64,000 bases of DNA, taken from contig NZ_FNQJ01000022.1 of NCBI RefSeq assembly GCF_900107605.1, forward strand, positions 1 through 64,000, read 5' to 3'. This DNA is from Acidovorax soli (GTDB lineage: Bacteria; Pseudomonadota; Gammaproteobacteria; Burkholderiales; Burkholderiaceae_C). Below the pieces are notes generated by a model. The model saw nothing but the letters and a program-made list of their open reading frames with translations. It ran no database searches and was not told the origin of the DNA. Shown here piece by piece: positions 1-64,000 of the stretch (its first letter is position 1; every line of letters starts with the position of its first letter). The translations under genes and the position numbers were made by a program.

Positions 1-45
1 ATGATAGTGCGGGTTCCCGTGTGAAAGTAGGTCATCGTCAGGCTC
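1..45 (+). rRNA. rrf: 5S ribosomal RNA, 3' end only
   Basis: The first 45 bases match the 3' end of a betaproteobacterial 5S rRNA (GATAGTGCGG, then TTCCCGTGTGAAAGTAGG, then ATCGTCAGGCT). The 5' part lies outside the window, so this is the tail of an rRNA operon read left to right. A strong terminator follows. The exact 3' end is uncertain by a few bases. Confidence 0.88.
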
Positions 46-59
46 TTACAGCCCAGTAA

Positions 60-90
60 CGCCCCGCTCAACATTTGAGTGGGGCGTTTC
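60..90 (+). terminator. Rho-independent terminator of the rRNA operon
   Basis: A 12-bp stem (60-71 with 75-86, one G-T pair) closes a three-base loop and is followed by TTTCTG. It lies 15 bases after the 5S end, as expected for the end of an rrn operon. About 125 bases with nothing recognisable follow before the convergent amidotransferase gene. Confidence 0.85.
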
Positions 91-217
91 TGCTTTCAGC
101 GCCGCTATCGCCGCCCGCCGCGAATCAATTCAAACCTTCTGTGCATGCCCAGTCCGGCAAAGGGGCAGCGGCCAGCAACAAGTGGGTTCTGTATTCGATG
201 AGCGTGGCGTGGAAAAG

Positions 218-988
218 CTAGCCCCTGCCCGCCTCGCTTCCCCCCGCAAATACCTTCAGTTCTCCCGAGCCGAACGCCTTCCATTCCTCATTGACCGTCA
301 ACGGCTCCGTCGCCAGCAATTGCACCTTGTCGGATGGTGTGGTGAGGGGGGCAAAATCAATGCAGAGATCTTCATCCGATAGCTGCGCAATGGCAAAAGG
401 ATGCCGCCTCTGCAGGTGATAAAGGTGGGTGGAGGCATGGGCCCACAGGGCTTCGCCATTGGACAACAGAAAATTGAAGGTGCCGTGCGCGGCAATTTGC
501 GGTGTCAGCTCCCGCAGCGTGCGGGTGAGTTCGTCAATGCTGGGCATGCCCGCGTGCGATTTGGCAAGCTCTTGCAGCAACCAGCAAAACGCATGCTCGC
601 TGTCGGTATTGCCCACCGGGTGAAAGTGCGCGTGCAGGCGCGGGCGAAACTCCTTCAGATCGCCGTTGTGCGCAAAAACCCAGTAGCGACCCCACAGTTC
701 ACGCACAAAAGGATGGCAGTTCTGGAGGCTGACAGGCCCCTGCGTAGCCTTGCGGATATGGGCAATGACGTTGAGGCTCTTGATGGGGTAGTGCCGGATG
801 AGCTCGGCAATGGGTGAATCGGCCGCGCGCAGATGGTCCACGAAATGGCGCAGGCCCCGGTCTTCGAAGAACGCAATGCCCCACCCATCGGCGTGATCGG
901 CGGTATTGCCGCCACGTTGCGCAAATCCCCGAAAGCTGAAGGTGATGTCCGTGGGGGTATTGCTGTTCATTCCAAGCAGCTGGCACAT
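218..988 (-). CDS. Class II glutamine amidotransferase, YafJ type
   Basis: A 256-residue stand-alone glutamine amidotransferase of the YafJ/DUF4846-like class II group. After removal of Met1 the protein would begin with Cys2, the nucleophile of Ntn-type glutaminases (N-terminus MCQLLGMN). The conserved DGWGIAFF and FAHNGDL segments lie near residues 34 and 104. Only the glutaminase domain is present, with no synthetase domain, so the acceptor of the ammonia is unknown. The gene lies 33 bp downstream of the MFS gene on the same strand and may be co-transcribed with it. Cys2 makes the start certain. Confidence 0.88.
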   Translation of the reverse strand: MCQLLGMNSNTPTDITFSFRGFAQRGGNTADHADGWGIAFFEDRGLRHFVDHLRAADSPIAELIRHYPIKSLNVIAHIRKATQGPVSLQNCHPFVRELWGRYWVFAHNGDLKEFRPRLHAHFHPVGNTDSEHAFCWLLQELAKSHAGMPSIDELTRTLRELTPQIAAHGTFNFLLSNGEALWAHASTHLYHLQRRHPFAIAQLSDEDLCIDFAPLTTPSDKVQLLATEPLTVNEEWKAFGSGELKVFAGGSEAGRG

Positions 989-1021
989 GAGAGGACCCGG
1001 TGATGATGTGAAGGCATGCGG

Positions 1022-2500
1022 TCAGGGTTGCTGAGCCGCGGTGGCCTGGCCTGGCGCACCGCGCAATTGCCATGCCGCAATAAGCGCCAGCAGGCAGAGT
1101 CCTGCCAGCATCAGGAAGGTTTCGCCAAACGCTGCGATGCGTGCGGGGCTCGTGGCTGCGGTCGTCAATGAGTCTCCATGCACGCCCAGGCGCCATTCGA
1201 GCACGATTCCGCAAAGACCGACTCCTGCAGCGCCCCCCAGCATGCGCACGAAGCCGATGATGCTCGATCCCTGGGAAATGAGCGTCTTGTCCAGCGGCCG
1301 CATGGCGCCCAGATTGAGCGAGGGCAGGATGAAGCCCAGCCCGATGCGGCCCAGCACGGCAAACAGCACCAGCGTCCACAGTGCAGACTGCAGCCCCACC
1401 AGCTTCATCAGCACAAAGGAAATGCCCAGCAGCGCCAGGCCGGTGCCGACCAGCCAGTGGGTGGGAGCCCTGTCGGCCAGCCGACCGACCAGAGGAATGG
1501 TGACCGCCAGCACGAGGCCAGAGGGCAGCATGATGGTGCCCACATGCGAGGCAGAAAGCTGCAACCCCAGTTGCATGAAAACCGGTAGCAGATACGTGGA
1601 GCCAAAGAGCGCAGTGCCGTAGATGAAGGCCACCACACTGCCCATGGCGAACTGCCGGTATTCAAAGACCCTCAGGTCCATCAGGGGCTTGTGGCCGCGC
1701 CGCGCAATGCGCCGTTGCCACCACAGGAACAGCACCACGAACAGCATGGCAGTGCCCAGCAGCAGGGTCGCCTGGGCGTAAGGCCCGCTGTGCAGCGCCA
1801 CCAGGCCATTGAGCAGGCACAGCGTGCCCAGGGTACCCAGCGCCAGCCCGCGCCAGTCCAGTGGTTCGCCGCTGCGGTTCGCCGGCATTCCGCCGGGGGC
1901 GGTGGTGGGCACGAATTTGTAGGCCAGTGTGATGGAGGCCAGGCAAAATGGCACGACCATGAAAAAAATCGAGCGCCAGCCAAACCAGTCCACCAGCAGG
2001 CCTCCCAGGCTGGGCCCGATGGCGGGCGCCAGTACGACCCCCATGCCGAAAATGCCGCTGGCGCGCCCCTGTTCATGGGGTTGAAAAGCATAGAGGATGA
2101 TCACTGCGGGAATCGGCTGTACCACCCCGGCGGCCAGCCCCTCGGCCACACGGGCGGCGAGCACCAGTCCGAAATCCCCGGCGATGCCGCCGCCAATGCC
2201 CCCTGCGAGCAGCAGCACCATGGCGCCTACGTAAGTGGCCCGGTAGCCATACCGCGACAGCAGCCACGGTGTGGTGAGCATCGACACTGTGGTGGCCACC
2301 ATGAAGCCCGACGTGACCCATTGGGCGCGTTCCTGGCCGAGCGCGAAATAGTGGCTCATGTCCGGAATCGCCACATTGACGATGGTGGACGACATGATGG
2401 ACGCCATGGTCCCCACCATCACCGAAAGCAGCACCAGCCAGCGGTACCGCTCGCCATGGCGCTCGCGCAGCATGGAGGGCGAGCCGCAGGGCTGTGTCAT
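1022..2500 (-). CDS. MFS drug exporter, DHA2 (EmrB/QacA) family
   Basis: A 492-residue inner-membrane proton antiporter of the 14-helix DHA2 family. The first helix contains the typical STIVNVAIPDM motif, and motif C-like glycine and proline residues occur in helix 5 (GVVLAPAIGPSLGGLLVDW). The frame stays open for 41 further codons upstream, but those codons overlap the tautomerase gene. I chose the ATG at 2500 (MTQPCGSPS), 10 bp after the tautomerase stop. The likely role is export of drugs or toxic metabolites; the substrate cannot be told from sequence. No adaptor or outer-membrane gene is adjacent, so it probably acts alone. Confidence 0.87.
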   Translation of the reverse strand: MTQPCGSPSMLRERHGERYRWLVLLSVMVGTMASIMSSTIVNVAIPDMSHYFALGQERAQWVTSGFMVATTVSMLTTPWLLSRYGYRATYVGAMVLLLAGGIGGGIAGDFGLVLAARVAEGLAAGVVQPIPAVIILYAFQPHEQGRASGIFGMGVVLAPAIGPSLGGLLVDWFGWRSIFFMVVPFCLASITLAYKFVPTTAPGGMPANRSGEPLDWRGLALGTLGTLCLLNGLVALHSGPYAQATLLLGTAMLFVVLFLWWQRRIARRGHKPLMDLRVFEYRQFAMGSVVAFIYGTALFGSTYLLPVFMQLGLQLSASHVGTIMLPSGLVLAVTIPLVGRLADRAPTHWLVGTGLALLGISFVLMKLVGLQSALWTLVLFAVLGRIGLGFILPSLNLGAMRPLDKTLISQGSSIIGFVRMLGGAAGVGLCGIVLEWRLGVHGDSLTTAATSPARIAAFGETFLMLAGLCLLALIAAWQLRGAPGQATAAQQP

Positions 2501-2510
2501 GGTGCGGTGC

Positions 2511-2699
2511 TCAGGAGCGTTCGGTCCAGAGTGTGCCGCCGGTGGCCCAGTTTTCGCGCTTGACGTCGGTGATGAGGATGTCCACCGATTCGGGCGAGCC
2601 GCCCAGGATCTCCACAGAAACACGCGTGATCTCGGCGACCAGCTTTTTCTTCTGCTCGATGGTGCGGCCTTCCATCATTTCAATGTGGTACGTTGGCAT
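2511..2699 (-). CDS. 4-oxalocrotonate tautomerase family protein
   Basis: A 62-residue protein beginning MPTYHIEM, so Met removal exposes Pro1, the catalytic base of the tautomerase superfamily. The length and the segment EGRTIEQKKKLVAEITRV match single-domain 4-oxalocrotonate tautomerases, which work as hexamers. No catechol meta-cleavage genes are nearby, so the natural substrate is unknown; many such proteins have only promiscuous activities. It lies 10 bp upstream of the MFS exporter and is probably in the same transcript. Confidence 0.85.
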   Translation of the reverse strand: MPTYHIEMMEGRTIEQKKKLVAEITRVSVEILGGSPESVDILITDVKRENWATGGTLWTERS

Positions 2700-2730
2700 G
2701 TTCAATGGCTCCTTGCAATGCAATGCCTGA

Positions 2731-2964
2731 TCATATCGGCGCCGCGGGTGGCGGCTGATCGGGGTTCTGTAGGGGCAAGGCCGCGCAAACCGGGCAGATG
2801 CACGCACGCCTTCGCAGCGCGTCCGGAACGGCCGCCAGGGCAGCGGCGGACAGGTGCGCCGACATGCACCAGCAGGTTTCGGCTGCTTGCCCGGCCACCA
2901 CGGCGCACTGGTTGCCTTGCCCGCACAAAGGGCAGATGCTGGTATCAAGGGGTGGCTGGGACAT
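2731..2964 (-). CDS. Small cysteine-rich CWC family protein
   Basis: A 77-residue protein with the paired cysteine motifs CPLCGQGNQC, ETCWCM and CICPVC that define the cysteine-rich CWC family (PF14375). The spacing suggests a bound metal, probably zinc, but the function of the family is unknown. The ATG at 2964 (MSQPPLDTS) is preferred over an in-frame start 33 bases upstream because family members begin just before the first CPxC. The C-terminus (DQPPPAAPI) is a short proline-rich tail. The gene is 31 bp upstream of the tautomerase gene. Confidence 0.8.
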   Translation of the reverse strand: MSQPPLDTSICPLCGQGNQCAVVAGQAAETCWCMSAHLSAAALAAVPDALRRRACICPVCAALPLQNPDQPPPAAPI

Positions 2965-3032
2965 AGGCAGATCATCAGGGCACGGGCCCGAAGGCAAGAA
3001 GACCAGTGTAAAGGTGCCGATCCCAAACGAAA

Positions 3033-3050
3033 GGCACCCCGCAGGGTGCC
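3033..3050 (-). terminator. Terminator after malate synthase
   Basis: On the minus strand a perfect 7-bp GC-rich stem (GGCACCC with GGGTGCC) and a four-base loop are followed by TTTCGTTT. It lies about 90 bp past the glcB stop and before the CWC gene. Confidence 0.6.
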
Positions 3051-3068
3051 CATGTGCATAGAAAATGC

Positions 3069-3109
3069 AGACTATCGCTTGTCCATAAAGCGCTGGAAGC
3101 TATGAATTA
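3069..3109. repeat. Dispersed imperfect palindrome, copy 1 (intergenic)
   Basis: The segment AGACTATCGCTTGTCCATAA continues AGCGCTGGAAGCTATGAATT, an imperfect palindrome around GCTTG...AAGCGC. Related sequences occur at 5514-5570, 14977-15037, 17604-17660, 20431-20477 and 33014-33074. This copy lies between glcB and its terminator. Confidence 0.6.
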
Positions 3110-3142
3110 ACTAGCGAAAACGTGCCAATGCTGCCGGCGCTC

Positions 3143-5350
3143 TTATGCGGCTGCCTTGAGCTTCAGGCGCCAGGCGTGCAGCAGCGGCTCGGTATAGCCG
3201 CTGGGCTGCTCGGTGCCCTTGGTCACCAGCTCCACCGCGGCGCGGTAGGCGTAAGAGGTCTCGAAGTGGCCCGCCATGGGCTGGTACAGCGGGTCGCCGG
3301 CATTTTGCTGGTCGACCACCGCGGCCATGCGGCGGAAGGTTTCCTGCACCTGCGCCTCGGTCACCACGCCATGCAGCAGCCAGTTGGCCATGTGCTGGCT
3401 GCTGATGCGCAGCGTGGCGCGGTCTTCCATCAGGCCCACGTTGTGGATGTCGGGCACCTTGGAGCAACCCACGCCCTGGTCCACCCAGCGTACCACGTAG
3501 CCCAGGATGCCCTGGGCGTTGTTGTCCAGCTCCTGCTGCTTCTCGGCGTCGCTCCAGTTGGGGGCGGAGGCCACAGGCACGGTGAGCAGGCCGGTCAGCA
3601 GGTTGTCGCGCTCGGCATTGGCGTCGATCTTTTCCAGCGCGATCTGGATGTCGCTCACCTTCACCTGGAGGTAATGCAGCGCATGCAGCGTGGCGCCGGT
3701 GGGGCTGGGTACCCAGGCGGTGTTGGCGCCGGCCTGGGGGTGGGCGATCTTTTGCTTGAGCATGTCGGCCATCAGGTCGGGCATGGCCCACATGCCCTTG
3801 CCGATCTGTGCCTTGCCGCGCAGGCCGCACGACAGGCCGACCAGCACATTGCTGCGTTCGTAGGCGGGCAGCCAGGCGCTGGTTTTCATGTCGCCCTTGC
3901 GCACCATGGGGCCAGCGTGCATGGCGGTGTGCATTTCGTCGCCGGTACGGTCGAGGAAGCCGGTGTTGATGAAGGCCACGCGGCTGCTGGCGGCGGCGAT
4001 GCAGGCCTTGAGGTTGACGCTGGTGCGGCGCTCCTCGTCCATGATGCCCAGCTTGACGGTGCTGTCAGGCAGGCCCAGCAACTGCTCCACGCGGCCGAAC
4101 AATTCGGCGGCAAAGCCCACTTCGGCCGGGCCGTGCATCTTGGGCTTGACGATGTAGACCGAGCCCTTGCGCGAGTTGCGGATGCCGTTCTTGCCGTGGC
4201 CTTGCAGGTCGTGCAGTGCGATCGCGGTGGTCACCACCGCGTCCATGATGCCTTCGGGAATCTCGCGCTGCTGGCCCTGGGCGTCGGTCCACAGGATGGC
4301 CGGGTTGGTCATCAGGTGGCCCACGTTGCGCAGGAACATGAGCGAGCGGCCATGCAGGCGCACTTCGCCCTGGCCGCTGGCGGCCGTGTAGATGCGGTCC
4401 GGGTTCAGGCCGCGGGTCACGGTCTTGCCGCCCTTGTCGAACGACTCGGTCAGCGTGGCCTGCAGGATGCCCAGCCAGTTGGCGTAGCCCAGCACCTTGT
4501 CGTCGGCATCGACGGCGGCCACCGAGTCTTCGAGGTCGAGGATGGTGGACAGCGCCGCTTCCAGCACCAGGTCGCTCACGCCGGCGGCATCGGTCTGGCC
4601 GATGGGCGTGGCGCGGTTGATCTGGATATCGAGGTGCAGGCCGTTGTGCTGCAGCAGCACCGACGAGGGCTGGGCCGAGCTGCCCTGGTAGCCGGTGAAC
4701 TGGGCCGGGTTCTTCAGGCCCGTGGTGCTGCCGTTCTTCAGGGCCACGACCAGCTGCCCACCCTCCACGCGGTAGCCCGTGGCGTCCTTGTGCGAGCCGG
4801 TGGCCAGCGGCGTGCTCTGGTCGAGCACATTGCGGGCGAACTCGATCACCCTGGCGCCGCGCACGGGGTTGTAGCCCTTGCCCTTTTCGGCGCCGTCGGT
4901 CTCGGGGATGGCATCGGTGCCATAGAGCGCGTCGTACAGGCTGCCCCAGCGGGCGTTGGCGGCGTTCAGCGCGTAGCGGGCGTTCAGGATGGGCACCACC
5001 AGCTGGGGACCGGCCTGGATGGCGAGCTCGTCGTCCACCTGGGTGGTGGTGGCCTGCACGTCGGCGGGCTGGGGCACCAGGTAGCCGATGGCTTCAAGAA
5101 ACTTGCGGTAGGCCGCCATGTCGGTGATGGGGCCAGGGTGGGCCTTGTGCCAGGTGTCCAGCTCGGTCTGCAGGCGGTCGCGCTCGGCCAGCAGGGCGAT
5201 GTTGCGCGGGGCCAGGTCGGACACGATGGCGTCAAAGCCTTTCCAGAAGGCGCTGCTCTGCACGCCGGTGCCGGGCAAGACCTTGTCTTCCACGAAGCGG
5301 AACAGGGAGGTGGCCACTTGCAGGCCGTGGACAGAGGTGCGTGCGGTCAT
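3143..5350 (-). CDS. glcB: Malate synthase G
   Basis: A 735-residue cytoplasmic enzyme that condenses glyoxylate with acetyl-CoA to give malate, in the glyoxylate and glycolate routes. The N-terminus ([20 protein letters not shown]), the length and the internal segments [33 protein letters not shown] and [13 protein letters not shown] are those of the G isoform rather than the shorter A isoform. The start at 5350 matches the family N-terminus; a longer frame upstream has no homology. It is divergent from a LysR regulator 274 bp away, which is a candidate regulator. No glcDEF genes are adjacent. Confidence 0.96.
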
Positions 5351-5479
5351 GGTGCGATGCCTAAGGTAGAGAAATAAAGGGGAAAACCAGCCACTGGGCT
5401 CGCTGGCGCGAACCATGGAGAGACTGTATTGCAATTGTTTGGTGGCATAAAGCCTTTGAATATCTCGAAACCAATGACT

Positions 5480-5515
5480 TTTTTGCAAAAATAGCGTGAC
5501 TGTCTCATGCAAAAA
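5480..5515. promoter_or_regulatory. Inverted repeat between glcB and the LysR gene
   Basis: TTTTTGCA (5480-5487) and TGCAAAAA (5508-5515) form 8-bp inverted arms separated by 20 bp. The left arm is also part of the 12-bp palindrome TTTTTGCAAAAA. It lies in the 274-bp divergent intergenic region and could be an operator for the LysR protein. No experiment supports this; A/T-rich repeats also arise by chance in promoter regions. Confidence 0.35.
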
Positions 5516-5570
5516 CAATAGCTATTAACGCCTGTTGAATAGGCGATAGAGGCATTTTTGATGGAAATTT
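5514..5570. repeat. Dispersed imperfect palindrome, copy 2 (intergenic)
   Basis: AATAGCTATTAACGCCTGTT is followed by GAATAGGCGATAGAGGCAT and TTTTGATGGAAATTT. It has the same architecture as the other copies: AATAGCT, a GCGC-like arm, TTGAATA, the complementary arm, then AGAGGC and a T-rich end. It lies in the glcB/LysR intergenic region. Confidence 0.6.
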
Positions 5571-5611
5571 CTCGATCGCCACCACCCGGTGGCGCGGTCG
5601 CTACTTGTCTC

Positions 5612-5617
5612 CATAAT
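5612..5617 (+). promoter_or_regulatory. Candidate -10 box of the LysR gene, leaderless
   Basis: CATAAT (five of six matches to TATAAT) ends 7 nt before the ATG at 5625, and no Shine-Dalgarno sequence is visible. Transcription would start at or beside the start codon. Confidence 0.4.
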
Positions 5618-5624
5618 CAGCGCC

Positions 5625-6548
5625 ATGGACAAACTCAAGGCCTTCGAATCCTTTGTGTCGGTGGCCACGCGCGGCAGCCTCACCGCTGCTGCCAAGGCCG
5701 AAGGCGTGGCGCCCGCCATCATGGGGCGCCGGCTGGATGCGCTGGAAGAACACCTGGGCGTGAAGCTTCTGGTGCGCACCACGCGGCGCATCAGCCTCAC
5801 GCACGAGGGCAGCGCCTTTCTGGAGGACTGCCAGCGCCTGCTGTCCGACGTGGCCAATGCCGAGGCCAGCGTGTCGGAAGGTGGGGTGAAGGCCACGGGC
5901 CACCTGCGCATCACCGCCCCCGCCGGCTTTGGCCGCCGCCATGTGGCGCCGCTGGTGCCGCGTTTTCGCACGGCGCATCCCGACGTGACGATCTCGCTCA
6001 ACCTCAGCGACCGCGTGGTGGACCTGGCCGGCGAGGGTTTCGATTGCGCCGTGCGCGTGGGGGACTTGCCCGATTCGTCGCTGGTGAGCGTGCGCATCGC
6101 CGACAACCGCCGCCTGTGTGTGGCCACGCCCGCCTATCTGCAGCGCCATGGCACGCCGCGCCACCCCAGCGAGCTGGCGCAGCACGATTGCCTCACGCTG
6201 TCGAGCGAGGCCTCGCAGACGCGCGGCTGGGCGTTTCGCATGCCCGCCGAGGGGGGCGGCAGCGAGGTGGTGCACCTCAAGCCGGGCGGGCCGCTCGATT
6301 GTTCGGACGGCCAGGTGCTCCACGACTGGTGCCTGGCGGGCTATGGCCTGGCCTGGCGCAGCACCTGGGAGGTGGAGGCGGAAATCGCCGCGGGCCGTCT
6401 GGTGGAAGTGCTGGAGGAGTTTGCCGCGCCGCCCAATGGCATCTACGTGGTGTTTCCCCAGCGCAAGCACATGCCGCTGCGGGTGCGCCTGTGGATCGAT
6501 TTCCTCAAGCACAATTACAGCCAGCCCGGTTTCTGGACGGCCGCGTAG
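5625..6548 (+). CDS. LysR family transcriptional regulator
   Basis: A 307-residue regulator with an N-terminal winged helix-turn-helix (residues 1-60; RGSLTAAAKAEGVAP and LEEHLGVKLLVRTTRR are typical) and a periplasmic-binding-like effector domain from about residue 90. It resembles the CrgA/DsdC-type LysR branch (GHLRITAPAGFGRRHVAPL). I chose the ATG at 5625 (MDKLKAFESF), which starts the conserved domain; an upstream start would add 12 unrelated residues. It is divergent from glcB, so malate synthase is a possible target, but this is inference from position. A promoter-like CATAAT directly precedes the start. Confidence 0.92.
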   Translation: MDKLKAFESFVSVATRGSLTAAAKAEGVAPAIMGRRLDALEEHLGVKLLVRTTRRISLTHEGSAFLEDCQRLLSDVANAEASVSEGGVKATGHLRITAPAGFGRRHVAPLVPRFRTAHPDVTISLNLSDRVVDLAGEGFDCAVRVGDLPDSSLVSVRIADNRRLCVATPAYLQRHGTPRHPSELAQHDCLTLSSEASQTRGWAFRMPAEGGGSEVVHLKPGGPLDCSDGQVLHDWCLAGYGLAWRSTWEVEAEIAAGRLVEVLEEFAAPPNGIYVVFPQRKHMPLRVRLWIDFLKHNYSQPGFWTAA

Positions 6549-6602
6549 CCCCCGCGCCGCCTTTTCTCTGAATCTGCAAGGCTTTCACAAGGAACTGACC
6601 CC

Positions 6603-7049
6603 ATGACTCTCGAAGCCGTCCTGGCCGCCCTGCACCTGGTGGCCATACTGACCTTTGTGGTCTTTCTCTCGAGCCAGGCTGCGCTGTGCCGCATTGAATG
6701 GCTCAATGCCGCCGTGGTCGAGCGCCTGGTCCGGCTGGATGTGATCTATGCCGTGGCGGGGACGGTGATGATAGCCAGCGGCCTGGCGCGCCTCATCTGG
6801 GGCGTCAAGGGCGCGTCGTGGTATCTGTCGCAACCGCTGTTTCACCTCAAGATCACCCTCGTTGTGGCCATGGTCGTGTTGTCGTTTGTGCCTTCGCTGG
6901 CGTTTCGCCGCTGGCACCGGACGCTCCGCAGCACCGGCGCCCTGCCGGATGCCACGGAAGTCGCGCGGGTGCGCCGCCTCGTGATGATCCAGTCCCATGT
7001 GCTGCCGGTGGTGGCGGTGATTGCCGTCTTCTGGGCGCGCGGCTGGTAG
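6603..7049 (+). CDS. DUF2214 family inner-membrane protein
   Basis: A 148-residue protein with four predicted membrane helices (about residues 7-27, 46-66, 81-101 and 127-146). The pattern of family DUF2214 is present: an N-terminal LAALHLVAILTFV helix, RLVRLDVIYAVAG, then WGVKGASWYLSQPLFHLKI. The function is unknown. An Arg-rich cytoplasmic loop (FRRWHRTLRS) precedes the last helix. It follows the LysR gene by 54 bp with an AAGGAACT ribosome site, so it may be co-transcribed with it. Confidence 0.82.
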   Translation: MTLEAVLAALHLVAILTFVVFLSSQAALCRIEWLNAAVVERLVRLDVIYAVAGTVMIASGLARLIWGVKGASWYLSQPLFHLKITLVVAMVVLSFVPSLAFRRWHRTLRSTGALPDATEVARVRRLVMIQSHVLPVVAVIAVFWARGW

Positions 7050-7149
7050 GCTCGCCCGGCACCGGGCGGTGCAGTTCCTGGTTTCAAAAACTGGTGCGCA
7101 GCCGGCGTCCTCTGGAGCGTGCGTTACTTCATTCAACCAAGGTTTTGCT

Positions 7150-8667
7150 GTGAATCGATCCTATCTGGATGGCCGTGTGGGCACATCCATGGCCCCAGTG
7201 CGCAGGGGGCCGCAATTGCCACTGGCCATGGCCATGCTTTTGCTCCTGTTCGGCGCGGTGTGGCTGTGGCATCTGGACAGTGTTGCCCTGAGTCCGCCTG
7301 CGGACAACATTGAGCAGCTGACCTGGATGCGGTCGCTGGAGTGGGGGTACTACAAGCACCCTCCGCTGCCCACCTGGATCATGTGGGCGTTTGTGCAGTT
7401 GGCGGGCTGGTCCGCGTGGTCCAGCTATCTGCTGGGGAGCTTGTTCACGCTGGTCAGCCTCGCCATTTTCAGCGCGCTGCTGCATGAAATCCATGGTCGC
7501 CACTATGCCTGGGTGGGCCTGTTGGCCGCCCTGGGAATCACGTTCTACAACGGGCGGATGAACTACTACAACCACAACATCGTGCTCATGCTCTGGGTCG
7601 CGTTGAGCGCATGGCTGTGGTGGCGCATCCTCACCCGGCCGCAGCGGCGCTGGTGGCTGGCGCTGGGGGTGGTTGCCGGGCTGGGAATGCTCAGCAAATA
7701 CCAGTATGCCGTGGCGGCGGTGTGCGGGCTGTGGCTGTTCGTGCGGCACGGACTGTGGCGCAGTCCGGCCCAGCGCCAGGGATTGCTGATGGCGCTGGCC
7801 ATTGCGTTGGTGATCTTTTTGCCGCATGCGCTGTGGTTGCTGGAGCAGGAACGTGGGCCGATTGCCTACGCCATGCAGTCATCCCTGGGGGCTCAGTTCG
7901 GGCCCGGCCAGCGGCTGACCGCCACGGCCCGGTGGCTGCTGGACTGGCTGTTCAACCGGTGCTTGCCCGCCGTCCTGCTGTTGCTGCTGGTGTGGTGGGC
8001 GCAGCGCCGCGCGCGCCGTCAATTGCCTTCACCGTCGGGGCCGCAAGAGCCGCATGGGGCCGCGGTGCTGGGGCAGTCGCTGCTGTGGTGCTGGGGCCTG
8101 TTGCCGCCGGCGTTCATGGCGGCCATGGGGGTGCTGTGGGGGGTGGACCTGCAACTGCAGTGGGGCACGGCGTTTGCTCTCTGGACGGTACCGGCCTGCA
8201 TGGCCGTTTTGGGTTTGCGCGAGGCGACTTTGCGCGCAGGATGGACATTGCCCGTGGCGGGCGTGGCGTTTGTGGCGCTGCAGGGCCTGCTGGTATGGCA
8301 GTCGTACGACACCTCCGCTTTTGGCCGCCATCCCCCGCGCTCGGCGCACTGGCGCGAATTTCGGTCCCAGGCGCTGGCGGAGGCGGTGGCACAGCCCGCG
8401 CGGCAGGAACTGGGCGGCCCCGTGCGCATCATCAGCGGGCCGGCAGCCGCCAGCGGCGCAGTGGCGCTGTGGCTGCCGGAGCAGCCACGGGTGCTCATTT
8501 ATGGCGATCCGGCGTTGAGTCCGTGGATCACACCGCGCGAACTGGAGCGCGGGGGCATCCTGGAACTGTGGCCTCCCGGCGAGGGGCCGGCGGATGCGCA
8601 CCGGGTGCTCGACGGCTGGGGCTGGCGGGTGCGGCCGCCGGCCGCTGCCAGTGGGGGTGGCGCCTGA
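7150..8667 (+). CDS. GT39-type membrane glycosyltransferase (ArnT/PMT-like)
   Basis: A 505-residue polytopic protein of the dolichyl-phosphate-mannose/ArnT superfamily, which moves a sugar from a polyprenyl phosphate to a periplasmic acceptor. The first periplasmic loop holds the acidic stretch DNIEQLTW and then SLEWGYYKHPPLPTW, the usual family signature. About 10-12 helices follow and the C-terminus is soluble. The start is uncertain: I use GTG at 7150, with AAGG seven bases upstream, but ATG at 7189 is possible. Facing it is the remnant of a GT2 gene of the kind that makes polyprenyl-phosphate sugars, so the pair may once have worked together. Confidence 0.82.
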   Translation: MNRSYLDGRVGTSMAPVRRGPQLPLAMAMLLLLFGAVWLWHLDSVALSPPADNIEQLTWMRSLEWGYYKHPPLPTWIMWAFVQLAGWSAWSSYLLGSLFTLVSLAIFSALLHEIHGRHYAWVGLLAALGITFYNGRMNYYNHNIVLMLWVALSAWLWWRILTRPQRRWWLALGVVAGLGMLSKYQYAVAAVCGLWLFVRHGLWRSPAQRQGLLMALAIALVIFLPHALWLLEQERGPIAYAMQSSLGAQFGPGQRLTATARWLLDWLFNRCLPAVLLLLLVWWAQRRARRQLPSPSGPQEPHGAAVLGQSLLWCWGLLPPAFMAAMGVLWGVDLQLQWGTAFALWTVPACMAVLGLREATLRAGWTLPVAGVAFVALQGLLVWQSYDTSAFGRHPPRSAHWREFRSQALAEAVAQPARQELGGPVRIISGPAAASGAVALWLPEQPRVLIYGDPALSPWITPRELERGGILELWPPGEGPADAHRVLDGWGWRVRPPAAASGGGA

Positions 8668-8689
8668 CATGGCGGCGCCCGGGGCGCCT

Positions 8690-9153
8690 TGCCCGCCAGC
8701 CTCTGGCAGACCCTGCCGGTGCGCTCGTTCACCAGGCAGGCCGGGCGGCGCTTGACCTCTTCGTGGGTGCGTCCCACGTACTCTGGTGGAATCTCGATCC
8801 GACTGCACCAATGGATGAGCCGGTAAAACACGCGTGTCCACCGGGCTTGCAGGCGCGAGTGGTCGTCGCGGGTAAGCCGCGCGGCGTACACCGGGTCGCT
8901 GTCTGGCGGCTATTCTGGTAGCGTTTCGGACAGCCTGGAGAAGGAGTGCGGGCCGTCGGCATCCATCACACCACCTTGCCACGCGCGGCCTCCTTTCGCG
9001 GCTGCCATCGTTGACCAGAACTGCCTCAACCTTGGGCGACAGGGCCTGCAGCGCCGCCAGCCCCTATGGCACGACAGTGGCCAGCTTGCGGCCCTCGTTG
9101 TAGGCCGGCATGACGCAGGAGACGGATGGTGTCTGGGCGGCGCGGGCAGCCAT
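8690..9153 (-). pseudogene. Broken GT2 polyprenyl-phosphate glycosyltransferase
   Basis: Minus-strand translation shows the pieces of a GtrB/DPM1-like GT2 enzyme in the right order but interrupted. From 9153 the frame reads MAARAAQTPSVSCVMPAYNE then GRKLATVVP, hits TAG at 9064-9066, and continues in frame with GLAALQALSPKVEAVLVNDG. A frameshift, probably with an internal deletion, lies near 9000. The other frame then gives GVMDADG (the DxD region), a TAG at 8910-8912, and DPVYAARLTRDDHSRLQARW with TRVFYRLIHWCSRIEIP. After that the match fades. At least two nonsense codons and one frameshift rule out a functional product. The family call rests on motif recognition only. Confidence 0.72.
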
Positions 9154-9214
9154 GGGAATCCAGCAAGGGTTTGGTGCGCATCGCCGGTAGGGCATGGAGA
9201 TGCGAGGTGGAAAC

Positions 9215-9250
9215 ATAAAAAAACCCCGCCATGCTGGGCTGGCGGGGTTT
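9215..9250 (-). terminator. Rho-independent terminator of psiF
   Basis: On the minus strand a perfect 10-bp stem (AAACCCCGCC with GGCGGGGTTT, 9241-9250 and 9221-9230) encloses a 10-base loop and runs into an uninterrupted T tract. It begins 22 bases after the psiF stop. This is the clearest terminator in the window. Confidence 0.92.
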
Positions 9251-9271
9251 GGGGCCGATGGCCGTGAGATC

Positions 9272-9559
9272 TTATTTCTTGAGGCATTCACTCATGAAGG
9301 CCTTGCGTTCATCGCCCTTCTTGCCGGCCGCTTCGGCGTTGCAGGTTTTCATCTTGCCTTGCTGCGTGGCCGGTTTGTTGCTCAGGCAGGTCTTCATGAA
9401 GGCCTTGCGTTCATCGCCCTTCATCTCGCCGGCATCCTTGTTGCAGGTCGCCATCTTGGATTGCTGCTTGGTGGGGGCAGGGGTGTTCTCTGCAGCGTGG
9501 GCGCTGAAACCCAGCGACAGGGCCAGACCGAGTGCAGTCAGGGAAAGAAGCTTTTGCAT
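9272..9559 (-). CDS. psiF: PsiF repeat protein, secreted
   Basis: A 95-residue protein with a signal peptide (MQKLLSLTALGLALSLGFSA, then cleavage after AHA) and two tandem copies of the PsiF repeat. The repeats read MATCNKDAGEMKGDERKAFM-KTCL and MKTCNAEAAGKKGDERKAFM-SECL, each with two cysteines. E. coli PsiF is induced by phosphate starvation, but its role is unknown. AGGAG lies seven bases before the ATG. I see no convincing Pho box upstream, so phosphate control is not shown here. Confidence 0.9.
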   Translation of the reverse strand: MQKLLSLTALGLALSLGFSAHAAENTPAPTKQQSKMATCNKDAGEMKGDERKAFMKTCLSNKPATQQGKMKTCNAEAAGKKGDERKAFMSECLKK

Positions 9560-9985
9560 GGAATCTCCTGGTGTGAATGCGTTATGGGGGGTCCCGGCGG
9601 CATTGCACCATAAAACGTGCTGCGCGACAACGCGGACAAGCCATGAAAGCAACCGCGCGAACTGCGACGGAGGGCTGTGCACGTTGATTTCTCGGCGCAC
9701 GCGGGGTCTTGGAACCGCTCTGCCCAGCGCCCCGGCGATACAAACCGCCACCAAAGCAGCGCACAAAAAGAATGCTGTGAAACAGGCTGCATCAGCCGCG
9801 TGCAAGGTACCTGAAACACCAGGGTCCAGCGGCGTGGGTACAGCCCGATGGGCTGGGGCGGCCTCCGCCAAATCTCCTCGGCAATGGGGGTGGGGCGCCA
9901 TTCGGCCTGGGGCACCGCCAGCCTGCGCGCATGCCCGCCGGGGTGTGCTGGCGTGGGTGTTCGATGGTCTGTGCCGGCCGCCCCG
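9560..9985. other. Non-coding stretch between psiF and argS
   Basis: About 425 bp with no convincing gene on either strand. The long open frames crossing it are by-products of the high GC content and have no recognisable domains. It must contain the psiF promoter (minus strand) and the argS promoter (plus strand). I see no RNA gene or repeat in it. Confidence 0.5.
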
Positions 9986-9991
9986 TAAAAT
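9986..9991 (+). promoter_or_regulatory. Candidate -10 box of argS, leaderless
   Basis: TAAAAT (five of six matches) ends 6 nt before the argS ATG at 9998. No Shine-Dalgarno sequence precedes the ATG, so the mRNA probably begins at or very near the start codon. No clear -35 box is visible. Confidence 0.45.
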
Positions 9992-9997
9992 CTGCCG

Positions 9998-11707
9998 ATG
10001 CTCACAGCCAAAAATGAATTGCTCGCAGCGCTTGCTGCCGAGCTGGAAATCCTGTCGCCCGGCGCTGGCGCCAAGGCGGCGTTTGAATCCCCCAAGGTCG
10101 CGGCCCATGGCGACTTCGCCTGTACCGCCGCCATGCAGCTGGCCAAGCCGCTCAAGCTCAACCCGCGTGCTCTGGGCGAGCAGCTCAAGACCGCGCTGGA
10201 GGCCACGCCTGCCTTCCAGCGCTGGGTGGCCGCCATCGAGATCGCCGGCCCCGGTTTTCTGAACATCCGCCTGCAACCCGCGGCCAAGCAGGAGGTGGTG
10301 CGCGAGGTGCTGGCCGCTGGAGCGCGCTTTGGTTACCAGGCCGATCGGGGCGAAAAGGTGCTGGTCGAGTTCGTCTCGGCCAACCCCACCGGCCCGCTGC
10401 ATGTGGGCCATGGCCGCCAGGCGGCTTTGGGCGATGCCATCTGCAACCTGTTCGGCACGCAGGGCTGGAAGGTGCACCGTGAGTTCTATTACAACGACGC
10501 GGGCGTGCAGATCGACACGCTGACCAAGAGCACGCAGCTGCGCGCCAAGGGCTTCCAGCCGGGCGATGACTGCTGGCCCACCGACAGCGACAACCCACTG
10601 GCCAAGAACTTCTACAACGGCGACTACATCGCCGATATCGCCGAGGCCTTCAAGGCCCGGGCCACCGTGAAGGCCGATGACCGCGAGTTCACCGCCAACG
10701 GTGATGTGGAGGACTACGACAACATCCGCCAGTTCGCCGTGGCCTACCTGCGCAACGAACAGGACAAGGACCTGCAGGCTTTCGCCCTGCACTTCGACGA
10801 GTATTACCTCGAATCGAGCCTGTACACCAGCGGCCGCGTCGAGGCCACGGTGAACAAGCTCGTCGCCAACGGCAAGACCTACGAGCAGGACGGCGCGCTG
10901 TGGCTCAAGAGCACCGACTACGGCGACGACAAGGACCGCGTCATGCGCAAGCAGGACGGCACCTTCACCTACTTCGTGCCCGACGTGGCCTACCACATCG
11001 CCAAGTGGGAGCGCGGCTTTACCAAAGTCGTCAACATCCAGGGCACGGACCACCACGGCACCATCGCCCGCGTGCGCGCCGGCCTGCAGGCGGCCGATGT
11101 CGGCATTCCCCAGGGCTACCCCGACTATGTGCTGCACACCATGGTGCGCGTGGTCAAGGGCGGCGAGGAGGTCAAGATCAGCAAACGCGCGGGCAGCTAC
11201 GTCACGCTGCGCGACCTGATCGAGTGGACCAGCAAGGACGCCGTGCGTTTCTTCCTGCTCAGCCGCAAGCCAGACACCGAGTACACCTTCGATGTGGACC
11301 TGGCCGTGGCGCAGAACAACGACAACCCGGTGTACTACGTGCAGTACGCGCATGCGCGCATCTGCTCGGTGCTGCGCGCCTGGCAGGAGGCGGGCGGTGG
11401 TGATGTGGCTGCGCTCAAGGATGTGGACTTGTCGGCGCTGGAAGGCCCGCAGGCCCAGGCGCTGATGCTGCAGCTGGCCAAGTACCCCGAGATGCTCACG
11501 GCCGCTGCCGAGGGCGAGGCGCCGCACGACGTGACCTTCTACCTGCGCGACCTGGCCGCCAGCTACCACAGCTATTACGATGCCGAGCGCATCCTGGTGG
11601 ACGACGAGGCCGTGAAGAAGGCGCGCCTGGCCCTCGTCGCCGCCACCGCGCAGGTGTTGCACAATGGCCTGGCCGTGCTGGGCGTATCGGCTCCAGCCAG
11701 AATGTAA
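9998..11707 (+). CDS. argS: Arginyl-tRNA synthetase
   Basis: A 569-residue class I aminoacyl-tRNA synthetase charging tRNA-Arg. The order is an N-terminal Arg-tRNA recognition domain (residues 1-95), the HIGH-like motif HVGHGR at 135-140, the catalytic Rossmann domain, the KMSKS-like KISKR at 393-397, and the C-terminal DALR anticodon-binding domain (from about 440, ending [10 protein letters not shown]). The length is normal for Burkholderiales. The SPOR gene follows 12 bp downstream and dsbA after it, the common order in this group. Confidence 0.97.
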
Positions 11708-11719
11708 GCAGTTACTACC

Positions 11720-12370
11720 ATGAAGAAAAAACAGACGGGTGGCACCATCATCGGGTTCATCGTCGGGGTTGTCGTGGGCCTGGGTGCCGCGCTGGCCGTG
11801 GCCGTGTATGTGACCAAGGTGCCTGTGCCTTTCCTGAACAAGGGCGGCCTGCGCGGCGTGGACCAGGATGCCGCCGAGGCCCAGAAGAACAAGAACTGGG
11901 ACCCGAACTCGCCGCTCTACGGCAAGAACCCCGCGCGCCCGCCTGCTCCGGCCGCAGCCGCGTCGGTCAGTGCCAACGGCACGGCCCCGGCCGCTGAGGC
12001 CACCGCTGCGCGCACACCGGCCAGCAAGCCTGCAACGGCCGAGGCCAAGTCCGCCACGAAAGCTGACGCCAAGCCTGCCGCCTCGGCGGACCCGCTGGGC
12101 GACCTGGCCAAGGCCAAGTCGGCGGCGGTCGATCCGTTTGACTATTTCGTGCAGGCCGGGGCGTTCCCTACCCAGTCGGGGGCCGATGCGCAGCGCGCCA
12201 AACTGGCCATGCTGGGCTGGGAAGCCCGCGTGAGCGAGCGCGAACAGAATGGCCGCACCATGTACCGCGTGCGCGTGGGCCCGTTTGCCAAGCGCGACGA
12301 TGCCGAGCAGCTGAAGGAAAAGCTGGAAGGCGCCGGCGTCGAGTCCGCGATGGTGCGTGTCCAGCGCTAG
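11720..12370 (+). CDS. SPOR-domain membrane protein, FtsN-like
   Basis: A 216-residue bitopic inner-membrane protein. A short cytoplasmic tail (MKKKQTGG) is followed by one membrane helix (about 9-31) and a long low-complexity Ala/Pro/Lys linker (residues 70-135). A C-terminal SPOR domain (about 140-216) begins DYFVQAGAFPTQSGADAQRA and binds denuded septal peptidoglycan. The layout is that of FtsN-type division proteins, although several paralogues of this shape usually exist per genome, so I do not call it ftsN. It follows argS by 12 bp. Confidence 0.88.
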   Translation: MKKKQTGGTIIGFIVGVVVGLGAALAVAVYVTKVPVPFLNKGGLRGVDQDAAEAQKNKNWDPNSPLYGKNPARPPAPAAAASVSANGTAPAAEATAARTPASKPATAEAKSATKADAKPAASADPLGDLAKAKSAAVDPFDYFVQAGAFPTQSGADAQRAKLAMLGWEARVSEREQNGRTMYRVRVGPFAKRDDAEQLKEKLEGAGVESAMVRVQR

Positions 12371-12448
12371 GATGTCCATCGCCATCGTCTGAACTTTTTC
12401 GTGGGGGCGTTCTCACACCCCCAGACCAGAACAAGGAGTGTCCACGTC

Positions 12449-13105
12449 ATGAAACGCCGCGAGTTTTCCCTGTCCACCGCTTCGGTGGTTGCCGCTTCCG
12501 CCCTGACCCTGCCGCTGGCCACGCCAGCCATGGCGCAGGCGCGCCAGTTCAAGGAGGGCAAGGACTACACCAGGCTCGCCAAACCCCTGACGCCGGATGC
12601 CCCCGCCGGCAAGGTCGATGTGATCGAGTTCTTCTGGTACAGCTGCCCGCACTGCAACTCCTTTGAGCCGGCGCTCGATGCCTGGGTCAAGGCAGCCCCC
12701 AAGGATCTGAGCATCCGCCGCATTCCCGTGGCTTTCAATGCCAGCTTCGTACCCCAGCAAAAGCTGTATTTCACGCTCGAAGGCATGGGCAAGCTCGACA
12801 CCTTGCACGCCAAGGTGTTCCGCGCCATTCACGTCGAAAAACTCAAGCTGGCCAAGGACGAGGACATCTTCGCCTGGGTGGCCCAGCAGGGTGTGGACGC
12901 CGCCAAGTTCAAGGAGGTCTACACCTCCTTCACGGTGTCCAGCCAGGTGCGCCGCGCCTCGGCGCTGCAGGAGGGTTATGGCGTGGAAGGCGTTCCTTCG
13001 ATGGGCGTGGCCGGCCGGTTCTATACCGATGGCACCATGGCCGGCAGCATGCAGACCGTGCTGCAGGTGGTGGAGTATCTGGCGGGCGTGGCGCGCAAGG
13101 GCTGA
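12449..13105 (+). CDS. dsbA: Thiol:disulfide interchange protein DsbA
   Basis: A 218-residue periplasmic oxidoreductase that puts disulfides into secreted proteins. The active-site motif CPHC occurs at about residues 66-69 within EFFWYSCPHC, and the cis-proline loop is GVEGVPSMGV. The signal peptide starts MKRREFSLSTASV and ends ATPAMAQA; the RREF stretch resembles a Tat twin-arginine motif. The ATG at 12449 has AAGGAG twelve bases upstream; a longer frame has no ribosome site. It is followed by its own terminator at 13131, which separates it from lptA. Confidence 0.94.
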   Translation: MKRREFSLSTASVVAASALTLPLATPAMAQARQFKEGKDYTRLAKPLTPDAPAGKVDVIEFFWYSCPHCNSFEPALDAWVKAAPKDLSIRRIPVAFNASFVPQQKLYFTLEGMGKLDTLHAKVFRAIHVEKLKLAKDEDIFAWVAQQGVDAAKFKEVYTSFTVSSQVRRASALQEGYGVEGVPSMGVAGRFYTDGTMAGSMQTVLQVVEYLAGVARKG

Positions 13106-13130
13106 TGCCGCATTCGCCCCCGTGCGAGAG

Positions 13131-13152
13131 GCCCGCGTTTGCGGGCTTTTTC
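13131..13152 (+). terminator. Rho-independent terminator after dsbA
   Basis: GCCCGC and GCGGGC form a 6-bp stem with a GTTT loop, followed by five T residues. It lies 26 bp after the dsbA stop. Confidence 0.8.
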
Positions 13153-13176
13153 ATGGGCGCTGGCGCTGTGCGTGGC

Positions 13177-13182
13177 TACAAT
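13177..13182 (+). promoter_or_regulatory. Candidate -10 box of the lptA-lptB-rpoN genes
   Basis: TACAAT (five of six matches) lies 20 nt before the lptA ATG and just after the dsbA terminator, so a separate promoter is expected here. No good -35 box is visible. Confidence 0.38.
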
Positions 13183-13202
13183 GAAGGCAAGATTTGTGCC
13201 TC

Positions 13203-13850
13203 ATGAAAAAAAGATACCTCCCGATCCTGCTGCTCTCGGCCCTGGCCTGTGCCCCTGGCGTGGGCCATGCCGAAAAGGCTGATCGCAACAAGCCCATGAA
13301 CATCGAGTCCGATGCGCTGCGCCACGATGAGCTCAAGCAGACCAGCGTGTTCACGGGCCGGGTGGTCATGACCAAGGGCACCATCGTGCTGCGCGGTGCA
13401 CAACTGGATGTACGCCAGGATGCCGATGGCTACCAGTACGGCGTGGTGACGGCAGAGCCCGGCAAGCGCGCGTTCTTCCGGCAAAAACGCGACAGCTTGG
13501 CCGGCGCCCCGGACGAGTTCATCGAAGGGGAGGGCGAGGTCATCGAATACGACGGCCGTGCCGACAATGTGCGCTTCATCACCCGTGCCGAAATGCGCCG
13601 CTACCGGGAATCGGTGGTGACCGATGAGGTCTCGGGCGCCGTCATCGTCTACAACAACCTCACCGATGTGTTCACCGTCGATGGGCAAAAGAAATCGCCC
13701 GCCAGCACAGCGGGGGATGCACCCGCCCCCGGCGGGCGCGTGCGCGCCGTGCTGTCGCCCAAGGAGCAACCTCCTGCCGCTGCCCCAGCCCCTGCTGCCA
13801 GCGGGCCGGTGCTGCGCCCCAGCAACACCCTCGGCGGCGCAAGCAAGTGA
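13203..13850 (+). CDS. lptA: Lipopolysaccharide transport periplasmic protein LptA
   Basis: A 215-residue periplasmic bridge protein that carries LPS from the inner-membrane LptBFGC complex to LptDE. It has a signal peptide ([20 protein letters not shown]...HA) and the OstA-like beta-jellyroll core (residues 25-165) with [20 protein letters not shown] and [18 protein letters not shown] Pro/Ala-rich C-terminal tail of about 45 residues is probably disordered. The ATG at 13203 is used; a TTG nine bases upstream is in frame but less likely. Its stop overlaps the lptB start by four bases. The lptC gene, often just upstream, is absent here. Confidence 0.93.
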
Positions 13851-14629
13851 GTGCAGCGACCGTGAACACAAGCCCTGACACCCAGGCGGGCAGCCGCCTG
13901 GAAGTTGCGCACCTCGAAAAGTCCTATGGCAGCCGCAAGGTCGTCAAGGATGTGTCGCTGGTCGTGCAAAAGGGCGAGGTGGTGGGCTTGCTCGGTCCCA
14001 ATGGCGCGGGCAAGACCACTTCGTTCTACATGATCGTGGGCCTGGTGCGCTGCGATGGCGGTGACATCCGCATCGATGGCCACTCGGTCGCGGACATGCC
14101 CATCCACCGGCGTTCGCGTCTGGGGCTGTCCTATCTGCCGCAAGAGGCGTCGATCTTTCGCAAGCTGAACGTCGAGGAAAACGTGCGCGCCGTGCTGGAG
14201 CTGCAACGGGGTGACGACGGCAAGCCGCTCGCCCGGAAGGAGATCGAAGCACGCCTCACCGCCTTGCTGCAGGAGTTGCGCGTGGACCATCTGCGCGATT
14301 CGCCGGCCCTGGCCCTGTCGGGCGGCGAGCGCCGCCGGGTCGAGATCGCCCGCGCGCTGGCCACCCAGCCGCGCTTCATCCTGCTCGACGAGCCCTTCGC
14401 TGGTATCGACCCGATTGCCGTCATCGAGATCCAGCGCATCATCGGTTTCCTGAAGGCACGCGGCATCGGTGTGCTGATCACCGACCACAACGTGCGCGAA
14501 ACGCTGGGCATCTGCGACCACGCCTTCATCATCAGCGACGGCCATGTCCTGGCCCAGGGCACGCCGTCCGAAATCGTTGACAACGCCGAGGTGCGTCGCG
14601 TCTATCTCGGCGAGCACTTCCGGATGTGA
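13847..14629 (+). CDS. lptB: LPS export ABC transporter ATP-binding protein LptB
   Basis: A 260-residue cytoplasmic ATPase that powers LPS extraction by LptFG. Walker [10 protein letters not shown] is at 50-58, the Q-loop at YLPQE, the signature LSGGE at 157-161, Walker B FILLDEP at 177-183 and the switch histidine in TDHNVRE. The start is GTG at 13847 within a GTGA overlap with lptA, which indicates translational coupling. An N-terminal extension of about 16 residues ([16 protein letters not shown]) precedes the family core. Confidence 0.96.
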
Positions 14630-14637
14630 GCATGGAC

Positions 14638-14720
14638 CCCACGTTTCCTCGCTTCGTGTGGTCGCTGCCCCCCCAGAGGCACCAGCCCGCCTTCGGGCGG
14701 CCGGGCGACGGGCTGATTGG
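14638..14720. repeat. C-rich REP-like intergenic element, copy A
   Basis: Between lptB and rpoN lies GCTGCCCCCCCAGAGGCACC followed by the GCCCGCCTTCGGGCGGC hairpin. The element at 33828-33890, read on the other strand, has the same make-up: a run of six C, then GAG and a TTCGG-loop hairpin. Such elements are common between Comamonadaceae genes, as far as I recall. The hairpin could also act on transcript stability between lptB and rpoN. Confidence 0.45.
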
Positions 14721-14741
14721 TGCCCTTGCGTTGGCAGTGGC

Positions 14742-16316
14742 ATGAAGCCCGGCCTTTCGCTGCGCGTTTCGCAGCACCTGTCGCTCACGCCGCAGTTGCA
14801 GCAATCGATCCGGTTGTTGCAGCTGTCGACGCTGGAGCTGTCGCAGGAAGTCGAGCAGATGCTCGACGAGAACCCCTTTCTGGAGCGCACGGCCGATGAA
14901 GCGCCGCGCGAGGAGTTTGGCCTGGAAGCCGCCGACACGCCCGCACAGGCCGACGACTACAGCGCGGACGACGCTCTTTTTTCAGGGGCTGCCAGCGCAG
15001 GCAATACAAGCGCTGAAAACCCAAATGATGCTGAAACGGCCAGCGCCGGTGCGGACGAGCCCGACTGGAGCGGCGACGGCACGGTGGAAATGGCGCCCAA
15101 TGACGCCGAGTGGGGCGGCGATGCGCCCGCCCGCAACCGCAACGACGCCGAAGGCGACGAGGCCGACGCCACCGAACTGGCCCGCTCGCACGAATCACTG
15201 ACCGCCTTCCTGCACCGCCAGGCGCTGGCGCTGCGCCTGTCCGAGCTCGACCGCGCCGCGCTGCGCTTTCTCATCGAATCGCTCAATGATGACGGCTACC
15301 TCGAAGAGCTCGCCATCGGCCTGGCCGGGCCCGACGACCTGGAGCAGATCGAAGAACTGGTGCACCGCTTCACGGTGGCCCAGCACCTGCTGCAAAGCCT
15401 GGAGCCTGTGGGCGTGGGCGCGCGCGGCCTGGCCGAGTGCCTGACCTTGCAGCTCAAGGCCCTGGCCGCCGACGAAGACAGCGAGATCGACCCCGATACC
15501 GTGCAGACCGCGCTGCGCATCTGCCAGCAGCCGCTGGAGATGCTGGCCCGCCGCGACATCCGGCGCCTGACGCAGCTGTGCGGCGATGGCGAAGAGCGCA
15601 CGCGTGCCGCCATGGCGCTGATCGCCCGCCTGGAGCCGCGCCCCGGCCGCCGCTTTGCCGATGTGGAGCGCAACATCATCGTGCCCGACGTCATCGTGCG
15701 CAAATCCGGGCGCGCCAATGGCGGGGGCCAGCAGAACTTCATCGTGCAGCTCAATCCCGACGTCATGCCCCGCCTGCGCGTGCACGACATCTACGCTGGC
15801 GCCCTGCGCGGCCACAAGGGTGGCGAGGGCCACCAGGGCATGCAGCAGCGCCTGCAGGAGGCGCGCTGGTTCATCAAGAACATCCAGCAGCGCTTCGACA
15901 CCATTCTGCGCGTCTCGCGCGCCATCGTGGAGCGGCAGAAGAACTTCTTCACCCATGGCGAGCTGGCCATGCGCCCGCTGGTGCTGCGCGACATCGCCGA
16001 CGAGCTGGGGCTGCACGAGTCCACCATCAGCCGCGTGACCACCGCCAAGTACATGGCGACGCCGATCGGCACCTACGAGCTCAAATACTTCTTTGGCTCG
16101 GGCCTGGGCACCGAAACCGGCGGCAACGCATCGAGCACGGCGGTGCGCGCGCTGATCAAGCAGTTCGTGGCGGCCGAAAGCCCCGCCAAGCCGCTGTCCG
16201 ACAGCCAGATCGCCGAAATGCTCAAGGAGCAGGGCATCGAGTGCGCGCGCCGCACCGTGGCCAAGTACCGCGAGGCGCTCAAGATCGCGCCGGCCAATCT
16301 GCGCAAGGCGCTGTAG
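14742..16316 (+). CDS. rpoN: RNA polymerase sigma-54 factor
   Basis: A 524-residue sigma-54. Region I, which binds activators, is the Gln/Leu-rich N-terminus (MKPGLSLRVSQHLSLTPQLQ). An acidic linker covers about residues 50-150, the core-binding domain follows, and then the helix-turn-helix (LHESTISRVTTAKYM). The RpoN box ARRTVAKYRE at 502-511 recognises the -24 element. The ATG at 14742 matches the family start. The acidic linker contains an in-frame copy of the dispersed palindrome (14977-15037). It lies 112 bp after lptB, the usual neighbourhood. No hpf or ptsN-type gene follows. Confidence 0.96.
   Translation: MKPGLSLRVSQHLSLTPQLQQSIRLLQLSTLELSQEVEQMLDENPFLERTADEAPREEFGLEAADTPAQADDYSADDALFSGAASAGNTSAENPNDAETASAGADEPDWSGDGTVEMAPNDAEWGGDAPARNRNDAEGDEADATELARSHESLTAFLHRQALALRLSELDRAALRFLIESLNDDGYLEELAIGLAGPDDLEQIEELVHRFTVAQHLLQSLEPVGVGARGLAECLTLQLKALAADEDSEIDPDTVQTALRICQQPLEMLARRDIRRLTQLCGDGEERTRAAMALIARLEPRPGRRFADVERNIIVPDVIVRKSGRANGGGQQNFIVQLNPDVMPRLRVHDIYAGALRGHKGGEGHQGMQQRLQEARWFIKNIQQRFDTILRVSRAIVERQKNFFTHGELAMRPLVLRDIADELGLHESTISRVTTAKYMATPIGTYELKYFFGSGLGTETGGNASSTAVRALIKQFVAAESPAKPLSDSQIAEMLKEQGIECARRTVAKYREALKIAPANLRKAL
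14977..15037. repeat. Dispersed imperfect palindrome, copy 4, inside rpoN
   Basis: GGGGCTGCCAGCGCAGGCAA continues TACAAGCGCTGAAAACCC and ends ATGATGCTGAAA. It encodes residues about 79-99 of RpoN, in the variable acidic linker, without breaking the frame. It has the same arms as the other copies (CAGCGC...GCGCTG). Confidence 0.5.
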
Positions 16317-16391
16317 CCTTTGTGGGCGCGCGCGCCTGCCGCAGCGTGCCCTGTTGGCTGTTTTTTCACCCATCACCCCGCTTTCCACGCC

Positions 16392-16874
16392 ATGGCCCGC
16401 ATCGTCTTCGACCTTCCCGCGCATTTCGGCTTTGCCACCGAGCTGCAGATCTACATCAGCCACGTCAACCAGGGCGGTCACCTGGACAACGCGCAGTTGC
16501 TCACCCTGGTGTCCGAAGCGCGGGTGCGCTTTTTTCAGTCCTTGGGCTACCCCGAGGCGGATGTGGGTGGCCTGTCCATCGTGGTGGGCGATATCGTGGC
16601 GCAGTACAAGTCCGAAGGTTTCCATGGCGAAACCATGCGCGTGGAGATGGCGCCGGCGGACTTCAACCGCTACGGCTTCGACCTGGTGTTCTGCATGACC
16701 GAGACCACCTCGGGCCGCGAAGTGGCGCGCGGCAAGATCGGCATCGTCTTCATCGGCACGGCCGATCGCAAGGTGGCGGTTATCCCTGAATCCATCCGCC
16801 AGCTGCTGCTGGCCCGCGCGGGTGAGCCCGGTTCCCCCGCCGTGCCCGAGCGCGTATCCTCCCCATCGACATGA
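16392..16874 (+). CDS. Acyl-CoA thioesterase, 4HBT hot-dog family
   Basis: A 160-residue cytoplasmic hot-dog protein. The segment ISHVNQGGHLDNAQLLTLVSEA is the substrate-site helix of the 4-hydroxybenzoyl-CoA thioesterase family, in which an acidic residue (here the Asp of HLDN) is catalytic. VVGDIVAQYKSEGFHGETM forms the following strand. The substrate is unknown. The ATG at 16392 is the first that fits the fold. Its stop overlaps the rlmL-like start (ATGA at 16871-16874). Confidence 0.85.
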   Translation: MARIVFDLPAHFGFATELQIYISHVNQGGHLDNAQLLTLVSEARVRFFQSLGYPEADVGGLSIVVGDIVAQYKSEGFHGETMRVEMAPADFNRYGFDLVFCMTETTSGREVARGKIGIVFIGTADRKVAVIPESIRQLLLARAGEPGSPAVPERVSSPST

Positions 16875-18160
16875 ACCACCTCCAACTTTTTCTCCCTTGC
16901 GCCGCTGGCGTCGAGGGCTACCTGGCCGACGAGGTGCACGCCATCACCGGCCTCACCGGGCAAGACCTGCTGGTGGGCCGGGGCGGTGTGCTGCTGCGCG
17001 CCTCGTGGCGCCATGCGCTGCTGCTCAACCTGCACAGCCGCCTGGCCCAGCGTGTGCTGGTACAGCTGGCGCACCGGCCCTACCGTTCCGAGAACGACCT
17101 CTATGGCATGGCCAGCGACGTGGCCTGGGAGATCTGGTTCACCACGCGCCAGACCTTCAAGGTCGAGGTGACGGCGCAGCACAGCCCGCTGCAAAGCCTC
17201 AATTTTGCGGGCCTCAAGGTCAAGGATGCCGTGGCCGACCGCTTCCGCGCCAAGAGCGGCGTGCGGCCCGACGTGAATACGCAGTGGCCCGACGTGCGCA
17301 TCCACCTGCACCTGACCACCGACGAGGCCACGATCTACATCGACACCTCGGGCGAGCCGCTGTTCAAGCGCGGCTGGCGCGAGGACAAGGGCGACGCTCC
17401 GCTGAAGGAAACCCTGGCCGCCGCCATGATCGCCGCCAGCGGCTGGGACCCGCTGGGCGACAACCCCCAGCCCCTGTACGACCCCTGCTGCGGCAGCGGC
17501 ACCATCGTGGTCGAGGCCGCGCAGATCGCCTGCCGCATCCCGGCCGGCATGCTGCGCCGCTTTGCGTTCGAGAAACTGCTGCCGTTCCAGGCCCATGTCT
17601 GGACTGCTATCAAAAACGAGGCTGAAGGCGCCATACAGAAAAGCGCTGTGCCCATTTTTGGCAGTGATGTCGCCTTCCGCATGGTCGATTTTGCCCAGCG
17701 CAATGCCGAGCGCGCCGGCGTGGCCGATGCCGTGCAGCTGCGCGGTGGCGATGCCCTGCAGCGCATGCCGCCCTGCGAGCAGCCCGGCGTGATGCTGCTG
17801 AACCCGCCCTACGGCGAGCGCATCGCTGCCGCCGGCACGGCGGGCCGCAACGCCAGTGAGCGCGCGGCCGACCGCGCCCAGGGCCTGGCCGTGGGCCGCG
17901 AAGAGGCGCACACCGACGATGGTGGCGAGTTCTTCAGCCAGCTCGCCGCGCACTGGAAGAAGAACTACGCCGGCTGGCAGGCCTGGATGCTCACACCCGA
18001 CCTCAAGCTGCCCGGCAAGATGCGCCTGAAGGAATCGCGCCGCGTGCCCATGTGGAACGGCCCCATCGAATGCCGGCTGTTCCGCTTCGACATGGTCAAA
18101 GGATCGGTGCGCGCGCCGCGTGCCGTCGATGGCGCAGCCCCCAAGGCCCATGGCGGCTAA
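16871..18160 (+). CDS. rlmL: 23S rRNA guanine-N2 methyltransferase, RlmL N-terminal type
   Basis: A 429-residue THUMP-domain methyltransferase resembling the N-terminal half of E. coli RlmL (YcbY), which makes m2G2445 in 23S rRNA. The THUMP domain is at about residues 60-160. The SAM-binding motif DPCCGSGT starts at 204 and the catalytic motif NPPYGER is at 311-317. The RlmK half is missing, as is usual outside enterics. Residues about 245-263 (TAIKNEAEGAIQKSAVPIF) are encoded by a copy of the dispersed palindrome. It overlaps the thioesterase gene by four bases and the PIN gene by 11. Confidence 0.9.
   Translation: MNHLQLFLPCAAGVEGYLADEVHAITGLTGQDLLVGRGGVLLRASWRHALLLNLHSRLAQRVLVQLAHRPYRSENDLYGMASDVAWEIWFTTRQTFKVEVTAQHSPLQSLNFAGLKVKDAVADRFRAKSGVRPDVNTQWPDVRIHLHLTTDEATIYIDTSGEPLFKRGWREDKGDAPLKETLAAAMIAASGWDPLGDNPQPLYDPCCGSGTIVVEAAQIACRIPAGMLRRFAFEKLLPFQAHVWTAIKNEAEGAIQKSAVPIFGSDVAFRMVDFAQRNAERAGVADAVQLRGGDALQRMPPCEQPGVMLLNPPYGERIAAAGTAGRNASERAADRAQGLAVGREEAHTDDGGEFFSQLAAHWKKNYAGWQAWMLTPDLKLPGKMRLKESRRVPMWNGPIECRLFRFDMVKGSVRAPRAVDGAAPKAHGG
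17604..17660. repeat. Dispersed imperfect palindrome, copy 5, inside rlmL
   Basis: CTGCTATCAAAAACGAGGCT continues GAAGGCGCCATACAGAAAAG and CGCTGTGCCCATTTTTG. It is the same architecture as the other copies in reverse orientation: GCTATCAAAAA, GGCGC arm, A-rich loop, AGCGCTG arm, GCCATTTTTG. It translates as an in-frame insert in the methyltransferase domain. Confidence 0.55.
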
Positions 18161-18692
18161 GCCTCATCGCTGCGTGCTGCAGTGGCCCGAACGCGGGCAG
18201 AGTGATGCTGACGCGCGCCCGCTGGTGCTGGACACCAACATCGTGCTCGACCTGCTGGTGTTTGCCGACGCCGCCGTGGCGCCCGTGCGCCAGCTGCTGG
18301 ACGCGCAGCGGCTGTGCTGGGTGGCCACACCGCCCATGCGCGACGAGCTGGCGCGGGTGCTGGCCTATCCGCAGATCGTGCCGCGGCTGGCTTTTTATGG
18401 GCTCACCGCCGGCCAGCTGTTGCAGACCTACGAAGCCCAGGTGCGCTGGGTTCAAGTCGCACCGCGCGTGTCCGCCGTGTGCAAGGATGCCGACGACCAG
18501 CATTTCATCGACCTGGCCGTGGCCCACCGCGCCATCCTGCTCAGCAAGGACAAGGCCGTTCTTTGCATGCAAAAACGGCTGCTGGCGCTGGGTGCGCATG
18601 CGGCGACAGCGATTGTTTTTGAAGCAGACGAGCTGCTGGAAATTGCGCCGGGGAGCGCCGCCGCCACGCCTGCTGCCGTGCAGATGGCTTGA
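18150..18692 (+). CDS. PIN-domain putative ribonuclease
   Basis: A 180-residue protein of the family annotated as putative toxin-antitoxin component, PIN family (COG1569). The N-terminal acidic motif VLDTNIVLDLL (Asp28, Asn30) and the later KDADDQHFIDLA (two Asp) form the expected Mg-binding site for RNA cleavage. No antitoxin gene is adjacent; the gene overlaps the rlmL-like gene by 11 bp and appears to be a chromosomal passenger of that operon. The ATG at 18150 has AAGG upstream; one 30 bases earlier is also in frame. A role as an RNA-processing enzyme is as likely as a toxin. Confidence 0.83.
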   Translation: MAAKPHRCVLQWPERGQSDADARPLVLDTNIVLDLLVFADAAVAPVRQLLDAQRLCWVATPPMRDELARVLAYPQIVPRLAFYGLTAGQLLQTYEAQVRWVQVAPRVSAVCKDADDQHFIDLAVAHRAILLSKDKAVLCMQKRLLALGAHAATAIVFEADELLEIAPGSAAATPAAVQMA

Positions 18693-18719
18693 CTTGCCGC
18701 ACCGGCTGGCGGCTACACT
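18689..18719 (+). promoter_or_regulatory. Candidate sigma-70 promoter before the YecA gene
   Basis: TTGACT (18689-18694) and TACACT (18714-18719) lie 19 bp apart, one or two bases longer than ideal. This is 66 nt upstream of the YecA-family start. Confidence 0.3.
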
Positions 18720-18785
18720 GGCCGCCTTTGCCCGGGGCCGCGGGCAGCATCCCAGCCCCGAGGCCCCGCCGACTGGAGCCCTGCC

Positions 18786-19628
18786 ATGAACAACACCCCC
18801 CACCCAGCACCCGCGGACGCCGCCGCCGCATTGGCCGCCCCGGCCCTGGGCCCCGATGAACTCGACGAGATCGACACCCTGCTGGACGACCTGCGCACGC
18901 GCGGCGAGGAGATCCCGCAGTGGGAGTTCTGTGATGGCTTCCTCACGGCGCTGATCTGCAGCCGCCGCCCCATTCCGCCCTCGGAATACCTGCCCATGCT
19001 GCTGGGCGACGGCGCGGCCATCGACCTGGCCGAGGGTGAACCCCTGCCGCTGCTGCCGGCGTTTGCCGATGCGGCCCAGCAGGCGCGGTTCCTGGAGCTG
19101 TGGATGCTGCGCTGGAACGAGGTCGAGGCGCAGCTGGACGCCCCGGTAGAGTCGCTGGACGACGACCGCACCTTCCAGCCCGAGGCCATGGACATGCGCG
19201 GCGCCGTGGCCAGCCTGCCCGAAGACCAGCGCGCCGAAATGGCCGGCCAGGAGATCCCCTCGTTTGGTCAGGTGTGGGCGCTGGGCTTCATGTTCGCTGT
19301 CGAAAACTGGCCCGAGGACTGGGCCGCCCCGCGCGACAAGGAAGCCGCCAAGTGGCTCGACGATGCGCTGGACAGCATCGTCGCCCTGACCGAGGACGAT
19401 ACCGGCAAGCCCGAGGTCTGCATGTTCAGCGAGGACGGCCCGCCCAGCACCAGCCAGGCCCGCGTGGAAACCTTCGGCGAAGCCATCTGGGCCGTGTACG
19501 ACCTGCGCCAGCTCTGGAAAAGCCTGGGCCCGCGCATCGAAACCGTGCGCAAGGTGGCCGAACCCGGCCGCAACGATCCCTGCTGGTGCGGCAGCGGCAA
19601 GAAATTCAAGAAGTGCCACGGGGCCTGA
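18786..19628 (+). CDS. YecA/UPF0149 family protein with SEC-C zinc motif
   Basis: A 280-residue protein with an N-terminal UPF0149 helical domain (about 20-200; WEFCDGFLTALICS is characteristic) and a C-terminal SEC-C domain (PGRNDPCWCGSGKKFKKCHG, near 260-279). In the SEC-C domain three Cys and one His bind zinc. SEC-C tails are known from SecA, where they contact SecB and ribosomes; E. coli YecA has a similar arrangement. The precise function of this protein is not known. It has its own promoter-like sequence upstream, and the strand changes after it. Confidence 0.85.
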   Translation: MNNTPHPAPADAAAALAAPALGPDELDEIDTLLDDLRTRGEEIPQWEFCDGFLTALICSRRPIPPSEYLPMLLGDGAAIDLAEGEPLPLLPAFADAAQQARFLELWMLRWNEVEAQLDAPVESLDDDRTFQPEAMDMRGAVASLPEDQRAEMAGQEIPSFGQVWALGFMFAVENWPEDWAAPRDKEAAKWLDDALDSIVALTEDDTGKPEVCMFSEDGPPSTSQARVETFGEAIWAVYDLRQLWKSLGPRIETVRKVAEPGRNDPCWCGSGKKFKKCHGA

Positions 19629-19639
19629 CGCGGCGCTGC

Positions 19640-19972
19640 CGTGCCGTGCGCGGGTCTCCCTGCGGCGCGAGCACGGCCCTGTTGCGCCCGCCATCCTGGG
19701 CTTGGTAGAGGGCCGCGTCGGCACATCGGACCCGTGTTGTGGGGCCGCCATGTGCGGGTGCCGATGCGCACCGTCCTGCGCCCCGGGCCGGGGAAGACTG
19801 CCTCATCAGCGATCGTGGGGCGAATCTTCTGGTCCGCGGCCAGGGCGCCTTCACCGTCTGGCGTATGCGGTAGCAGCATGGCGGATTCCTCGCCGCATAG
19901 CATGCCATGCAATCGACCGAGCGCGTGTCGGCCGCGCAGACTCCGCAAGAGGGATACGCCGCGAGCGGCCAT
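19640..19972 (-). pseudogene. Remnant of a GGDEF (diguanylate cyclase) domain
   Basis: The minus strand carries pieces of the C-terminal half of a GGDEF domain in two frames. One frame reads MLCGEESAMLLPHTPDGEGA (a decayed GGEEF, here CGEES, near 19897-19883), then ALAADQKIRPTIADEAVFPG and GRRTVRIGT. After a frameshift around 19725 the other frame gives CADAALYQAQDGGRNRAVLA, the typical end of the domain. The N-terminal half is missing and pncC lies where it should begin. The active-site sequence is lost and the frame is broken, so it is not functional. The call rests on motif order. Confidence 0.7.
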
Positions 19973-19975
19973 ACG

Positions 19976-20506
19976 CTACCCCTTCCTCAGCAGCTGGATC
20001 AGTCGTGTCAGTGCATGCCGTGCCGTGGCCGTACGCACGGCGGCGCGGTGGCCCGGAAAGTGCCGCAGCTCGCTGTATATCTGTCCATCCACGCCCCAGG
20101 CCAGCCACACGGTGCCCACGGGCTTCTCGGCGCTGCCGCCCGTGGGCCCGGCCACGCCGGTCACGGCGACGCTGACCTGCGCGCGCGAATGCGCCACGGC
20201 GCCCTCGGCCATGGCGCGTGCCACGGGTTCGCTCACGGCGCCATGCGCTTCGATCAGCGCGGCGGGCACGCCCAGCATCTCGGTCTTGGCAGCGTTGGAA
20301 TAGGTGACGAAACCGCGTTCAAACCACTGGCTGGAGCCCGCCAGGTCGGTGCAGGCGGCGGCGATCATGCCGCCGGTGCAGCTCTCGGCGGTGGCCAGCA
20401 TCCAGCCGCGCGCCAGCAGCTGGGCGGAAATTTGAGTCAAAGTAGCCTCTGGCGCTTGTGCATCAGGCGCTGGCAGCGCATCTGTGGATCGTGATGACGG
20501 GCTCAC
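19976..20506 (-). CDS. pncC: Nicotinamide-nucleotide amidohydrolase PncC (CinA C-terminal family)
   Basis: A 176-residue enzyme that deamidates nicotinamide mononucleotide to nicotinate mononucleotide for NAD salvage. The family segments LATAESCTGGMIAAACTDLA, FVTYSNAAKTEMLGV and VAVTGVAGPTGGSAEKPVGT are all present. I place the start at GTG 20506: it overlaps the pgpA stop as GTGA and has GGAGG eight bases upstream. An in-frame GTG at 20521 is less well placed. An N-terminal stretch before residue 25 is encoded by a copy of the dispersed palindrome. Translational coupling to pgpA is clear. Confidence 0.92.
   Translation of the reverse strand: MSPSSRSTDALPAPDAQAPEATLTQISAQLLARGWMLATAESCTGGMIAAACTDLAGSSQWFERGFVTYSNAAKTEMLGVPAALIEAHGAVSEPVARAMAEGAVAHSRAQVSVAVTGVAGPTGGSAEKPVGTVWLAWGVDGQIYSELRHFPGHRAAVRTATARHALTRLIQLLRKG
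20431..20477. repeat. Dispersed imperfect palindrome, copy 3, inside pncC
   Basis: TTTGAGTCAAAGTAGCCTCT continues GGCGCTTGTGCATCAGGCGC and TGGCAGC. The arms GGCGCTTG and CAGGCGCTGG are typical of the set. It encodes the variable N-terminus of PncC (around PAPDAQAPEATLTQIS) without breaking the frame. Confidence 0.6.
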
Positions 20507-21093
20507 CAGAAGAACCTCCACAGCGCGATCACCAGCAGGGTGCAGAACGCCGCCACGAAGTCGTCGAACAGGATGCCCCAGCCGCCGCGCCAGCCGAAGC
20601 CCTTGAACAGCTGGTCGGCCCAGCCCACGGGCCCGGGCTTGGCGGCATCAAAGTAGCGGAACAGGGCAAACGCCACGGCCTGGCCCCAGAAACCCATGGG
20701 CATGGCCAGCCACAGCACCAGCCAGAAGGCCACGACCTCGTCCCAGACGATGCTGCCGGGATCGGACACGCCCATGTGCCGCGCCGTGACGGTGCAGGCC
20801 CACCAGCCGACCAGCGTGCCCGCGCCGATCAGCAGGCCGATCTGCTGCGTGCCCAGCCAGTGCTGCAGGACCAGAAAGGCCAGCCAGGCCCACAGGGTGC
20901 CCACGGTGCCCGGCGCCTTGGGGCTCAGGCCAGCGCCAAAGCCCAGCGCAATGCAGTGCGCCGGGTGCTGCAGCATGAAAGTGGCGCTGGGCCGCCGTGG
21001 CGGCGGTGGCGTGCCGGGGGGGCGCGGCGTGGCATCGGTCACGTCGACCGGGTCAACCGGATCGCGCGGGGCGCCAGGGGGGGAGGGAATCAC
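20503..21093 (-). CDS. pgpA: Phosphatidylglycerophosphatase A
   Basis: An inner-membrane phosphatase that converts phosphatidylglycerol phosphate to phosphatidylglycerol. The core starts FMLQHPAHCIALGFGAGLSP and holds APGTVGTLWAW, DPGSIVWDEVVAF and the C-terminal helix FDDFVAAFCTLLVIALWRFF, with three to four membrane helices. The start is uncertain. I use GTG at 21093, giving a 196-residue protein with a Pro-rich N-terminal tail; ATG at 20976 would give 157 residues. pncC overlaps its end. thiL, the usual upstream neighbour, lies 11.7 kb away behind the phaC block. Confidence 0.9.
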   Translation of the reverse strand: MIPSPPGAPRDPVDPVDVTDATPRPPGTPPPPRRPSATFMLQHPAHCIALGFGAGLSPKAPGTVGTLWAWLAFLVLQHWLGTQQIGLLIGAGTLVGWWACTVTARHMGVSDPGSIVWDEVVAFWLVLWLAMPMGFWGQAVAFALFRYFDAAKPGPVGWADQLFKGFGWRGGWGILFDDFVAAFCTLLVIALWRFFW

Positions 21094-21185
21094 GCGGGGG
21101 CTCCGGGGCGTTGCATCAGGGGTGAGAATGCTAGCAGCCTGCCCCGCAGTCGCCTGTCTGCACGACTGCAGCGCCAGGAGCGTTC

Positions 21186-21656
21186 TCAGGCGGATGGGGC
21201 AGGCGCGGCCTCGGGCAGGCGCACCAGCAGCACCGGCACGGGGGAGGTGCGGGCGATCTGCTCGGCATCGCTGCCCAGGAACATGCGCGCCAGGCCGCGC
21301 CGTCCCTGGGTGCCCAGCACGATCAGGCGGGCGTCCCATTGCCGGGCCTCGTCGATCACCAGCGTGGCCACCTGGGCGTCCATGGCTTCCAGCAACCGGG
21401 TCTCGGCCTGGATGCCTTGCGCGGTGAGCTGCTCGCAGGCCTTGCGCAGCATGGTGTCAGCACCCTTCAGGGCCACGGGCAGGAAGTCGGTGCGATACAC
21501 CTCGGGGCGCACGAAGCCAACCGCATGCGTCAGCGGATCGATGATGTGCAGCAGGCGCACCTGCGCACCCACCTTCAGCGCCAGGCCGGCGGCTTCTTTC
21601 AGCGCTTGTTCCGAGGTGGGGCTGCCGTCGAAGGGGACCAGGATTTTTTCGTACAT
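21186..21656 (-). CDS. Universal stress protein, UspA family
   Basis: A 156-residue UspA-type protein starting MYEKILVPFDGSPTSEQALK. The ATP-binding G-2x-G-9x-G(S/T) pattern is present as GTQGRRGLARMFLGSDAEQI near residues 115-134. Usp proteins of this type are often induced by low oxygen, stationary phase or starvation. It is the last gene of the phaC-to-usp series, 32 bp after ackA. The ATG at 21656 is the family start. Confidence 0.92.
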   Translation of the reverse strand: MYEKILVPFDGSPTSEQALKEAAGLALKVGAQVRLLHIIDPLTHAVGFVRPEVYRTDFLPVALKGADTMLRKACEQLTAQGIQAETRLLEAMDAQVATLVIDEARQWDARLIVLGTQGRRGLARMFLGSDAEQIARTSPVPVLLVRLPEAAPAPSA

Positions 21657-21688
21657 GGAGAACTCTTTGTAAAAGTGGAAGGGTGAAC

Positions 21689-22879
21689 TCAGTGGCCTGG
21701 CACGCTGACCAGCGCGAGGGCGCGCCAGGCGGCAATCCACTCTTCGTTGGTGGGCTCCACCGCCACGGGCACGTGGCTGGCGGCGTGGGAGATGAGGGGG
21801 GCGTTGCGTGCATTGGCATCGCCGTCGAGTGCCACGCCCAGGAAGGCCAGGTCGCGGCAAATGCGCTCGCGGATGGCGGCGTTGTGCTCGCCAATGCCGG
21901 CGGTGAAGACCAGCATGTCCAGCCCGCCCAGCACGGCGACCATGGCGCCGATCTCGCGCACGATGCGCCGCACATACAGCGCCAGCGCGGCCTGCACGCG
22001 TGCGTTGCCCGCCTCCTGCCGCAGCAGCACGCGCGGGTCGGACGACACGCCCGACAGGCCCAGCAGGCCCGACCCGTGGTACAGCACATGGCCCACCTGT
22101 TCGAGCGTGAGCTTTTCGATCTCCATCAGGTACAGCACCGCGCCGGGATCGAGCGCGCCGCAGCGCGTGCCCATCATCAGCCCGTCGAGCGCCGAAAACC
22201 CCATGGTGGTGGCCATGCTGCGCAGGCCCTGCATGGCGCACAGGCTGGCACCGCTGCCCAGGTGGGCCACGATGGTGCGCCCGCGTGCGGCATCGCCATG
22301 GCGCTCGGCCAGCGCGACCGACATGAATTCATACGACAGGCCGTGAAAGCCGTAGCGGCGCAGGCCGCGTTCCCAGGCGCCGTAGGGCAGGGGCAGCATT
22401 TTTTCGACATCGGGCAGCGTGTGGTGGAACGCCGTGTCAAAGCAGGCCACCTGGGGCAGGCCGGGTGCCGTGGAAAGCAGCGCCTCGATGGCTTCGAGCG
22501 CAAACGGCTGGTGCAGTGGCGCCAGCGGGATGTAGGTTTGCAGGTCGGCCAGCACGGCGGCGTCCACGCGCACCGGGTCGAAGTACTTGGCGCCGCCGTG
22601 CACCACGCGGTGCGCCACGGCGGCGATGCGGTGGCCGCCCAGCCGGGCCAGCACGCGGGCGCGGATGTGCTCCAGTGCCGCGTGGTAGGGCTGGGCGGCG
22701 TCCAGCGCTATCGGGCCGGGCGCGCTGCCCGTCTCGCCAAAGGTGGGTGCGGGGCCGGTGATGCCATCGACCTTGCCGTTCCACAGGGGCTTGCGTGGCA
22801 GTGGGCGGGTGCTGGCATCGAACAGCGCGAATTTGATGCTCGACGAGCCGCAGTTGAGCACCAGGATGAGGTCGCTCAT
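21689..22879 (-). CDS. ackA: Acetate (or propionate) kinase
   Basis: A 396-residue ASKHA-fold kinase making ATP from acyl phosphate and ADP, or the reverse. Seen in order: VLNCGSSSIKFALFD at the N-terminus (phosphate 1 loop), PLAPLHQPFALEAIE, FDTAFHHTLPDV, YGFHGLSYEFMS, IVAHLGSGASLCAM and FTAGIGEHNAAIRE. It overlaps the upstream phosphotransacetylase gene by four bases (ATGA), so the two consecutive enzymes of the pathway are translationally coupled. Acetate versus propionate or butyrate preference cannot be read from sequence. Confidence 0.95.
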   Translation of the reverse strand: MSDLILVLNCGSSSIKFALFDASTRPLPRKPLWNGKVDGITGPAPTFGETGSAPGPIALDAAQPYHAALEHIRARVLARLGGHRIAAVAHRVVHGGAKYFDPVRVDAAVLADLQTYIPLAPLHQPFALEAIEALLSTAPGLPQVACFDTAFHHTLPDVEKMLPLPYGAWERGLRRYGFHGLSYEFMSVALAERHGDAARGRTIVAHLGSGASLCAMQGLRSMATTMGFSALDGLMMGTRCGALDPGAVLYLMEIEKLTLEQVGHVLYHGSGLLGLSGVSSDPRVLLRQEAGNARVQAALALYVRRIVREIGAMVAVLGGLDMLVFTAGIGEHNAAIRERICRDLAFLGVALDGDANARNAPLISHAASHVPVAVEPTNEEWIAAWRALALVSVPGH

Positions 22880-24321
22880 GGCGGCAGCACCTTGTAGCGG
22901 TGCGCCAGCAGCACGGCCACGGCGCACGAGGCGATGCGGGTTTCGCGCGAGTCGGCGCGGCTGGTGAGCACGATGGGCACGCGCGCGCCCAGCACGATGC
23001 CGGCGCTGGCCGCGCTGCCCATGAATTCGAGCTGCTTGGCCAGCATGTTGCCGCTTTCCAGGTCGGGCACCACCAGAATGTCGGCCCGGCCCGCCACCTC
23101 GGAGACGATGCCCTTGGTGTGCGCGGCCGCCATCGACACGGCATTGTCGAAGGCCAGCGGCCCGTCGAGCAGGGCGCCGGTGATCTGGCCGCGATCGGCC
23201 ATCTTGCACAGGGCCGCCGCATCCAGCGTGGCGGGCATGTGCGGGTTGACGGTTTCCACCGCCGCCAGGACGGCCACGCGCGGCTCGGCCACGCCGATGG
23301 CATGGGCCAGGTCGATGGCGTTGCGCACGATGTCGGCCTTGTCGTCCAGCGTGGGCGCGATGTTGATGGCGGCGTCGGTGATGATGAAGGGGCGCGGGTA
23401 GGCCGGTGTCTGCATCAGGTAGCAGTGGCTGATGCGCCGCTTGGTGCGCAGGCCGGTGCCGCTGGCCACCACGGCAGCCATGAGCTCGTCGGTGTGCAGG
23501 CTGCCTTTCATGAGGGCCTCCACACGCCCTTTCGCCACCAGCTCCACCGCGCGTGCGGCGGCCGCATGGCTGTGGGGCACGTCTTCGATGGCGATGCCGG
23601 CAATGTCCAGCCCGCTCTCTTGCGCCACCGCCAGGATGCGCGCGCGCGGGCCAATGAGCACGGGCGTGATCAGCCCGGCCGCGCGCGCATCCAGCGCACC
23701 CGAAAGGCTGAGCGCGTCGCAGGGGTGCACCACCGCCATGGGGCTTGCGCCCAGCGGGCGCACATGGTCCAGCAGCCGGTGCAGGCCGTCGCCGTTGACG
23801 GTCAGGCGCACCTCGGGCAGCGTGGTGCGCGCGCGTTCGATGCGCTCGGTGGGGGCGATCACATCGGCTTCGCCGCTGATCACGGCCACGCCGTCCTGGT
23901 TGGTGCAGCTGCAGGCAAGCTTCAGGCGTTTCTTGGCCTCGTCGCGTGCGGTTACCGTCACGCCCACGCGCAGGGTGTCACCCACGCGCACGGGGGCGAG
24001 AAATTGGAGCGTCTGCCCCAGGTAGATGGTGCCGGGGCCGGGCAGGCGCGTGCCCAGCACCGCCGAAATCAGGGCGCCGCCCAGCATGCCGTGGGCAATG
24101 ACGCCCTGAAAGCGCGTGGAGGCGGCGTATTCCGCATCCAGGTGCTGCGGGTTCACGTCGCCCGAGAGCACCGCGAACAGCTGGATGTCTTCGGTGCAGA
24201 GCGTGCGCTCGAACGATGCGGTGTCGCCCACCGCGATCTCGTCGAAGGTGCGGTTGCGCACGGTGCCCAGGTCGTTGCCGGCAGCGATCGCGGGGGGGAG
24301 AGCGGGCAGGGTGTCTGGCAT
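22876..24321 (-). CDS. Bifunctional MaoC-type enoyl-CoA hydratase / phosphate acyltransferase
   Basis: A 481-residue fusion. Residues about 20-150 form a MaoC hot-dog hydratase with the catalytic FAVLSGDVNPQHLDAEYA and FQGVIAHGMLGGALIS motifs (Asp and His dyad). Residues about 180-480 form a Pta/Ptb-type transferase that swaps CoA for phosphate on acyl groups (EALMKGSLHTDELM, FIITDAAINIAPTLDDKADI, ALLDGPLAFDNAVS). The protein can therefore hydrate an enoyl-CoA and turn an acyl-CoA into an acyl phosphate for the coupled kinase AckA. (R)-specific hydration by MaoC domains also supplies PHA synthase monomers, which fits phaC in the same cluster. Confidence 0.92.
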   Translation of the reverse strand: MPDTLPALPPAIAAGNDLGTVRNRTFDEIAVGDTASFERTLCTEDIQLFAVLSGDVNPQHLDAEYAASTRFQGVIAHGMLGGALISAVLGTRLPGPGTIYLGQTLQFLAPVRVGDTLRVGVTVTARDEAKKRLKLACSCTNQDGVAVISGEADVIAPTERIERARTTLPEVRLTVNGDGLHRLLDHVRPLGASPMAVVHPCDALSLSGALDARAAGLITPVLIGPRARILAVAQESGLDIAGIAIEDVPHSHAAAARAVELVAKGRVEALMKGSLHTDELMAAVVASGTGLRTKRRISHCYLMQTPAYPRPFIITDAAINIAPTLDDKADIVRNAIDLAHAIGVAEPRVAVLAAVETVNPHMPATLDAAALCKMADRGQITGALLDGPLAFDNAVSMAAAHTKGIVSEVAGRADILVVPDLESGNMLAKQLEFMGSAASAGIVLGARVPIVLTSRADSRETRIASCAVAVLLAHRYKVLPP

Positions 24322-24350
24322 GGGACTCCGAAGGATGGGAAAGATGGAGA

Positions 24351-25481
24351 TCAGGCCATCTGGCTGATGGTCTTGCGAAAACGCGCCAGAGAGGCGGTGA
24401 ACAGCACAGCGCCAATGGCCAGTATGGCCAGCCATTGTGGCCAGACCATGTCGAGGCCCGCACCCCGGTACAGGATGGCCTGCGCGGCCGCCACGAAATG
24501 CGTGGTGGGCGCGGCCAGCATCACGTATTGCACCAGCTCCGGCATGCTTTCGCGCGGGGTCACGCCGCCCGACAGCATTTGCAGCGGCAGCAGGGTCAGC
24601 ACCAGCAGCATGCCGAACTGCGGCATGGAGCGGGCCACGGTGGCCAGGAAGATGCCCATGGAGGTGGTGGCAAACAGGTGCAGCGCCGCCAGCCCCATGA
24701 ACAGCGGCACCGAGCCCTGCACCGGCACCTGGAGGGCGCCCTGCACCACGAACACCAGCGCCACCAATGCCGCCAGCAGCACCACCAGCCCCATGGACCA
24801 GACCTTGGCCAGCATGATCTCGCCGGGCGTCACGGGCATGACCAACAGATGCTCGATGGTGCCGTGCTCGCGCTCGCGGATCAGCGCCGCGCCGGTCAGG
24901 ATGATGGACAGCATGGTGACGTTGTTGATGATCTCCATCAGCGAGCCGAACCAGGCCTGCTCCAGGTTGGGATTGAAGCGCATGCGCACGTTCAGCTCGA
25001 CCGGCAGCTGCGCATCGCCGCGGTGGCGCTGCACGAATTCGCCCACCTCACCCGCCACGATCTGCTGGATATAGCCGCTGCCGGTGAAGGCCTGGCTCAT
25101 GCGCGTGGCATCCACATTGAGCTGCACCACAGGGGCCAGCCCGGCCAGCACCTCGCGCTGAAAATTGGGCGGAATGTCGAGCACAAAGGTGTAATTGCCG
25201 TTGTCCATGCCGGCATCCATCTCGGCCAGCGTGATCAGGCGCGGGGTGGTGAAGTACGGCGGGTAGAAGCTGGCCACGATGCGCGCCGACAGCGGTGAAT
25301 CGTCTTCGTCCACGATGGCGATGGCCGCCTTGTGCAGGCTCTCGGGCATGGCCGTGGCGGCCACGTAGATCGACACGGTGAAGGTGTAGGCGATCAGCAC
25401 CAGCATCATGGGGTCGCGCACCAGGCTCCACAGTTCCTTGATGCCCAGGCGCCAGATGTTGGCAAGGGATGCGGCGTGCAT
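24351..25481 (-). CDS. ABC-2 type permease, YhhJ family
   Basis: A 376-residue inner-membrane permease. One N-terminal helix (about 20-45) is followed by a large periplasmic domain (to about 175) and five C-terminal helices, the ABC2_membrane_3 layout. INNVTMLSIILTGAALIRER followed by EHGTIEHLLVMPVTP is the family signature. It pairs with RbbA immediately upstream (2-bp gap), as YhhJ does in E. coli. Substrates of these exporters are not established. Confidence 0.9.
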   Translation of the reverse strand: MHAASLANIWRLGIKELWSLVRDPMMLVLIAYTFTVSIYVAATAMPESLHKAAIAIVDEDDSPLSARIVASFYPPYFTTPRLITLAEMDAGMDNGNYTFVLDIPPNFQREVLAGLAPVVQLNVDATRMSQAFTGSGYIQQIVAGEVGEFVQRHRGDAQLPVELNVRMRFNPNLEQAWFGSLMEIINNVTMLSIILTGAALIREREHGTIEHLLVMPVTPGEIMLAKVWSMGLVVLLAALVALVFVVQGALQVPVQGSVPLFMGLAALHLFATTSMGIFLATVARSMPQFGMLLVLTLLPLQMLSGGVTPRESMPELVQYVMLAAPTTHFVAAAQAILYRGAGLDMVWPQWLAILAIGAVLFTASLARFRKTISQMA

Positions 25482-25483
25482 GC

Positions 25484-28240
25484 TCAGGCCTCCTGCTTGC
25501 GCAGCAGCAGTATCGCCGCGCTGACGATCACCGGCGCCGCGATCAGCAAGGGCCAGAACGACGGCAGCAGGCTGCCCAGGTCCAGTGCCTTGCTGAAAAC
25601 GCCCCGGCTGATGGTCAGGAAATGCGTGGCCGGGAAAATGCGGCCCACGAAGGCGCCCACGCCTTCGAGCGAGGACACCGGGTTGATCAGCCCCGCGTAC
25701 TGGATGGACGGAATCAGCGTGCCGATCATGGTGACGAACATCGCCGAAATCTGGCTGCGCGTGAAGGTGGAGGCCAGCAGGCCAATGCCCGTGGAAGACA
25801 CCACGAACACCAGCGCCGCCAGCGCCAGGGTGGCAAAGCTGCCCTTGAGCGGCACGTCAAACACCGTGACGGCCATCGCGGTCATGAGCAGGAAGTTGAA
25901 CATGGCCAGCACGATGTAGGGCAGCTGCTTGCCCAGCAGGAACTCGGCCCGCGTGACGGGCGTGACGTAGAGGTTGATGATGGAGCCCAGCTCTTTTTCG
26001 CGCACCACCGACAGCGCCGTGAGCATGGCCGGTATCAGCATCAGCAGCAGCGGAATCACGGCCGGCACCATGGCTGGCAGGCTCTTCACGTCGGGGTTGT
26101 AGCGAAAACGGGTCTCGACCGTGCTGGCCGTCGCCGGCCGCACGCCCAGCCGGTGCCGCGCCTGGTCGGCCAGCCACATCTGGTGCATGGCGCCGATGTA
26201 GCCGCGCACGGTTTCCGCACGCATGGGCATGGCGCCGTCCACCCAGGCGGCCACCTGCACCGGGCGCCCATGCTGCAGGTCGCGCGCAAAGCCGGGCGGG
26301 ATCTCGATGACCAGCGCCAGCTCGCCGCTGCGCATGCGCTGGTCCAGCTCGGCGTGGCTGCGCACGGGCGGCTTTTCGATGAAGTAGCGCGAGCCCGCGA
26401 GGTTGAGGGTGTAGTTCTGGCTCAGCGTGGTCTGGTCCTGGTCGAGCACGGCGTAGCTGAGGTCTTCCACGTCCATGCTGATGCCGTAGCCGATGATGAA
26501 CATCAGCAGGGCGGTGCCGAGCAGCGCCAGCGTGGCGCGCACCGGGTCGCGCCGCAGCTCCAGCGTCTCGCGCCACATGTAGCTCAGGGCGCGGCCCAGG
26601 TTGAAGAAGTCCCGGCGGCGCGGCGTGGCGGAGGGCGCGCTGTGCGGTGCGGGTTCGGTGGCGGCGGGTGCGGGCGTGCTTGGGGCGGGCGCGGCCCGCC
26701 GGGTGCCCGAGGCATCTTCCAGGTAGGCAATGAAGGCCTGCTCCAGCGAGCCCGCGCCGCGCTGCGCGGCAATGTCTGCCGGCGGCGCGCTGACCAGCAC
26801 CTTGCCGGCATGCATGAGCGAGATGCGGTCGCAGCGTTCGGCCTCGTTCATGAAGTGGGTGGAGATGAAGATCGTCACACGGTCGCGCCGCGACAGTTCG
26901 ATCAGCAGGCGCCAGAAATTGTCGCGCGCCACCGGGTCCACGCCCGAGGTGGGTTCGTCCAGGATCAGCAGCTCGGGCTGGTGCACCATGGCCACGGCCA
27001 GCGACAGGCGCTGGCGCAGGCCCAGGGGCAGGGCATCGGGCAGGCTGTCGATTTCGTCGTGCAGGCCAAAGCGCTCGACCATGGCCTGCACGCGAGCCTG
27101 CACCTGCGCCTCGGGCACATGGAACAGGCGCGCGTGCAGCACCAGGTTCTGCCGCACGGTCTGCTCGCCATACAGCGAAAACGCCTGCGACATGTAGCCC
27201 ACGCGGCGGCGGGTTTCGATGTCGCGGGGGTCCACCTTCTGGCCGAACAGCCAGGCCTCGCCCTCGCTGGCCGGCAGCAGCCCGGTCAGCATCTTCATGG
27301 TGGTGGACTTGCCGCAGCCGTTGGAGCCCAGAAAGCCAAAAATCTCGCCACGGCGGATGCGGAAATCCACCTGGTCCACGGCCACGAAGTCGCCAAAGCG
27401 CATGGTCAGGCCCTGCGCCTCGATGGCCACCTGCGTGTTGTCGTCCAGTGCCAGCGGCGTGATCTCCACCGGCTGGTGGCCGCGTTTCTTTTCCTCGGGC
27501 AGCAGCGCGATGAAGGCGGCTTCGAGGTTGCGGGTGCCGGTGCGTTGCAGCAGCGCGTGGGGCGTGCCGGTGGCCAGCACCTGGCCGTCGTCCATGGCCA
27601 CCAGCCAGTCAAAGCGCTGGGCTTCATCCATGTAGGCGGTGGCCACGACCACGCTCATCTGCGGGCGCTCTTGCCGGATGCTGGCGATCAGGTCCCAGAA
27701 CTGGGCGCGTGCCAGCGGGTCCACGCCAGTGGTGGGCTCGTCCAGGATCAGCAGGTCGGGGTCGTGGATCAGCGCGCAGCACAGGCCGAGCTTTTGCTTC
27801 ATGCCGCCCGAGAGCTTGCCGGCCGGGCGCGCCAGAAAGGGGTGCAGGCCGGTGCTGTGCGTCAGGTGGTCGATGCGCCGGCGCCGCTCGGCCGCGTCGT
27901 GGCCGAACAGGCGGGCGAAGAACTGCAGGTTTTCCTCGACCGAGAGCGTGGGGTACAGGTTTTTCCCCAGGCCCTGGGGCATGTAGGCGATGCGCGGGCA
28001 GACCGCATCGCGGTGCCGTTTGCTGCGCATGTCACCGTCCAGCACCTGCAGGCTGCCCTGCTGCAGCGCCCGCGCACCCGCCAGCAAGGCCAGCAGGCTG
28101 GACTTGCCCACGCCGTCCGGGCCGATGAGCCCGACCATGCGCTGGGCCGGCAGCTCCAGCTGTATGTCCGCCAGTGCCACGGTGGTGGCATAGCGCAGGC
28201 CCACACCGTCCAGACGGGCCACGCAGGGTAAAGCGGCCAC
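25484..28240 (-). CDS. rbbA: RbbA-type ABC transporter: two ATPase domains fused to a permease
   Basis: A 918-residue protein close in length to E. coli RbbA. The first ATPase domain has Walker [10 protein letters not shown] (40-48), signature [11 protein letters not shown] and [12 protein letters not shown]. The second has Walker [10 protein letters not shown] (about 305) and [13 protein letters not shown], but its signature reads [11 protein letters not shown] instead of LSGG. The C-terminal 380 residues form an ABC-2 permease with a periplasmic domain. A Pro/Ala-rich linker lies near residues 520-540. E. coli RbbA was reported as a ribosome-bound ATPase, yet the neighbouring HlyD, outer-membrane and YhhJ genes point to an exporter here. 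Confidence 0.93.
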
Positions 28241-28243
28241 GCC

Positions 28244-29317
28244 TTACTCCGGCAGCTTCACGGCCAGGTGGGCCGGCCACGGGGCCGCCGCATCGAGCTT
28301 GAGCCAGGCCATGCCGGGCAGGCCGGTCTTGACCAGCTGGGCATGCTTTTGCAGCAACTCGGGGGCGATCTGCGCCTTGACGCGGAACATCATCTTTTGC
28401 CGTTCGCTGGCGGTTTCCACCGTTTTGGGGGTGAATTGCGCGGTGCTGGCCACGAACGAAACCTTGGCCGGAATCACCAGCTGCGGCGCCGCATCGAGCA
28501 CGATGCGCACCTCGCTGCCCAGGGCCAGCCTGCCGGCCACGGGTTCGGGCAGGAAGAAGGTCATGTAGACATCGGACAGGTCCACCAGATTCAGCACCTT
28601 GCCGCCACCGCCGATCACCTCTCCCGGCTGGGCAATGCGGTATTGCACGCGGCCGCTGCGGGGCGCCACGAGCGCGCTGTCGTCAATGTCGGCCTTGATG
28701 CGTGCCACGGATGCTTCGGCGGCCGTCACGGCGGCGCGCGCGCTGGCCACCTGGGTGCGTGCGGCGGTGATGGCGGCCTGCGCGGCGTCGGCCTGGGCCT
28801 TGGCCGCCACCACGGCGGCCTGCAGGCTGCGTTCGCGGGCGCGGTCGTCGTCCACTTCCTGGTCGGACGATGCGCCTTCGCGCACCAGCGTCTGCGAGCG
28901 GGCCAGACGCCGCTGCGCGGCCTCCAGCTCGCTCTGGCGTTGCGCCACCAGGGCCTGCACGGCCTGCCGGTCGCTTTCGCGCACTGCGACCTGGGCCTGG
29001 GCGCTGGCCACGGCGGCAACGGCCTGCTGGTGCCGTGCCTGGGCTTCGTCGCGCGAGGCTTCCAGCGTGCTGATCTGCATGTGGGCCAGGGTCTGGCCGG
29101 CGGTGACGAATTCGCCCTCTTTCACCACAATGCTCTGCACGCGGCCGCCCAGCTTGGCCGCCACGTCGATCTCGGTGGCTTCAATGCGGCCATTGCCGCT
29201 GACAAATCCGTCGCCGGGGCCCTGGGGGCGCAGCATGGACCAGGCGTAGGCGCCGCCGGCCAATACGGCGGCTGCAATGGCCAGGAGGATGAGCCGGTTC
29301 TTGAGGGTGGGGTTCAT
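28244..29317 (-). CDS. HlyD-family periplasmic adaptor (YhiI-like)
   Basis: A 357-residue membrane fusion protein. One N-terminal membrane anchor (about 9-29) is followed by the first half of the biotinyl-lipoyl domain (ATEIDVAAKLGGRVQSIVVKEG). A long Ala/Gln-rich coiled-coil hairpin (about 75-215) comes next, then the second half (SGRVQYRIAQPGEV) and beta-barrel domains. It connects the RbbA/YhhJ inner-membrane pump to the outer-membrane channel encoded directly upstream. Gaps are 3 bp to rbbA and 19 bp to the channel gene. Confidence 0.93.
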   Translation of the reverse strand: MNPTLKNRLILLAIAAAVLAGGAYAWSMLRPQGPGDGFVSGNGRIEATEIDVAAKLGGRVQSIVVKEGEFVTAGQTLAHMQISTLEASRDEAQARHQQAVAAVASAQAQVAVRESDRQAVQALVAQRQSELEAAQRRLARSQTLVREGASSDQEVDDDRARERSLQAAVVAAKAQADAAQAAITAARTQVASARAAVTAAEASVARIKADIDDSALVAPRSGRVQYRIAQPGEVIGGGGKVLNLVDLSDVYMTFFLPEPVAGRLALGSEVRIVLDAAPQLVIPAKVSFVASTAQFTPKTVETASERQKMMFRVKAQIAPELLQKHAQLVKTGLPGMAWLKLDAAAPWPAHLAVKLPE

Positions 29318-29336
29318 GGTGCTTTAACGAGGGGGC

Positions 29337-30800
29337 TCAGGGAACGGAGCCTGTGGGTGGCGTGGCCGTGGCCGGCGCGGCCAGCGCGCCACCGCCCAGC
29401 GCCGCATACAGGCCGACCTGGCTGGACAGGACGGCGCGGCGCATCTGCACCACCTGCTGCTCGGCAACCAGCAGGTCGCGTTGGGCATCGAGCACCTCCA
29501 GAAAGGCGGCGGCGCCATGGTCATAGCGCAACTGGGACAGGCGCGCGCGCTCGCTCTGGGCGGCCCGCGCATCCTGGGCAATGGCCAGCTGGCGGGCCAG
29601 TGCCTGGCGCGCCACCAGCGCGTCGGACACATCGCGGAAGGCGCCCTGCACGGTTTTTTCGTAGTTGGCCACGGCGATGTCGCGGCGCACCTCGGCCAGG
29701 TTCAGGTTGTTGCGCAGGCGCCCGCCGTTGAAGAGGGGCAGCGAAATGCTGGGCGAAAACGTCCAGGCCTGGCTGCCGCTGTCGAACAGGCCACCGAGCT
29801 CGGCGCTGGCGGTGCCCAACGAACCCGTGAGCGCCACGCGCGGGAAAAACGCCGCGCGCGCCGCGCCGATCTGCGCCTGGGCTGCGCGCAGCTGGTGCTC
29901 GGCCGCCATGATGTCGGGGCGCTGGGCGAGCAGGTCGGAGGGCAGGCCCGCGCGCAGTGGCGGCATCGACAGGCTGTCCAGCCGCACGGCTACGGCGGGC
30001 GGTGCCACGGGCGCACCCACCAGCAGCGCCAGGGCGTTGGCCTGCTGCGCGCGCGCCTGCTCCAGCTGGGCGCCCAGCGCCTGGGCCTGCGTGAGCAGTG
30101 TTTGCACCTGGGTCAGGTTCAGCCGCGAGGCCGAGCCCACATCCACGCGGCGCTGGAAGATGCGCAGGCTTTCCTGGCGGCTGGCGATGGCCTGGTGCGC
30201 CAGTTCCAGGCGCTCGTCGAGTTCCCGCAGTGCCAGTTCGCTCTGGGCGACCTGCGCGATCAGGCCCAGGGTGACGGCGTGGCGGGCCGCATCGGTGGCC
30301 AGGTAGTTTTGCAGTGCCGCATCGTTCAGGCTGCGCACCCGCCCCCAGAAGTCGATTTCCCAGCTGGCCAGGCCCAGGCCCGCCTGGTACTGGCTGCTCA
30401 GGAGGGGCTGGCCCGTCAGGTTCAGGTCGGCCGGCACGCGCGAGCGGTCCATGCCCGCCTGGGCGCCGAGGGTGGGCAGCAGATCGGCGCGCTGGATGCC
30501 ATGGGCGGCGCGGGCCTCCTGCACGCGCAGCGCGGTGGCGCGCAGGTCGCGGTTGTTCGCCAGTGCCTGGGCCATCAGGGTTTGCAGGCGCGGGTCGGTG
30601 AAATAGTCGCGCCAGCCGGTGGTGGCGGCCGGGGTGCCCTCGTCTGGCGCGGGCAGGGCGTAATGCGCGGGCACCGGCAGGGCGGGCGTCTCATGGGGCG
30701 GCGCCATCGAGGCGCAGCCGGCTAGCGCCCCGATGGCGGCTGCCAGGGTGACGGCGCGCCGTGCAGTTGGATGACTGGTGTGGTGCGGGTGGCGATCCAT
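29337..30800 (-). CDS. Outer-membrane efflux lipoprotein, NodT/OprM family
   Basis: A 487-residue TolC-type channel subunit. The signal peptide ends in the lipobox LAGC (Cys near residue 29), so the mature protein is lipid-anchored. Two outer-membrane factor repeats follow, with typical QARLNLTQVQTLLTQAQAL-like helices and the family phrases DIMAAEHQLRAAQAQIGAAR and FFPRVALTGSLG. It would form the trimeric exit duct for the HlyD/RbbA/YhhJ pump. The ATG at 30800 is 2 bp past the phaC stop, implying translational coupling. Confidence 0.93.
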   Translation of the reverse strand: MDRHPHHTSHPTARRAVTLAAAIGALAGCASMAPPHETPALPVPAHYALPAPDEGTPAATTGWRDYFTDPRLQTLMAQALANNRDLRATALRVQEARAAHGIQRADLLPTLGAQAGMDRSRVPADLNLTGQPLLSSQYQAGLGLASWEIDFWGRVRSLNDAALQNYLATDAARHAVTLGLIAQVAQSELALRELDERLELAHQAIASRQESLRIFQRRVDVGSASRLNLTQVQTLLTQAQALGAQLEQARAQQANALALLVGAPVAPPAVAVRLDSLSMPPLRAGLPSDLLAQRPDIMAAEHQLRAAQAQIGAARAAFFPRVALTGSLGTASAELGGLFDSGSQAWTFSPSISLPLFNGGRLRNNLNLAEVRRDIAVANYEKTVQGAFRDVSDALVARQALARQLAIAQDARAAQSERARLSQLRYDHGAAAFLEVLDAQRDLLVAEQQVVQMRRAVLSSQVGLYAALGGGALAAPATATPPTGSVP

Positions 30801-30802
30801 GG

Positions 30803-32548
30803 CTATTTCTGCAGCACATAGGTGCCCGGAGCGTCGCCGACGGGCTTGTAGGCGCCCGACCCTGTGCGTGGGGGCTTGACCGGTGCGCCCGAGCGCGCCT
30901 TCAGCCACGCCAGCCAGGCCGGCCACCAGGAGTCGGGTGTTTCCGGTGCAGCGGCCAGCCACGCGTCGGGCGGCAGGTAGTTGCCGCCCGCCGGGCGGGT
31001 CAGCATCTGGAAATGCCGGCGCGGGTTGCCGGGCGGGCTGACGATGCCTGCATTGTGGCCGCCACTGGTGAGCACGAAGGTGGTTTCGGCGGAGCTCAGC
31101 TGTTGCAGCTTGAAGACCGAACGCCAGGGCGCCACATGGTCGGTGACGGTGCCGACCATGAAGGTGGGCAAGGTGATGTCGCCCAGGGTCACGGGCTTGC
31201 CGCCCACCGGGTAGCGGCCTTCGCTGAGGTCGTCGTCGAGGAACAGCCGGCGCAGGTACTGCGAGTGCATGGTGGCCGGCATGCGGGTGGTGTCGGCGTT
31301 CCAGGCCATCAGGTCGTTCATGGGGGCCCGCTCTCCCAGCAGGTATTCGTTGACCAGGCGCGACCACAGCAGGTCGTAGGAGCGCAGCATCTGGAACGCG
31401 CCGGCCATCTGGGCCCCGGTGAGGTAGCCGGTCTGGGCCATTTGCGCTTCCAGCAGGCTGATCTGGCTGTTATCGATGAACAGGGCCAGTTCGCCCGGCT
31501 CGGTGAAGTCGGTCTGCGCCGCGAAGAGCGTCATGGAGGCCAGGCGCTCGTCCCCGTCGCGCGCCATGGCGGCGGCCGCAATCGCCAGCAGCGTGCCCCC
31601 CAGGCAGTAGCCGGCGGCGTGCACCTTGGCCTGGGGCACGATGGTGTTGACGGCGTTCAGTGCGGCGTGAAAGCCCTGGTCCAGGTAATCGTCCATGCCC
31701 AGATCACGGTCCTCGGCGCCTGGGTTGATCCAGGAAATACAGAACACCGTGTGCCCCTGGTCCACCAGATATTTGATGAGCGAGTTGTGGGGCGACAGGT
31801 CGAGGATGTAGTACTTCATGATCCACGCCGGCACGATCAGGATCGGCTCGGGGTGCACGGCTGGGGTGGTGGGCGTGTACTGGATCAGCTCCATCACGCG
31901 GTTCTTCAGCACCACCTTGCCGGGCGTGATGCCCACGTCGCGGCCGACCACGAAGTTCTCGGCGCCAGCGGGTGGTGCGCCTGCAGCGTGGCGCCGGGCG
32001 TCCTCCAGCAGATGGAGCGCGCCACGCGCCAGGTTGGCGCCGCCTTGCGCGAGCGTGCGGTTCAGCACCACGGGATTGGTGGCCAGCTGATTGCCGGGCG
32101 AGAAAATGTCCAGGAACTGCCGGGCTGCGAAGGCCACCATGTCTTCGTGGTGCTTGTCCACACCCCAGACGCCGTGCGTTGCGGCGGCCCACCATTGCTC
32201 GGTGAGCACAAAAGACTGGTGCATGAGGTTGAACGGCCACTGCTGCCACGCGGGGTCGGCAAAGCGCCGGTCCTGGGCAGGGGTCGCCACGGCATGGCGG
32301 GCTTCCCTGTCGGGGCCGGCCGCCATCCGCGCCTGGGCATAGGCGGCCATCTCCTGCCCCTGGCGCAGCGCCAGGTGCGCCAGGTCCATGCACTTGCCTG
32401 GCGAGGCGGCCAGATGCAGGGCCCAGTCACTGCCCGCCATCAGGGCGGAGGCGTGGGACAGCGACGCAACGCTGCGGGCCAGTGCCGCATGGATGGCGGG
32501 GTCGAGCCGCTCGGCCATGAACAGGGGGGCATTGGCAGGGGGTGGCAT
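30803..32548 (-). CDS. phaC: Class I poly(3-hydroxyalkanoate) synthase
   Basis: A 581-residue alpha/beta hydrolase that polymerises (R)-3-hydroxyacyl-CoA into PHA granules. The lipase-like box is GYCLGG with the catalytic Cys near 315; the catalytic Asp lies in GTVTDHVAPW and the His in SGGHNAGIV. The N-terminal region includes FNLMHQSFVLTEQWW. I use the ATG at 32548, which has GGAGA eight bases upstream, rather than an in-frame TTG 30 bases earlier. It heads the phaC-to-usp cluster behind an FNR-like site. No phaA, phaB or phasin gene is near. Confidence 0.95.
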   Translation of the reverse strand: MPPPANAPLFMAERLDPAIHAALARSVASLSHASALMAGSDWALHLAASPGKCMDLAHLALRQGQEMAAYAQARMAAGPDREARHAVATPAQDRRFADPAWQQWPFNLMHQSFVLTEQWWAAATHGVWGVDKHHEDMVAFAARQFLDIFSPGNQLATNPVVLNRTLAQGGANLARGALHLLEDARRHAAGAPPAGAENFVVGRDVGITPGKVVLKNRVMELIQYTPTTPAVHPEPILIVPAWIMKYYILDLSPHNSLIKYLVDQGHTVFCISWINPGAEDRDLGMDDYLDQGFHAALNAVNTIVPQAKVHAAGYCLGGTLLAIAAAAMARDGDERLASMTLFAAQTDFTEPGELALFIDNSQISLLEAQMAQTGYLTGAQMAGAFQMLRSYDLLWSRLVNEYLLGERAPMNDLMAWNADTTRMPATMHSQYLRRLFLDDDLSEGRYPVGGKPVTLGDITLPTFMVGTVTDHVAPWRSVFKLQQLSSAETTFVLTSGGHNAGIVSPPGNPRRHFQMLTRPAGGNYLPPDAWLAAAPETPDSWWPAWLAWLKARSGAPVKPPRTGSGAYKPVGDAPGTYVLQK

Positions 32549-32590
32549 GTCGGGAGTCTCCGGTGAAGAGCGGGCCAAGGGTGCTGGGAT

Positions 32591-32631
32591 ACTTTACGAA
32601 GTGGCGGCGCGCGTGAATTGACATGTGTCAA
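32591..32631 (-). promoter_or_regulatory. FNR/ANR-like site and -10 box of the phaC operon
   Basis: The dyad TTGAC-ACAT-GTCAA (32631-32618, extended to AATTGAC-N4-GTCAATT) resembles the FNR/ANR consensus TTGAT-N4-ATCAA with one symmetric change. On the minus strand the hexamer TAAAGT (32596-32591) follows. With a start near 32583 the dyad centre falls at about -41.5, the class II position for FNR-type activators. The leader would be about 35 nt with a GGAGA ribosome site. Other regulators that bind TGACA-N2-TGTCA dyads are possible. Confidence 0.62.
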
Positions 32632-32786
32632 TTTGTGGCGGATTGCCGACGGGACGGCCGCTGTCGGCGCACCAGCATAGGCAGGGACCAAGACACAACG
32701 ATGTCCCCTGCCGAGCGTGCTGTTGCGCGAGGCCCTGCGGCGCGGGTGTAGGGGGTGGGTGCCGGGATGTGAATCCGGCCGCGAAT

Positions 32787-33767
32787 TCAGCCGGTCGCGA
32801 AGTGATCGAATGAGGCGTAGCGCCGTGCGACCGGCTGCCCTTGCGCATCCACCAGCCGCAGGCCCGGCGCGGCCTCGATGCGACCGATGCGCGTGACGGG
32901 CGTGTCGCTGGCCAGGGCTGCGGAGGCCACCGCAGCGCGCCGGGCCTGCGGGGCGGTGAACGCCAGTTCGTAGTCGTCGCCGCCCGCCAGCGTGCACTGG
33001 CGAATCAGTTCAGGGCCAAATTGGCAGATGGGGCGTGATGGAGAGTCGCTGGCAGCTATTAGATTGGAAGTGATGTGGGTGTCGAGGCACGCCCCGACAC
33101 CCGACGCTTTCAGGATGTGCGACAGGTCGCCCAGCAGCCCGTCGCTCACATCCAGGGCACTGCTGGCCACGCCGCGCAGGGCCTGGCCCAGGGCCACGCG
33201 GGGCGTGGGCTGCTCCAGCCGCAGGCGGCCGGCGGCCAGCACCTCGGGTGGCAGGGTGATATGCCCCTGCAGCGCCTCCAGCGCCAGGCGGGCGTCGCCC
33301 AGCGTGCCGCTCACATAGATGTCGTCGCCGGGCCGTGCGCCGCTGCGCAGCAGGGCCTGGCCGGCTGGCACTTCGCCGAACACGGTGATGCAGATATTGA
33401 GCGGGCCCTGCGTGGTGTCGCCACCCACCAGCTCGCAACCCTGCGCATCGGCCAGCGCCAGCAACCCGCTGGAGAAACCTGCCAGCCAGGCCTCATCCAC
33501 GCGGGGCAGCGCCAGCGCCAGCGTGAAAGCCAGCGGGCGCGCGCCGCAGGCCGCCAGGTCCGACAGGTTCACGGCCAGCGCCTTGTGGCCCAGGCGTTCG
33601 GGGGCTACGTCGGCAAAGAAATGCCGGCCCTCCACCAGCATGTCGCTGGACACGGCCAGCTGCATGCCCGGTGCGGGCGCCAGCAGCGCGCAGTCGTCGC
33701 CCACGCCGAGCGCGGCGCGGTGCACGGGCCGCGTGAAATAGCGTGCGATCAGGTCGAATTCACCCAT
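32787..33767 (-). CDS. thiL: Thiamine-monophosphate kinase
   Basis: A 326-residue enzyme that phosphorylates thiamine phosphate to thiamine diphosphate. The N-terminus MGEFDLIARYF, the Mg/ATP site GVGDDCALL, SSDMLVEGRHF, and later ALDVSDGLLGDLSHIL and LAGGDDYELAF are the family motifs. The residues near 231-251 (around NLIAASDSPSRP) are encoded by a degenerate copy of the dispersed palindrome. CACAAT lies 8 nt before the ATG, a possible -10 of a leaderless transcript. In related bacteria thiL is normally directly followed by pgpA and pncC. Confidence 0.95.
   Translation of the reverse strand: MGEFDLIARYFTRPVHRAALGVGDDCALLAPAPGMQLAVSSDMLVEGRHFFADVAPERLGHKALAVNLSDLAACGARPLAFTLALALPRVDEAWLAGFSSGLLALADAQGCELVGGDTTQGPLNICITVFGEVPAGQALLRSGARPGDDIYVSGTLGDARLALEALQGHITLPPEVLAAGRLRLEQPTPRVALGQALRGVASSALDVSDGLLGDLSHILKASGVGACLDTHITSNLIAASDSPSRPICQFGPELIRQCTLAGGDDYELAFTAPQARRAAVASAALASDTPVTRIGRIEAAPGLRLVDAQGQPVARRYASFDHFATG
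33014..33074. repeat. Dispersed imperfect palindrome, copy 6 (degenerate), inside thiL
   Basis: CCAAATTGGCAGATGGGGCG continues TGATGGAGAGTCGCTGGCAG and CTATTAGATTGGAAGTGATG. The right half (GTCGCTGGCAGCTATTAGATT) matches the family best. The left arm is eroded. It is in frame within ThiL. Confidence 0.42.
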
Positions 33768-33827
33768 GGGTGAGGATTGTGCGGTGTATCGAGTGCAGAG
33801 CCGCCGCGCAAGGGCCGCCAGTGCGCG

Positions 33828-33890
33828 GTACGGGCGCTGGCGGCGTCCCCCTGGGGGAGGGCGCCGAAGGCGACTCAGGGGGGATCAGTT
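33828..33890. repeat. C-rich REP-like intergenic element, copy B
   Basis: GCGTCCCCCTGGGGGAGG is followed by GCGCCGAAGGCGACTCAGGG. Read on the minus strand it is CCCCCCTGAGTCGCCTTCGG and onward, with a TTCGG-loop hairpin and a run of C like the element at 14638-14720. It lies between thiL and ybdK and just touches the end of ybdK. Confidence 0.5.
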
Positions 33891-35018
33891 CGTGCCACGA
33901 AAGCGCAGCGCGGCCTGGCGGCTGACTTCGGCCAGCAACTGCTCTTCGCGCTGGCGCTCGCGCAGCCAGCGGGCGTCGTTGTGGCCGGCTTCGGCCTCGG
34001 TGCGCAGCATGTGCATGGCGTTCGACGCGCCTTGCATGGCGGCGTGTCCGGCGATCTGGTCCATGGTCATGCGGATATGGTCGCGCAGCGGCATGTGGCT
34101 GCCGGTGGCCGGGTCCACATACACGGCGTCCATGCCAAAGCGGCAGGCCTGAAAGCGGTTGTAGGTGTAGACGAGGTAGTCGTCCTCCTGGGGCATGAAC
34201 GGCTGCTCGGCCAGGAACCAGGCGCCCAGCGACTGCACGAAACCGGCCAGCGCGGCGGCGCGCTCGATCGTCAGCGGGGTGTCGAACACGCGGATCTCGA
34301 TGGTGCCGAACTCGGGCTTGGGGCGGATGTCCCAGTAAAAGTCCTTCATGCTCTTGACCACGCCGGTGCGGGTCATCTTGTTGAAATAGGCCGTGAAATC
34401 GTCCCAGGTCAGTGCAAACGGCGCACGGCCCGACAGCGGAAACGCAAACACCGAGTTGAGCCGTGCCGAATCGAACGCCGTGTCCTGCCCCTGCACGTAG
34501 GGGCTGGACGCCGACAGCGCAATGAAGTGCGGGATGTAGCGCGACATGCGGTGCAGCATCAGCAGCGCCGCGTCGGCATCGGGACAGCCGATGTGCACAT
34601 GCTGACCAAAGATGGTGAACTGCTTGGAGAGGTAGCCATACAGCTGCGACAGTTCCTGAAAGCGCGGTTTGTCGTAGATGCGCCGCTCATGCCACTGCTG
34701 GAACGGGTGCGTGCCGCCACCCACCACGGCAATGTTGAGCTTGTCGGCGCTCTTGACCAGGGCCTCGCGGATGGGACTGAGCTGCCCCAGCACCTCGCTG
34801 GCCGAATGGCAGATGCCGGTGGAGATCTCGATCATGCTGTTGGTCATCTCGGGGACCACGCTGCCGGGCAGCGGCACCTTGCGCATCAGGCGCAGCATGT
34901 CTTCGGCGTAGGGCGCCAGATCGTAGTCGTGGGTGTTGACCAGCTGCAGTTCCAGCTCGACGCCCAGCGTCAGCGGCTCGGAATGGTGAAATGCTTCAAG
35001 ACTCACTGCTGTCTCCAT
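33885..35018 (-). CDS. ybdK: YbdK-type carboxylate-amine ligase
   Basis: A 377-residue protein of the glutamate-cysteine ligase 2 (GCS2) family, with weak gamma-glutamylcysteine synthetase activity reported in E. coli. The family motifs are [49 protein letters not shown] and [17 protein letters not shown]. The start [10 protein letters not shown] at 35018 matches relatives; it lies inside the end of the antiporter gene (23-bp overlap), so the two are probably co-expressed. The physiological substrate is unknown. Confidence 0.92.
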
Positions 35019-36252
35019 GGCCACCGCGCGCGAGCGGGGCCCAGGGTTTGGAACTCTCGCCCGCACGGTAGATGGCCACCGTGGCGATCACGGCACCCAG
35101 CACTTCCATGAGCAGGATGGCCGGCAGCGCCACGCGGGCGATCAGATGGCCCGTGGAGGGCGATGCCACCACGAACTGCGACGCGATCAGCAGCGCGATG
35201 GACGACATGGGCGTCATGGCGCAGCCCACCCACAGGGCCTGGCGCCAGCTGGCGCCGCTGCCCACATTGCCCAGTCCCACGCCCACGGCCTTGGCCACCA
35301 GGCGCACGGCGATCAACGCCAGCACCACGCCGGCCACGGGGCCGCTCCAGTCAGCCTGCGCCGCCACCGTGGACACCAGCACGAACATCAGCATGGTGAG
35401 CAGCGACGAGGCATTGCCCAACTGGCGCGGCCAGGCCCAGGGGCGCGGATTGAGCTGCTTGAGCAGCATGCCGCCCAGCAGCGCCGCCAGGGGGGCAGAG
35501 CCGCCCATGTGCGCGGCCACGGCCGTGGCCGCGGCGATCAGGGCCAGCAGCAGCATGGAGGTGTTCTCGCTGGTGGGGTTCATGAAGCGCAGGGCCATGC
35601 GCAGCACCAGCGACAACACGGCCGCCACGATGATCGACACGCCCAGCACCACCACCACGGGATACATGGTGTCGAACAGCGTGACGCTTTGGCGGTTGAT
35701 CTGCTCTGCGCGGGCGCTGCCCAGCGTCAGCGCATACAGGGTGGACAGGGTGGCGAGCACGATGGCGCGTTCGGTCACCGGGCCGGCTGCGCGGGTGTCT
35801 GCCACCACGCGCGTGAGCACGGCGGGCGAAGCCGCCAGCGCCACCAGGGCCAGGGGGGCGGCCACATGCGCGGGCATGTCGAGCCACACCAGCACCCAAT
35901 AGACGGCAAAGTAGGTCAGTGCCGATTCGGCGATGCTCTGCACCAGCACCATGGGGTTGTGGCGAAACCAGCGCAGCGGAATGCGTCCACCGCATTCGAA
36001 CAGCACGATGGAGATGCCGAGCTCCAGCAGAAACAGCCCGATGCCCTGCAATGGCCACACTGCCCCACTGAAGCCCGCCAGGCCGGCGACGGTGCCGACC
36101 AGGGAATAGCCCACCACCTTGGGCAGACCCGTGTGGCGCTGGGTGAGGTAGCCCACCATGGCGGCCACCGCCAGCAGCAGCGACCACTGCACCGTGGGCA
36201 GCCCCGCCGAAGGGCGCAGCCATTGGGCCCAGAAGCTCAGGATTTCATTCAT
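34996..36252 (-). CDS. Cation:proton antiporter, CPA2 (Kef) family
   Basis: A 418-residue polytopic protein with 12-13 helices of the Na+/H+ exchanger fold. [14 protein letters not shown] and [19 protein letters not shown] match the helix 3-4 region of CPA2 transporters, and [19 protein letters not shown] holds the discontinuous helix region. There is no C-terminal TrkA-N/RCK domain, so it is the short form. I use the ATG at 36252, which follows GAGAGG, instead of the ATG 18 bases upstream. Its end overlaps ybdK; a link between glutathione-like compounds and Kef-type gating is known in E. coli, but here it is only suggestive. Confidence 0.87.
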
Positions 36253-36421
36253 GTCATAAGTCCTCTCCATCAGACGGGCAGCGCCCGGTGGACGGGAAGA
36301 AAAGGCAGGGCGCCAGCTGGCGCCGCGGTCCTTCCCGGCGGTTGCCTGAATTTACCTGCGCAAACGCGAGGCCTCTGTAGGACAGGGGCGTTCATGCTGG
36401 CGCAGACCAGTCACGCCCGAA

Positions 36422-38401
36422 TCAGGCGGCCCGGCGTTCAGGGGCGAAAAAGCTCAGAGGCGCCTTGCGCAGGCGGCGCCGCATCGCTGCATAGATGCGT
36501 GAACGGTCTACACCGCTCACGTTGTGGGCACGCAATGCCAGGCGAAAAGCCAGGTAAAAACTCACACTGACATTGAGGGCGCCCAGCAGGGGAAGGGTGG
36601 CAACGGCCCACCAGAACGCACTTTGGTGAAAGATGTCCCAGCCCAGTGCCGCCGTGGCCGCACCCAGCTGGCCCGAAGACAGTGTGACATGGCGCACATC
36701 CAGCCCCAGCCCGAAAAACCCTGCAAACGCCGGGACCAGGCCGAGCATGAAGCCCAGCGAGATGTTGGCGGCCAAGCCCGACAGGTTTTCGCGCAGGAAG
36801 CGCGCCCAGCGCGCGGCGCGTTCCTGGCCCAGGCGGGCGGTGATGCGCGGGTTGTAGCGCACGGCCGAGTCGAGCCGGTGCAGCACGAACCAGTTTTCGG
36901 TCCAGCCGGCGATGATGCTGGACGCGAACAGCAGCACGCCCGTGAAGGCGGCAAACAGCAGCGAGGGTCCCAGCAGGTGCAGGGACTCCAGCACCTGGCC
37001 CGCCTCGTCCGCACTGATGGCGGGAGAGCCCTTGGCCCAGGCGATCAGCAGTGCCAGGGCCAGAACCAGCGGGTACACCACCAGCACATTGCCCAGCACG
37101 GCCGCCACCTGCGAGCGCACCAGGTGGGTGACTTCGTCCACGAACGACTCGATGGCCTCGCCCGAAGCCAGTTCCTTGAGCTTGGCCGCCATGGCAGGTG
37201 CCGTCATTGCCGGCTGCTTGGTCGCCACGGTGAAATGCAGCAGCTGCACCAGCACAAAGCTCACCGCATAGTTCACACCGGCCCAGAAGCCGCCCCAGAA
37301 CGCCGACAGGGCCAGCGCATACAGGCCAAACTTGGCCAGCGTGGTCAAGGCCATCACGGCGCCCCCACCGGCGGCTTTTTTCACCATCGAGCGGTACTCG
37401 GCCGCCGTGCGCGTGATGTAGTGCTCGCCCGTCTCGGCGCTGCGCTCGGCCACCTTGGCCGCCAGCAGCGAGGAGTTGGAGGCCAGCAGCGCCCGCAGGC
37501 TGCGCCGCTCCTGCCCCACCTCCACCAGGTGCGCCAGAAGGCGGGCCGCCGTGGCGGCGGGCTGGGGAGACAGCAGGCACTCGAGCAGCTCCCGCACCCG
37601 CAGGATGCGCGCGCGCAGCTGCCGCAGCCGAAACACCAGGTCCACGGAAATGCCGTTGTCCTCGAAGTGGGTGTACACGGTGGCCGCGGCGGCCCGGCAG
37701 GCTTCCAGGCGCTCGCGCAGACGCTGGGCGGCCTCCTGCAGCCGGTCGGGTGTGCGCAGCGCGTGCAGCACCTCGGTGCGCAGGCTCTCCACGTCGCGAA
37801 TCAGCGCATGAAAGGGCTGTGCTTCGCGGGCCGATGCACTCATGTGCAGGCGCAAGCCGGGCGCGAAACCGGTCGAAAGGATCTGCCCTGCGCAGTAGGT
37901 GATGGCGTCGAGCAGCGCATGCTGCCAGCGCGACGCCCCCTGGGGGTTTTGCGGCATCAGCAGGGCTGCCAGCCGGTTCAGCAGGGTTTCGTCCAGCGCG
38001 CCGAGCCACTTGGCATCGAAAGCGCTGGGCAGGGCCAGTACGAAGAGTTCCGAGGCGTCAATGGTTTCGGGGCTGTGCGGCAGCAGCTGGTTGCGCAGTC
38101 GCTCGGCCGCTTCGCTGAGCACGGCCGTGTCCTTGGCGAAGCCAAAATCGGCCAGCAGCGTGGTGATGTCCACGGACTCCACGAGGGCGGCCCACCAGGC
38201 CTGCAGCCGGGGCTGTACGTCAGGGCGCGCCTCGACCGCTTCCAGGAACAGCTGTACGCGCGCCGTGGCGCCCGGCGCCGAATCGCGCGCGCCGCGCACC
38301 CAGTTCAGCAGGTCGATCAGCCACAGGTGGCGCTGTGCCATTCCTGCCTGCGGGTCCAGCGCCGCCAGCAGCCCTGCCAGCTCGGTGGCTGGCCGCTTCA
38401 A
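36422..38401 (-). CDS. PF10136 membrane protein, annotated as site-specific recombinase
   Basis: A 659-residue protein of the family named SpecificRecomb after gonococcal Gcr. An N-terminal soluble helical region (1-340) is followed by several membrane helices (about 350-375, 430-455, 480-505, 550-580 and 590-620). No catalytic tyrosine or serine recombinase motif is visible, and the membrane helices argue against a DNA enzyme. Real function is unknown. It overlaps apaG by four bases (ATGA), so the two are translationally coupled. Confidence 0.85.
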   Translation of the reverse strand: MKRPATELAGLLAALDPQAGMAQRHLWLIDLLNWVRGARDSAPGATARVQLFLEAVEARPDVQPRLQAWWAALVESVDITTLLADFGFAKDTAVLSEAAERLRNQLLPHSPETIDASELFVLALPSAFDAKWLGALDETLLNRLAALLMPQNPQGASRWQHALLDAITYCAGQILSTGFAPGLRLHMSASAREAQPFHALIRDVESLRTEVLHALRTPDRLQEAAQRLRERLEACRAAAATVYTHFEDNGISVDLVFRLRQLRARILRVRELLECLLSPQPAATAARLLAHLVEVGQERRSLRALLASNSSLLAAKVAERSAETGEHYITRTAAEYRSMVKKAAGGGAVMALTTLAKFGLYALALSAFWGGFWAGVNYAVSFVLVQLLHFTVATKQPAMTAPAMAAKLKELASGEAIESFVDEVTHLVRSQVAAVLGNVLVVYPLVLALALLIAWAKGSPAISADEAGQVLESLHLLGPSLLFAAFTGVLLFASSIIAGWTENWFVLHRLDSAVRYNPRITARLGQERAARWARFLRENLSGLAANISLGFMLGLVPAFAGFFGLGLDVRHVTLSSGQLGAATAALGWDIFHQSAFWWAVATLPLLGALNVSVSFYLAFRLALRAHNVSGVDRSRIYAAMRRRLRKAPLSFFAPERRAA

Positions 38402-38805
38402 TGCAGCACCCTGCCGGCCAGCGGTTGCCCCGAGGCCCCGGGATGGGTGGCCTCCAGCACAAACAAGGGTACCGGGCAGCTGAACGGCTCGCCGTCAACA
38501 GCTACGCAATGGAAGGTGCCATGCATGGTGCCGCTGGCGGTGCGCAGGCCGCATCCGCTGGTGTACTGGAACGACTGCCCGGGCTGGAGCAAAGGCTGCT
38601 GGCCCACCACGCCGAGGCCCTTGACTTCTTCCGTGTGGCCCCTGGCATCACTGATGACCCAGTGGCGCGAGATCAGTTGTGCGGGCGTATCGCCCGTATT
38701 GGTGATGGTGATGGTGTAGGCAAAGCTGAAGACGCCGGAGTCCGGGGAGGATTGTTCTGGCAGGTACTCAGGCTGCACCTGCACGTCAAACTGGTACTTG
38801 GACAT
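38398..38805 (-). CDS. apaG: ApaG domain protein
   Basis: A 135-residue fibronectin-III-like protein. The family core is [40 protein letters not shown] and [19 protein letters not shown]. ApaG was linked to Co2+ resistance and Mg2+ efflux in Salmonella, but its biochemical role is not settled. The start at 38805 is only 29 bp from the divergent rpe start. TACCAT lies 6 nt upstream of the ATG and no Shine-Dalgarno sequence is seen. Confidence 0.94.
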
Positions 38806-38834
38806 GGACGGATGGTAACTGCGACAATCGCGCC
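38806..38834. promoter_or_regulatory. Compact divergent promoter between apaG and rpe
   Basis: Only 29 bp separate the two start codons. For rpe, TGGACA (38799-38804), an 18-bp spacer and GACAAT (38823-38828) form a fair sigma-70 promoter whose -35 lies inside the apaG start codon region. For apaG, TACCAT (38817-38812) is the candidate -10. Both -10 boxes end 6 nt before the start codon, so both mRNAs would be leaderless or nearly so. Confidence 0.48.
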
Positions 38835-39515
38835 ATGAGCCGTACTTTTCGCATTGCCCCTTCGATCCTCTCTGCCGATTTCGCCCGCCTGGGTGAAGAG
38901 GTGCGCAGCGTCATTGCCGCCGGTGCCGACTGGATCCACTTTGACGTGATGGACAACCATTACGTGCCCAATCTCACCTTCGGCCCCATGGTCTGCCAGG
39001 CGCTCAAGCCGCATGCGAGGACGGCCGCCGGCGTGGCGGTGCCCGTGGACGTGCACCTGATGATCCAGCCCGTGGATGCCCTGGCCGCGGCGTTTGCCGA
39101 GGCGGGCGCAGACTACATCAGCTTTCACCCCGATGCCTCGGGCCATGTGCACCGCAGCATCCAGGCCATTCGCAGCAAGGGCGTGAAACCGGGCCTGGTG
39201 TTCAACCCGGCCGAGCCGCTGGATGTGCTGGATTGGGTGATCGATGACATCGACCTCATCCTGATCATGAGCGTGAACCCCGGCTTTGGCGGCCAGAGCT
39301 TCATCGATTCGGCCCTGCGCAAGATCGAAGCCGTGCGCAAGCGCATCGACGCATCGGGCAAGGACATCCGCCTGGAAGTGGATGGTGGCATTAAGGCGGA
39401 CAACATCCGCCGCGTGGCCGATGCAGGTGCGGACACCTTTGTGGCGGGGAGTGCGATTTTCGGCAAACCCGATTACCAGGGCGTCATCGACGCCATGCGC
39501 GCGCAGCTGGCCTGA
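38835..39515 (+). CDS. rpe: Ribulose-phosphate 3-epimerase
   Basis: A 226-residue TIM-barrel enzyme interconverting ribulose 5-phosphate and xylulose 5-phosphate in the pentose phosphate and Calvin routes. The metal and substrate motifs are [60 protein letters not shown] and [10 protein letters not shown]. The ATG at 38835 has no ribosome site and follows a -10 box closely. The gene is convergent with the phosphatase gene 27 bp downstream. The gph-trpE genes that often follow rpe are not here. Confidence 0.96.
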
Positions 39516-39542
39516 GGGCACTACCGGCTTTCATCGCAGGGT

Positions 39543-40031
39543 TCAGGACGCAGAAGCCAGTTGTTGTTGCACATGCGCCAGCAGCCCGTCACAGGCATCT
39601 TCCAGCAGGTCCAGCACATGCTCGAAACCCTGTGCATTGCCATAGTAGGGGTCGGGCACCACGGGGCTGTCATGGCGCAGGCAGAACTCGGTCAGGCGCC
39701 GCAGGCGGTGTTGCTGCCCGGGGGGGCAGCGGCGGTGCAGCTCTGACAGGTTGTCGTCATCCATGGCCAGCAGCAGGTCGAAGCGGTAGAAATCACCATC
39801 GGTGACCTGGCGCGACCGAAGATCGGCCAGTGCGTAGCCGCGCCGCCAGGCGTGGGCCTGTGCGCGCACGTCGGGTGGTTCGCCCAGGTGTGATCCGTGG
39901 GTTCCGGCGGAGTCGATGCGCACGCTTTCGACCAGCCCGGCGCGTGCGACACGCTGGCGAAACACACCGAGTGCGCTGGGGCTGCGGCAAATGTTGCCCA
40001 TGCAGACGAAGAGAACAGAAAACTGGTTCAT
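39543..40031 (-). CDS. Low-molecular-weight protein-tyrosine phosphatase
   Basis: A 162-residue phosphatase. The P-loop CMGNICRS (Cys10 nucleophile in the CX5R pattern) follows FSVLFV, and the general-acid loop DPYYGNAQGFEHVLDLLEDA is present. Wzb-type enzymes of this family dephosphorylate bacterial tyrosine kinases that control polysaccharide polymerisation. Here it lies divergent from manC at the border of an exopolysaccharide locus that encodes a BY-kinase (45230), so it is a likely partner. AAGGAA precedes the ATG at 40031. Confidence 0.93.
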   Translation of the reverse strand: MNQFSVLFVCMGNICRSPSALGVFRQRVARAGLVESVRIDSAGTHGSHLGEPPDVRAQAHAWRRGYALADLRSRQVTDGDFYRFDLLLAMDDDNLSELHRRCPPGQQHRLRRLTEFCLRHDSPVVPDPYYGNAQGFEHVLDLLEDACDGLLAHVQQQLASAS

Positions 40032-40063
40032 TTCCTTGAATGCCCCCGTCGTGTGAGGGCGCG

Positions 40064-40069
40064 ATTGTA
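40064..40069 (-). promoter_or_regulatory. Candidate -10 box of the phosphatase gene
   Basis: TACAAT on the minus strand lies 32 nt before the phosphatase ATG. The -35 region (GGAACA) is weak. Confidence 0.35.
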
Positions 40070-40108
40070 GGGGCGCTGCATTCGCCTGTTCCATCGAAAT
40101 GTCACGGC

Positions 40109-40136
40109 TTGAGGCGCAAAACATTTGGAATAAGAT
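40109..40136 (+). promoter_or_regulatory. Candidate sigma-70 promoter for manC
   Basis: TTGAGG (40109-40114) and TAAGAT (40131-40136) are 16 bp apart. The leader to the manC ATG would be about 100 nt. Each hexamer matches the consensus at four positions. Confidence 0.42.
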
Positions 40137-40240
40137 GATCGGACAGCATGGCTTGCGGTGTGAAGCGCTGGCCATCCAGCAACGCCGCGTTGGTTCACGG
40201 TGAGACCCATGTCTGCAGATAAACGGGGGGCAAGCAAACC

Positions 40241-41683
40241 ATGTTGATCCAGCCGGTGGTGTTGTCCGGCGGTTCGGGCACGCGCCTGTGGCCGCTGTCG
40301 CGTGAAAAATACCCCAAGCAATTGCTCGCGCTCATGGGCGACGATTCACTGCTGCAAGCGACCCTGCGTCGGGTGGAGGGGACGCCTGGCGCCGATATCG
40401 CACCACCGCTGGTGGTCTGCAACGAGGAATACCGTTTCGTGGTGGCGGAACAATTGCGTGTGATCGGCACGCAAGGCCGCATCGTGCTGGAGCCGGTGGG
40501 CCGCAACACCGCTCCGGCGCTGACGCTCGCGGCGCTGGCCGCGCAGTCTGGCGGTGCCGATCCGGTGTTGCTGGTCATGCCCTCGGACCACGTGGTTGCC
40601 CAGCCCGCAGTCTTCCAGGAAGGCGTGCGCCACGCCGCGAGGCTTGCGCAGGATGGCGCCATCGTCACTTTCGGCATCACCCCGGATCGCCCCGAAACGG
40701 GCTACGGTTATATCCAGGCGGGTGCCTCGGTGGGTGAAGGAGGTGCACGCACCATCACCCGTTTTGTGGAAAAACCCGATCTCGCCACGGCCGAAGGCTA
40801 TCTGCAGGCGGGCGATTACCTCTGGAACAGCGGCCTGTTCGTGCTGCGTGCTTCCGTTTGGCTCCAAGCGCTGGAGCGGTGCCGTCCCGATATCCTGGCT
40901 GCATGCCAGGCGTCGTGGAAAGATGGCGTATCCGACCTGTCGTTTCTGCGGGTCGAGGCCGAGGCATTCGCTGCCTGTCCGAGCGATTCGATTGATTACG
41001 CCGTGATGGAGCGATTGGGCGGAGCGCAGTCTCTGCTGGATCTGCCATCGGGTGTGGTGGTGCCGTTGTCGGCAGGCTGGTCCGACGTGGGCGCCTGGGA
41101 CGCATTGTGGCAAATCCTGCCCAAGGATGCGCAGGGCAATGTGGCGCAAGGGCGGACGCTGATGCAGGACAGCCGCAACACCTTGGCGCTGTCGTCGGGG
41201 CGCCTGCTGGCGTGTGTCGGCGTGCAAGGGCTGGTTGTGGTGGAGACGCCTGACGCAGTGCTCGTAGCCGATCAGCGCCACACCCAGGATGTGAAAAAAA
41301 TCGTCGACCGTCTCAAACGTGACGGCCGAACCGAGGGATTGCTGCACCGCAAGGTATACCGCCCCTGGGGCTGGTACGACGGCGTTGACGCGGGTGAGCG
41401 CTTCCAGGTCAAGCGCATTCTGGTCAAGCCTGGCGGCAAGTTGTCGCTGCAGATGCACCACCACCGGGCCGAACACTGGATCGTCGTGCGTGGTACGGCC
41501 CGCGTGACCAAGGGCGATGAGGTGTTTCTGCTTTCTGAGAACCAGTCCACCTACATCCCTTTGGGGGTGACGCATCGCCTGGAAAATCCAGGCCAGGTCG
41601 ATCTGGAGATGATCGAGGTGCAGTCCGGCTCGTATCTGGGGGAGGACGACATCGTGCGGTTCGACGACCTGTATGGGCGCTGA
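40241..41683 (+). CDS. manC: Mannose-1-phosphate guanylyltransferase / mannose-6-phosphate isomerase
   Basis: A 480-residue bifunctional enzyme supplying GDP-mannose. The N-terminal nucleotidyltransferase has GGSGTRLWPLSREKYPKQLL (10-29) and the VMPSDHVV and FVEKPD motifs. The C-terminal type II isomerase cupin (from about 350) has YRPWGWYDGVD, KPGGKLSLQMHHHRAEHWIV and the metal-binding HHHRAEH. It heads the exopolysaccharide locus, so the polymer probably contains mannose or a sugar made from GDP-mannose. The epimerase gene follows 37 bp later. Confidence 0.95.
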   Translation: MLIQPVVLSGGSGTRLWPLSREKYPKQLLALMGDDSLLQATLRRVEGTPGADIAPPLVVCNEEYRFVVAEQLRVIGTQGRIVLEPVGRNTAPALTLAALAAQSGGADPVLLVMPSDHVVAQPAVFQEGVRHAARLAQDGAIVTFGITPDRPETGYGYIQAGASVGEGGARTITRFVEKPDLATAEGYLQAGDYLWNSGLFVLRASVWLQALERCRPDILAACQASWKDGVSDLSFLRVEAEAFAACPSDSIDYAVMERLGGAQSLLDLPSGVVVPLSAGWSDVGAWDALWQILPKDAQGNVAQGRTLMQDSRNTLALSSGRLLACVGVQGLVVVETPDAVLVADQRHTQDVKKIVDRLKRDGRTEGLLHRKVYRPWGWYDGVDAGERFQVKRILVKPGGKLSLQMHHHRAEHWIVVRGTARVTKGDEVFLLSENQSTYIPLGVTHRLENPGQVDLEMIEVQSGSYLGEDDIVRFDDLYGR

Positions 41684-41720
41684 TGACCGCGTTGACACCA
41701 TTGGGCGGGAGCCACCTTGC

Positions 41721-42722
41721 ATGAAGACCGAAAGAAAACCCCAGCATGTACTTGTGACCGGCGCGGCTGGTTTCATTGGCAGCCATGTGGCGGAGCGCCT
41801 GCTGGCGCGCGGCGACCGGGTTCTGGGCCTGGACAACCTCAATGATTACTATGATCCGGCGCTCAAGCAGGCCAGGCTCCGGCGACTCGAAGGGTCGCCA
41901 GGCTTTCGTTTTGTGCGGCTCGACCTGGCCGATCGCACCGGAATGGCCGAACTCTTTGCCACCGAACGTTTCGACGGCGTCATCCACCTTGCCGCCCAGG
42001 CTGGCGTGCGCTACAGCATCACCCATCCCAATGCCTACCTGGACTCCAACCTCACAGGTTTTGGCCATGTGCTGGAGGGGTGCCGCGCCCAGGGTGTCGC
42101 GCACCTGGTGTATGCGTCCAGCTCCAGCGTCTATGGCGGCAACACCAAGATGCCGTTTGCCGAAACCGACGCCGTCGACCACCCCGTGAGCCTGTATGCC
42201 GCCACCAAGAAAGCCAATGAGCTCATGGCCCATACCTACAGCCATCTCTATGGTTTTCCAACCACCGGGCTGCGCTTTTTCACGGTCTATGGCCCCTGGG
42301 GGCGGCCCGACATGGCTTACCACCTCTTTACCCGTGCCATCCTCGCTGGCGAACCCATTTCAGTTTTCAACCACGGGGACATGCGGCGCGACTTCACCTA
42401 CATCGATGACATCACCGAGGGCGTGTTGCGCGTACTGGATAAACCCGCTACCCCAGAACGCATGGGTGCAGCCCCTTACCGTGTGTTCAACATCGGTAAC
42501 AGCGAGCCGGTGCAATTGCTCGATTTCATCCGTTGCATAGAAAACGCGCTCGGCAAGGCGGCTGTCCGGCAGCTGCTTCCCATGCAGCCCGGGGATGTGC
42601 CGGCAACCTATGCCAGTACCCAGGCGCTGCGGGACTGGGTGGGTTTTGCGCCGTCGACGCCGCTGGCGGAAGGCATAGGGAATTTCGTGCGTTGGTACCG
42701 GGCGTATTACCGCTGCGCTTGA
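41721..42722 (+). CDS. UDP-glucuronate 4-epimerase (short-chain dehydrogenase/reductase family)
   Basis: A 333-residue extended SDR enzyme. The NAD site is GAAGFIG (14-20), the active site SSSSVYGG with YAATKKANE (Tyr and Lys), and LRFFTVYGPWGRPDMAYHLF is characteristic of UDP-glucuronate epimerases (CapI/LpsL group). It would make UDP-galacturonate for the polymer; UDP-glucose epimerase activity is less likely. The ATG at 41721 fits the family N-terminus. No UDP-glucose dehydrogenase gene is in the window, so UDP-glucuronate must come from elsewhere. Confidence 0.9.
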   Translation: MKTERKPQHVLVTGAAGFIGSHVAERLLARGDRVLGLDNLNDYYDPALKQARLRRLEGSPGFRFVRLDLADRTGMAELFATERFDGVIHLAAQAGVRYSITHPNAYLDSNLTGFGHVLEGCRAQGVAHLVYASSSSVYGGNTKMPFAETDAVDHPVSLYAATKKANELMAHTYSHLYGFPTTGLRFFTVYGPWGRPDMAYHLFTRAILAGEPISVFNHGDMRRDFTYIDDITEGVLRVLDKPATPERMGAAPYRVFNIGNSEPVQLLDFIRCIENALGKAAVRQLLPMQPGDVPATYASTQALRDWVGFAPSTPLAEGIGNFVRWYRAYYRCA

Positions 42723-42806
42723 GTCTGCCGGCCAAGGGTTGCGAGAGGGGGCGTTCGGGAGTTGCCCTCCGGAGGGGCACGGGGGTTTGCCGTCAATATG
42801 TAACAA

Positions 42807-42822
42807 CCCATGCGGGCATGGG
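42807..42822. promoter_or_regulatory. Palindrome upstream of the eps array
   Basis: CCCATGC-GG-GCATGGG is a perfect 7-bp inverted repeat with a 2-bp centre, 40 bp upstream of the candidate -35 box of the export gene. With so small a loop it is more likely a protein-binding site than a terminator, and no T tract follows directly. Confidence 0.3.
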
Positions 42823-42861
42823 CTTCCAGGTTGGGACAGGTTTTTTGCGGTCAAAAAGGCA

Positions 42862-42891
42862 TTTACGCGTGACATTCGTTCGGGGTATGCT
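42862..42891 (+). promoter_or_regulatory. Candidate promoter of the exosortase exopolysaccharide array
   Basis: TTTACG (42862-42867), an 18-bp spacer and TATGCT (42886-42891) lie 57 nt upstream of the export lipoprotein start. No sigma-54 pattern with GG-N10-GC spacing was found in the 225-bp gap. Confidence 0.38.
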
Positions 42892-42948
42892 GCAGCGAGG
42901 CTAGGTTATTCGGACTGTGGCCGTGCAAATGATGTAAGGAGTTGTGTC

Positions 42949-43590
42949 ATGCAGAAATACGTTTCGACGCTCCTGGATTCAATGGTTCGCGCCGTGGCAA
43001 TGGCCGCATTGGCAATGGCGGTGGTTGGTTGCGCGAGTTGGGCGGGGGCCGGCCATCCGGCAGCGCCGGCCAAGGCATCCGTTCCGGATTACAACTACAT
43101 CGTGGGGCCTGGCGATACGCTCAATATCATCGTCTGGCGCAATCCCGAGCTGTCGCAAGTGGTGCCCGTGCGTCCTGATGGGCAGGTGTCCACGCCGCTG
43201 GTTGACGGGCTCGTTGCGCAGGGTAAAACATCGGTGCAGATCGCCCGGGACGTTGAAAAGGAGCTGGGTAAATACGTGCGTGATCCGGTCGTCACGGTCA
43301 TCGTGACGGGGTTCGTCGGTCCCTACAGTGAGCAGATACGCGTGGTGGGAGAGGCCGCCAAGCCGCAGTTCCTGCCCTACAAGCAAAAAATGACGGTCCT
43401 CGATGTGATGATCGCCGTGGGCGGCTTGACCGATTTTGCGGATGGCAACCGCGCAACCCTCGTGCGCTCGGCCGAGGGCAGCAAGCGCTACAACGTGCGC
43501 CTGAATGATTTGATCAAACATGGCGATATCGGCGCCAATGTGGAAGTGCTTCCCGGCGATATCCTCATCATCCCCCAAGGGTGGTTCTGA
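42949..43590 (+). CDS. Polysaccharide export lipoprotein, XrtA/EpsE type (Wza family)
   Basis: A 213-residue outer-membrane export protein. The signal peptide ends in the lipobox VVGC (Cys28). A poly_export domain (NYIVGPGDTLNIIVWRNPEL) and one SLBB domain (IRVVGEAAKPQFLPYKQKMT) follow, ending VLPGDILIIPQGWF. It is shorter than E. coli Wza, as usual for exosortase-linked members. AAGGAG lies before the ATG. It is the first gene of the plus-strand XrtA array and opens the outer-membrane route for the polymer. Confidence 0.93.
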   Translation: MQKYVSTLLDSMVRAVAMAALAMAVVGCASWAGAGHPAAPAKASVPDYNYIVGPGDTLNIIVWRNPELSQVVPVRPDGQVSTPLVDGLVAQGKTSVQIARDVEKELGKYVRDPVVTVIVTGFVGPYSEQIRVVGEAAKPQFLPYKQKMTVLDVMIAVGGLTDFADGNRATLVRSAEGSKRYNVRLNDLIKHGDIGANVEVLPGDILIIPQGWF

Positions 43591-43657
43591 CTTGCCTGAG
43601 TAAGGACTGGTGCCGGCGAGGCGCCCGGCGAACAGGACATGTGTGGAGGGGGATCGA

Positions 43658-45220
43658 ATGGATGAGTTGCTAGGCCAGATCACCACAGCCGTTCGCGGCA
43701 TGTGGATCTATCGCCGTTTAGCCATGCTGATCACCTGGCTGGTTGCTGCGGTGGGGGTGGGCGCGGTGCTCATGATGCCGGATCACTACCAGGCTTCGGC
43801 GCGCGTATTTGTCGATACGCAATCCATCCTGCGACCCCTCATGACGGGCATTGCCGTGCAGCCGAACATCGAGCAGCAGGTGGCCATGCTCAGCCGCACG
43901 CTCCTGAGTCGGCCGACCGTGGAGCGATTGGTCCGCACCGTTGACCTGGATCTGGGCGCGAATTCCAAGGCGGCCAAGGATGCGGTGGTCGACACCGTGA
44001 CCAAATCCATCAGCATCCAGACCACGGGGCGGGACAACCTCTACACGTTGTCCTATCGCGACCAGAACCCCGAGAAAGCGCAGCGCGTCGTGCAGGCATT
44101 GCTGACCATCTTCGTCGAATCCAGCCTGGGTGCATCGCGCCAGGATTCGGACAGTGCGCGGCGTTTTCTGGACGAGCAGATCAAGAGCTATGAAGCCAAA
44201 TTGACGGACGCCGAAGGTCGCCTCAAGGCATTCAAGCTGCGCAACATCGAATTGCAGTCCCAGAGCGGCCTGGACTCTGCGGGGCGGGCCGCAGAAATCG
44301 GCAACCTTCTCAGTCAGGCCAGGCTGGAACTGCGCGAGGCCGAGAGCGCGCGCGCGGCGGCAAGTCGCCAGTTGGAAATGCTGCGCGCGCAAACTGGCGA
44401 GTCACTCCTCGGTTCTGCGGTCGGCATACAGACGCCTGAACTGGACGCACGCCTTTATGAGCAGAAGCGCAATTTGGATACGCTGCTTCAGCGCTACACC
44501 GACGAGCACCCTGATGTGGCCAACACGCGCAGATTGATCGGGGAGCTTGAAACACAAAAGCGTCGCGAAATGGAAGAGCTGCGGCGCAAAGCCCAGGCGG
44601 CGCCCGGATCGCCGGCAGTTCAAACCAACCCGGCGGCGGTGGAGCTCAGCCGCATCTACTCTGCCGCCGAGGTTCAAGTGGCTTCGCTGCGCGCGCGGGT
44701 GGTCGAGTACGAGTCACGCGCCAACCGTGTTCAGCAGCAACTCAAGGTGGCTCCGCAGTTGGAGGCAGAGTTGGCGCAGCTCAACCGGGACTATCAGATC
44801 AATCAAAAGAACTACGCTGATCTGGTGTCGCGCCGTGAGTCGGCCATGATGTCGGGGCAGCTGGAAAACACATCCAATGTGGCCGAATTTCGCGTCATCG
44901 ACCCGCCGCGCGTGGCTCCCAAGCCCGTTGCGCCCAATCGGGTGCTGCTGATGCCAATCACCTTGCTGGTGGCCTTGGGTGCGGGGCTGGGCATGGCGTT
45001 TCTCATGAGCCAGATCAGGCCGGTGTTCTTCGATGGGGTTGCCTTGCGCCAGTTGACCCAGCTGCCGTTGCTGGGGGTGGTGGATCTGATCCCCAGTGAC
45101 GATTTCCGCCAGCGCGAGTCGAGAAGTCTCAAACGCTTCATCATGGCCTTGCTGGCGCTCGTTTTCCTCTACGCGGGCGGCATGCTTGCGCTGTCCTACC
45201 TGTCGGGCCTTCTGGGGTGA
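43658..45220 (+). CDS. XrtA-system chain-length determinant protein (EpsF-like)
   Basis: A 520-residue Wzz/GNVR inner-membrane protein. One helix near the N-terminus (about 20-40) and C-terminal helices (about 430-450 and 490-512) enclose a periplasmic coiled-coil region (160-400) with RDQNPEKAQRVVQALLTIFV and the GNVR-like LNRDYQINQKNYADLVSRRE. It belongs to the PEP-CTERM chain-length family (TIGR03007 as I recall). It controls polymer length together with the tyrosine kinase encoded next. The ATG at 43658 is used; a GTG at 43610 would add 16 unrelated residues. Confidence 0.93.
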   Translation: MDELLGQITTAVRGMWIYRRLAMLITWLVAAVGVGAVLMMPDHYQASARVFVDTQSILRPLMTGIAVQPNIEQQVAMLSRTLLSRPTVERLVRTVDLDLGANSKAAKDAVVDTVTKSISIQTTGRDNLYTLSYRDQNPEKAQRVVQALLTIFVESSLGASRQDSDSARRFLDEQIKSYEAKLTDAEGRLKAFKLRNIELQSQSGLDSAGRAAEIGNLLSQARLELREAESARAAASRQLEMLRAQTGESLLGSAVGIQTPELDARLYEQKRNLDTLLQRYTDEHPDVANTRRLIGELETQKRREMEELRRKAQAAPGSPAVQTNPAAVELSRIYSAAEVQVASLRARVVEYESRANRVQQQLKVAPQLEAELAQLNRDYQINQKNYADLVSRRESAMMSGQLENTSNVAEFRVIDPPRVAPKPVAPNRVLLMPITLLVALGAGLGMAFLMSQIRPVFFDGVALRQLTQLPLLGVVDLIPSDDFRQRESRSLKRFIMALLALVFLYAGGMLALSYLSGLLG

Positions 45221-45229
45221 CATGCCATC

Positions 45230-46201
45230 ATGACAAGTTCCATTGAAAAAGCGGCCCAGCGGCTAGAGCAATTGCGCAAGGCGGGGGCGCCCATGCCAGG
45301 CAACGGCGTGCCATCTGAAGGGCCTGCCGCGCCGGGCACCTTGCCGCAGTTCACACCAACGGACTCGCCCGCAGAAGATGTGGCCGTCGATGTGCAGCGC
45401 AGCGAGCCGGCTTCCAGGCCGGGGTCCAAGAGCGTGCATATCGATTTGACGGCCTTGGCTGCGGCAGGCTTTGTCACGCCTCATGCGCCTCGATCCGCCA
45501 CGACGGACCAGTTTCGTGTCATCAAACGGCCACTCCTGGAAAATGCAACGGGCAAAGGTGCATCGGTGGTGGCCAATGGCAACCTCATCATGGTCACCAG
45601 TTCGTTGCCCAGAGAAGGCAAGACCTTCACTGCCATCAACCTGGCCATGAGTCTGGCCATGGAGCTGAACCACACGGTGATGCTGGTGGATGCCGATGTC
45701 GCACGCCAGTCCGTCATGAAAACGCTGGGTTTGCAGCCAGCACCCGGGCTGCTGGACTTGTTGCTGGACGACAAGATCGGACTGCCCGACGTACTGTTGC
45801 GCACCAACATCGACAATTTCACGCTGTTGCCGACGGGGCTGCCGAACCCGCGTGCGACCGAATTGCTGGCCAGTGATGCCATGGTCGCCCTGCTCAACGA
45901 CATGGGCAAACGCTACAGTGACCGCATCATCGTTTTCGATTCGCCTCCCTTGCTGCTGACCACCGAAGCGCGGGTGCTGGCCAGTCACATGGGCCAGGTC
46001 GTCATCGTGGTGCAGGCAGAGAAAACGCTCCAGTCCCAAGTCCAGTATGCCCTGTCCACCATCGAAGCCTGCCCCATCAGGCTCATGGTGCTGAACCAGG
46101 CGCGCAGCCGTGGCCTGGGTGCCTATGGTTATGGATACGGTCATGGCTTTGGTTACGACCAGAACGTCGGCGAGCCCAGGCCAGCCAACGCCGTGGCATG
46201 A
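45230..46201 (+). CDS. XrtA-associated tyrosine autokinase (BY-kinase)
   Basis: A 323-residue cytoplasmic kinase of the CpsD/Wzc type. The Walker A-like motif SSLPREGKTF is at about 124-133, Walker A' is VMLVDADVARQS and Walker B is IIVFDSPPLLL. The C-terminus has the tyrosine cluster AYGYGYGHGFGYD used for autophosphorylation. The N-terminal 90 residues are a variable linker. It lies 9 bp after the chain-length gene, which would serve as its activator, and the phosphatase at 39543 could reverse its phosphorylation. Confidence 0.94.
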   Translation: MTSSIEKAAQRLEQLRKAGAPMPGNGVPSEGPAAPGTLPQFTPTDSPAEDVAVDVQRSEPASRPGSKSVHIDLTALAAAGFVTPHAPRSATTDQFRVIKRPLLENATGKGASVVANGNLIMVTSSLPREGKTFTAINLAMSLAMELNHTVMLVDADVARQSVMKTLGLQPAPGLLDLLLDDKIGLPDVLLRTNIDNFTLLPTGLPNPRATELLASDAMVALLNDMGKRYSDRIIVFDSPPLLLTTEARVLASHMGQVVIVVQAEKTLQSQVQYALSTIEACPIRLMVLNQARSRGLGAYGYGYGHGFGYDQNVGEPRPANAVA

Positions 46202-46219
46202 CTTAAAAGGAGAACGCGC

Positions 46220-47773
46220 GTGAACCTGTCGCAGCGGCGCACCGCAAGTATTTCCCTTCGCCGCGCCTCGTTGGTGCTGGCAATGGGGCCGATACTTCTG
46301 CCTGGCACGGCCACGGCGCAACAGGAAGATGCGCAGGCAGCAGCACGCCAACCCAGCCTGGTCTTTGAGCCGCGGGTTTCGGTGCAGCACACCATCACCA
46401 ACAATGCCCGGCTGAATGCCACCGGCATCAGCGACCAGGTGACGGAGGTGATTCCAGGGTTTCAGCTGATCAGCAACACGGCCCGTGTCAAAGGGTTTGT
46501 CGATTACTCGCTGCACGATACCTATTACGCACGGGAGTCAGGCTTTAATCAGATCCGGCACAGTCTGAATGCCCGCGCTGTCGTCGAGGCGATCGAGCAA
46601 TGGGCCTTTATCGATGTGTCCGGCGTCGTCGCTTCACAGCCCATATCGGCTTTTGGTGCGCCGGTGGATGGTTCTCCCGCCAACCCCAACACTTCTCAAA
46701 CTTCGAGTTTCCGCTTGTCGCCGTACCTGCGAGGTCGTCTCGGGTCCGCGGTGGATTACGAGGCGCGTTATAGCGTGCAAGACACGCAGACCAAGACAGG
46801 CAGTCGTTCCGATGTCACGGCGCAAGACTGGCTCTTGCATCTGGGCAACAGGGGAAGCGGTAAATTACTGGGCTGGTCCGCAGATGCCACCCATCAGGTT
46901 GTCGATTATTCGCTCGGTCGGAGTATCGAAACCACGGCGCTGCGGGCGCGGGTGAGTTGGGCTGTCACGCCGCAATGGGTTCTCACAGGGATTGGTGGAA
47001 CCGAATCTACCAATCAGCTCTCGCCGACACAGGAGTCTCACCGCATCTCGGGTTTTGGCGTCAACTGGCAGCCATCGGAGCGCTCGCGACTGTCTTTTGA
47101 ACGTGAGAGCCGTTACTTCGGTGAATCCCACAACGCTGCACTGGAGCACCGCACCGGGCGCACCGTCTGGCGCTACACCGATGTCAAGGCCATTTCCAAC
47201 GGGTTGGGCGCGCAGTCGGCGTCGCTGGGGTCTCTGTTCGATCTGCTGGAGGGCTTCTACACCCCCCTGGAGCCTGACCCCATTCGGCGTACACAGCTCG
47301 TACTGGCAGAAATTGAACGCTTGGGTTTGCCTGCCAACGTCCAGGTTTTTCAGGATTTCCTCCGGTCATCGACCGCGTTGCGGCGGGTGCAGCAACTTTC
47401 CCTGGCACTGCTGGGTCAGCGCAGCACCATCACGCTGGCCGTTTCGCGTTCGGATACGCGTTCAATTGGCGGTGTGCTCCAGCTGGGCGATGATTTCGAC
47501 GCCAATTCCCGCATTCGCCAGCACGGCTGGAACCTGTGGCTTGCGCACCGTCTCACGCCAAATTCCTCGGTCCATGCGAATCTGGGAGTGCAGCGCAGTG
47601 AAGGCAGTTTGCCAGGGCTGGAAACCCGGGTGCGCTCACTCGTGTTGGGCTGGAATACGCTGTTGGCCCCTCGCACCAGTGGGGGGCTCCAGATACGCCG
47701 CATTGTGTCTGATGGCGTCACCAGCCCCTACCGCGAATCGGCCATCGTCGGAACGATCACACACCGGTTTTGA
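46220..47773 (+). CDS. XrtA-system outer-membrane beta-barrel protein
   Basis: A 517-residue protein of the PEP-CTERM-associated outer-membrane family (TIGR03016 as I recall). A signal peptide is followed by alternating amphipathic strands typical of a beta-barrel. It ends VGTITHRF with a C-terminal Phe, the usual outer-membrane sorting signal. The start is GTG at 46220, with AAAAGGAG upstream. It may form a pore or scaffold for polymer secretion; no mechanism is established. Confidence 0.85.
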   Translation: MNLSQRRTASISLRRASLVLAMGPILLPGTATAQQEDAQAAARQPSLVFEPRVSVQHTITNNARLNATGISDQVTEVIPGFQLISNTARVKGFVDYSLHDTYYARESGFNQIRHSLNARAVVEAIEQWAFIDVSGVVASQPISAFGAPVDGSPANPNTSQTSSFRLSPYLRGRLGSAVDYEARYSVQDTQTKTGSRSDVTAQDWLLHLGNRGSGKLLGWSADATHQVVDYSLGRSIETTALRARVSWAVTPQWVLTGIGGTESTNQLSPTQESHRISGFGVNWQPSERSRLSFERESRYFGESHNAALEHRTGRTVWRYTDVKAISNGLGAQSASLGSLFDLLEGFYTPLEPDPIRRTQLVLAEIERLGLPANVQVFQDFLRSSTALRRVQQLSLALLGQRSTITLAVSRSDTRSIGGVLQLGDDFDANSRIRQHGWNLWLAHRLTPNSSVHANLGVQRSEGSLPGLETRVRSLVLGWNTLLAPRTSGGLQIRRIVSDGVTSPYRESAIVGTITHRF

Positions 47774-47776
47774 TCC

Positions 47777-48895
47777 ATGTATGAAGCGTTCTATGGGTTG
47801 AACAGCAAACCCTTCCAGCTCAATCCCGATCCCGGCTTCTATTTCAGTAGCAAGCAGCACCAGCGTGCACGCGCATATTTGGAATATGGCGTGATGCGCT
47901 GCGAGGGGTTCATCGTGATTACGGGGGAGGTCGGGGCGGGCAAGACCACGATTGTCCGCGGTCTGATCGACAGCCTGGATCCTGAAACCGTCGTGGCAGC
48001 CCATCTGGTGAGCACGCAGTTGGGTGCCGAAGATACCTTGCGTTTGGTGGGCGCCGCTTTCGGGATCCATGTGCGGGGTGTCTCCAAAGCAGACCTGCTG
48101 CTGGCACTGGAGGCCTTTTTCGTCGCCCAGACGCTGCAAGGAAAACGATGCCTGCTGATCGTTGATGAAGCGCAGAACCTTCAGCCGCAGGCGGTGGAAG
48201 AGCTGCGCATGCTGTCGAATTTCCAGAATGGCCAGGACGCACTGCTGCAGACTTTTCTGGTGGGCCAGCCCGAGTTCCGCGAAATCCTGCAAAGCCCTGG
48301 CATGGTGCAACTGCGCCAGCGCGTGACTGCCACATGCCACCTGGGGCCCCTGGAGGCGGATGAAACCCGTGAATACATCCAGCATCGCCTGAAATGTGCG
48401 GGTGCCAGCGACAAGCCTACCTTCGACCCCGCAATATTCGATGGCATCTACCGCTACACAGGCGGAATTCCGCGGCGCATCAATACCTTGTTTGACCGCA
48501 TCCTGTTGCAGGGTTTCCTGACGGACCGGACACACATTGATCAGGAGCTGGTCGACGAGATCATTCAAGAAGTTCAATCTGAAATGCTGGTGTCGTCCAA
48601 GGCCGCATCCCCGTGGGAAATGCCATTGAGAGCTGCGACCCGCAGCGCTGCACACGAAGAACTGGTGGATGGCGAACTGGAATCGGAGACCTTGGGCCTG
48701 GATCTGGAGAGTTCTCTCGCGGACAGCATGTCCCAGCAACTTGCGCACATGACGACCGAACAACTGAGTGCACATTTATTGCGGATAGAGCGCAGCGTAT
48801 TGCGCCAGGAGCGCGTGATCCTGGAAATCTTGGTGAACCTGCAAAAGCTGGTGGTTGCAAGCCGGCATTCGCGCTCAGACAGCGCCTCCGGCTAG
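47777..48895 (+). CDS. XrtA-system ATPase (ExeA/GspA-like AAA)
   Basis: A 372-residue AAA protein. The N-terminus MYEAFYGLNSKPFQLNPDPG, Walker A GEVGAGKTT (50-58), Walker B CLLIVDEAQNL and the arginine-containing GGIPRRINTLFDRILL segment are those of the PEP-CTERM ATPase family (TIGR03015 as I recall), related to ExeA. A C-terminal coiled-coil-like extension (about 300-360) is variable. It is cytoplasmic, begins 3 bp after the barrel gene, and probably assists secretion complex assembly. Confidence 0.93.
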   Translation: MYEAFYGLNSKPFQLNPDPGFYFSSKQHQRARAYLEYGVMRCEGFIVITGEVGAGKTTIVRGLIDSLDPETVVAAHLVSTQLGAEDTLRLVGAAFGIHVRGVSKADLLLALEAFFVAQTLQGKRCLLIVDEAQNLQPQAVEELRMLSNFQNGQDALLQTFLVGQPEFREILQSPGMVQLRQRVTATCHLGPLEADETREYIQHRLKCAGASDKPTFDPAIFDGIYRYTGGIPRRINTLFDRILLQGFLTDRTHIDQELVDEIIQEVQSEMLVSSKAASPWEMPLRAATRSAAHEELVDGELESETLGLDLESSLADSMSQQLAHMTTEQLSAHLLRIERSVLRQERVILEILVNLQKLVVASRHSRSDSASG

Positions 48896-48913
48896 AACAG
48901 GGAGTCCACCGCC

Positions 48914-49804
48914 ATGCGCAGCATGCCCTCCATCACCAACGCGCTGACCATCGACGTTGAGGACTACTTTCAGGTGTCGGCTTTCGCACCCTATATTGAA
49001 CGCAGTGAATGGGACTTGCGTGAATGCCGGGTGGAGCGCAACGTGGACCGCATACTGGCCTTGCTGCAAGAGAACAACGCCCATGCCACTTTCTTCACGC
49101 TGGGCTGGATTGCCGAGCGGTATCCGGCTCTGGTGCGCCGCATCGTGGACGGTGGACATGAGCTGGCCAGCCATGGCTACGGCCATGAGCGTGTGAGTGA
49201 TTTGTCCGAGGAGGCGTTCTTCAACGACATCCACCACGCCAAAGGCCTGCTGGAAGATATCGCAGGTGTCCGTGTGCAGGGGTACCGTGCACCCAGCTTT
49301 TCCATCGGTTCCGGAAATTTGTGGGCGCTAGACACGCTGCAGCGCGCGGGCTACCGCTACAGCTCCAGCATTTACCCCATCCGGCACGACCATTATGGAA
49401 TGCCGGATGCACCGCGGTTTGCCTATCAGGTACGCGACGGACTGATGGAGGTGCCGCCGACCACCCTGCGCATTTTCCACCGCAACTTGCCTTCGAGTGG
49501 CGGGGGGTACTTTCGCCTCCTCCCCTACGCGTTGTCGCGCTGGATGCTGCGTGAGGTGCATCGCCAGGACCATTCACCGGCCGTTTTTTATTTTCATCCT
49601 TGGGAAGTGGATGTCGAACAGCCGCGCGTCCAGGGCATCAGTTTCAAGACCCACTTCAGACACTATGTGAACATCGGTCGCATGGAGCGGCGGCTGGGCC
49701 ACCTGCTGCGGGACTTTCACTGGGGTCGCATGGACCACATTTTTCTTTCCCCGCAAGCGCAAGCGCAAGCGCAAGCGCAAGAGCAAGAGGTGCCCCTTGT
49801 CTGA
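48914..49804 (+). CDS. XrtA-system polysaccharide deacetylase
   Basis: A 296-residue NodB-fold deacetylase. TIDVEDYFQVSAF carries the catalytic and metal Asp residues, ASHGYGHERVS the metal His pair, and FYFHPWEVD the later motif; the family is the PEP-CTERM deacetylase (TIGR03006 as I recall). It has no signal peptide, so it may act on lipid-linked precursors inside the cell. The C-terminus ends in Gln-Ala repeats coded by tandem hexamers (49753-49788). It overlaps the next gene by 8 bp. Confidence 0.93.
   Translation: MRSMPSITNALTIDVEDYFQVSAFAPYIERSEWDLRECRVERNVDRILALLQENNAHATFFTLGWIAERYPALVRRIVDGGHELASHGYGHERVSDLSEEAFFNDIHHAKGLLEDIAGVRVQGYRAPSFSIGSGNLWALDTLQRAGYRYSSSIYPIRHDHYGMPDAPRFAYQVRDGLMEVPPTTLRIFHRNLPSSGGGYFRLLPYALSRWMLREVHRQDHSPAVFYFHPWEVDVEQPRVQGISFKTHFRHYVNIGRMERRLGHLLRDFHWGRMDHIFLSPQAQAQAQAQEQEVPLV
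49753..49788 (+). repeat. Tandem hexanucleotide repeat, about six units
   Basis: Four GCAAGC-type units and two GCAAGA-type units lie in the last codons of the deacetylase and encode QAQAQAQAQEQE. Changes in unit number would alter only the length of the tail and not the frame. Confidence 0.8.
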
Positions 49805-50852
49805 CGTTGCCGCCAGGCTCTCCATTGGCCGCCTGGACGTGCACAGCGCCGCTGACGCTGCACGTTGGGACGCGTTTGTGCTGGGTTGTCCGCAAGCCAC
49901 TTTTTTCCACCGCGCCGGCTGGCAGACGCTGATTCGCGAGGTGTTTCGCCACGACACCTACTTTCTCTACGCACAGGCCGGAGAAAGCATCCGGGGGATA
50001 TTGCCGCTGGGACATGTCAGGAGCCGCCTGTTCGGCAATGCGCTCACCAGCCTGCCTTTTGCTGTTTATGGAGGCGTTGCTGCGCTGGACGAGGAAGCAG
50101 CGGCTGCGCTGGAGCGGGAGGCCGAGCAACTGGCCCAGCGCCTGGGTGTGGACCACCTGGAGTTGCGCCATGTGCAGCGCCGGCACACGGACTGGCCGCT
50201 GCAAGAACTGTATGTGACGTTTCGCAAGTCCATTGCACCGAAAGAAGAGGACAACCTGCTGGCCATCCCGCGCAAGCAACGCGCCATGGTGCGCAAAGGC
50301 ATCAAGAATGGGTTGACGTCCCATATCGACACCACCGTAGATCGGTTTTTTGCGCTCTATGCCGACAATGTGCACCGCCATGGAACGCCCGCTTTTCCCA
50401 AGGCCTACTTCAGCGGGTTGCGTCGCGTTTTTGGGTCTGATTGCGAGGTGCTCACCGTGTGCGCGCCCGATGGCCGCCCCATCAGCAGCGTGCTGAGCTT
50501 CTATTTCCGCGACGAGGTGCTGCCCTACTACGCCGGTGACGACGAGGCGGCCAGGGAGCTGGCCGCCAACGATTTCAAGTATTGGGAGCTGATGCGCCTG
50601 GCCTGCGCCCGGGGTCTGAAGGTGTTCGACTATGGGCGCAGCAAGCAGGGCACGGGTTCGTACGCGTTCAAGAAGAACTGGGGCTTTGAACCCACCCCGC
50701 TGCACTACGAATACCGGCTGTACAAGAGCGACAGCGTGCCCCAGAACAACCCCGCGAACGCAAAGTACCGCTGGCTGATCGCTGCATGGCGGCGCATGCC
50801 CATTGGACTGGCCAACTGGCTCGGGCCAAAAATCGTGCGCAACCTTGGCTGA
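49797..50852 (+). CDS. FemAB-like XrtA/PEP-CTERM-associated protein
   Basis: A 351-residue protein with two GNAT-like halves, the FemAB family linked to exosortase A (TIGR03019 as I recall). Typical segments are ATFFHRAGWQTLIREVFRHD, KQRAMVRKGIKNGL and the C-terminal GSYAFKKNWGFEPTPLHYEY. Relatives transfer amino acids from aminoacyl-tRNA; here the acceptor is unknown, possibly an amino sugar. The start is TTG at 49797 and overlaps the deacetylase stop by 8 bp. No other start fits the family N-terminus. Confidence 0.9.
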   Translation: MSDVAARLSIGRLDVHSAADAARWDAFVLGCPQATFFHRAGWQTLIREVFRHDTYFLYAQAGESIRGILPLGHVRSRLFGNALTSLPFAVYGGVAALDEEAAAALEREAEQLAQRLGVDHLELRHVQRRHTDWPLQELYVTFRKSIAPKEEDNLLAIPRKQRAMVRKGIKNGLTSHIDTTVDRFFALYADNVHRHGTPAFPKAYFSGLRRVFGSDCEVLTVCAPDGRPISSVLSFYFRDEVLPYYAGDDEAARELAANDFKYWELMRLACARGLKVFDYGRSKQGTGSYAFKKNWGFEPTPLHYEYRLYKSDSVPQNNPANAKYRWLIAAWRRMPIGLANWLGPKIVRNLG

Positions 50853-50874
50853 GCACCACCCACGCATCACCGCC

Positions 50875-52104
50875 ATGGGCAACATCCTCTACCTGGTGCA
50901 CAGATTGCCGTACCCACCCAACAAGGGTGACAAGGTGCGCTCGTACCACCTGCTGCGCCACTTGCAGCAGAACCACCGCGTTTTTCTGGGCACCTTCATC
51001 GACGATCCGGACGATGTGCAGCACCTGCCCGCACTGCGGGCCATGTGTCCAGACCTGCATGTGGAGCACATTCATTCAGGCAGCGCCAAGGTCAAAAGCC
51101 TCCGCGGTCTCCTGTCGCGGGAAGCGCTCACACTGGCCTACTACCGCAACCCCGGTATGCGGCGCTGGGTGGAGCAGACAACAGCGGGGCACCAGCTGCA
51201 GGCCAGCGTGGTTTTTTCCTCGGCCATGGCGCAGTATGCGCAGCCACTGTTGCCGCAGGTGCCCATGCTGGTGGACTTTGTCGACGTGGACTCTGCCAAA
51301 TGGACCCAGTACGCTCCCGCACACCGCTGGCCCCTTTCCACGCTGTACCGCATGGAGGGAAGGCGCTTGCTCGCCTACGAGCGTGCGATGGCCATGCTGG
51401 CGCGTCGCTCGTACTTCGTGACGTCCCATGAGACCGCTTTGTTCTTGTCCCAGGCGCCGGAATGCGAGGGGCGTGTGCAGTCCATGGGCAACGGGGTGGA
51501 CGCCGATTTTTTCATGCCAGACCCCCGGCGGCCCAACCCCTTTCAGGCCAATGAGCAGGCGGTGGTGTTCACCGGCGCCATGGACTACTGGCCCAACATC
51601 GACGGCGTCAGCTGGTTCGTGACCGACGTGCTGCCGCTGTTGCGCACGCGCTGGCCGCAGGTGCGCTTCTACATCGTTGGCCGCAGCCCCTCGGCTCAAG
51701 TGCAGGCGCTGGCATGTGGGCATGTGGTGGTCACCGGAACCGTGCCGGACGTGCGGCCCTATTTGCAATACGCCAGTGCGGTGGTGGCGCCGTTGCGGGT
51801 TGCGCGTGGCATTCAAAACAAAATTCTGGAAGCCATGGCCATGCAAAGGCCAGTGGTCACGGTCAGCAGCTGTGCGGATGCCATCGGCGCCACCGCGGGG
51901 CAGGGGCTGCTGCGCGCAGACTCGCCAGAAGAATTTGTGCAGGCCTTGCAGCCGCTGCTGGAGTCCCCTTACAACGCCGTCGCATTGGGGCACCAGGCCC
52001 GCCGCTACGTGGCGCAGGAATGCAGCTGGCAGGCACATCTGAGTGGCATCGACCATTGCCTGGCCGGTATGCGTGCCCAGCATTCCCGCGATGTCGTCGC
52101 ATGA
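50875..52104 (+). CDS. XrtA-system GT4 glycosyltransferase (TIGR03087-like)
   Basis: A 409-residue GT-B glycosyltransferase. The N-terminal acceptor domain starts ILYLVHRLPYPPNKGDKVRS, the phrase typical of the PEP-CTERM sugar transferase/glycosyltransferase family TIGR03087. The C-terminal donor domain has VFTGAMDYWPNIDGVSWF and the GIQNKILEAMAMQRPVV signature with the conserved Glu. The ATG at 50875 is used. It overlaps the exosortase gene by 14 bp. Donor sugar and linkage are unknown. Confidence 0.92.
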   Translation: MGNILYLVHRLPYPPNKGDKVRSYHLLRHLQQNHRVFLGTFIDDPDDVQHLPALRAMCPDLHVEHIHSGSAKVKSLRGLLSREALTLAYYRNPGMRRWVEQTTAGHQLQASVVFSSAMAQYAQPLLPQVPMLVDFVDVDSAKWTQYAPAHRWPLSTLYRMEGRRLLAYERAMAMLARRSYFVTSHETALFLSQAPECEGRVQSMGNGVDADFFMPDPRRPNPFQANEQAVVFTGAMDYWPNIDGVSWFVTDVLPLLRTRWPQVRFYIVGRSPSAQVQALACGHVVVTGTVPDVRPYLQYASAVVAPLRVARGIQNKILEAMAMQRPVVTVSSCADAIGATAGQGLLRADSPEEFVQALQPLLESPYNAVALGHQARRYVAQECSWQAHLSGIDHCLAGMRAQHSRDVVA

Positions 52105-53686
52105 GAGGCCGAACGTGACTGGCCGCACCCAACTCATTCCCGGCCATTGGCGTCGGCCCCTGGCTGCGCTGGTATTGCTGCATGCAGTCATCCTGATCGC
52201 CTACTGGCATTCGGCCTGGGGCATGGCGATGATCTGGGCGCGTTCCGACACCTACGCGCATGGTTTTGTGGTGCCCATCATTTCGCTCTGGCTGGTTTGG
52301 CGCCAACGCGCGGTGCTCGCACCCATGGTTCCCCGCCCTGGGCGGTTGGCCTGGTTGCTGATGGCGGGCGCTGCGGCGCTCTGGCTGGCCGGTGATCTGG
52401 TGGCCGTGAATGCCGCCACGCAACTGGCGTTGGTAACGCTGATCGTGCTGTCCGTACCTGCAGTGTGCGGTTGGCGCGTCGCCAGAGCACTGGCGTTTCC
52501 TTTGGGTTTTCTTTTCTTTGCTGTGCCCATCGGGGATTTCCTGTTGCCACGCCTGATGGAGTGGACCGCCGACTTCACCGTGATGGCCCTGCGTGCGAGC
52601 GGAATTCCGGTCTACCGGGAAGGCCTGCAATTCATCGTTCCCTCAGGAGCCTGGTCGGTCGTGGAGGCGTGCAGCGGAATTCGCTATCTGATCGCTTCAG
52701 TGACCGTGGGCTGCCTGTTCGCGTACCTCAGCTACCAAGGTACGCGCAAGCGCATGGTGTTCATGGTGGTGGCCATCCTGGTCCCGCTGGTGGCCAATTG
52801 GGTGCGCGCCTATCTGATCGTGATGCTGGGGCACCTCTCGGGCAACACCATCGCGACAGGGGTGGATCACCTCGTGTACGGGTGGTTGTTTTTCGGGATC
52901 GTGATCGGCGTGATGTTCCTCATCGGGGCGCGCTGGGTGGACCCAGCGCCATCCGCTTCTCAGGCAATGGTTCCCGCTGGCCGGGTTGAAGGAAGCATCC
53001 CGAAAGGAACGCCGTGGCTTGCGTTGGTGCTCGCTTTTTCTGTGGTGCTGGCGCCGCATGGCCTGCTGGCCGCAATGGACCTGGGCACACAGGCCAAGCC
53101 TGTTCAGCTGGTCGCGCCTGTAGTTGCAGCTCCTTGGCATGCCACGGCGATGCCACCCAGCCACTGGCTGCCGGCTTTTGAACATGCCTCTGACACGCTG
53201 GACATGGGCCTGACCGATGGTCAGAACCAGCCGCTGGGACTGCATGTCAGCTATTACCGCCAGCAAGACTACCAGCGCAAGCTCGTCAGTTCAGAGAGTG
53301 TGCTGGTGAAGAGCCAGGACCCGGTCTGGGCGCGTGTGGCCAGCGGTTCTGTCAATGCGCGGCTTCAAGGTCGGCCCCTGCGTGTGGCAAGTGCCGTGCT
53401 GCGCCAGCATGCGCCTGGCACGGTTGCCGATGCGCAGCGGCTGTTGGCTTGGCGCTTTTACTGGGTCCGCGGCACCTTCACCGCCAGCGACTACGCCGGC
53501 AAGATCCAGGGTGCTCTGGGGCGCATCAGCGGATGGGGCGATGACGGGGCCCATATCGTGATCTATACACCCTTGTCGGATGCCAAGGAGTCCGAGATCG
53601 ACGCTTCTGCACGCCTGCAGTCCTATCTGGACAGCCAGGGCGACGCGCTGGTGGCGGCGCTGGAGCAAACGCGAGGGCGCGACTGA
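52091..53686 (+). CDS. xrtA: Exosortase A with fused EpsI domain
   Basis: A 531-residue inner-membrane transpeptidase-like protein that recognises and processes PEP-CTERM tails. Eight or so helices (about 25-285) hold the catalytic triad: Cys194 (VVEACSGIRYL), Arg239 (NWVRAYL) and His260 (GVDHLVYGW). The C-terminal periplasmic EpsI domain (about 330-531) is fused, as normal for XrtA. The ATG at 52091 overlaps the glycosyltransferase gene by 14 bp; a GTG at 52115 is also possible. The amidotransferase gene starts 2 bp after its stop. No cargo protein with a PEP-CTERM tail is in the window. Confidence 0.95.
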   Translation: MSSHERPNVTGRTQLIPGHWRRPLAALVLLHAVILIAYWHSAWGMAMIWARSDTYAHGFVVPIISLWLVWRQRAVLAPMVPRPGRLAWLLMAGAAALWLAGDLVAVNAATQLALVTLIVLSVPAVCGWRVARALAFPLGFLFFAVPIGDFLLPRLMEWTADFTVMALRASGIPVYREGLQFIVPSGAWSVVEACSGIRYLIASVTVGCLFAYLSYQGTRKRMVFMVVAILVPLVANWVRAYLIVMLGHLSGNTIATGVDHLVYGWLFFGIVIGVMFLIGARWVDPAPSASQAMVPAGRVEGSIPKGTPWLALVLAFSVVLAPHGLLAAMDLGTQAKPVQLVAPVVAAPWHATAMPPSHWLPAFEHASDTLDMGLTDGQNQPLGLHVSYYRQQDYQRKLVSSESVLVKSQDPVWARVASGSVNARLQGRPLRVASAVLRQHAPGTVADAQRLLAWRFYWVRGTFTASDYAGKIQGALGRISGWGDDGAHIVIYTPLSDAKESEIDASARLQSYLDSQGDALVAALEQTRGRD

Positions 53687-53688
53687 CC

Positions 53689-55632
53689 ATGTGCGGCATA
53701 TCCGGACTTTTCGATACCCAGGGTATGCGCGCCTTCTCGCGCGACCTGATCTCACGGATCAATGACGTCCAGGCCCATCGCGGGCCCGACGAAGACGACG
53801 TGCACCTGGAGCCCGGTTTGGCACTGGGCCATCGGCGCCTGTCCGTCATCGACCTGGCCACAGGCAAGCAGCCCTTGTTCAATGAAAGCGGCACCGTGGG
53901 CATCGTCTTCAACGGCGAGATCTACAACTACCGTGAACTGATGTCCGAGCTCAAGGCCCTGGGCTACCACTTCAGGACACGCAGCGACACCGAGGTGATC
54001 GTGCACGCCTGGCAAGCCTGGGGCGAGGCCTGTCTGCAACGGCTGCGGGGCATGTTCGCCTTTGCCCTGTGGGATCGCACCCGGCAAACCCTGTTTCTTG
54101 CGCGCGACCGCATGGGCGTCAAGCCCATGCACTACGCCTGGTTGCCCGACGGCAGTTTCATCTTTGGCTCTGAACTCAAGGTGCTGACCGCACACCCGGG
54201 CTTTGTGCGTGCTATCGACCCGCTGGCGGTGGAAGACTATTTCTCGTTTGGCTACGTTCCTGATCCGCGCTGCATTTACCGCAACGCCCACAAGCTGCCA
54301 GCGGCCCATTCCCTCACGCTGCGCCGCGGCGCCTCTGCCCCCGCACAGCCGGTGCCCTATTGGGATGTGCGTTTCAGCAATGACAACCCCATCGGCCTGG
54401 CCGACGCAGCTGCCGAGCTGCGCGAGCGGGTCAGGGAATCGGTGCGGCTGCGCATGATCGCCGATGTGCCTCTGGGGGCCTTCCTCTCCGGCGGGGTGGA
54501 CTCCAGTGCCGTGGTGGCCACCATGGCCGGTCTTTCGGACACGCCGGTTCACACCTGCGCCATCGGTTTCGACGATCCGCGCTTCAACGAATCCGCCTTT
54601 GCCCAGCAGGTGGCGGACCGTTGCCACACCGACCACAAGCTCGAAGTCGTCAGCAGTGAAGACTTCGATCTCATCGACACGCTGGCAGGGCTCTACGATG
54701 AGCCTTTTGCCGACAGCTCGGCCATACCCACTTACCGCGTCTGCCAGATGGCGCGCAAGCACGTCACCGTGGCGCTGTCTGGCGACGGCGGGGACGAGAG
54801 TCTGGGCGGCTACCGGCGCTACCGCATGCACCAGGGCGAGGAGGCCGTGCGCAACTGCCTGCCGCACGGCTTGCGCCGTCCGCTGTTTGGCGCGCTGGGC
54901 CAGATGTACCCCAAGGCCGACTGGGCGCCGCGCCCGCTGCGCGCCAAGACCACCTTGCAGGCCTTGGCCATGGACACGGTGCAGGCCTACCACCACAGCA
55001 TGTCGCACCTGCGGGCCGATCAGCGCCAGGCACTGTTTTCGTCCGCATTCCAGCGCAGCCTGGGCGGTTACAGCGCGCTCGACGTGTTCCGCCAATACGC
55101 CCTGCAGGCCCAGACCGACGATCCGCTGGCCCTGATCCAGTACCTGGACTACAAAACCTGGCTGGTCGGCGACATCAACACCAAGGTGGACCGTGCCAGC
55201 ATGGCGCACTCGCTCGAAGTGCGCGAGCCCTTGATGGACCATCCACTCGTCGAATGGCTCGCCACGTTGCCCAGCGACTTGAAGATCCGGAACGGAGAGG
55301 GCAAATATGTGTTCAAGAAAGCTTTCGAGCCTTTGCTGCCGCACGACGTCCTGTACCGGCCCAAGATGGGGTTTTCGGTGCCATTGGCCAGCTGGCTGCG
55401 CGGCCCGCTGGCGCAACGCATGCAGGAATCGGTGCTGAGCCCGCGCATGCTGGCATCGGGCTACTTCAATGCGGGAACGCTGCAGACCCTCATCAACCAA
55501 CACCTGGGCGGGCATCACGACCATTCGACGGCCTTGTGGATGCTCATCATGTTTGATGCATTTTTGCGGCAAGCGCTGGCGCCGGTCCGATCCGTCGCGC
55601 ATGCCGCCACCGCCGACGTGGTCGCGGTATGA
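53689..55632 (+). CDS. XrtA-system amidotransferase, asparagine-synthase-like
   Basis: A 647-residue protein with an N-terminal glutaminase domain (Cys2 in MCGISGLFD; AHRGPDED; FNGEIYNY) and a C-terminal PP-loop ATPase synthetase domain (FLSGGVDSSAVV near 265, ALSGDGGDESLGGYRRY). It belongs to the exosortase A amidotransferase group (TIGR03108 as I recall). It probably amidates a uronic acid or similar carboxyl group on the polymer rather than making free asparagine, which would fit the UDP-glucuronate epimerase in the locus. It overlaps the next gene by four bases. Confidence 0.93.
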   Translation: MCGISGLFDTQGMRAFSRDLISRINDVQAHRGPDEDDVHLEPGLALGHRRLSVIDLATGKQPLFNESGTVGIVFNGEIYNYRELMSELKALGYHFRTRSDTEVIVHAWQAWGEACLQRLRGMFAFALWDRTRQTLFLARDRMGVKPMHYAWLPDGSFIFGSELKVLTAHPGFVRAIDPLAVEDYFSFGYVPDPRCIYRNAHKLPAAHSLTLRRGASAPAQPVPYWDVRFSNDNPIGLADAAAELRERVRESVRLRMIADVPLGAFLSGGVDSSAVVATMAGLSDTPVHTCAIGFDDPRFNESAFAQQVADRCHTDHKLEVVSSEDFDLIDTLAGLYDEPFADSSAIPTYRVCQMARKHVTVALSGDGGDESLGGYRRYRMHQGEEAVRNCLPHGLRRPLFGALGQMYPKADWAPRPLRAKTTLQALAMDTVQAYHHSMSHLRADQRQALFSSAFQRSLGGYSALDVFRQYALQAQTDDPLALIQYLDYKTWLVGDINTKVDRASMAHSLEVREPLMDHPLVEWLATLPSDLKIRNGEGKYVFKKAFEPLLPHDVLYRPKMGFSVPLASWLRGPLAQRMQESVLSPRMLASGYFNAGTLQTLINQHLGGHHDHSTALWMLIMFDAFLRQALAPVRSVAHAATADVVAV

Positions 55633-56819
55633 GCACCGCACCGCGCCGCCGGCGCATCGTTCATGTGGTGTACAGCTTCGGGGTGGGGGGGCTGGAAAAC
55701 GTCATCGTTCAGCTGATCAACCGCCTGCCTGCGGAACGGTTTGAGCACGTGGTGCTGTCACTCACCACCATCGGTGATTTCAAGCGCCGCATCACCCAGC
55801 CCGACGTGCGCTTCATTGAGCTATGCAAGCCAACGGGCCACGCCGTGCCGCTCTATCCTCGCATCTACCGTCTGCTGCGGGAGCTCCAGCCCGACGTGGT
55901 GCACACCTGCAACCTCGCCGCACTGGAGATCACTCCGCTGGCCTGGCTGGCCCGCGTGCCGCTGCGCATCCATGCCGAGCACGGCTGGGATGTGCACGAC
56001 CCCCAGGGGCACAACATGCGCTATCAGCGCCTGCGCAGGCTGTACAAACCCTTCGTCAGCCATTACGTGGCGGTGTCGAAAGACCTGGATGAATACCTGG
56101 CGCGGGCCATCCGCGTGCCCACCCGCCGCCGTTCGCTCATTGCCAATGGGGTGGATACCCAAACGTTTGCACCACCACACCATGGGGCGGCGCAATCCGT
56201 GCCCGGCTGCCCCTTTGTCCCCGGTCAACACTGGATAGTGGGCACGGTGGGGCGGTTGCAAACGGTCAAAAACCAGCCCTTGCTGGCCCGCGCTTTCGTG
56301 AAACTGCTGGAAATCCACCCGGAAGCCAGATCACGCATGCGCCTGGTGGTGGTGGGGGCGGGGCCATTGCAGGCGGAAGTGGAGGCGGTGCTTGCTGCAG
56401 CCCATGTCCAGCATCTGGCGTGGTTGGCTGGCGCACGGGATGATGTGGCCGACATCTTGCGCATGCTGGGCTGTTTTGTGCTGCCTTCCCAGGCCGAAGG
56501 AACGTCCTGCACCTTGCAAGAAGCCATGGCCAGCGGTCTGCCTGTGGTAGCGACAGCGGTGGGTGGTACCCCCGATGTGGTGGAAGACGGCGTTACCGGA
56601 CTGCTTGTTCCTTCTGACGATGCCAACGCCATGGCGAACGCTCTGTGGAGTGTTTACACCAACGCGGCCAGAGCACGCTTATTTGGCCAGGCAGCACGTC
56701 GGCAGGCATTGAAAAAATTGGGCATTGATGCGATGGTGCATTCCTACCAGCGACTCTTTTCCGGTCAGCACTTGGGTGAGCCGGTACCCAGCGCTCCGGG
56801 TTATTCCGCAGAGTCATGA
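55629..56819 (+). CDS. XrtA-system GT4 glycosyltransferase (TIGR03088-like)
   Basis: A 396-residue GT-B enzyme starting with a basic tail and VHVVYSFGVGGLENVIVQLI, the phrase of PEP-CTERM glycosyltransferases of type TIGR03088. RIHAEHGWDVHDPQGHNMRY forms the acceptor-side motif. The donor site has VGTVGRLQTVKNQP and GTSCTLQEAMASGLPVVAT with the conserved EX7E pattern. ATGA overlaps join it to both neighbours. Confidence 0.92.
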   Translation: MSTAPRRRRIVHVVYSFGVGGLENVIVQLINRLPAERFEHVVLSLTTIGDFKRRITQPDVRFIELCKPTGHAVPLYPRIYRLLRELQPDVVHTCNLAALEITPLAWLARVPLRIHAEHGWDVHDPQGHNMRYQRLRRLYKPFVSHYVAVSKDLDEYLARAIRVPTRRRSLIANGVDTQTFAPPHHGAAQSVPGCPFVPGQHWIVGTVGRLQTVKNQPLLARAFVKLLEIHPEARSRMRLVVVGAGPLQAEVEAVLAAAHVQHLAWLAGARDDVADILRMLGCFVLPSQAEGTSCTLQEAMASGLPVVATAVGGTPDVVEDGVTGLLVPSDDANAMANALWSVYTNAARARLFGQAARRQALKKLGIDAMVHSYQRLFSGQHLGEPVPSAPGYSAES

Positions 56820-57994
56820 GAATCCTCTACCACCACCGCACCGCTTCGAAAGATGGACAAGCCGTCCACATCGAAGAAATGATTGAGGCCCTGCGCAGCC
56901 AAGGGCACGAAGTGCGCGTGGTGGCGCCGGGGGCGCCCCAGGCCCCTGCGGATGTGCCAGCACAGGGTGTTGGCCGCATGGGTCGCGACATGGATTGGGT
57001 GCATCGCCTCAAGGCCTTGCTGCCCAAGGCCGCCTACGAGGGGATGGAACTGGCCTACAACCTGGTGGCCTATCGCAAGCTGATGGCCGCCGCGCGCGAA
57101 TTTCAGCCGCACTTGATTTACGAGCGGTACAACCTGTTCCTGCTGGCAGGCCTGCTGGTCAAAAAGCGCTTGGGTATTCCGCTGCTGCTGGAGGTGAATT
57201 CTCCCCTGGTGCTGGAGCGCTCGCAGCACAGCGGAGGGCTGGCCCTGCGCCGACTTGCGCGCTGGGCCGAGGGCACTGCATGGCGCGGTGCAGATGCCGT
57301 GCTGCCTGTCACGCAAGTGCTGGGCGATCATGTGCGTGCATATGGTGTGCCCGGTGATCGCATCCATGTGATACCCAACGGCATCAATCGCGCACACTTC
57401 GCCGATGCGCCCACGCCCGATGTGGCCAAGGGCCGCCTGGGCCTGCAGGGCAAGGTGGTGTTGGGCTTCACCGGCTTCGTGCGCGACTGGCATGGCGTGG
57501 ACCGCATCATCGACTGGATGGCGTCGCCCCAGGCGCCGCAAGAAACGCATTTGCTGGTGGTTGGCGACGGGCCGGTGCGCGCGGAGCTGGAGGCGCAGGC
57601 AAAGCGACTGGGTCTGGCCGGGCGTGTGACATTCACCGGTGTGGTCCACCGCGAACAGGTGCCCGCCCACGTGGCCGCCTTCGACGTGGCGCTGCAACCT
57701 GCCGTCACACCCTACGCCTCACCCCTGAAGCTGATGGAATACCTGGTGCTGGGCAAGGCAGTAGTGGCGCCTGCCACGCCGAATCTGCTGGAAGTGCTGA
57801 CCGACAACGTCAACGCCCTCATGTTCGAGCCAACCCGGCAGGGCGCGCTGGAGGGCGCACTGACACGGCTGTGCACCGACGCACCGCTGCGGCAGCGCCT
57901 GGCGCAAGGTGCCGCGGAGACCATTGACCGGCTGAACCTGACCTGGGGCGGCAACGCACGGCGGGTCACCGCACTGGCGGAGGCTGGCGCATGA
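56816..57994 (+). CDS. GT4 glycosyltransferase of the XrtA array
   Basis: A 392-residue GT-B glycosyltransferase starting MRILYHHRTASKDGQAVHIE, with LIYERYNLFLLAGLLVKKRL in the N-terminal domain. LGFTGFVRDWHGVDRIIDW and SPLKLMEYLVLGKAVVAP (EX7E-like) lie in the donor domain. It resembles the exosortase A-linked Daro_2409 group (TIGR04063), an identification from memory. ATGA overlaps on both sides indicate coupled translation. The transferred sugar is unknown. Confidence 0.88.
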   Translation: MRILYHHRTASKDGQAVHIEEMIEALRSQGHEVRVVAPGAPQAPADVPAQGVGRMGRDMDWVHRLKALLPKAAYEGMELAYNLVAYRKLMAAAREFQPHLIYERYNLFLLAGLLVKKRLGIPLLLEVNSPLVLERSQHSGGLALRRLARWAEGTAWRGADAVLPVTQVLGDHVRAYGVPGDRIHVIPNGINRAHFADAPTPDVAKGRLGLQGKVVLGFTGFVRDWHGVDRIIDWMASPQAPQETHLLVVGDGPVRAELEAQAKRLGLAGRVTFTGVVHREQVPAHVAAFDVALQPAVTPYASPLKLMEYLVLGKAVVAPATPNLLEVLTDNVNALMFEPTRQGALEGALTRLCTDAPLRQRLAQGAAETIDRLNLTWGGNARRVTALAEAGA

Positions 57995-59172
57995 AAGTCT
58001 TGCTGTTCTCCACCCTCTACCCCAGCGCGGTGCGGCCCATCCATGGCATCTTTGTGGAAACGCGCCTGCGCGAACTGCTCCAGACCGGCGAAGTGCAGGC
58101 CAAGGTGGTGGCGCCGGTTCCGTGGTTCCCATTCAAGGCACAGCGCTTTGGTGAGTACGCCCAGTTCGCCGCCACGCCCCGCCAAGACCAGCGCAACGGC
58201 GTGGAGGTGCATCACCCGCGCTACCTGCTGCTGCCCAAGGTGGGCATGAACCTCGCGCCTTACGCCATGGCCCTGGGGGCTTTGCCCACCATCCGCCGCC
58301 TGCAGCGCCAGGGCTTTGACTTTGACCTCATCGACGCCCACTACTACTACCCCGACGGCGTGGCCGCAGGCCTGCTGGCCCGCTGGCTGGGCAAGCCTTT
58401 TGTGGTGACGGCGCGCGGCACTGACCTGAACCTCATTGCGCAATACCCGTTCCCGCGCAAGCGCATCCTGCAAACGGCCGGGCAGGCCAGCGCCTCGATT
58501 GGCGTATGCCAGGCGCTGATGGACACCCTGGGCGAACTGGGTGCCGACCGCGCCAAGCTGCACACCCTGCGCAATGGGGTGGACCTGCAGCGCTTCGTGC
58601 CCGAAGACCGCACCGAGGCCCGCCAGCGCCTGGGCCTGCCGGTGGATGGGCGCTACCTGCTCTCGGTAGGCCACCTGATCGAGCGAAAAGGCCACCATGT
58701 GGCCATCGAGGCCCTGCTTCACCTGCCGGGGGTCACGCTGCTGATTGCTGGCGCTGGCCCGCAAGAGGGTGCGCTGAAGGCCCTGGCCCAGCGCTTGGGC
58801 GTGGCCGAGCGTGTGCACTGGGCCGGCGTGGTGCCGCAAACCGAGCTGAAATGGTGGTACAGCGCGGCCGATGCGCTGGCGCTGTGCAGCAGCCGCGAGG
58901 GCTGGGCCAATGTGCTGCTGGAGGCCATGGCCTGCGGCACGCCGGTAATCGCCACCAACATCTGGGGCACGCCCGAGGTGGTGGGCAAGCCGGCGGCCGG
59001 CGTACTCATGGCCCGTCGCGATGCCCCGGCGCTGGCCGCAGCCTGGATGCAACTGCACACCCAGCCGCCCACGCGGGTAGAAACCCGCGCCCACGCCCAG
59101 ACTTTCTCGTGGGACGCTACCACGCAGGGCCAATTGCAGCTTTTCCGACGGGTGGTCGATGCAGCGGTCTGA
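57991..59172 (+). CDS. GT4 glycosyltransferase of the XrtA array
   Basis: A 393-residue GT-B enzyme. The N-terminus is MKVLLFSTLYPSAVRPIHGI; LIDAHYYYPDGVAAGLLARW and VVTARGTDLNLIAQYP follow. The donor domain has LLSVGHLIERKGHHVAIEAL and EGWANVLLEAMACGTPVIAT (EX7E). This is the fourth GT4 gene of the array, so the repeat unit probably has at least four sugars added by cytoplasmic enzymes. Its last 14 bases overlap the GT39 gene if that starts at 59159. Confidence 0.9.
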   Translation: MKVLLFSTLYPSAVRPIHGIFVETRLRELLQTGEVQAKVVAPVPWFPFKAQRFGEYAQFAATPRQDQRNGVEVHHPRYLLLPKVGMNLAPYAMALGALPTIRRLQRQGFDFDLIDAHYYYPDGVAAGLLARWLGKPFVVTARGTDLNLIAQYPFPRKRILQTAGQASASIGVCQALMDTLGELGADRAKLHTLRNGVDLQRFVPEDRTEARQRLGLPVDGRYLLSVGHLIERKGHHVAIEALLHLPGVTLLIAGAGPQEGALKALAQRLGVAERVHWAGVVPQTELKWWYSAADALALCSSREGWANVLLEAMACGTPVIATNIWGTPEVVGKPAAGVLMARRDAPALAAAWMQLHTQPPTRVETRAHAQTFSWDATTQGQLQLFRRVVDAAV

Positions 59173-60778
59173 AATGCCATCCATCAACACCCAAGAACGC
59201 TTGCTGGCGTGGGCGCTGGTGCTGGTGTGCGTCGCGCTGCTGTTCGCGCAGGCACCTCACGGCGGCGACTTTTATTGGAGCGATTCGCCGCGCCACGCCC
59301 TCAACGGCGTGTTCGTCATGGACCTTGCCAAAGCCATGCCCTTCGACGACCCGGCGGGCTATGCCTATCGCTATTACGCCCAGTATCCGGCGCTCACCAT
59401 TCTTTTCTACCCCCCGCTGTTCTATGCCATCAGTGCGCCGTTCTATGCAGTGCTCGGGGTGTCGCACGAAACGGCACTGCTGGTGGTGGCACTGCACTAT
59501 CTGGCGCTCGGCCTGGGCTGCTGGCGCCTGGCGCGGTTCTGGCTGCCTGCGGCCCCATCGCTGGCGTTCGCTGCGCTCGTGCTCTGGCTGCCCGAGGTGG
59601 CCTTCTGGGGCCGGCAGGTGATGCTGGAGGTGCCCGCCTTCGCCTTTCTGGTGTGGAGCACCGTGGCCGTGGTGGCCTACCTGCGTGGCGCACCGCCCAG
59701 GTGGCTGTACCTTGGGGCTGCGCTGCTGGTGCTGGGCATGTACACCAAGATCAGTGTGGCCTACATGGGCGTGGTCTACGCTGCGCTCATCGCGCAGCGC
59801 GACGGTTGGGCCATGCTGCGCAACCGTCATCACTGGTGGGTGGCCGCCCTGGCATTGGTGGGCTTGCTGCCCCTGGCCGTGCTCACCCTCAAGTTTGGCC
59901 AGGCAAATCTGCAGTCAGTCACCGGCGTGGCCGATGCCGTGGCCTCGCGTACCAGTTGGCAAGGCTGGGTGTGGTATCTGCAGCAGATCCCATCGCAGGC
60001 AGGGTGGCCGCTGACGGCGCTGGGCCTGGCCGGCGCCGTCATGGCCGCATGGCGGCGCATGCCCGGCCTGGGATTCTGGTGGTTGGGTTTCGGGGTAGGG
60101 TACCTGTTTTTCTCGTCCATCGACCTGAAGGAAGCCCGCCACAGTGTTTTCCTGCTGCCCTCGGTGACCTTTTTTGCCGTGCTCCTGCTGCACACGCTGG
60201 TGCCACCCCGTGTGGGCCATGGGGCGGTGGCCGCATTGGCCTTGCTGGTATTGGCCACCGCCGGCCTGACCGTGTGGACGCGCCCCGTTTTCTATGTGCA
60301 GGGCTACGCCCGGGCAGCCGCCGAGGTGGCCCGGCTTGCTCCGCGAGACAGCACGGTCATGTTCTCAGGCTATCGCGACGGCTCGTTTGTATTCAACATG
60401 CGCGCACTGGAGGGCCGGCGCGACCTGCACGTCATGCGGGCCGACAAGCTGCTGCTGGGCGTGGCCGTGCGGCGGGAACTGGGCGTGGAGCAAAAGGGCC
60501 TCACGGAGGGCGAGATCGCCGATGCCCTCAACGCCAACGGCGTGCACTACGTGGTGATGCAGCCCGGCTTCTGGGCCGACCTGGAAGCCATGCAGCGCTT
60601 TGAGCGCGTGATGTCCAGCGACCAGTTTGAAGAGGTGGCCAGGATATCCACTCCGGCCAACCACAAGGCGCACGAGACAGAGTTGGTGATCTACCGGAAC
60701 AAGGGGGCGGTGACGCCCCGCCGGCGGGGCATCGACATCGAACTGAAGATCATCAACCGGCGCATATCGGCCGACTGA
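59159..60778 (+). CDS. GT39-type membrane glycosyltransferase of the XrtA array
   Basis: A 539-residue polytopic protein of the ArnT/PMT superfamily. The first periplasmic loop has GGDFYWSDSPRHALNGVFVM and RYYAQYPALTILFYPPLFY, and about 11 helices precede a soluble C-terminal domain (from about 395). It probably decorates the polymer or a sorted protein on the periplasmic side from a lipid-linked donor. The ATG at 59159 overlaps the previous gene by 14 bp; the ATG at 59174 is an alternative start just after that stop. Confidence 0.85.
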   Translation: MQRSEMPSINTQERLLAWALVLVCVALLFAQAPHGGDFYWSDSPRHALNGVFVMDLAKAMPFDDPAGYAYRYYAQYPALTILFYPPLFYAISAPFYAVLGVSHETALLVVALHYLALGLGCWRLARFWLPAAPSLAFAALVLWLPEVAFWGRQVMLEVPAFAFLVWSTVAVVAYLRGAPPRWLYLGAALLVLGMYTKISVAYMGVVYAALIAQRDGWAMLRNRHHWWVAALALVGLLPLAVLTLKFGQANLQSVTGVADAVASRTSWQGWVWYLQQIPSQAGWPLTALGLAGAVMAAWRRMPGLGFWWLGFGVGYLFFSSIDLKEARHSVFLLPSVTFFAVLLLHTLVPPRVGHGAVAALALLVLATAGLTVWTRPVFYVQGYARAAAEVARLAPRDSTVMFSGYRDGSFVFNMRALEGRRDLHVMRADKLLLGVAVRRELGVEQKGLTEGEIADALNANGVHYVVMQPGFWADLEAMQRFERVMSSDQFEEVARISTPANHKAHETELVIYRNKGAVTPRRRGIDIELKIINRRISAD

Positions 60779-60800
60779 GCGCAATATTGGGAGACTGTTC

Positions 60801-60932
60801 GTGGAAGCATTTATTCTGTTGATAGACATGGGCGTCATGCTGTATCTGTGCTGGCGCCTGTTCAAGTGCGAGGACAAGGCCGACACCGACCTGGGTTTTT
60901 TGCGATTTGACCAGCACGACGGGCAGCGCTGA
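60801..60932 (+). CDS. Small membrane peptide in the XrtA array, 43 residues
   Basis: A short frame starting GTG at 60801, with GGGAG six bases upstream. It encodes an N-terminal membrane helix (AFILLIDMGVMLYLCWRLF) followed by a charged cytoplasmic tail (KCEDKADTDLGFLRFDQHDG). It fills the otherwise unexplained 184-bp gap between the GT39 and ligase genes, on the same strand, with coding-like composition. I do not know a family for it; single-helix subunits of polymerase or ligase complexes have this shape. Confidence 0.62.
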   Translation: MEAFILLIDMGVMLYLCWRLFKCEDKADTDLGFLRFDQHDGQR

Positions 60933-60962
60933 GCTACCCAATGCCCTCCATGGTGACGACAC

Positions 60963-62294
60963 ATGCGTGATCTGGCTTTTGCCCTGATGTTGCTGGCCGC
61001 GCTGCCGCTGGCGCTGGCGCGTCCGTTCAATGCCTACCTGCTTTGGGGGTGGACGGGCTTGCTCGCGCCCACCACTTACTTTTACGGCTGGATGGCGGGC
61101 AACCGGGTCAATTTTGTGTGTGCTGTGCTGACTCTGGTGTTGCTGGCGCTTGGGCGGGTGCCCTGGCGCGACTACCAGTTCAACAAGGTGATGTGGCTCT
61201 ACTTGTGGCTGGCGGCCCATGCCACTCTGGCCTTTTTACTAGCCTACGCTGGCAATCCCTATAACGACCAGTACTTTGAGTTCCTCATCAAGGGCTTGCT
61301 GTTCTGCCTGGTCATGCCATTCTTCGTGCGTGAACGCGTGCATTTCCACGCCATCCTCATCGTCATTGCCTTGGGCCTGGGGGTTCACGGCGTGCTCAAT
61401 GGCCTGAAAACGGTAGCGTCGGGCGGTGCGCACAACATGCTGGGTCCCGCAGGGACCATGCTGGCAGACCGCAACCATCTGTCCACCGCGCTCGCGCTGG
61501 TGTTGCCGTTTCTTTTTTACCTGCAGAGCTACACCGTCAATCGTCTCATCCGTCTGGGCTATCTGGGCGCATTCTGCGTGGTGGTGCTCGCCATTCTGGG
61601 CGGCGGGTCGCGCGCCGGCTTCATTGCGGTCTCGGTCGTAGGGTTGTGGCTCATCCTCACTTCCCGGCGCAAGGGCATGGCGCTGGTGCTGGTGGTGGGC
61701 GCTGTGCTGGCTTTCCTGGCATTTGCACCCGAAGACATCACCAGCCGCCTGTCCTCCATCAAAGAGGCTGACGAAGACAGCTCGTTCATGGGCCGCGTGA
61801 TCGCCTGGAAGATCAGTTCTGCCATTGCCTTGGAGAACCCGGTTTTTGGTGGCGGGTTTCATGCCGTCCAAGTCCAGGCGATCTGGGACCAATTCAAAAT
61901 GTCCCCGGGCTTGCTCGGTTTTCTGAACCTGCCCGTTCCGGAGTTTTCCGCCAAGGCGGCCCACAGCATCTACTTTGAGGTAATGGGCGACATCGGCCTG
62001 GTGGGTTTGGGGCTCTTCCTGTTCATTTTGTTGCGTGCGTTCTGGAGCCGGCAGGTCATCAAACGGATGACGATCCAGCTTGGCGCACCGTACCAATGGG
62101 CGCGAGACATGGCCGATATGCTCATGCTGGCGGTGTTGGCCTACATGGTGGGCGGAGCCTCTGTCAGCCTGGGCTACCTGGAGGTTATCTACATGGTCGT
62201 GATGCTCATGGAACTGCTGCGCGTGCACGTGGCACGTGCACTGGCGGCGGTTGCGCGCGAGTCAAAAACTCTTGGCTCAAGGGGGAGCGCGTGA
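60963..62294 (+). CDS. O-antigen-ligase-like protein, exosortase A system (TIGR03097-like)
   Basis: A 443-residue Wzy/WaaL-type membrane protein with 11-12 helices. The large periplasmic loop (about 280-340) holds SSFMGRVIAWKISSAIALEN and FGGGFHAV, the Arg and His positions used by ligases. The N-terminal PFNAYLLWGWTGLLAPTTYF and MLADRNHLSTALALVLPFLF match the PEP-CTERM putative O-glycosylation ligase family. It either polymerises the repeat units or transfers glycans to sorted proteins. The next gene starts within its stop (GTGA). Confidence 0.92.
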   Translation: MRDLAFALMLLAALPLALARPFNAYLLWGWTGLLAPTTYFYGWMAGNRVNFVCAVLTLVLLALGRVPWRDYQFNKVMWLYLWLAAHATLAFLLAYAGNPYNDQYFEFLIKGLLFCLVMPFFVRERVHFHAILIVIALGLGVHGVLNGLKTVASGGAHNMLGPAGTMLADRNHLSTALALVLPFLFYLQSYTVNRLIRLGYLGAFCVVVLAILGGGSRAGFIAVSVVGLWLILTSRRKGMALVLVVGAVLAFLAFAPEDITSRLSSIKEADEDSSFMGRVIAWKISSAIALENPVFGGGFHAVQVQAIWDQFKMSPGLLGFLNLPVPEFSAKAAHSIYFEVMGDIGLVGLGLFLFILLRAFWSRQVIKRMTIQLGAPYQWARDMADMLMLAVLAYMVGGASVSLGYLEVIYMVVMLMELLRVHVARALAAVARESKTLGSRGSA

Positions 62295-63253
62295 TCTCCC
62301 GACTTGTCCTGCAATCCTTGTCCAAAGACAAGCTATCGGTCTTCCTGTTTCACAAGGTGCCGCAACAATGCGACCCGCTGGTGCCGGCCGATGTAAACAT
62401 GGCGCGGTTTGAGCAGCTACTGGACCAGACCTTTTCCAAACTGAACGTCCTGCCGCTGGAAGAAGCCATTGCCCGTCTTGTGGCGGGCACCTTGCCGCGC
62501 CGTGCCGCCTGCATCACTTTTGACGACGGCTACCCCGACTGGCTGGCGGGCGTTGCCCCGGCCCTGCGGCGGCGCAACCTGCACGCCACCTTCTTCATCA
62601 CCTCGGGCCAGTTGGATGGCGTACCGCTGTGGCACGAGCGCATCCTGGCGGCGGTGCGCCGCCTGCCCGGACCGACACTTGACCTGGGCATTCCCTTCTT
62701 GCCGGCGCAGCCGGTGGTCAGCACCGACGACCGGCGCCGCCAGGTGCAACGGCTGGAACAAGAGCTGAAGTACCTTACGCTCTATCGCCGCGAACAGATC
62801 CTGCAGCAACTGGAGGCTACGGCTGGCGTACAGGCCGCCGCGGTGTCTGTGATGACCGAGGTGCAACTGCGCGACCTGCACAACCAGGGCTTTGGCATTG
62901 GCGCACACACTGCGTTGCATCCAATCCTTGACTATTGCAACCCTGCGGAGGTTGAGCGCGAAATTGGGGGCACCCGCGAGCGCCTTCAGGCCATCGTGCG
63001 CGGGCCGGTGAATGGTTTCGCTTATCCCAATGGCCGGCCCTATGCAGACTTCTCGCGCCTGCATGTGGACGCGGTGAAGCGCGCAGGCTACCGCTATGCC
63101 GTCACCACCCACTGGGGCGTGGCCGACGCCAGCACCTCGCCCTACCAGATTCCCCGTTTCACTCCTTGGGCAGAGCGCGATTGGCATGTGACCTTTCAAC
63201 TGGTGCGCAACCTGATGACAGAGCCGATGCAGGTGCCGGAGGTGGCCACATGA
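62291..63253 (+). CDS. Polysaccharide deacetylase family protein
   Basis: A 320-residue NodB-fold protein. LFHKVPQQC and ITFDDGYPDW (metal and catalytic Asp pair) open the domain, IGAHTALHPILDYC replaces the usual H-S/T-x-x-H-P motif, and GFAYPNGRPYADFS is the later motif. The start is GTG at 62291 inside a GTGA overlap, with GGGGGAG upstream. It is the second deacetylase gene of the locus and is coupled to a third, which starts at 63250. Confidence 0.88.
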   Translation: MISRLVLQSLSKDKLSVFLFHKVPQQCDPLVPADVNMARFEQLLDQTFSKLNVLPLEEAIARLVAGTLPRRAACITFDDGYPDWLAGVAPALRRRNLHATFFITSGQLDGVPLWHERILAAVRRLPGPTLDLGIPFLPAQPVVSTDDRRRQVQRLEQELKYLTLYRREQILQQLEATAGVQAAAVSVMTEVQLRDLHNQGFGIGAHTALHPILDYCNPAEVEREIGGTRERLQAIVRGPVNGFAYPNGRPYADFSRLHVDAVKRAGYRYAVTTHWGVADASTSPYQIPRFTPWAERDWHVTFQLVRNLMTEPMQVPEVAT

Positions 63254-64000
63254 GCGTATCCAGCACCATCAAAGACGCGGTTCGCACCGTGCTGTACCGC
63301 TCTGGCGTGCTGGGCGAATGGCACAGGCGCCGCAACCAGCATGCGCTCACGGTGTTGATGTTTCACCGGGTGCTGCCGGCCGGCTCGCACGCCTTGGCGC
63401 AATCCGAGCGTGAATTCGCCTTCAGCCTGGAAGGCTTCGGGCGTACGCTCGACTTCGTGGCCCGCCACTACAACGTGGTCAGCCTGGCCCAGGTGAAGGC
63501 GGCCATCGACGGCCAGGGGCAACTGCCCACCTGCCCGCTGCTGATCACCTTCGACGATGGCTGGCGCGACACCATTGAGTTCGCCATGCCCGAGTTGAAG
63601 AAGCGCGGCTTGCCGGCGCTCCTGTTCCTGGCCACCGAGGTGCTGGAACTGGAGCAGCCGCGCTGGTGGCAAGACGCTGCAGTGGCCGCGCTGGCCAACT
63701 CGCAAACTGCGCCCAAGCTGCTGCAGGCGTTGGGCATGCCGGCAGATGCTGCCACCCAGCCGGGTTACAGCCAGCGGGTGGCCGCCCAGCTGGCGGGCAT
63801 GCCCGAGGCGCAGCGCCGCCAGGTGATCCAGCAGGCAGACCCCACCGTGCTGCACGCCATCGCCGAGCGTCAGATGGTGAACGCCGACGACCTTCGCCAG
63901 TGGACCGACAACGGTTTTGACCTTGGTGGCCACGGCCATTCGCATTCGCCCATTGCGTACGCCGCCAACCCGCGCAACGAGATCACCGAATGCCGGAGCC
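63250..64000 (+). CDS. Polysaccharide deacetylase family protein, cut by the window edge
   Basis: The first 250 residues of a NodB-fold deacetylase; the frame is open to the last base of the window. It starts MSVSSTIKDAVRTVLYRSGV in an ATGA overlap with the previous gene. VLMFHRVLPAGSHA and LLITFDDGWRDTIEFAM give the first motif and DLGGHGHSHSPIAY the His motif. A helical insert lies near residues 130-200. Its C-terminal end is outside the window. Confidence 0.9.
   Translation, partial: MSVSSTIKDAVRTVLYRSGVLGEWHRRRNQHALTVLMFHRVLPAGSHALAQSEREFAFSLEGFGRTLDFVARHYNVVSLAQVKAAIDGQGQLPTCPLLITFDDGWRDTIEFAMPELKKRGLPALLFLATEVLELEQPRWWQDAAVAALANSQTAPKLLQALGMPADAATQPGYSQRVAAQLAGMPEAQRRQVIQQADPTVLHAIAERQMVNADDLRQWTDNGFDLGGHGHSHSPIAYAANPRNEITECRS

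Follow-up and report, generated by a model that had tools for sequence, protein, structure and literature searches.

FNR control of additional PHA synthase genes has been described in Herbaspirillum seropedicae, where, in the parts of the two reports drawn on here, Fnr1 directly controls the dksA-phaC2-fabI operon (PMC5934665) and the phaC2 and phaC3 transcripts are 100- and 60-fold lower without Fnr (PMC5862806). In Accumulibacter, according to the portion of the study used here, FNR motifs precede phaC and pta and the phaC transcript was unchanged after oxygen exposure (PMC6446978); this lack of change despite the FNR motifs counts against an FNR reading of the kind developed below. A low-oxygen response table for Burkholderia cenocepacia H111 includes a PHA synthase with a value of 6.2, as given in the part of the article covered (PMC3759415). 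Clusters of group D1, with phaC/phaJ-pta/ackA genes, were described in Burkholderia sensu lato, and a similar pta-ack operon of Sinorhizobium was placed under PhoB control, again in the sections of the source drawn on (PMC8231600). A 2011 paper on RbbA and its membrane partner has been retracted (notice PMC12169533). No description of an FNR- or TetR-controlled phaC-RbbA operon was found in the titles and abstract openings of openly licensed literature, which makes for weak evidence of novelty. As FNR control of an extra phaC and phaC/phaJ-pta/ackA clusters are both published, the core of the present finding is known; the less known part is the recurrent pump, the divergent tetR and its palindrome.

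The stretch of DNA analysed here, 64,000 nt in full and referred to as the window, carries between thiL and pgpA (20503–33767) a run of eight minus-strand genes with internal gaps of −4 to 32 bases. The run begins with phaC (30803–32548), a PHA synthase gene whose product scores below the class I cut-off, which is compatible with clade D membership, and has Cys, Asp and His residues, presumably catalytic, with counterparts in the aligned sequence of a solved PHA synthase. It continues with genes for an OEP outer-membrane efflux channel (29337–30800; NodT-type model over cut-off), an HlyD-type periplasmic adaptor (28244–29317), an RbbA-type protein (25484–28240), a YhhJ-like ABC-2 permease (24351–25481), a MaoC hydratase fused to a phosphate acetyl/butyryltransferase (MaoC-Pta; 22876–24321), an acetate/propionate family kinase (AckA; 21689–22879) and, as the final gene, a universal stress protein (Usp; 21186–21656), all on the minus strand. 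The RbbA-type protein has the make-up expected of such an exporter, a pair of ABC ATPase domains joined to an ABC-2 membrane domain, and a score of 1590 bits against a cut-off of 1050 (NF033858). The Pta part clears the cut-off for phosphate acetyltransferase; its matches to butyryltransferase models fall short of theirs. The initial annotation, made from the sequence alone, listed neither the MaoC hydratase domain fused to Pta nor the closing Usp gene; it had also pointed to a locus of Burkholderia cenocepacia (lxa), reportedly activated by low oxygen and encoding similar enzymes. The run resembles, in our view, the engineered kinase-phosphotransacylase-PHA synthase (BPEC) pathway, a likeness for which the literature search gave no support. 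Upstream, the same-strand neighbour thiL (32787–33767, minus strand) is separated from phaC by 238 bases and is treated as flank, outside the operon; downstream, pgpA starts ~90 bases past usp.

Upstream of phaC, AATTGACATGTGTCAATT (32616–32633, minus strand) forms a perfect 18-bp palindrome, whose core TTGACATGTGTCAA (32618–32631) is the sole exact TTGAC-N4-GTCAA in the 64,000-nt window and which we assign, on its letters and conservation, as an FNR/ANR-type dyad, AATTGACA-TG-TGTCAATT. The perfect inverted repeat reported by the initial annotation is thus present, with arms of 8 bp and not the 7 bp given there. A −10 box, TAAAGT (32591–32596, minus strand), follows the dyad core by 21 bp and is common to loci L125 and L126 and to the same-genus genomes G487, G532 and G501. 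With a start predicted at 32584 or 32583, the dyad centre falls at −40.5 or −41.5, both compatible with class II activation and in agreement with the value of about −41.5 first derived from the TAAAGT box. The remaining features of class II promoters are also found: a TTGAT-N4-ATCAA-like dyad, here with C/G at the fifth position, located near −41.5 and ~22 bp before the −10 box (gap 21 here, relative to the predicted start), and no good −35 hexamer, those at spacings of 15–19 bp from the −10 box being poor. A consensus scan of the minus strand from 21000 to 33000 gave no sigma-70 promoter, and terminator-like sites over the same interval numbered 5 versus a shuffle mean of 4.7. The phaC start is the ATG at 32548, with GGAG ahead of it and a predicted leader of ~35 nt, in line with the length noted earlier.

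A 242-residue FNR, which scores over the Fnr cut-off and combines four cysteines with an E-SR helix (CxxCx5C plus further cysteines; E-TVSR), is encoded in the genome near hemN and the oxidase genes. An FNR relative was detected in 58 of 60 genomes searched. A second Crp/Fnr regulator (L203, 4967–5617), which has an E-TFSR recognition helix and a Crp-type HTH and lacks the N-terminal cysteine cluster, has genes for a porin and a GGDEF protein as its neighbours.

Conservation of the dyad was assessed in 110 phaC loci, 80 from named organisms and 30 from further genomes of the family, the window's own (L124) included, over up to 450 bases before the aligned start and 60 past it (shorter in five loci). 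Exact TTGAY-N4-RTCAA occurs upstream in 43/110 loci versus 0 for the reversed motif, and in 59 versus 1 when one mismatch is allowed; after merging of similar upstream regions, the exact dyad is present in 32/87 clusters, again versus 0 reversed. Among 60 palindromes built from same-letter half-sites, the FNR one ranks first (32 clusters), followed by two overlapping versions of it (14 and 11), with 1 or 0 for the others. The position of a −10-like TAnnnT relative to the dyad is also constrained, with an offset of 22 bp in 15, 21 bp in 4 and 23 bp in 3 of the 43 loci (22/43 in sum, or 13 of the 32 merged clusters), versus no more than two loci at each other offset from 10 to 39; the gap of 21 in the window compares with a commonest value of 22. 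Alignment of six orthologous promoters gave 16 invariant columns out of 199, which include every one of the eight TTGA/TCAA positions and four positions of the −10 box. As a control, the exact dyad was found in 0/20 upstream regions of distant phaC paralogues (37–41% identity; regions hand-picked from such matches in 19 genomes), with one mismatch in 3/20. A point against FNR control is that 51 of the 110 loci have no dyad within one mismatch in the stretch scanned. Conservation of both motif and −10 spacing across these loci, well above controls, supports the putative FNR-type control suggested by the initial annotation.

Within the genus, five of 47 genomes besides the window's own carry a phaC of ≥77% identity, among which G487, G532 and G501 show an exact dyad and G495 one with a single mismatch; G480, with a tetR and the channel gene, has no dyad. 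G501 and G532 share the eight genes plus pgpA in the window's order, a PhaC 93% identical and an unchanged TAAAGT box. Compared with the window (TTGACACATGTCAA), both sides of the palindrome have been altered together in their dyads (TTGATACACATCAA and TTGATGCATATCAA), in a symmetrical change from TTGAC...GTCAA to TTGAT...ATCAA. The initial annotation had proposed comparing the upstream regions of related phaC genes and would have counted loss of the dyad against its reading; in G501 and G532 the exact dyad is kept with the same eight-gene order. The MaoC-Pta match of G501 is split over two overlapping frames (L228, 8986–10427), a possible frameshift or sequencing error. The channel and ackA of G487 appear as fused fragments (L227, 11011–12022), and neither MaoC-Pta nor the other pump genes were found there; this may be an assembly fault, the genome being 82% complete in 320 contigs.

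Across the 4.13-Mb genome, TTGAY-N4-RTCAA occurs at 19 sites versus 5 for the reversed motif. The strict form TTGAC-N4-GTCAA was rejected as a genome-wide signal, with 4 sites versus 3 reversed, and the wider TTGAY form was needed; as the strict count is not enriched, context and conservation carry the case for the phaC site. A domain scan of neighbouring genes covered 14 of the 19 TTGAY sites (L032, L033, L038, L041 and L042 were left out) and identified a plausible low-oxygen neighbour at 11 of them: a metal ATPase/usp pair, a COX1-type oxidase (by context, ccoN), hemN beside fnr, a c-type cytochrome, moaA/PilJ, a second usp, a COX3-like gene, cytochrome cd1, a NarX-like kinase, an ODP (flavodiiron-type) protein and phaC itself. 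There was no obvious fit at the remaining three scanned sites (ferredoxin-FAD reductase, FabA-like gene and tetrapyrrole methylase). In L029, L030 and L040 the site lies inside the reading frame as first called, so starts there need care. The phaC dyad and the one before the oxidase gene differ by one inner base.

The initial annotation regarded the pump genes as the unusual part of the run; they are instead recurrent, 24/110 loci having a same-strand channel gene after phaC. Under the filter used, the exact dyad is present in 16 of the 24 pump loci versus 27 of the 86 others (21/24 versus 38/86 with up to one mismatch), and in 17/25 versus 26/85 when the window's own record is reassigned to the pump loci. 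Two loci outside the pump count, L084 and L095, have adaptor, ABC and permease matches of 40–57%, no channel match passing the filter and no dyad, L095 with only 171 bases upstream. Three pump loci (L059, L136 and L085) lack a dyad within one mismatch in the stretch scanned; L059 and L136 have an exact dyad 765 bases upstream, and L085 has none within one mismatch. In L059 (7401–8007), a phasin gene lies between the FNR dyad and phaC. Where the pump precedes phaC, in L047, L048, L049 and L056, the stretch available likewise contains no exact dyad.

A link between FNR and the RbbA pump by itself was considered as a general rule and rejected, since most RbbA pumps elsewhere in the class have no dyad. 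RbbA matches occur in 28/274 genomes, the window's own included, and in the 28 stretches used for this comparison (G465 was left out) exact dyads number 5 versus 2 reversed, or 43 versus 15 with up to one mismatch. An exact dyad within 600 bp before hlyD was found only in L192 among the 28, and a one-mismatch dyad within 200 bp in five (L179, L180, L189, L190 and L198); a weak FNR link of RbbA pumps is possible. In Pollutimonas, an RbbA pump-pta-ackA group lying apart from phaC has its own exact FNR dyad ~240 bp before hlyD (L060, 7041).

A tblastn search with seven queries, a one-sided set in that each came from a pump-bearing locus, placed a closely related divergent tetR ahead of phaC in 13 of the 24 pump loci and in 0 of the 86 others; TetR identity was confirmed by domain in five of the 13. 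As a strict mark of the RbbA-type pump, tetR was rejected, because a profile of the same seven proteins finds a distant divergent tetR in nine of the 86 other loci (L071, L075–L079, L140, L142 and L145; E 1e-7 to 1e-9), with one same-strand match in L084. At least six of these (L071 and L075–L079) combine the distant tetR with a different HlyD-ABC-ABC-2 pump (~30–40% similar) upstream of phaC; L140, L142 and L145 are short stretches. Taken with the 13, these loci indicate that tetR accompanies pumps near phaC, of two unlike kinds, and phaC may have been joined by a tetR-pump pair on more than one occasion.

The tetR loci have a palindrome of their own. Exact ACCGACNNGTCGGT is present in eight of the 13, 21–31 bp upstream of the FNR dyad, and in no other of the 110 loci in the stretch available, the tetR loci without it being L064, L085, L133, L138 and L141. 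These eight copies lie between the divergent tetR and the FNR dyad (L125, 1369; L126, 1363; L129, 1389; L054, 9875; L063, 9806; L073, 9803; L131, 1379; L134, 1370). Copies with one mismatch gave no signal (16 versus 16 reversed, exact ones included), and the evidence is limited to the eight exact copies, all at phaC promoters. Within the genus, tetR and exact ACCGACNNGTCGGT occur together in G532, G501, G495 and G480. There is no tetR beside phaC in the window or G487, and the rest of the window's genome offers at best a match of 27% identity. At 32645–32658 (minus strand), 27 bp upstream of the dyad, the window has GCCGTCCCGTCGGC, a decayed copy of ACCGACNNGTCGGT identified by position and by alignment with tetR-bearing relatives, at the spacing of the intact palindrome in G532 and G501. 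As 38 of 63,987 window positions match ACCGACNNGTCGGT equally well, its identification as a relic rests on position and alignment and not on the letters alone. The simplest reading of these sequences would be that tetR was lost in the window's lineage and that the palindrome decayed.

These results bear on several other explanations of the dyad. It might be read mainly by the second Crp/Fnr regulator and respond to nitric oxide or another signal, not oxygen. ANR and DNR proteins share boxes, the L203 regulator has the recognition helix described above without the cysteine cluster, and a dyad accompanies cytochrome cd1 in this genome; the regulator gene, however, is surrounded by those for a porin and a GGDEF protein and not by denitrification genes, and the oxidase gene near fnr is preceded by an almost identical dyad, TTGACATGCGTCAA. 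Both points weaken this explanation, which we consider unlikely. The divergent tetR of relatives could suggest that a local repressor, for example the TetR of the pump, uses the dyad as its operator, but the palindrome associated with tetR is a different one located further upstream, the FNR dyad is kept in loci without tetR or without the pump, and the window itself has no tetR beside phaC, all of which make a repressor operator highly improbable. A chance match without function would fit the lack of enrichment of TTGAC-N4-GTCAA alone, yet is so hard to reconcile with the conservation, the symmetrical change and the fixed −10 spacing that we give it almost no credence.

The dyad is very probably, as far as the sequence allows, a class II site of the genome's own FNR (ANR type), through which low oxygen would switch on a single eight-gene transcript for PHA, export and acyl-phosphate functions. 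At low oxygen, FNR carrying its iron-sulphur cluster would dimerise and bind around −41, over the missing −35 region, recruiting RNA polymerase at TAAAGT. The transcript would encode the PHA synthase, the channel-HlyD-RbbA-permease exporter, MaoC-Pta, AckA and Usp. A likely role is the storage or discharge of acyl-CoA and reducing power as polymer, to which MaoC-Pta and AckA could contribute by supplying the polymer or by yielding ATP via acyl-phosphate, with the exporter presumably removing a product. In several relatives, the divergent TetR is probably a second, substrate-sensing input; in the window's lineage, in which tetR would have disappeared and its palindrome decayed, FNR would be the only recognisable input. 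We suggest more tentatively that the promoter of phaC and the exporter ancestrally took two inputs, FNR for low oxygen and a TetR that sensed the exporter substrate via ACCGACNNGTCGGT two to three helical turns upstream, and that loss of tetR and decay of the palindrome left oxygen alone in control in the window's lineage; the exporter cargo would be a low-oxygen acyl-CoA product and not a foreign toxin, and tetR-pump pairs, with pumps that are unlike, would have joined phaC on two occasions or more. If true, the RbbA-type pump would be tied to low oxygen and to PHA and acyl-phosphate metabolism, and the divergent TetR would be a candidate sensor of the pump substrate. What the pump carries can be tested directly in natural genome pairs that differ in the presence of tetR.

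As a comparison system for RbbA and its HlyD and permease partners we take yhiI-rbbA-yhhJ of Escherichia coli, which the window resembles in an RbbA equivalog model far over its cut-off and in the adaptor and permease genes that flank it; in contrast, the window's RbbA belongs to one run with phaC and has an outer-membrane channel gene of its own. The dksA-phaC2-fabI order was not found in L118 (Herbaspirillum). The locus is like phaC2/phaC3 of Herbaspirillum seropedicae in that an additional PHA synthase gene would be under FNR at low oxygen, as is directly so for phaC2, but no exporter, MaoC-Pta or AckA is named for the phaC2 operon in the parts of those reports drawn on (PMC5934665, PMC5862806). 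With group D1, as described in the sections used, it shares phaC together with genes for a fused hydratase-phosphate acetyltransferase and acetate kinase; fabI follows ack in that group, whereas usp and pgpA follow ackA here, and that part of the account mentions no exporter, FNR site or TetR (PMC8231600). Set beside these systems, the locus carries an ordinary and well-supported type of switch on an unusual but recurrent operon, a second switch having apparently been lost in this lineage.
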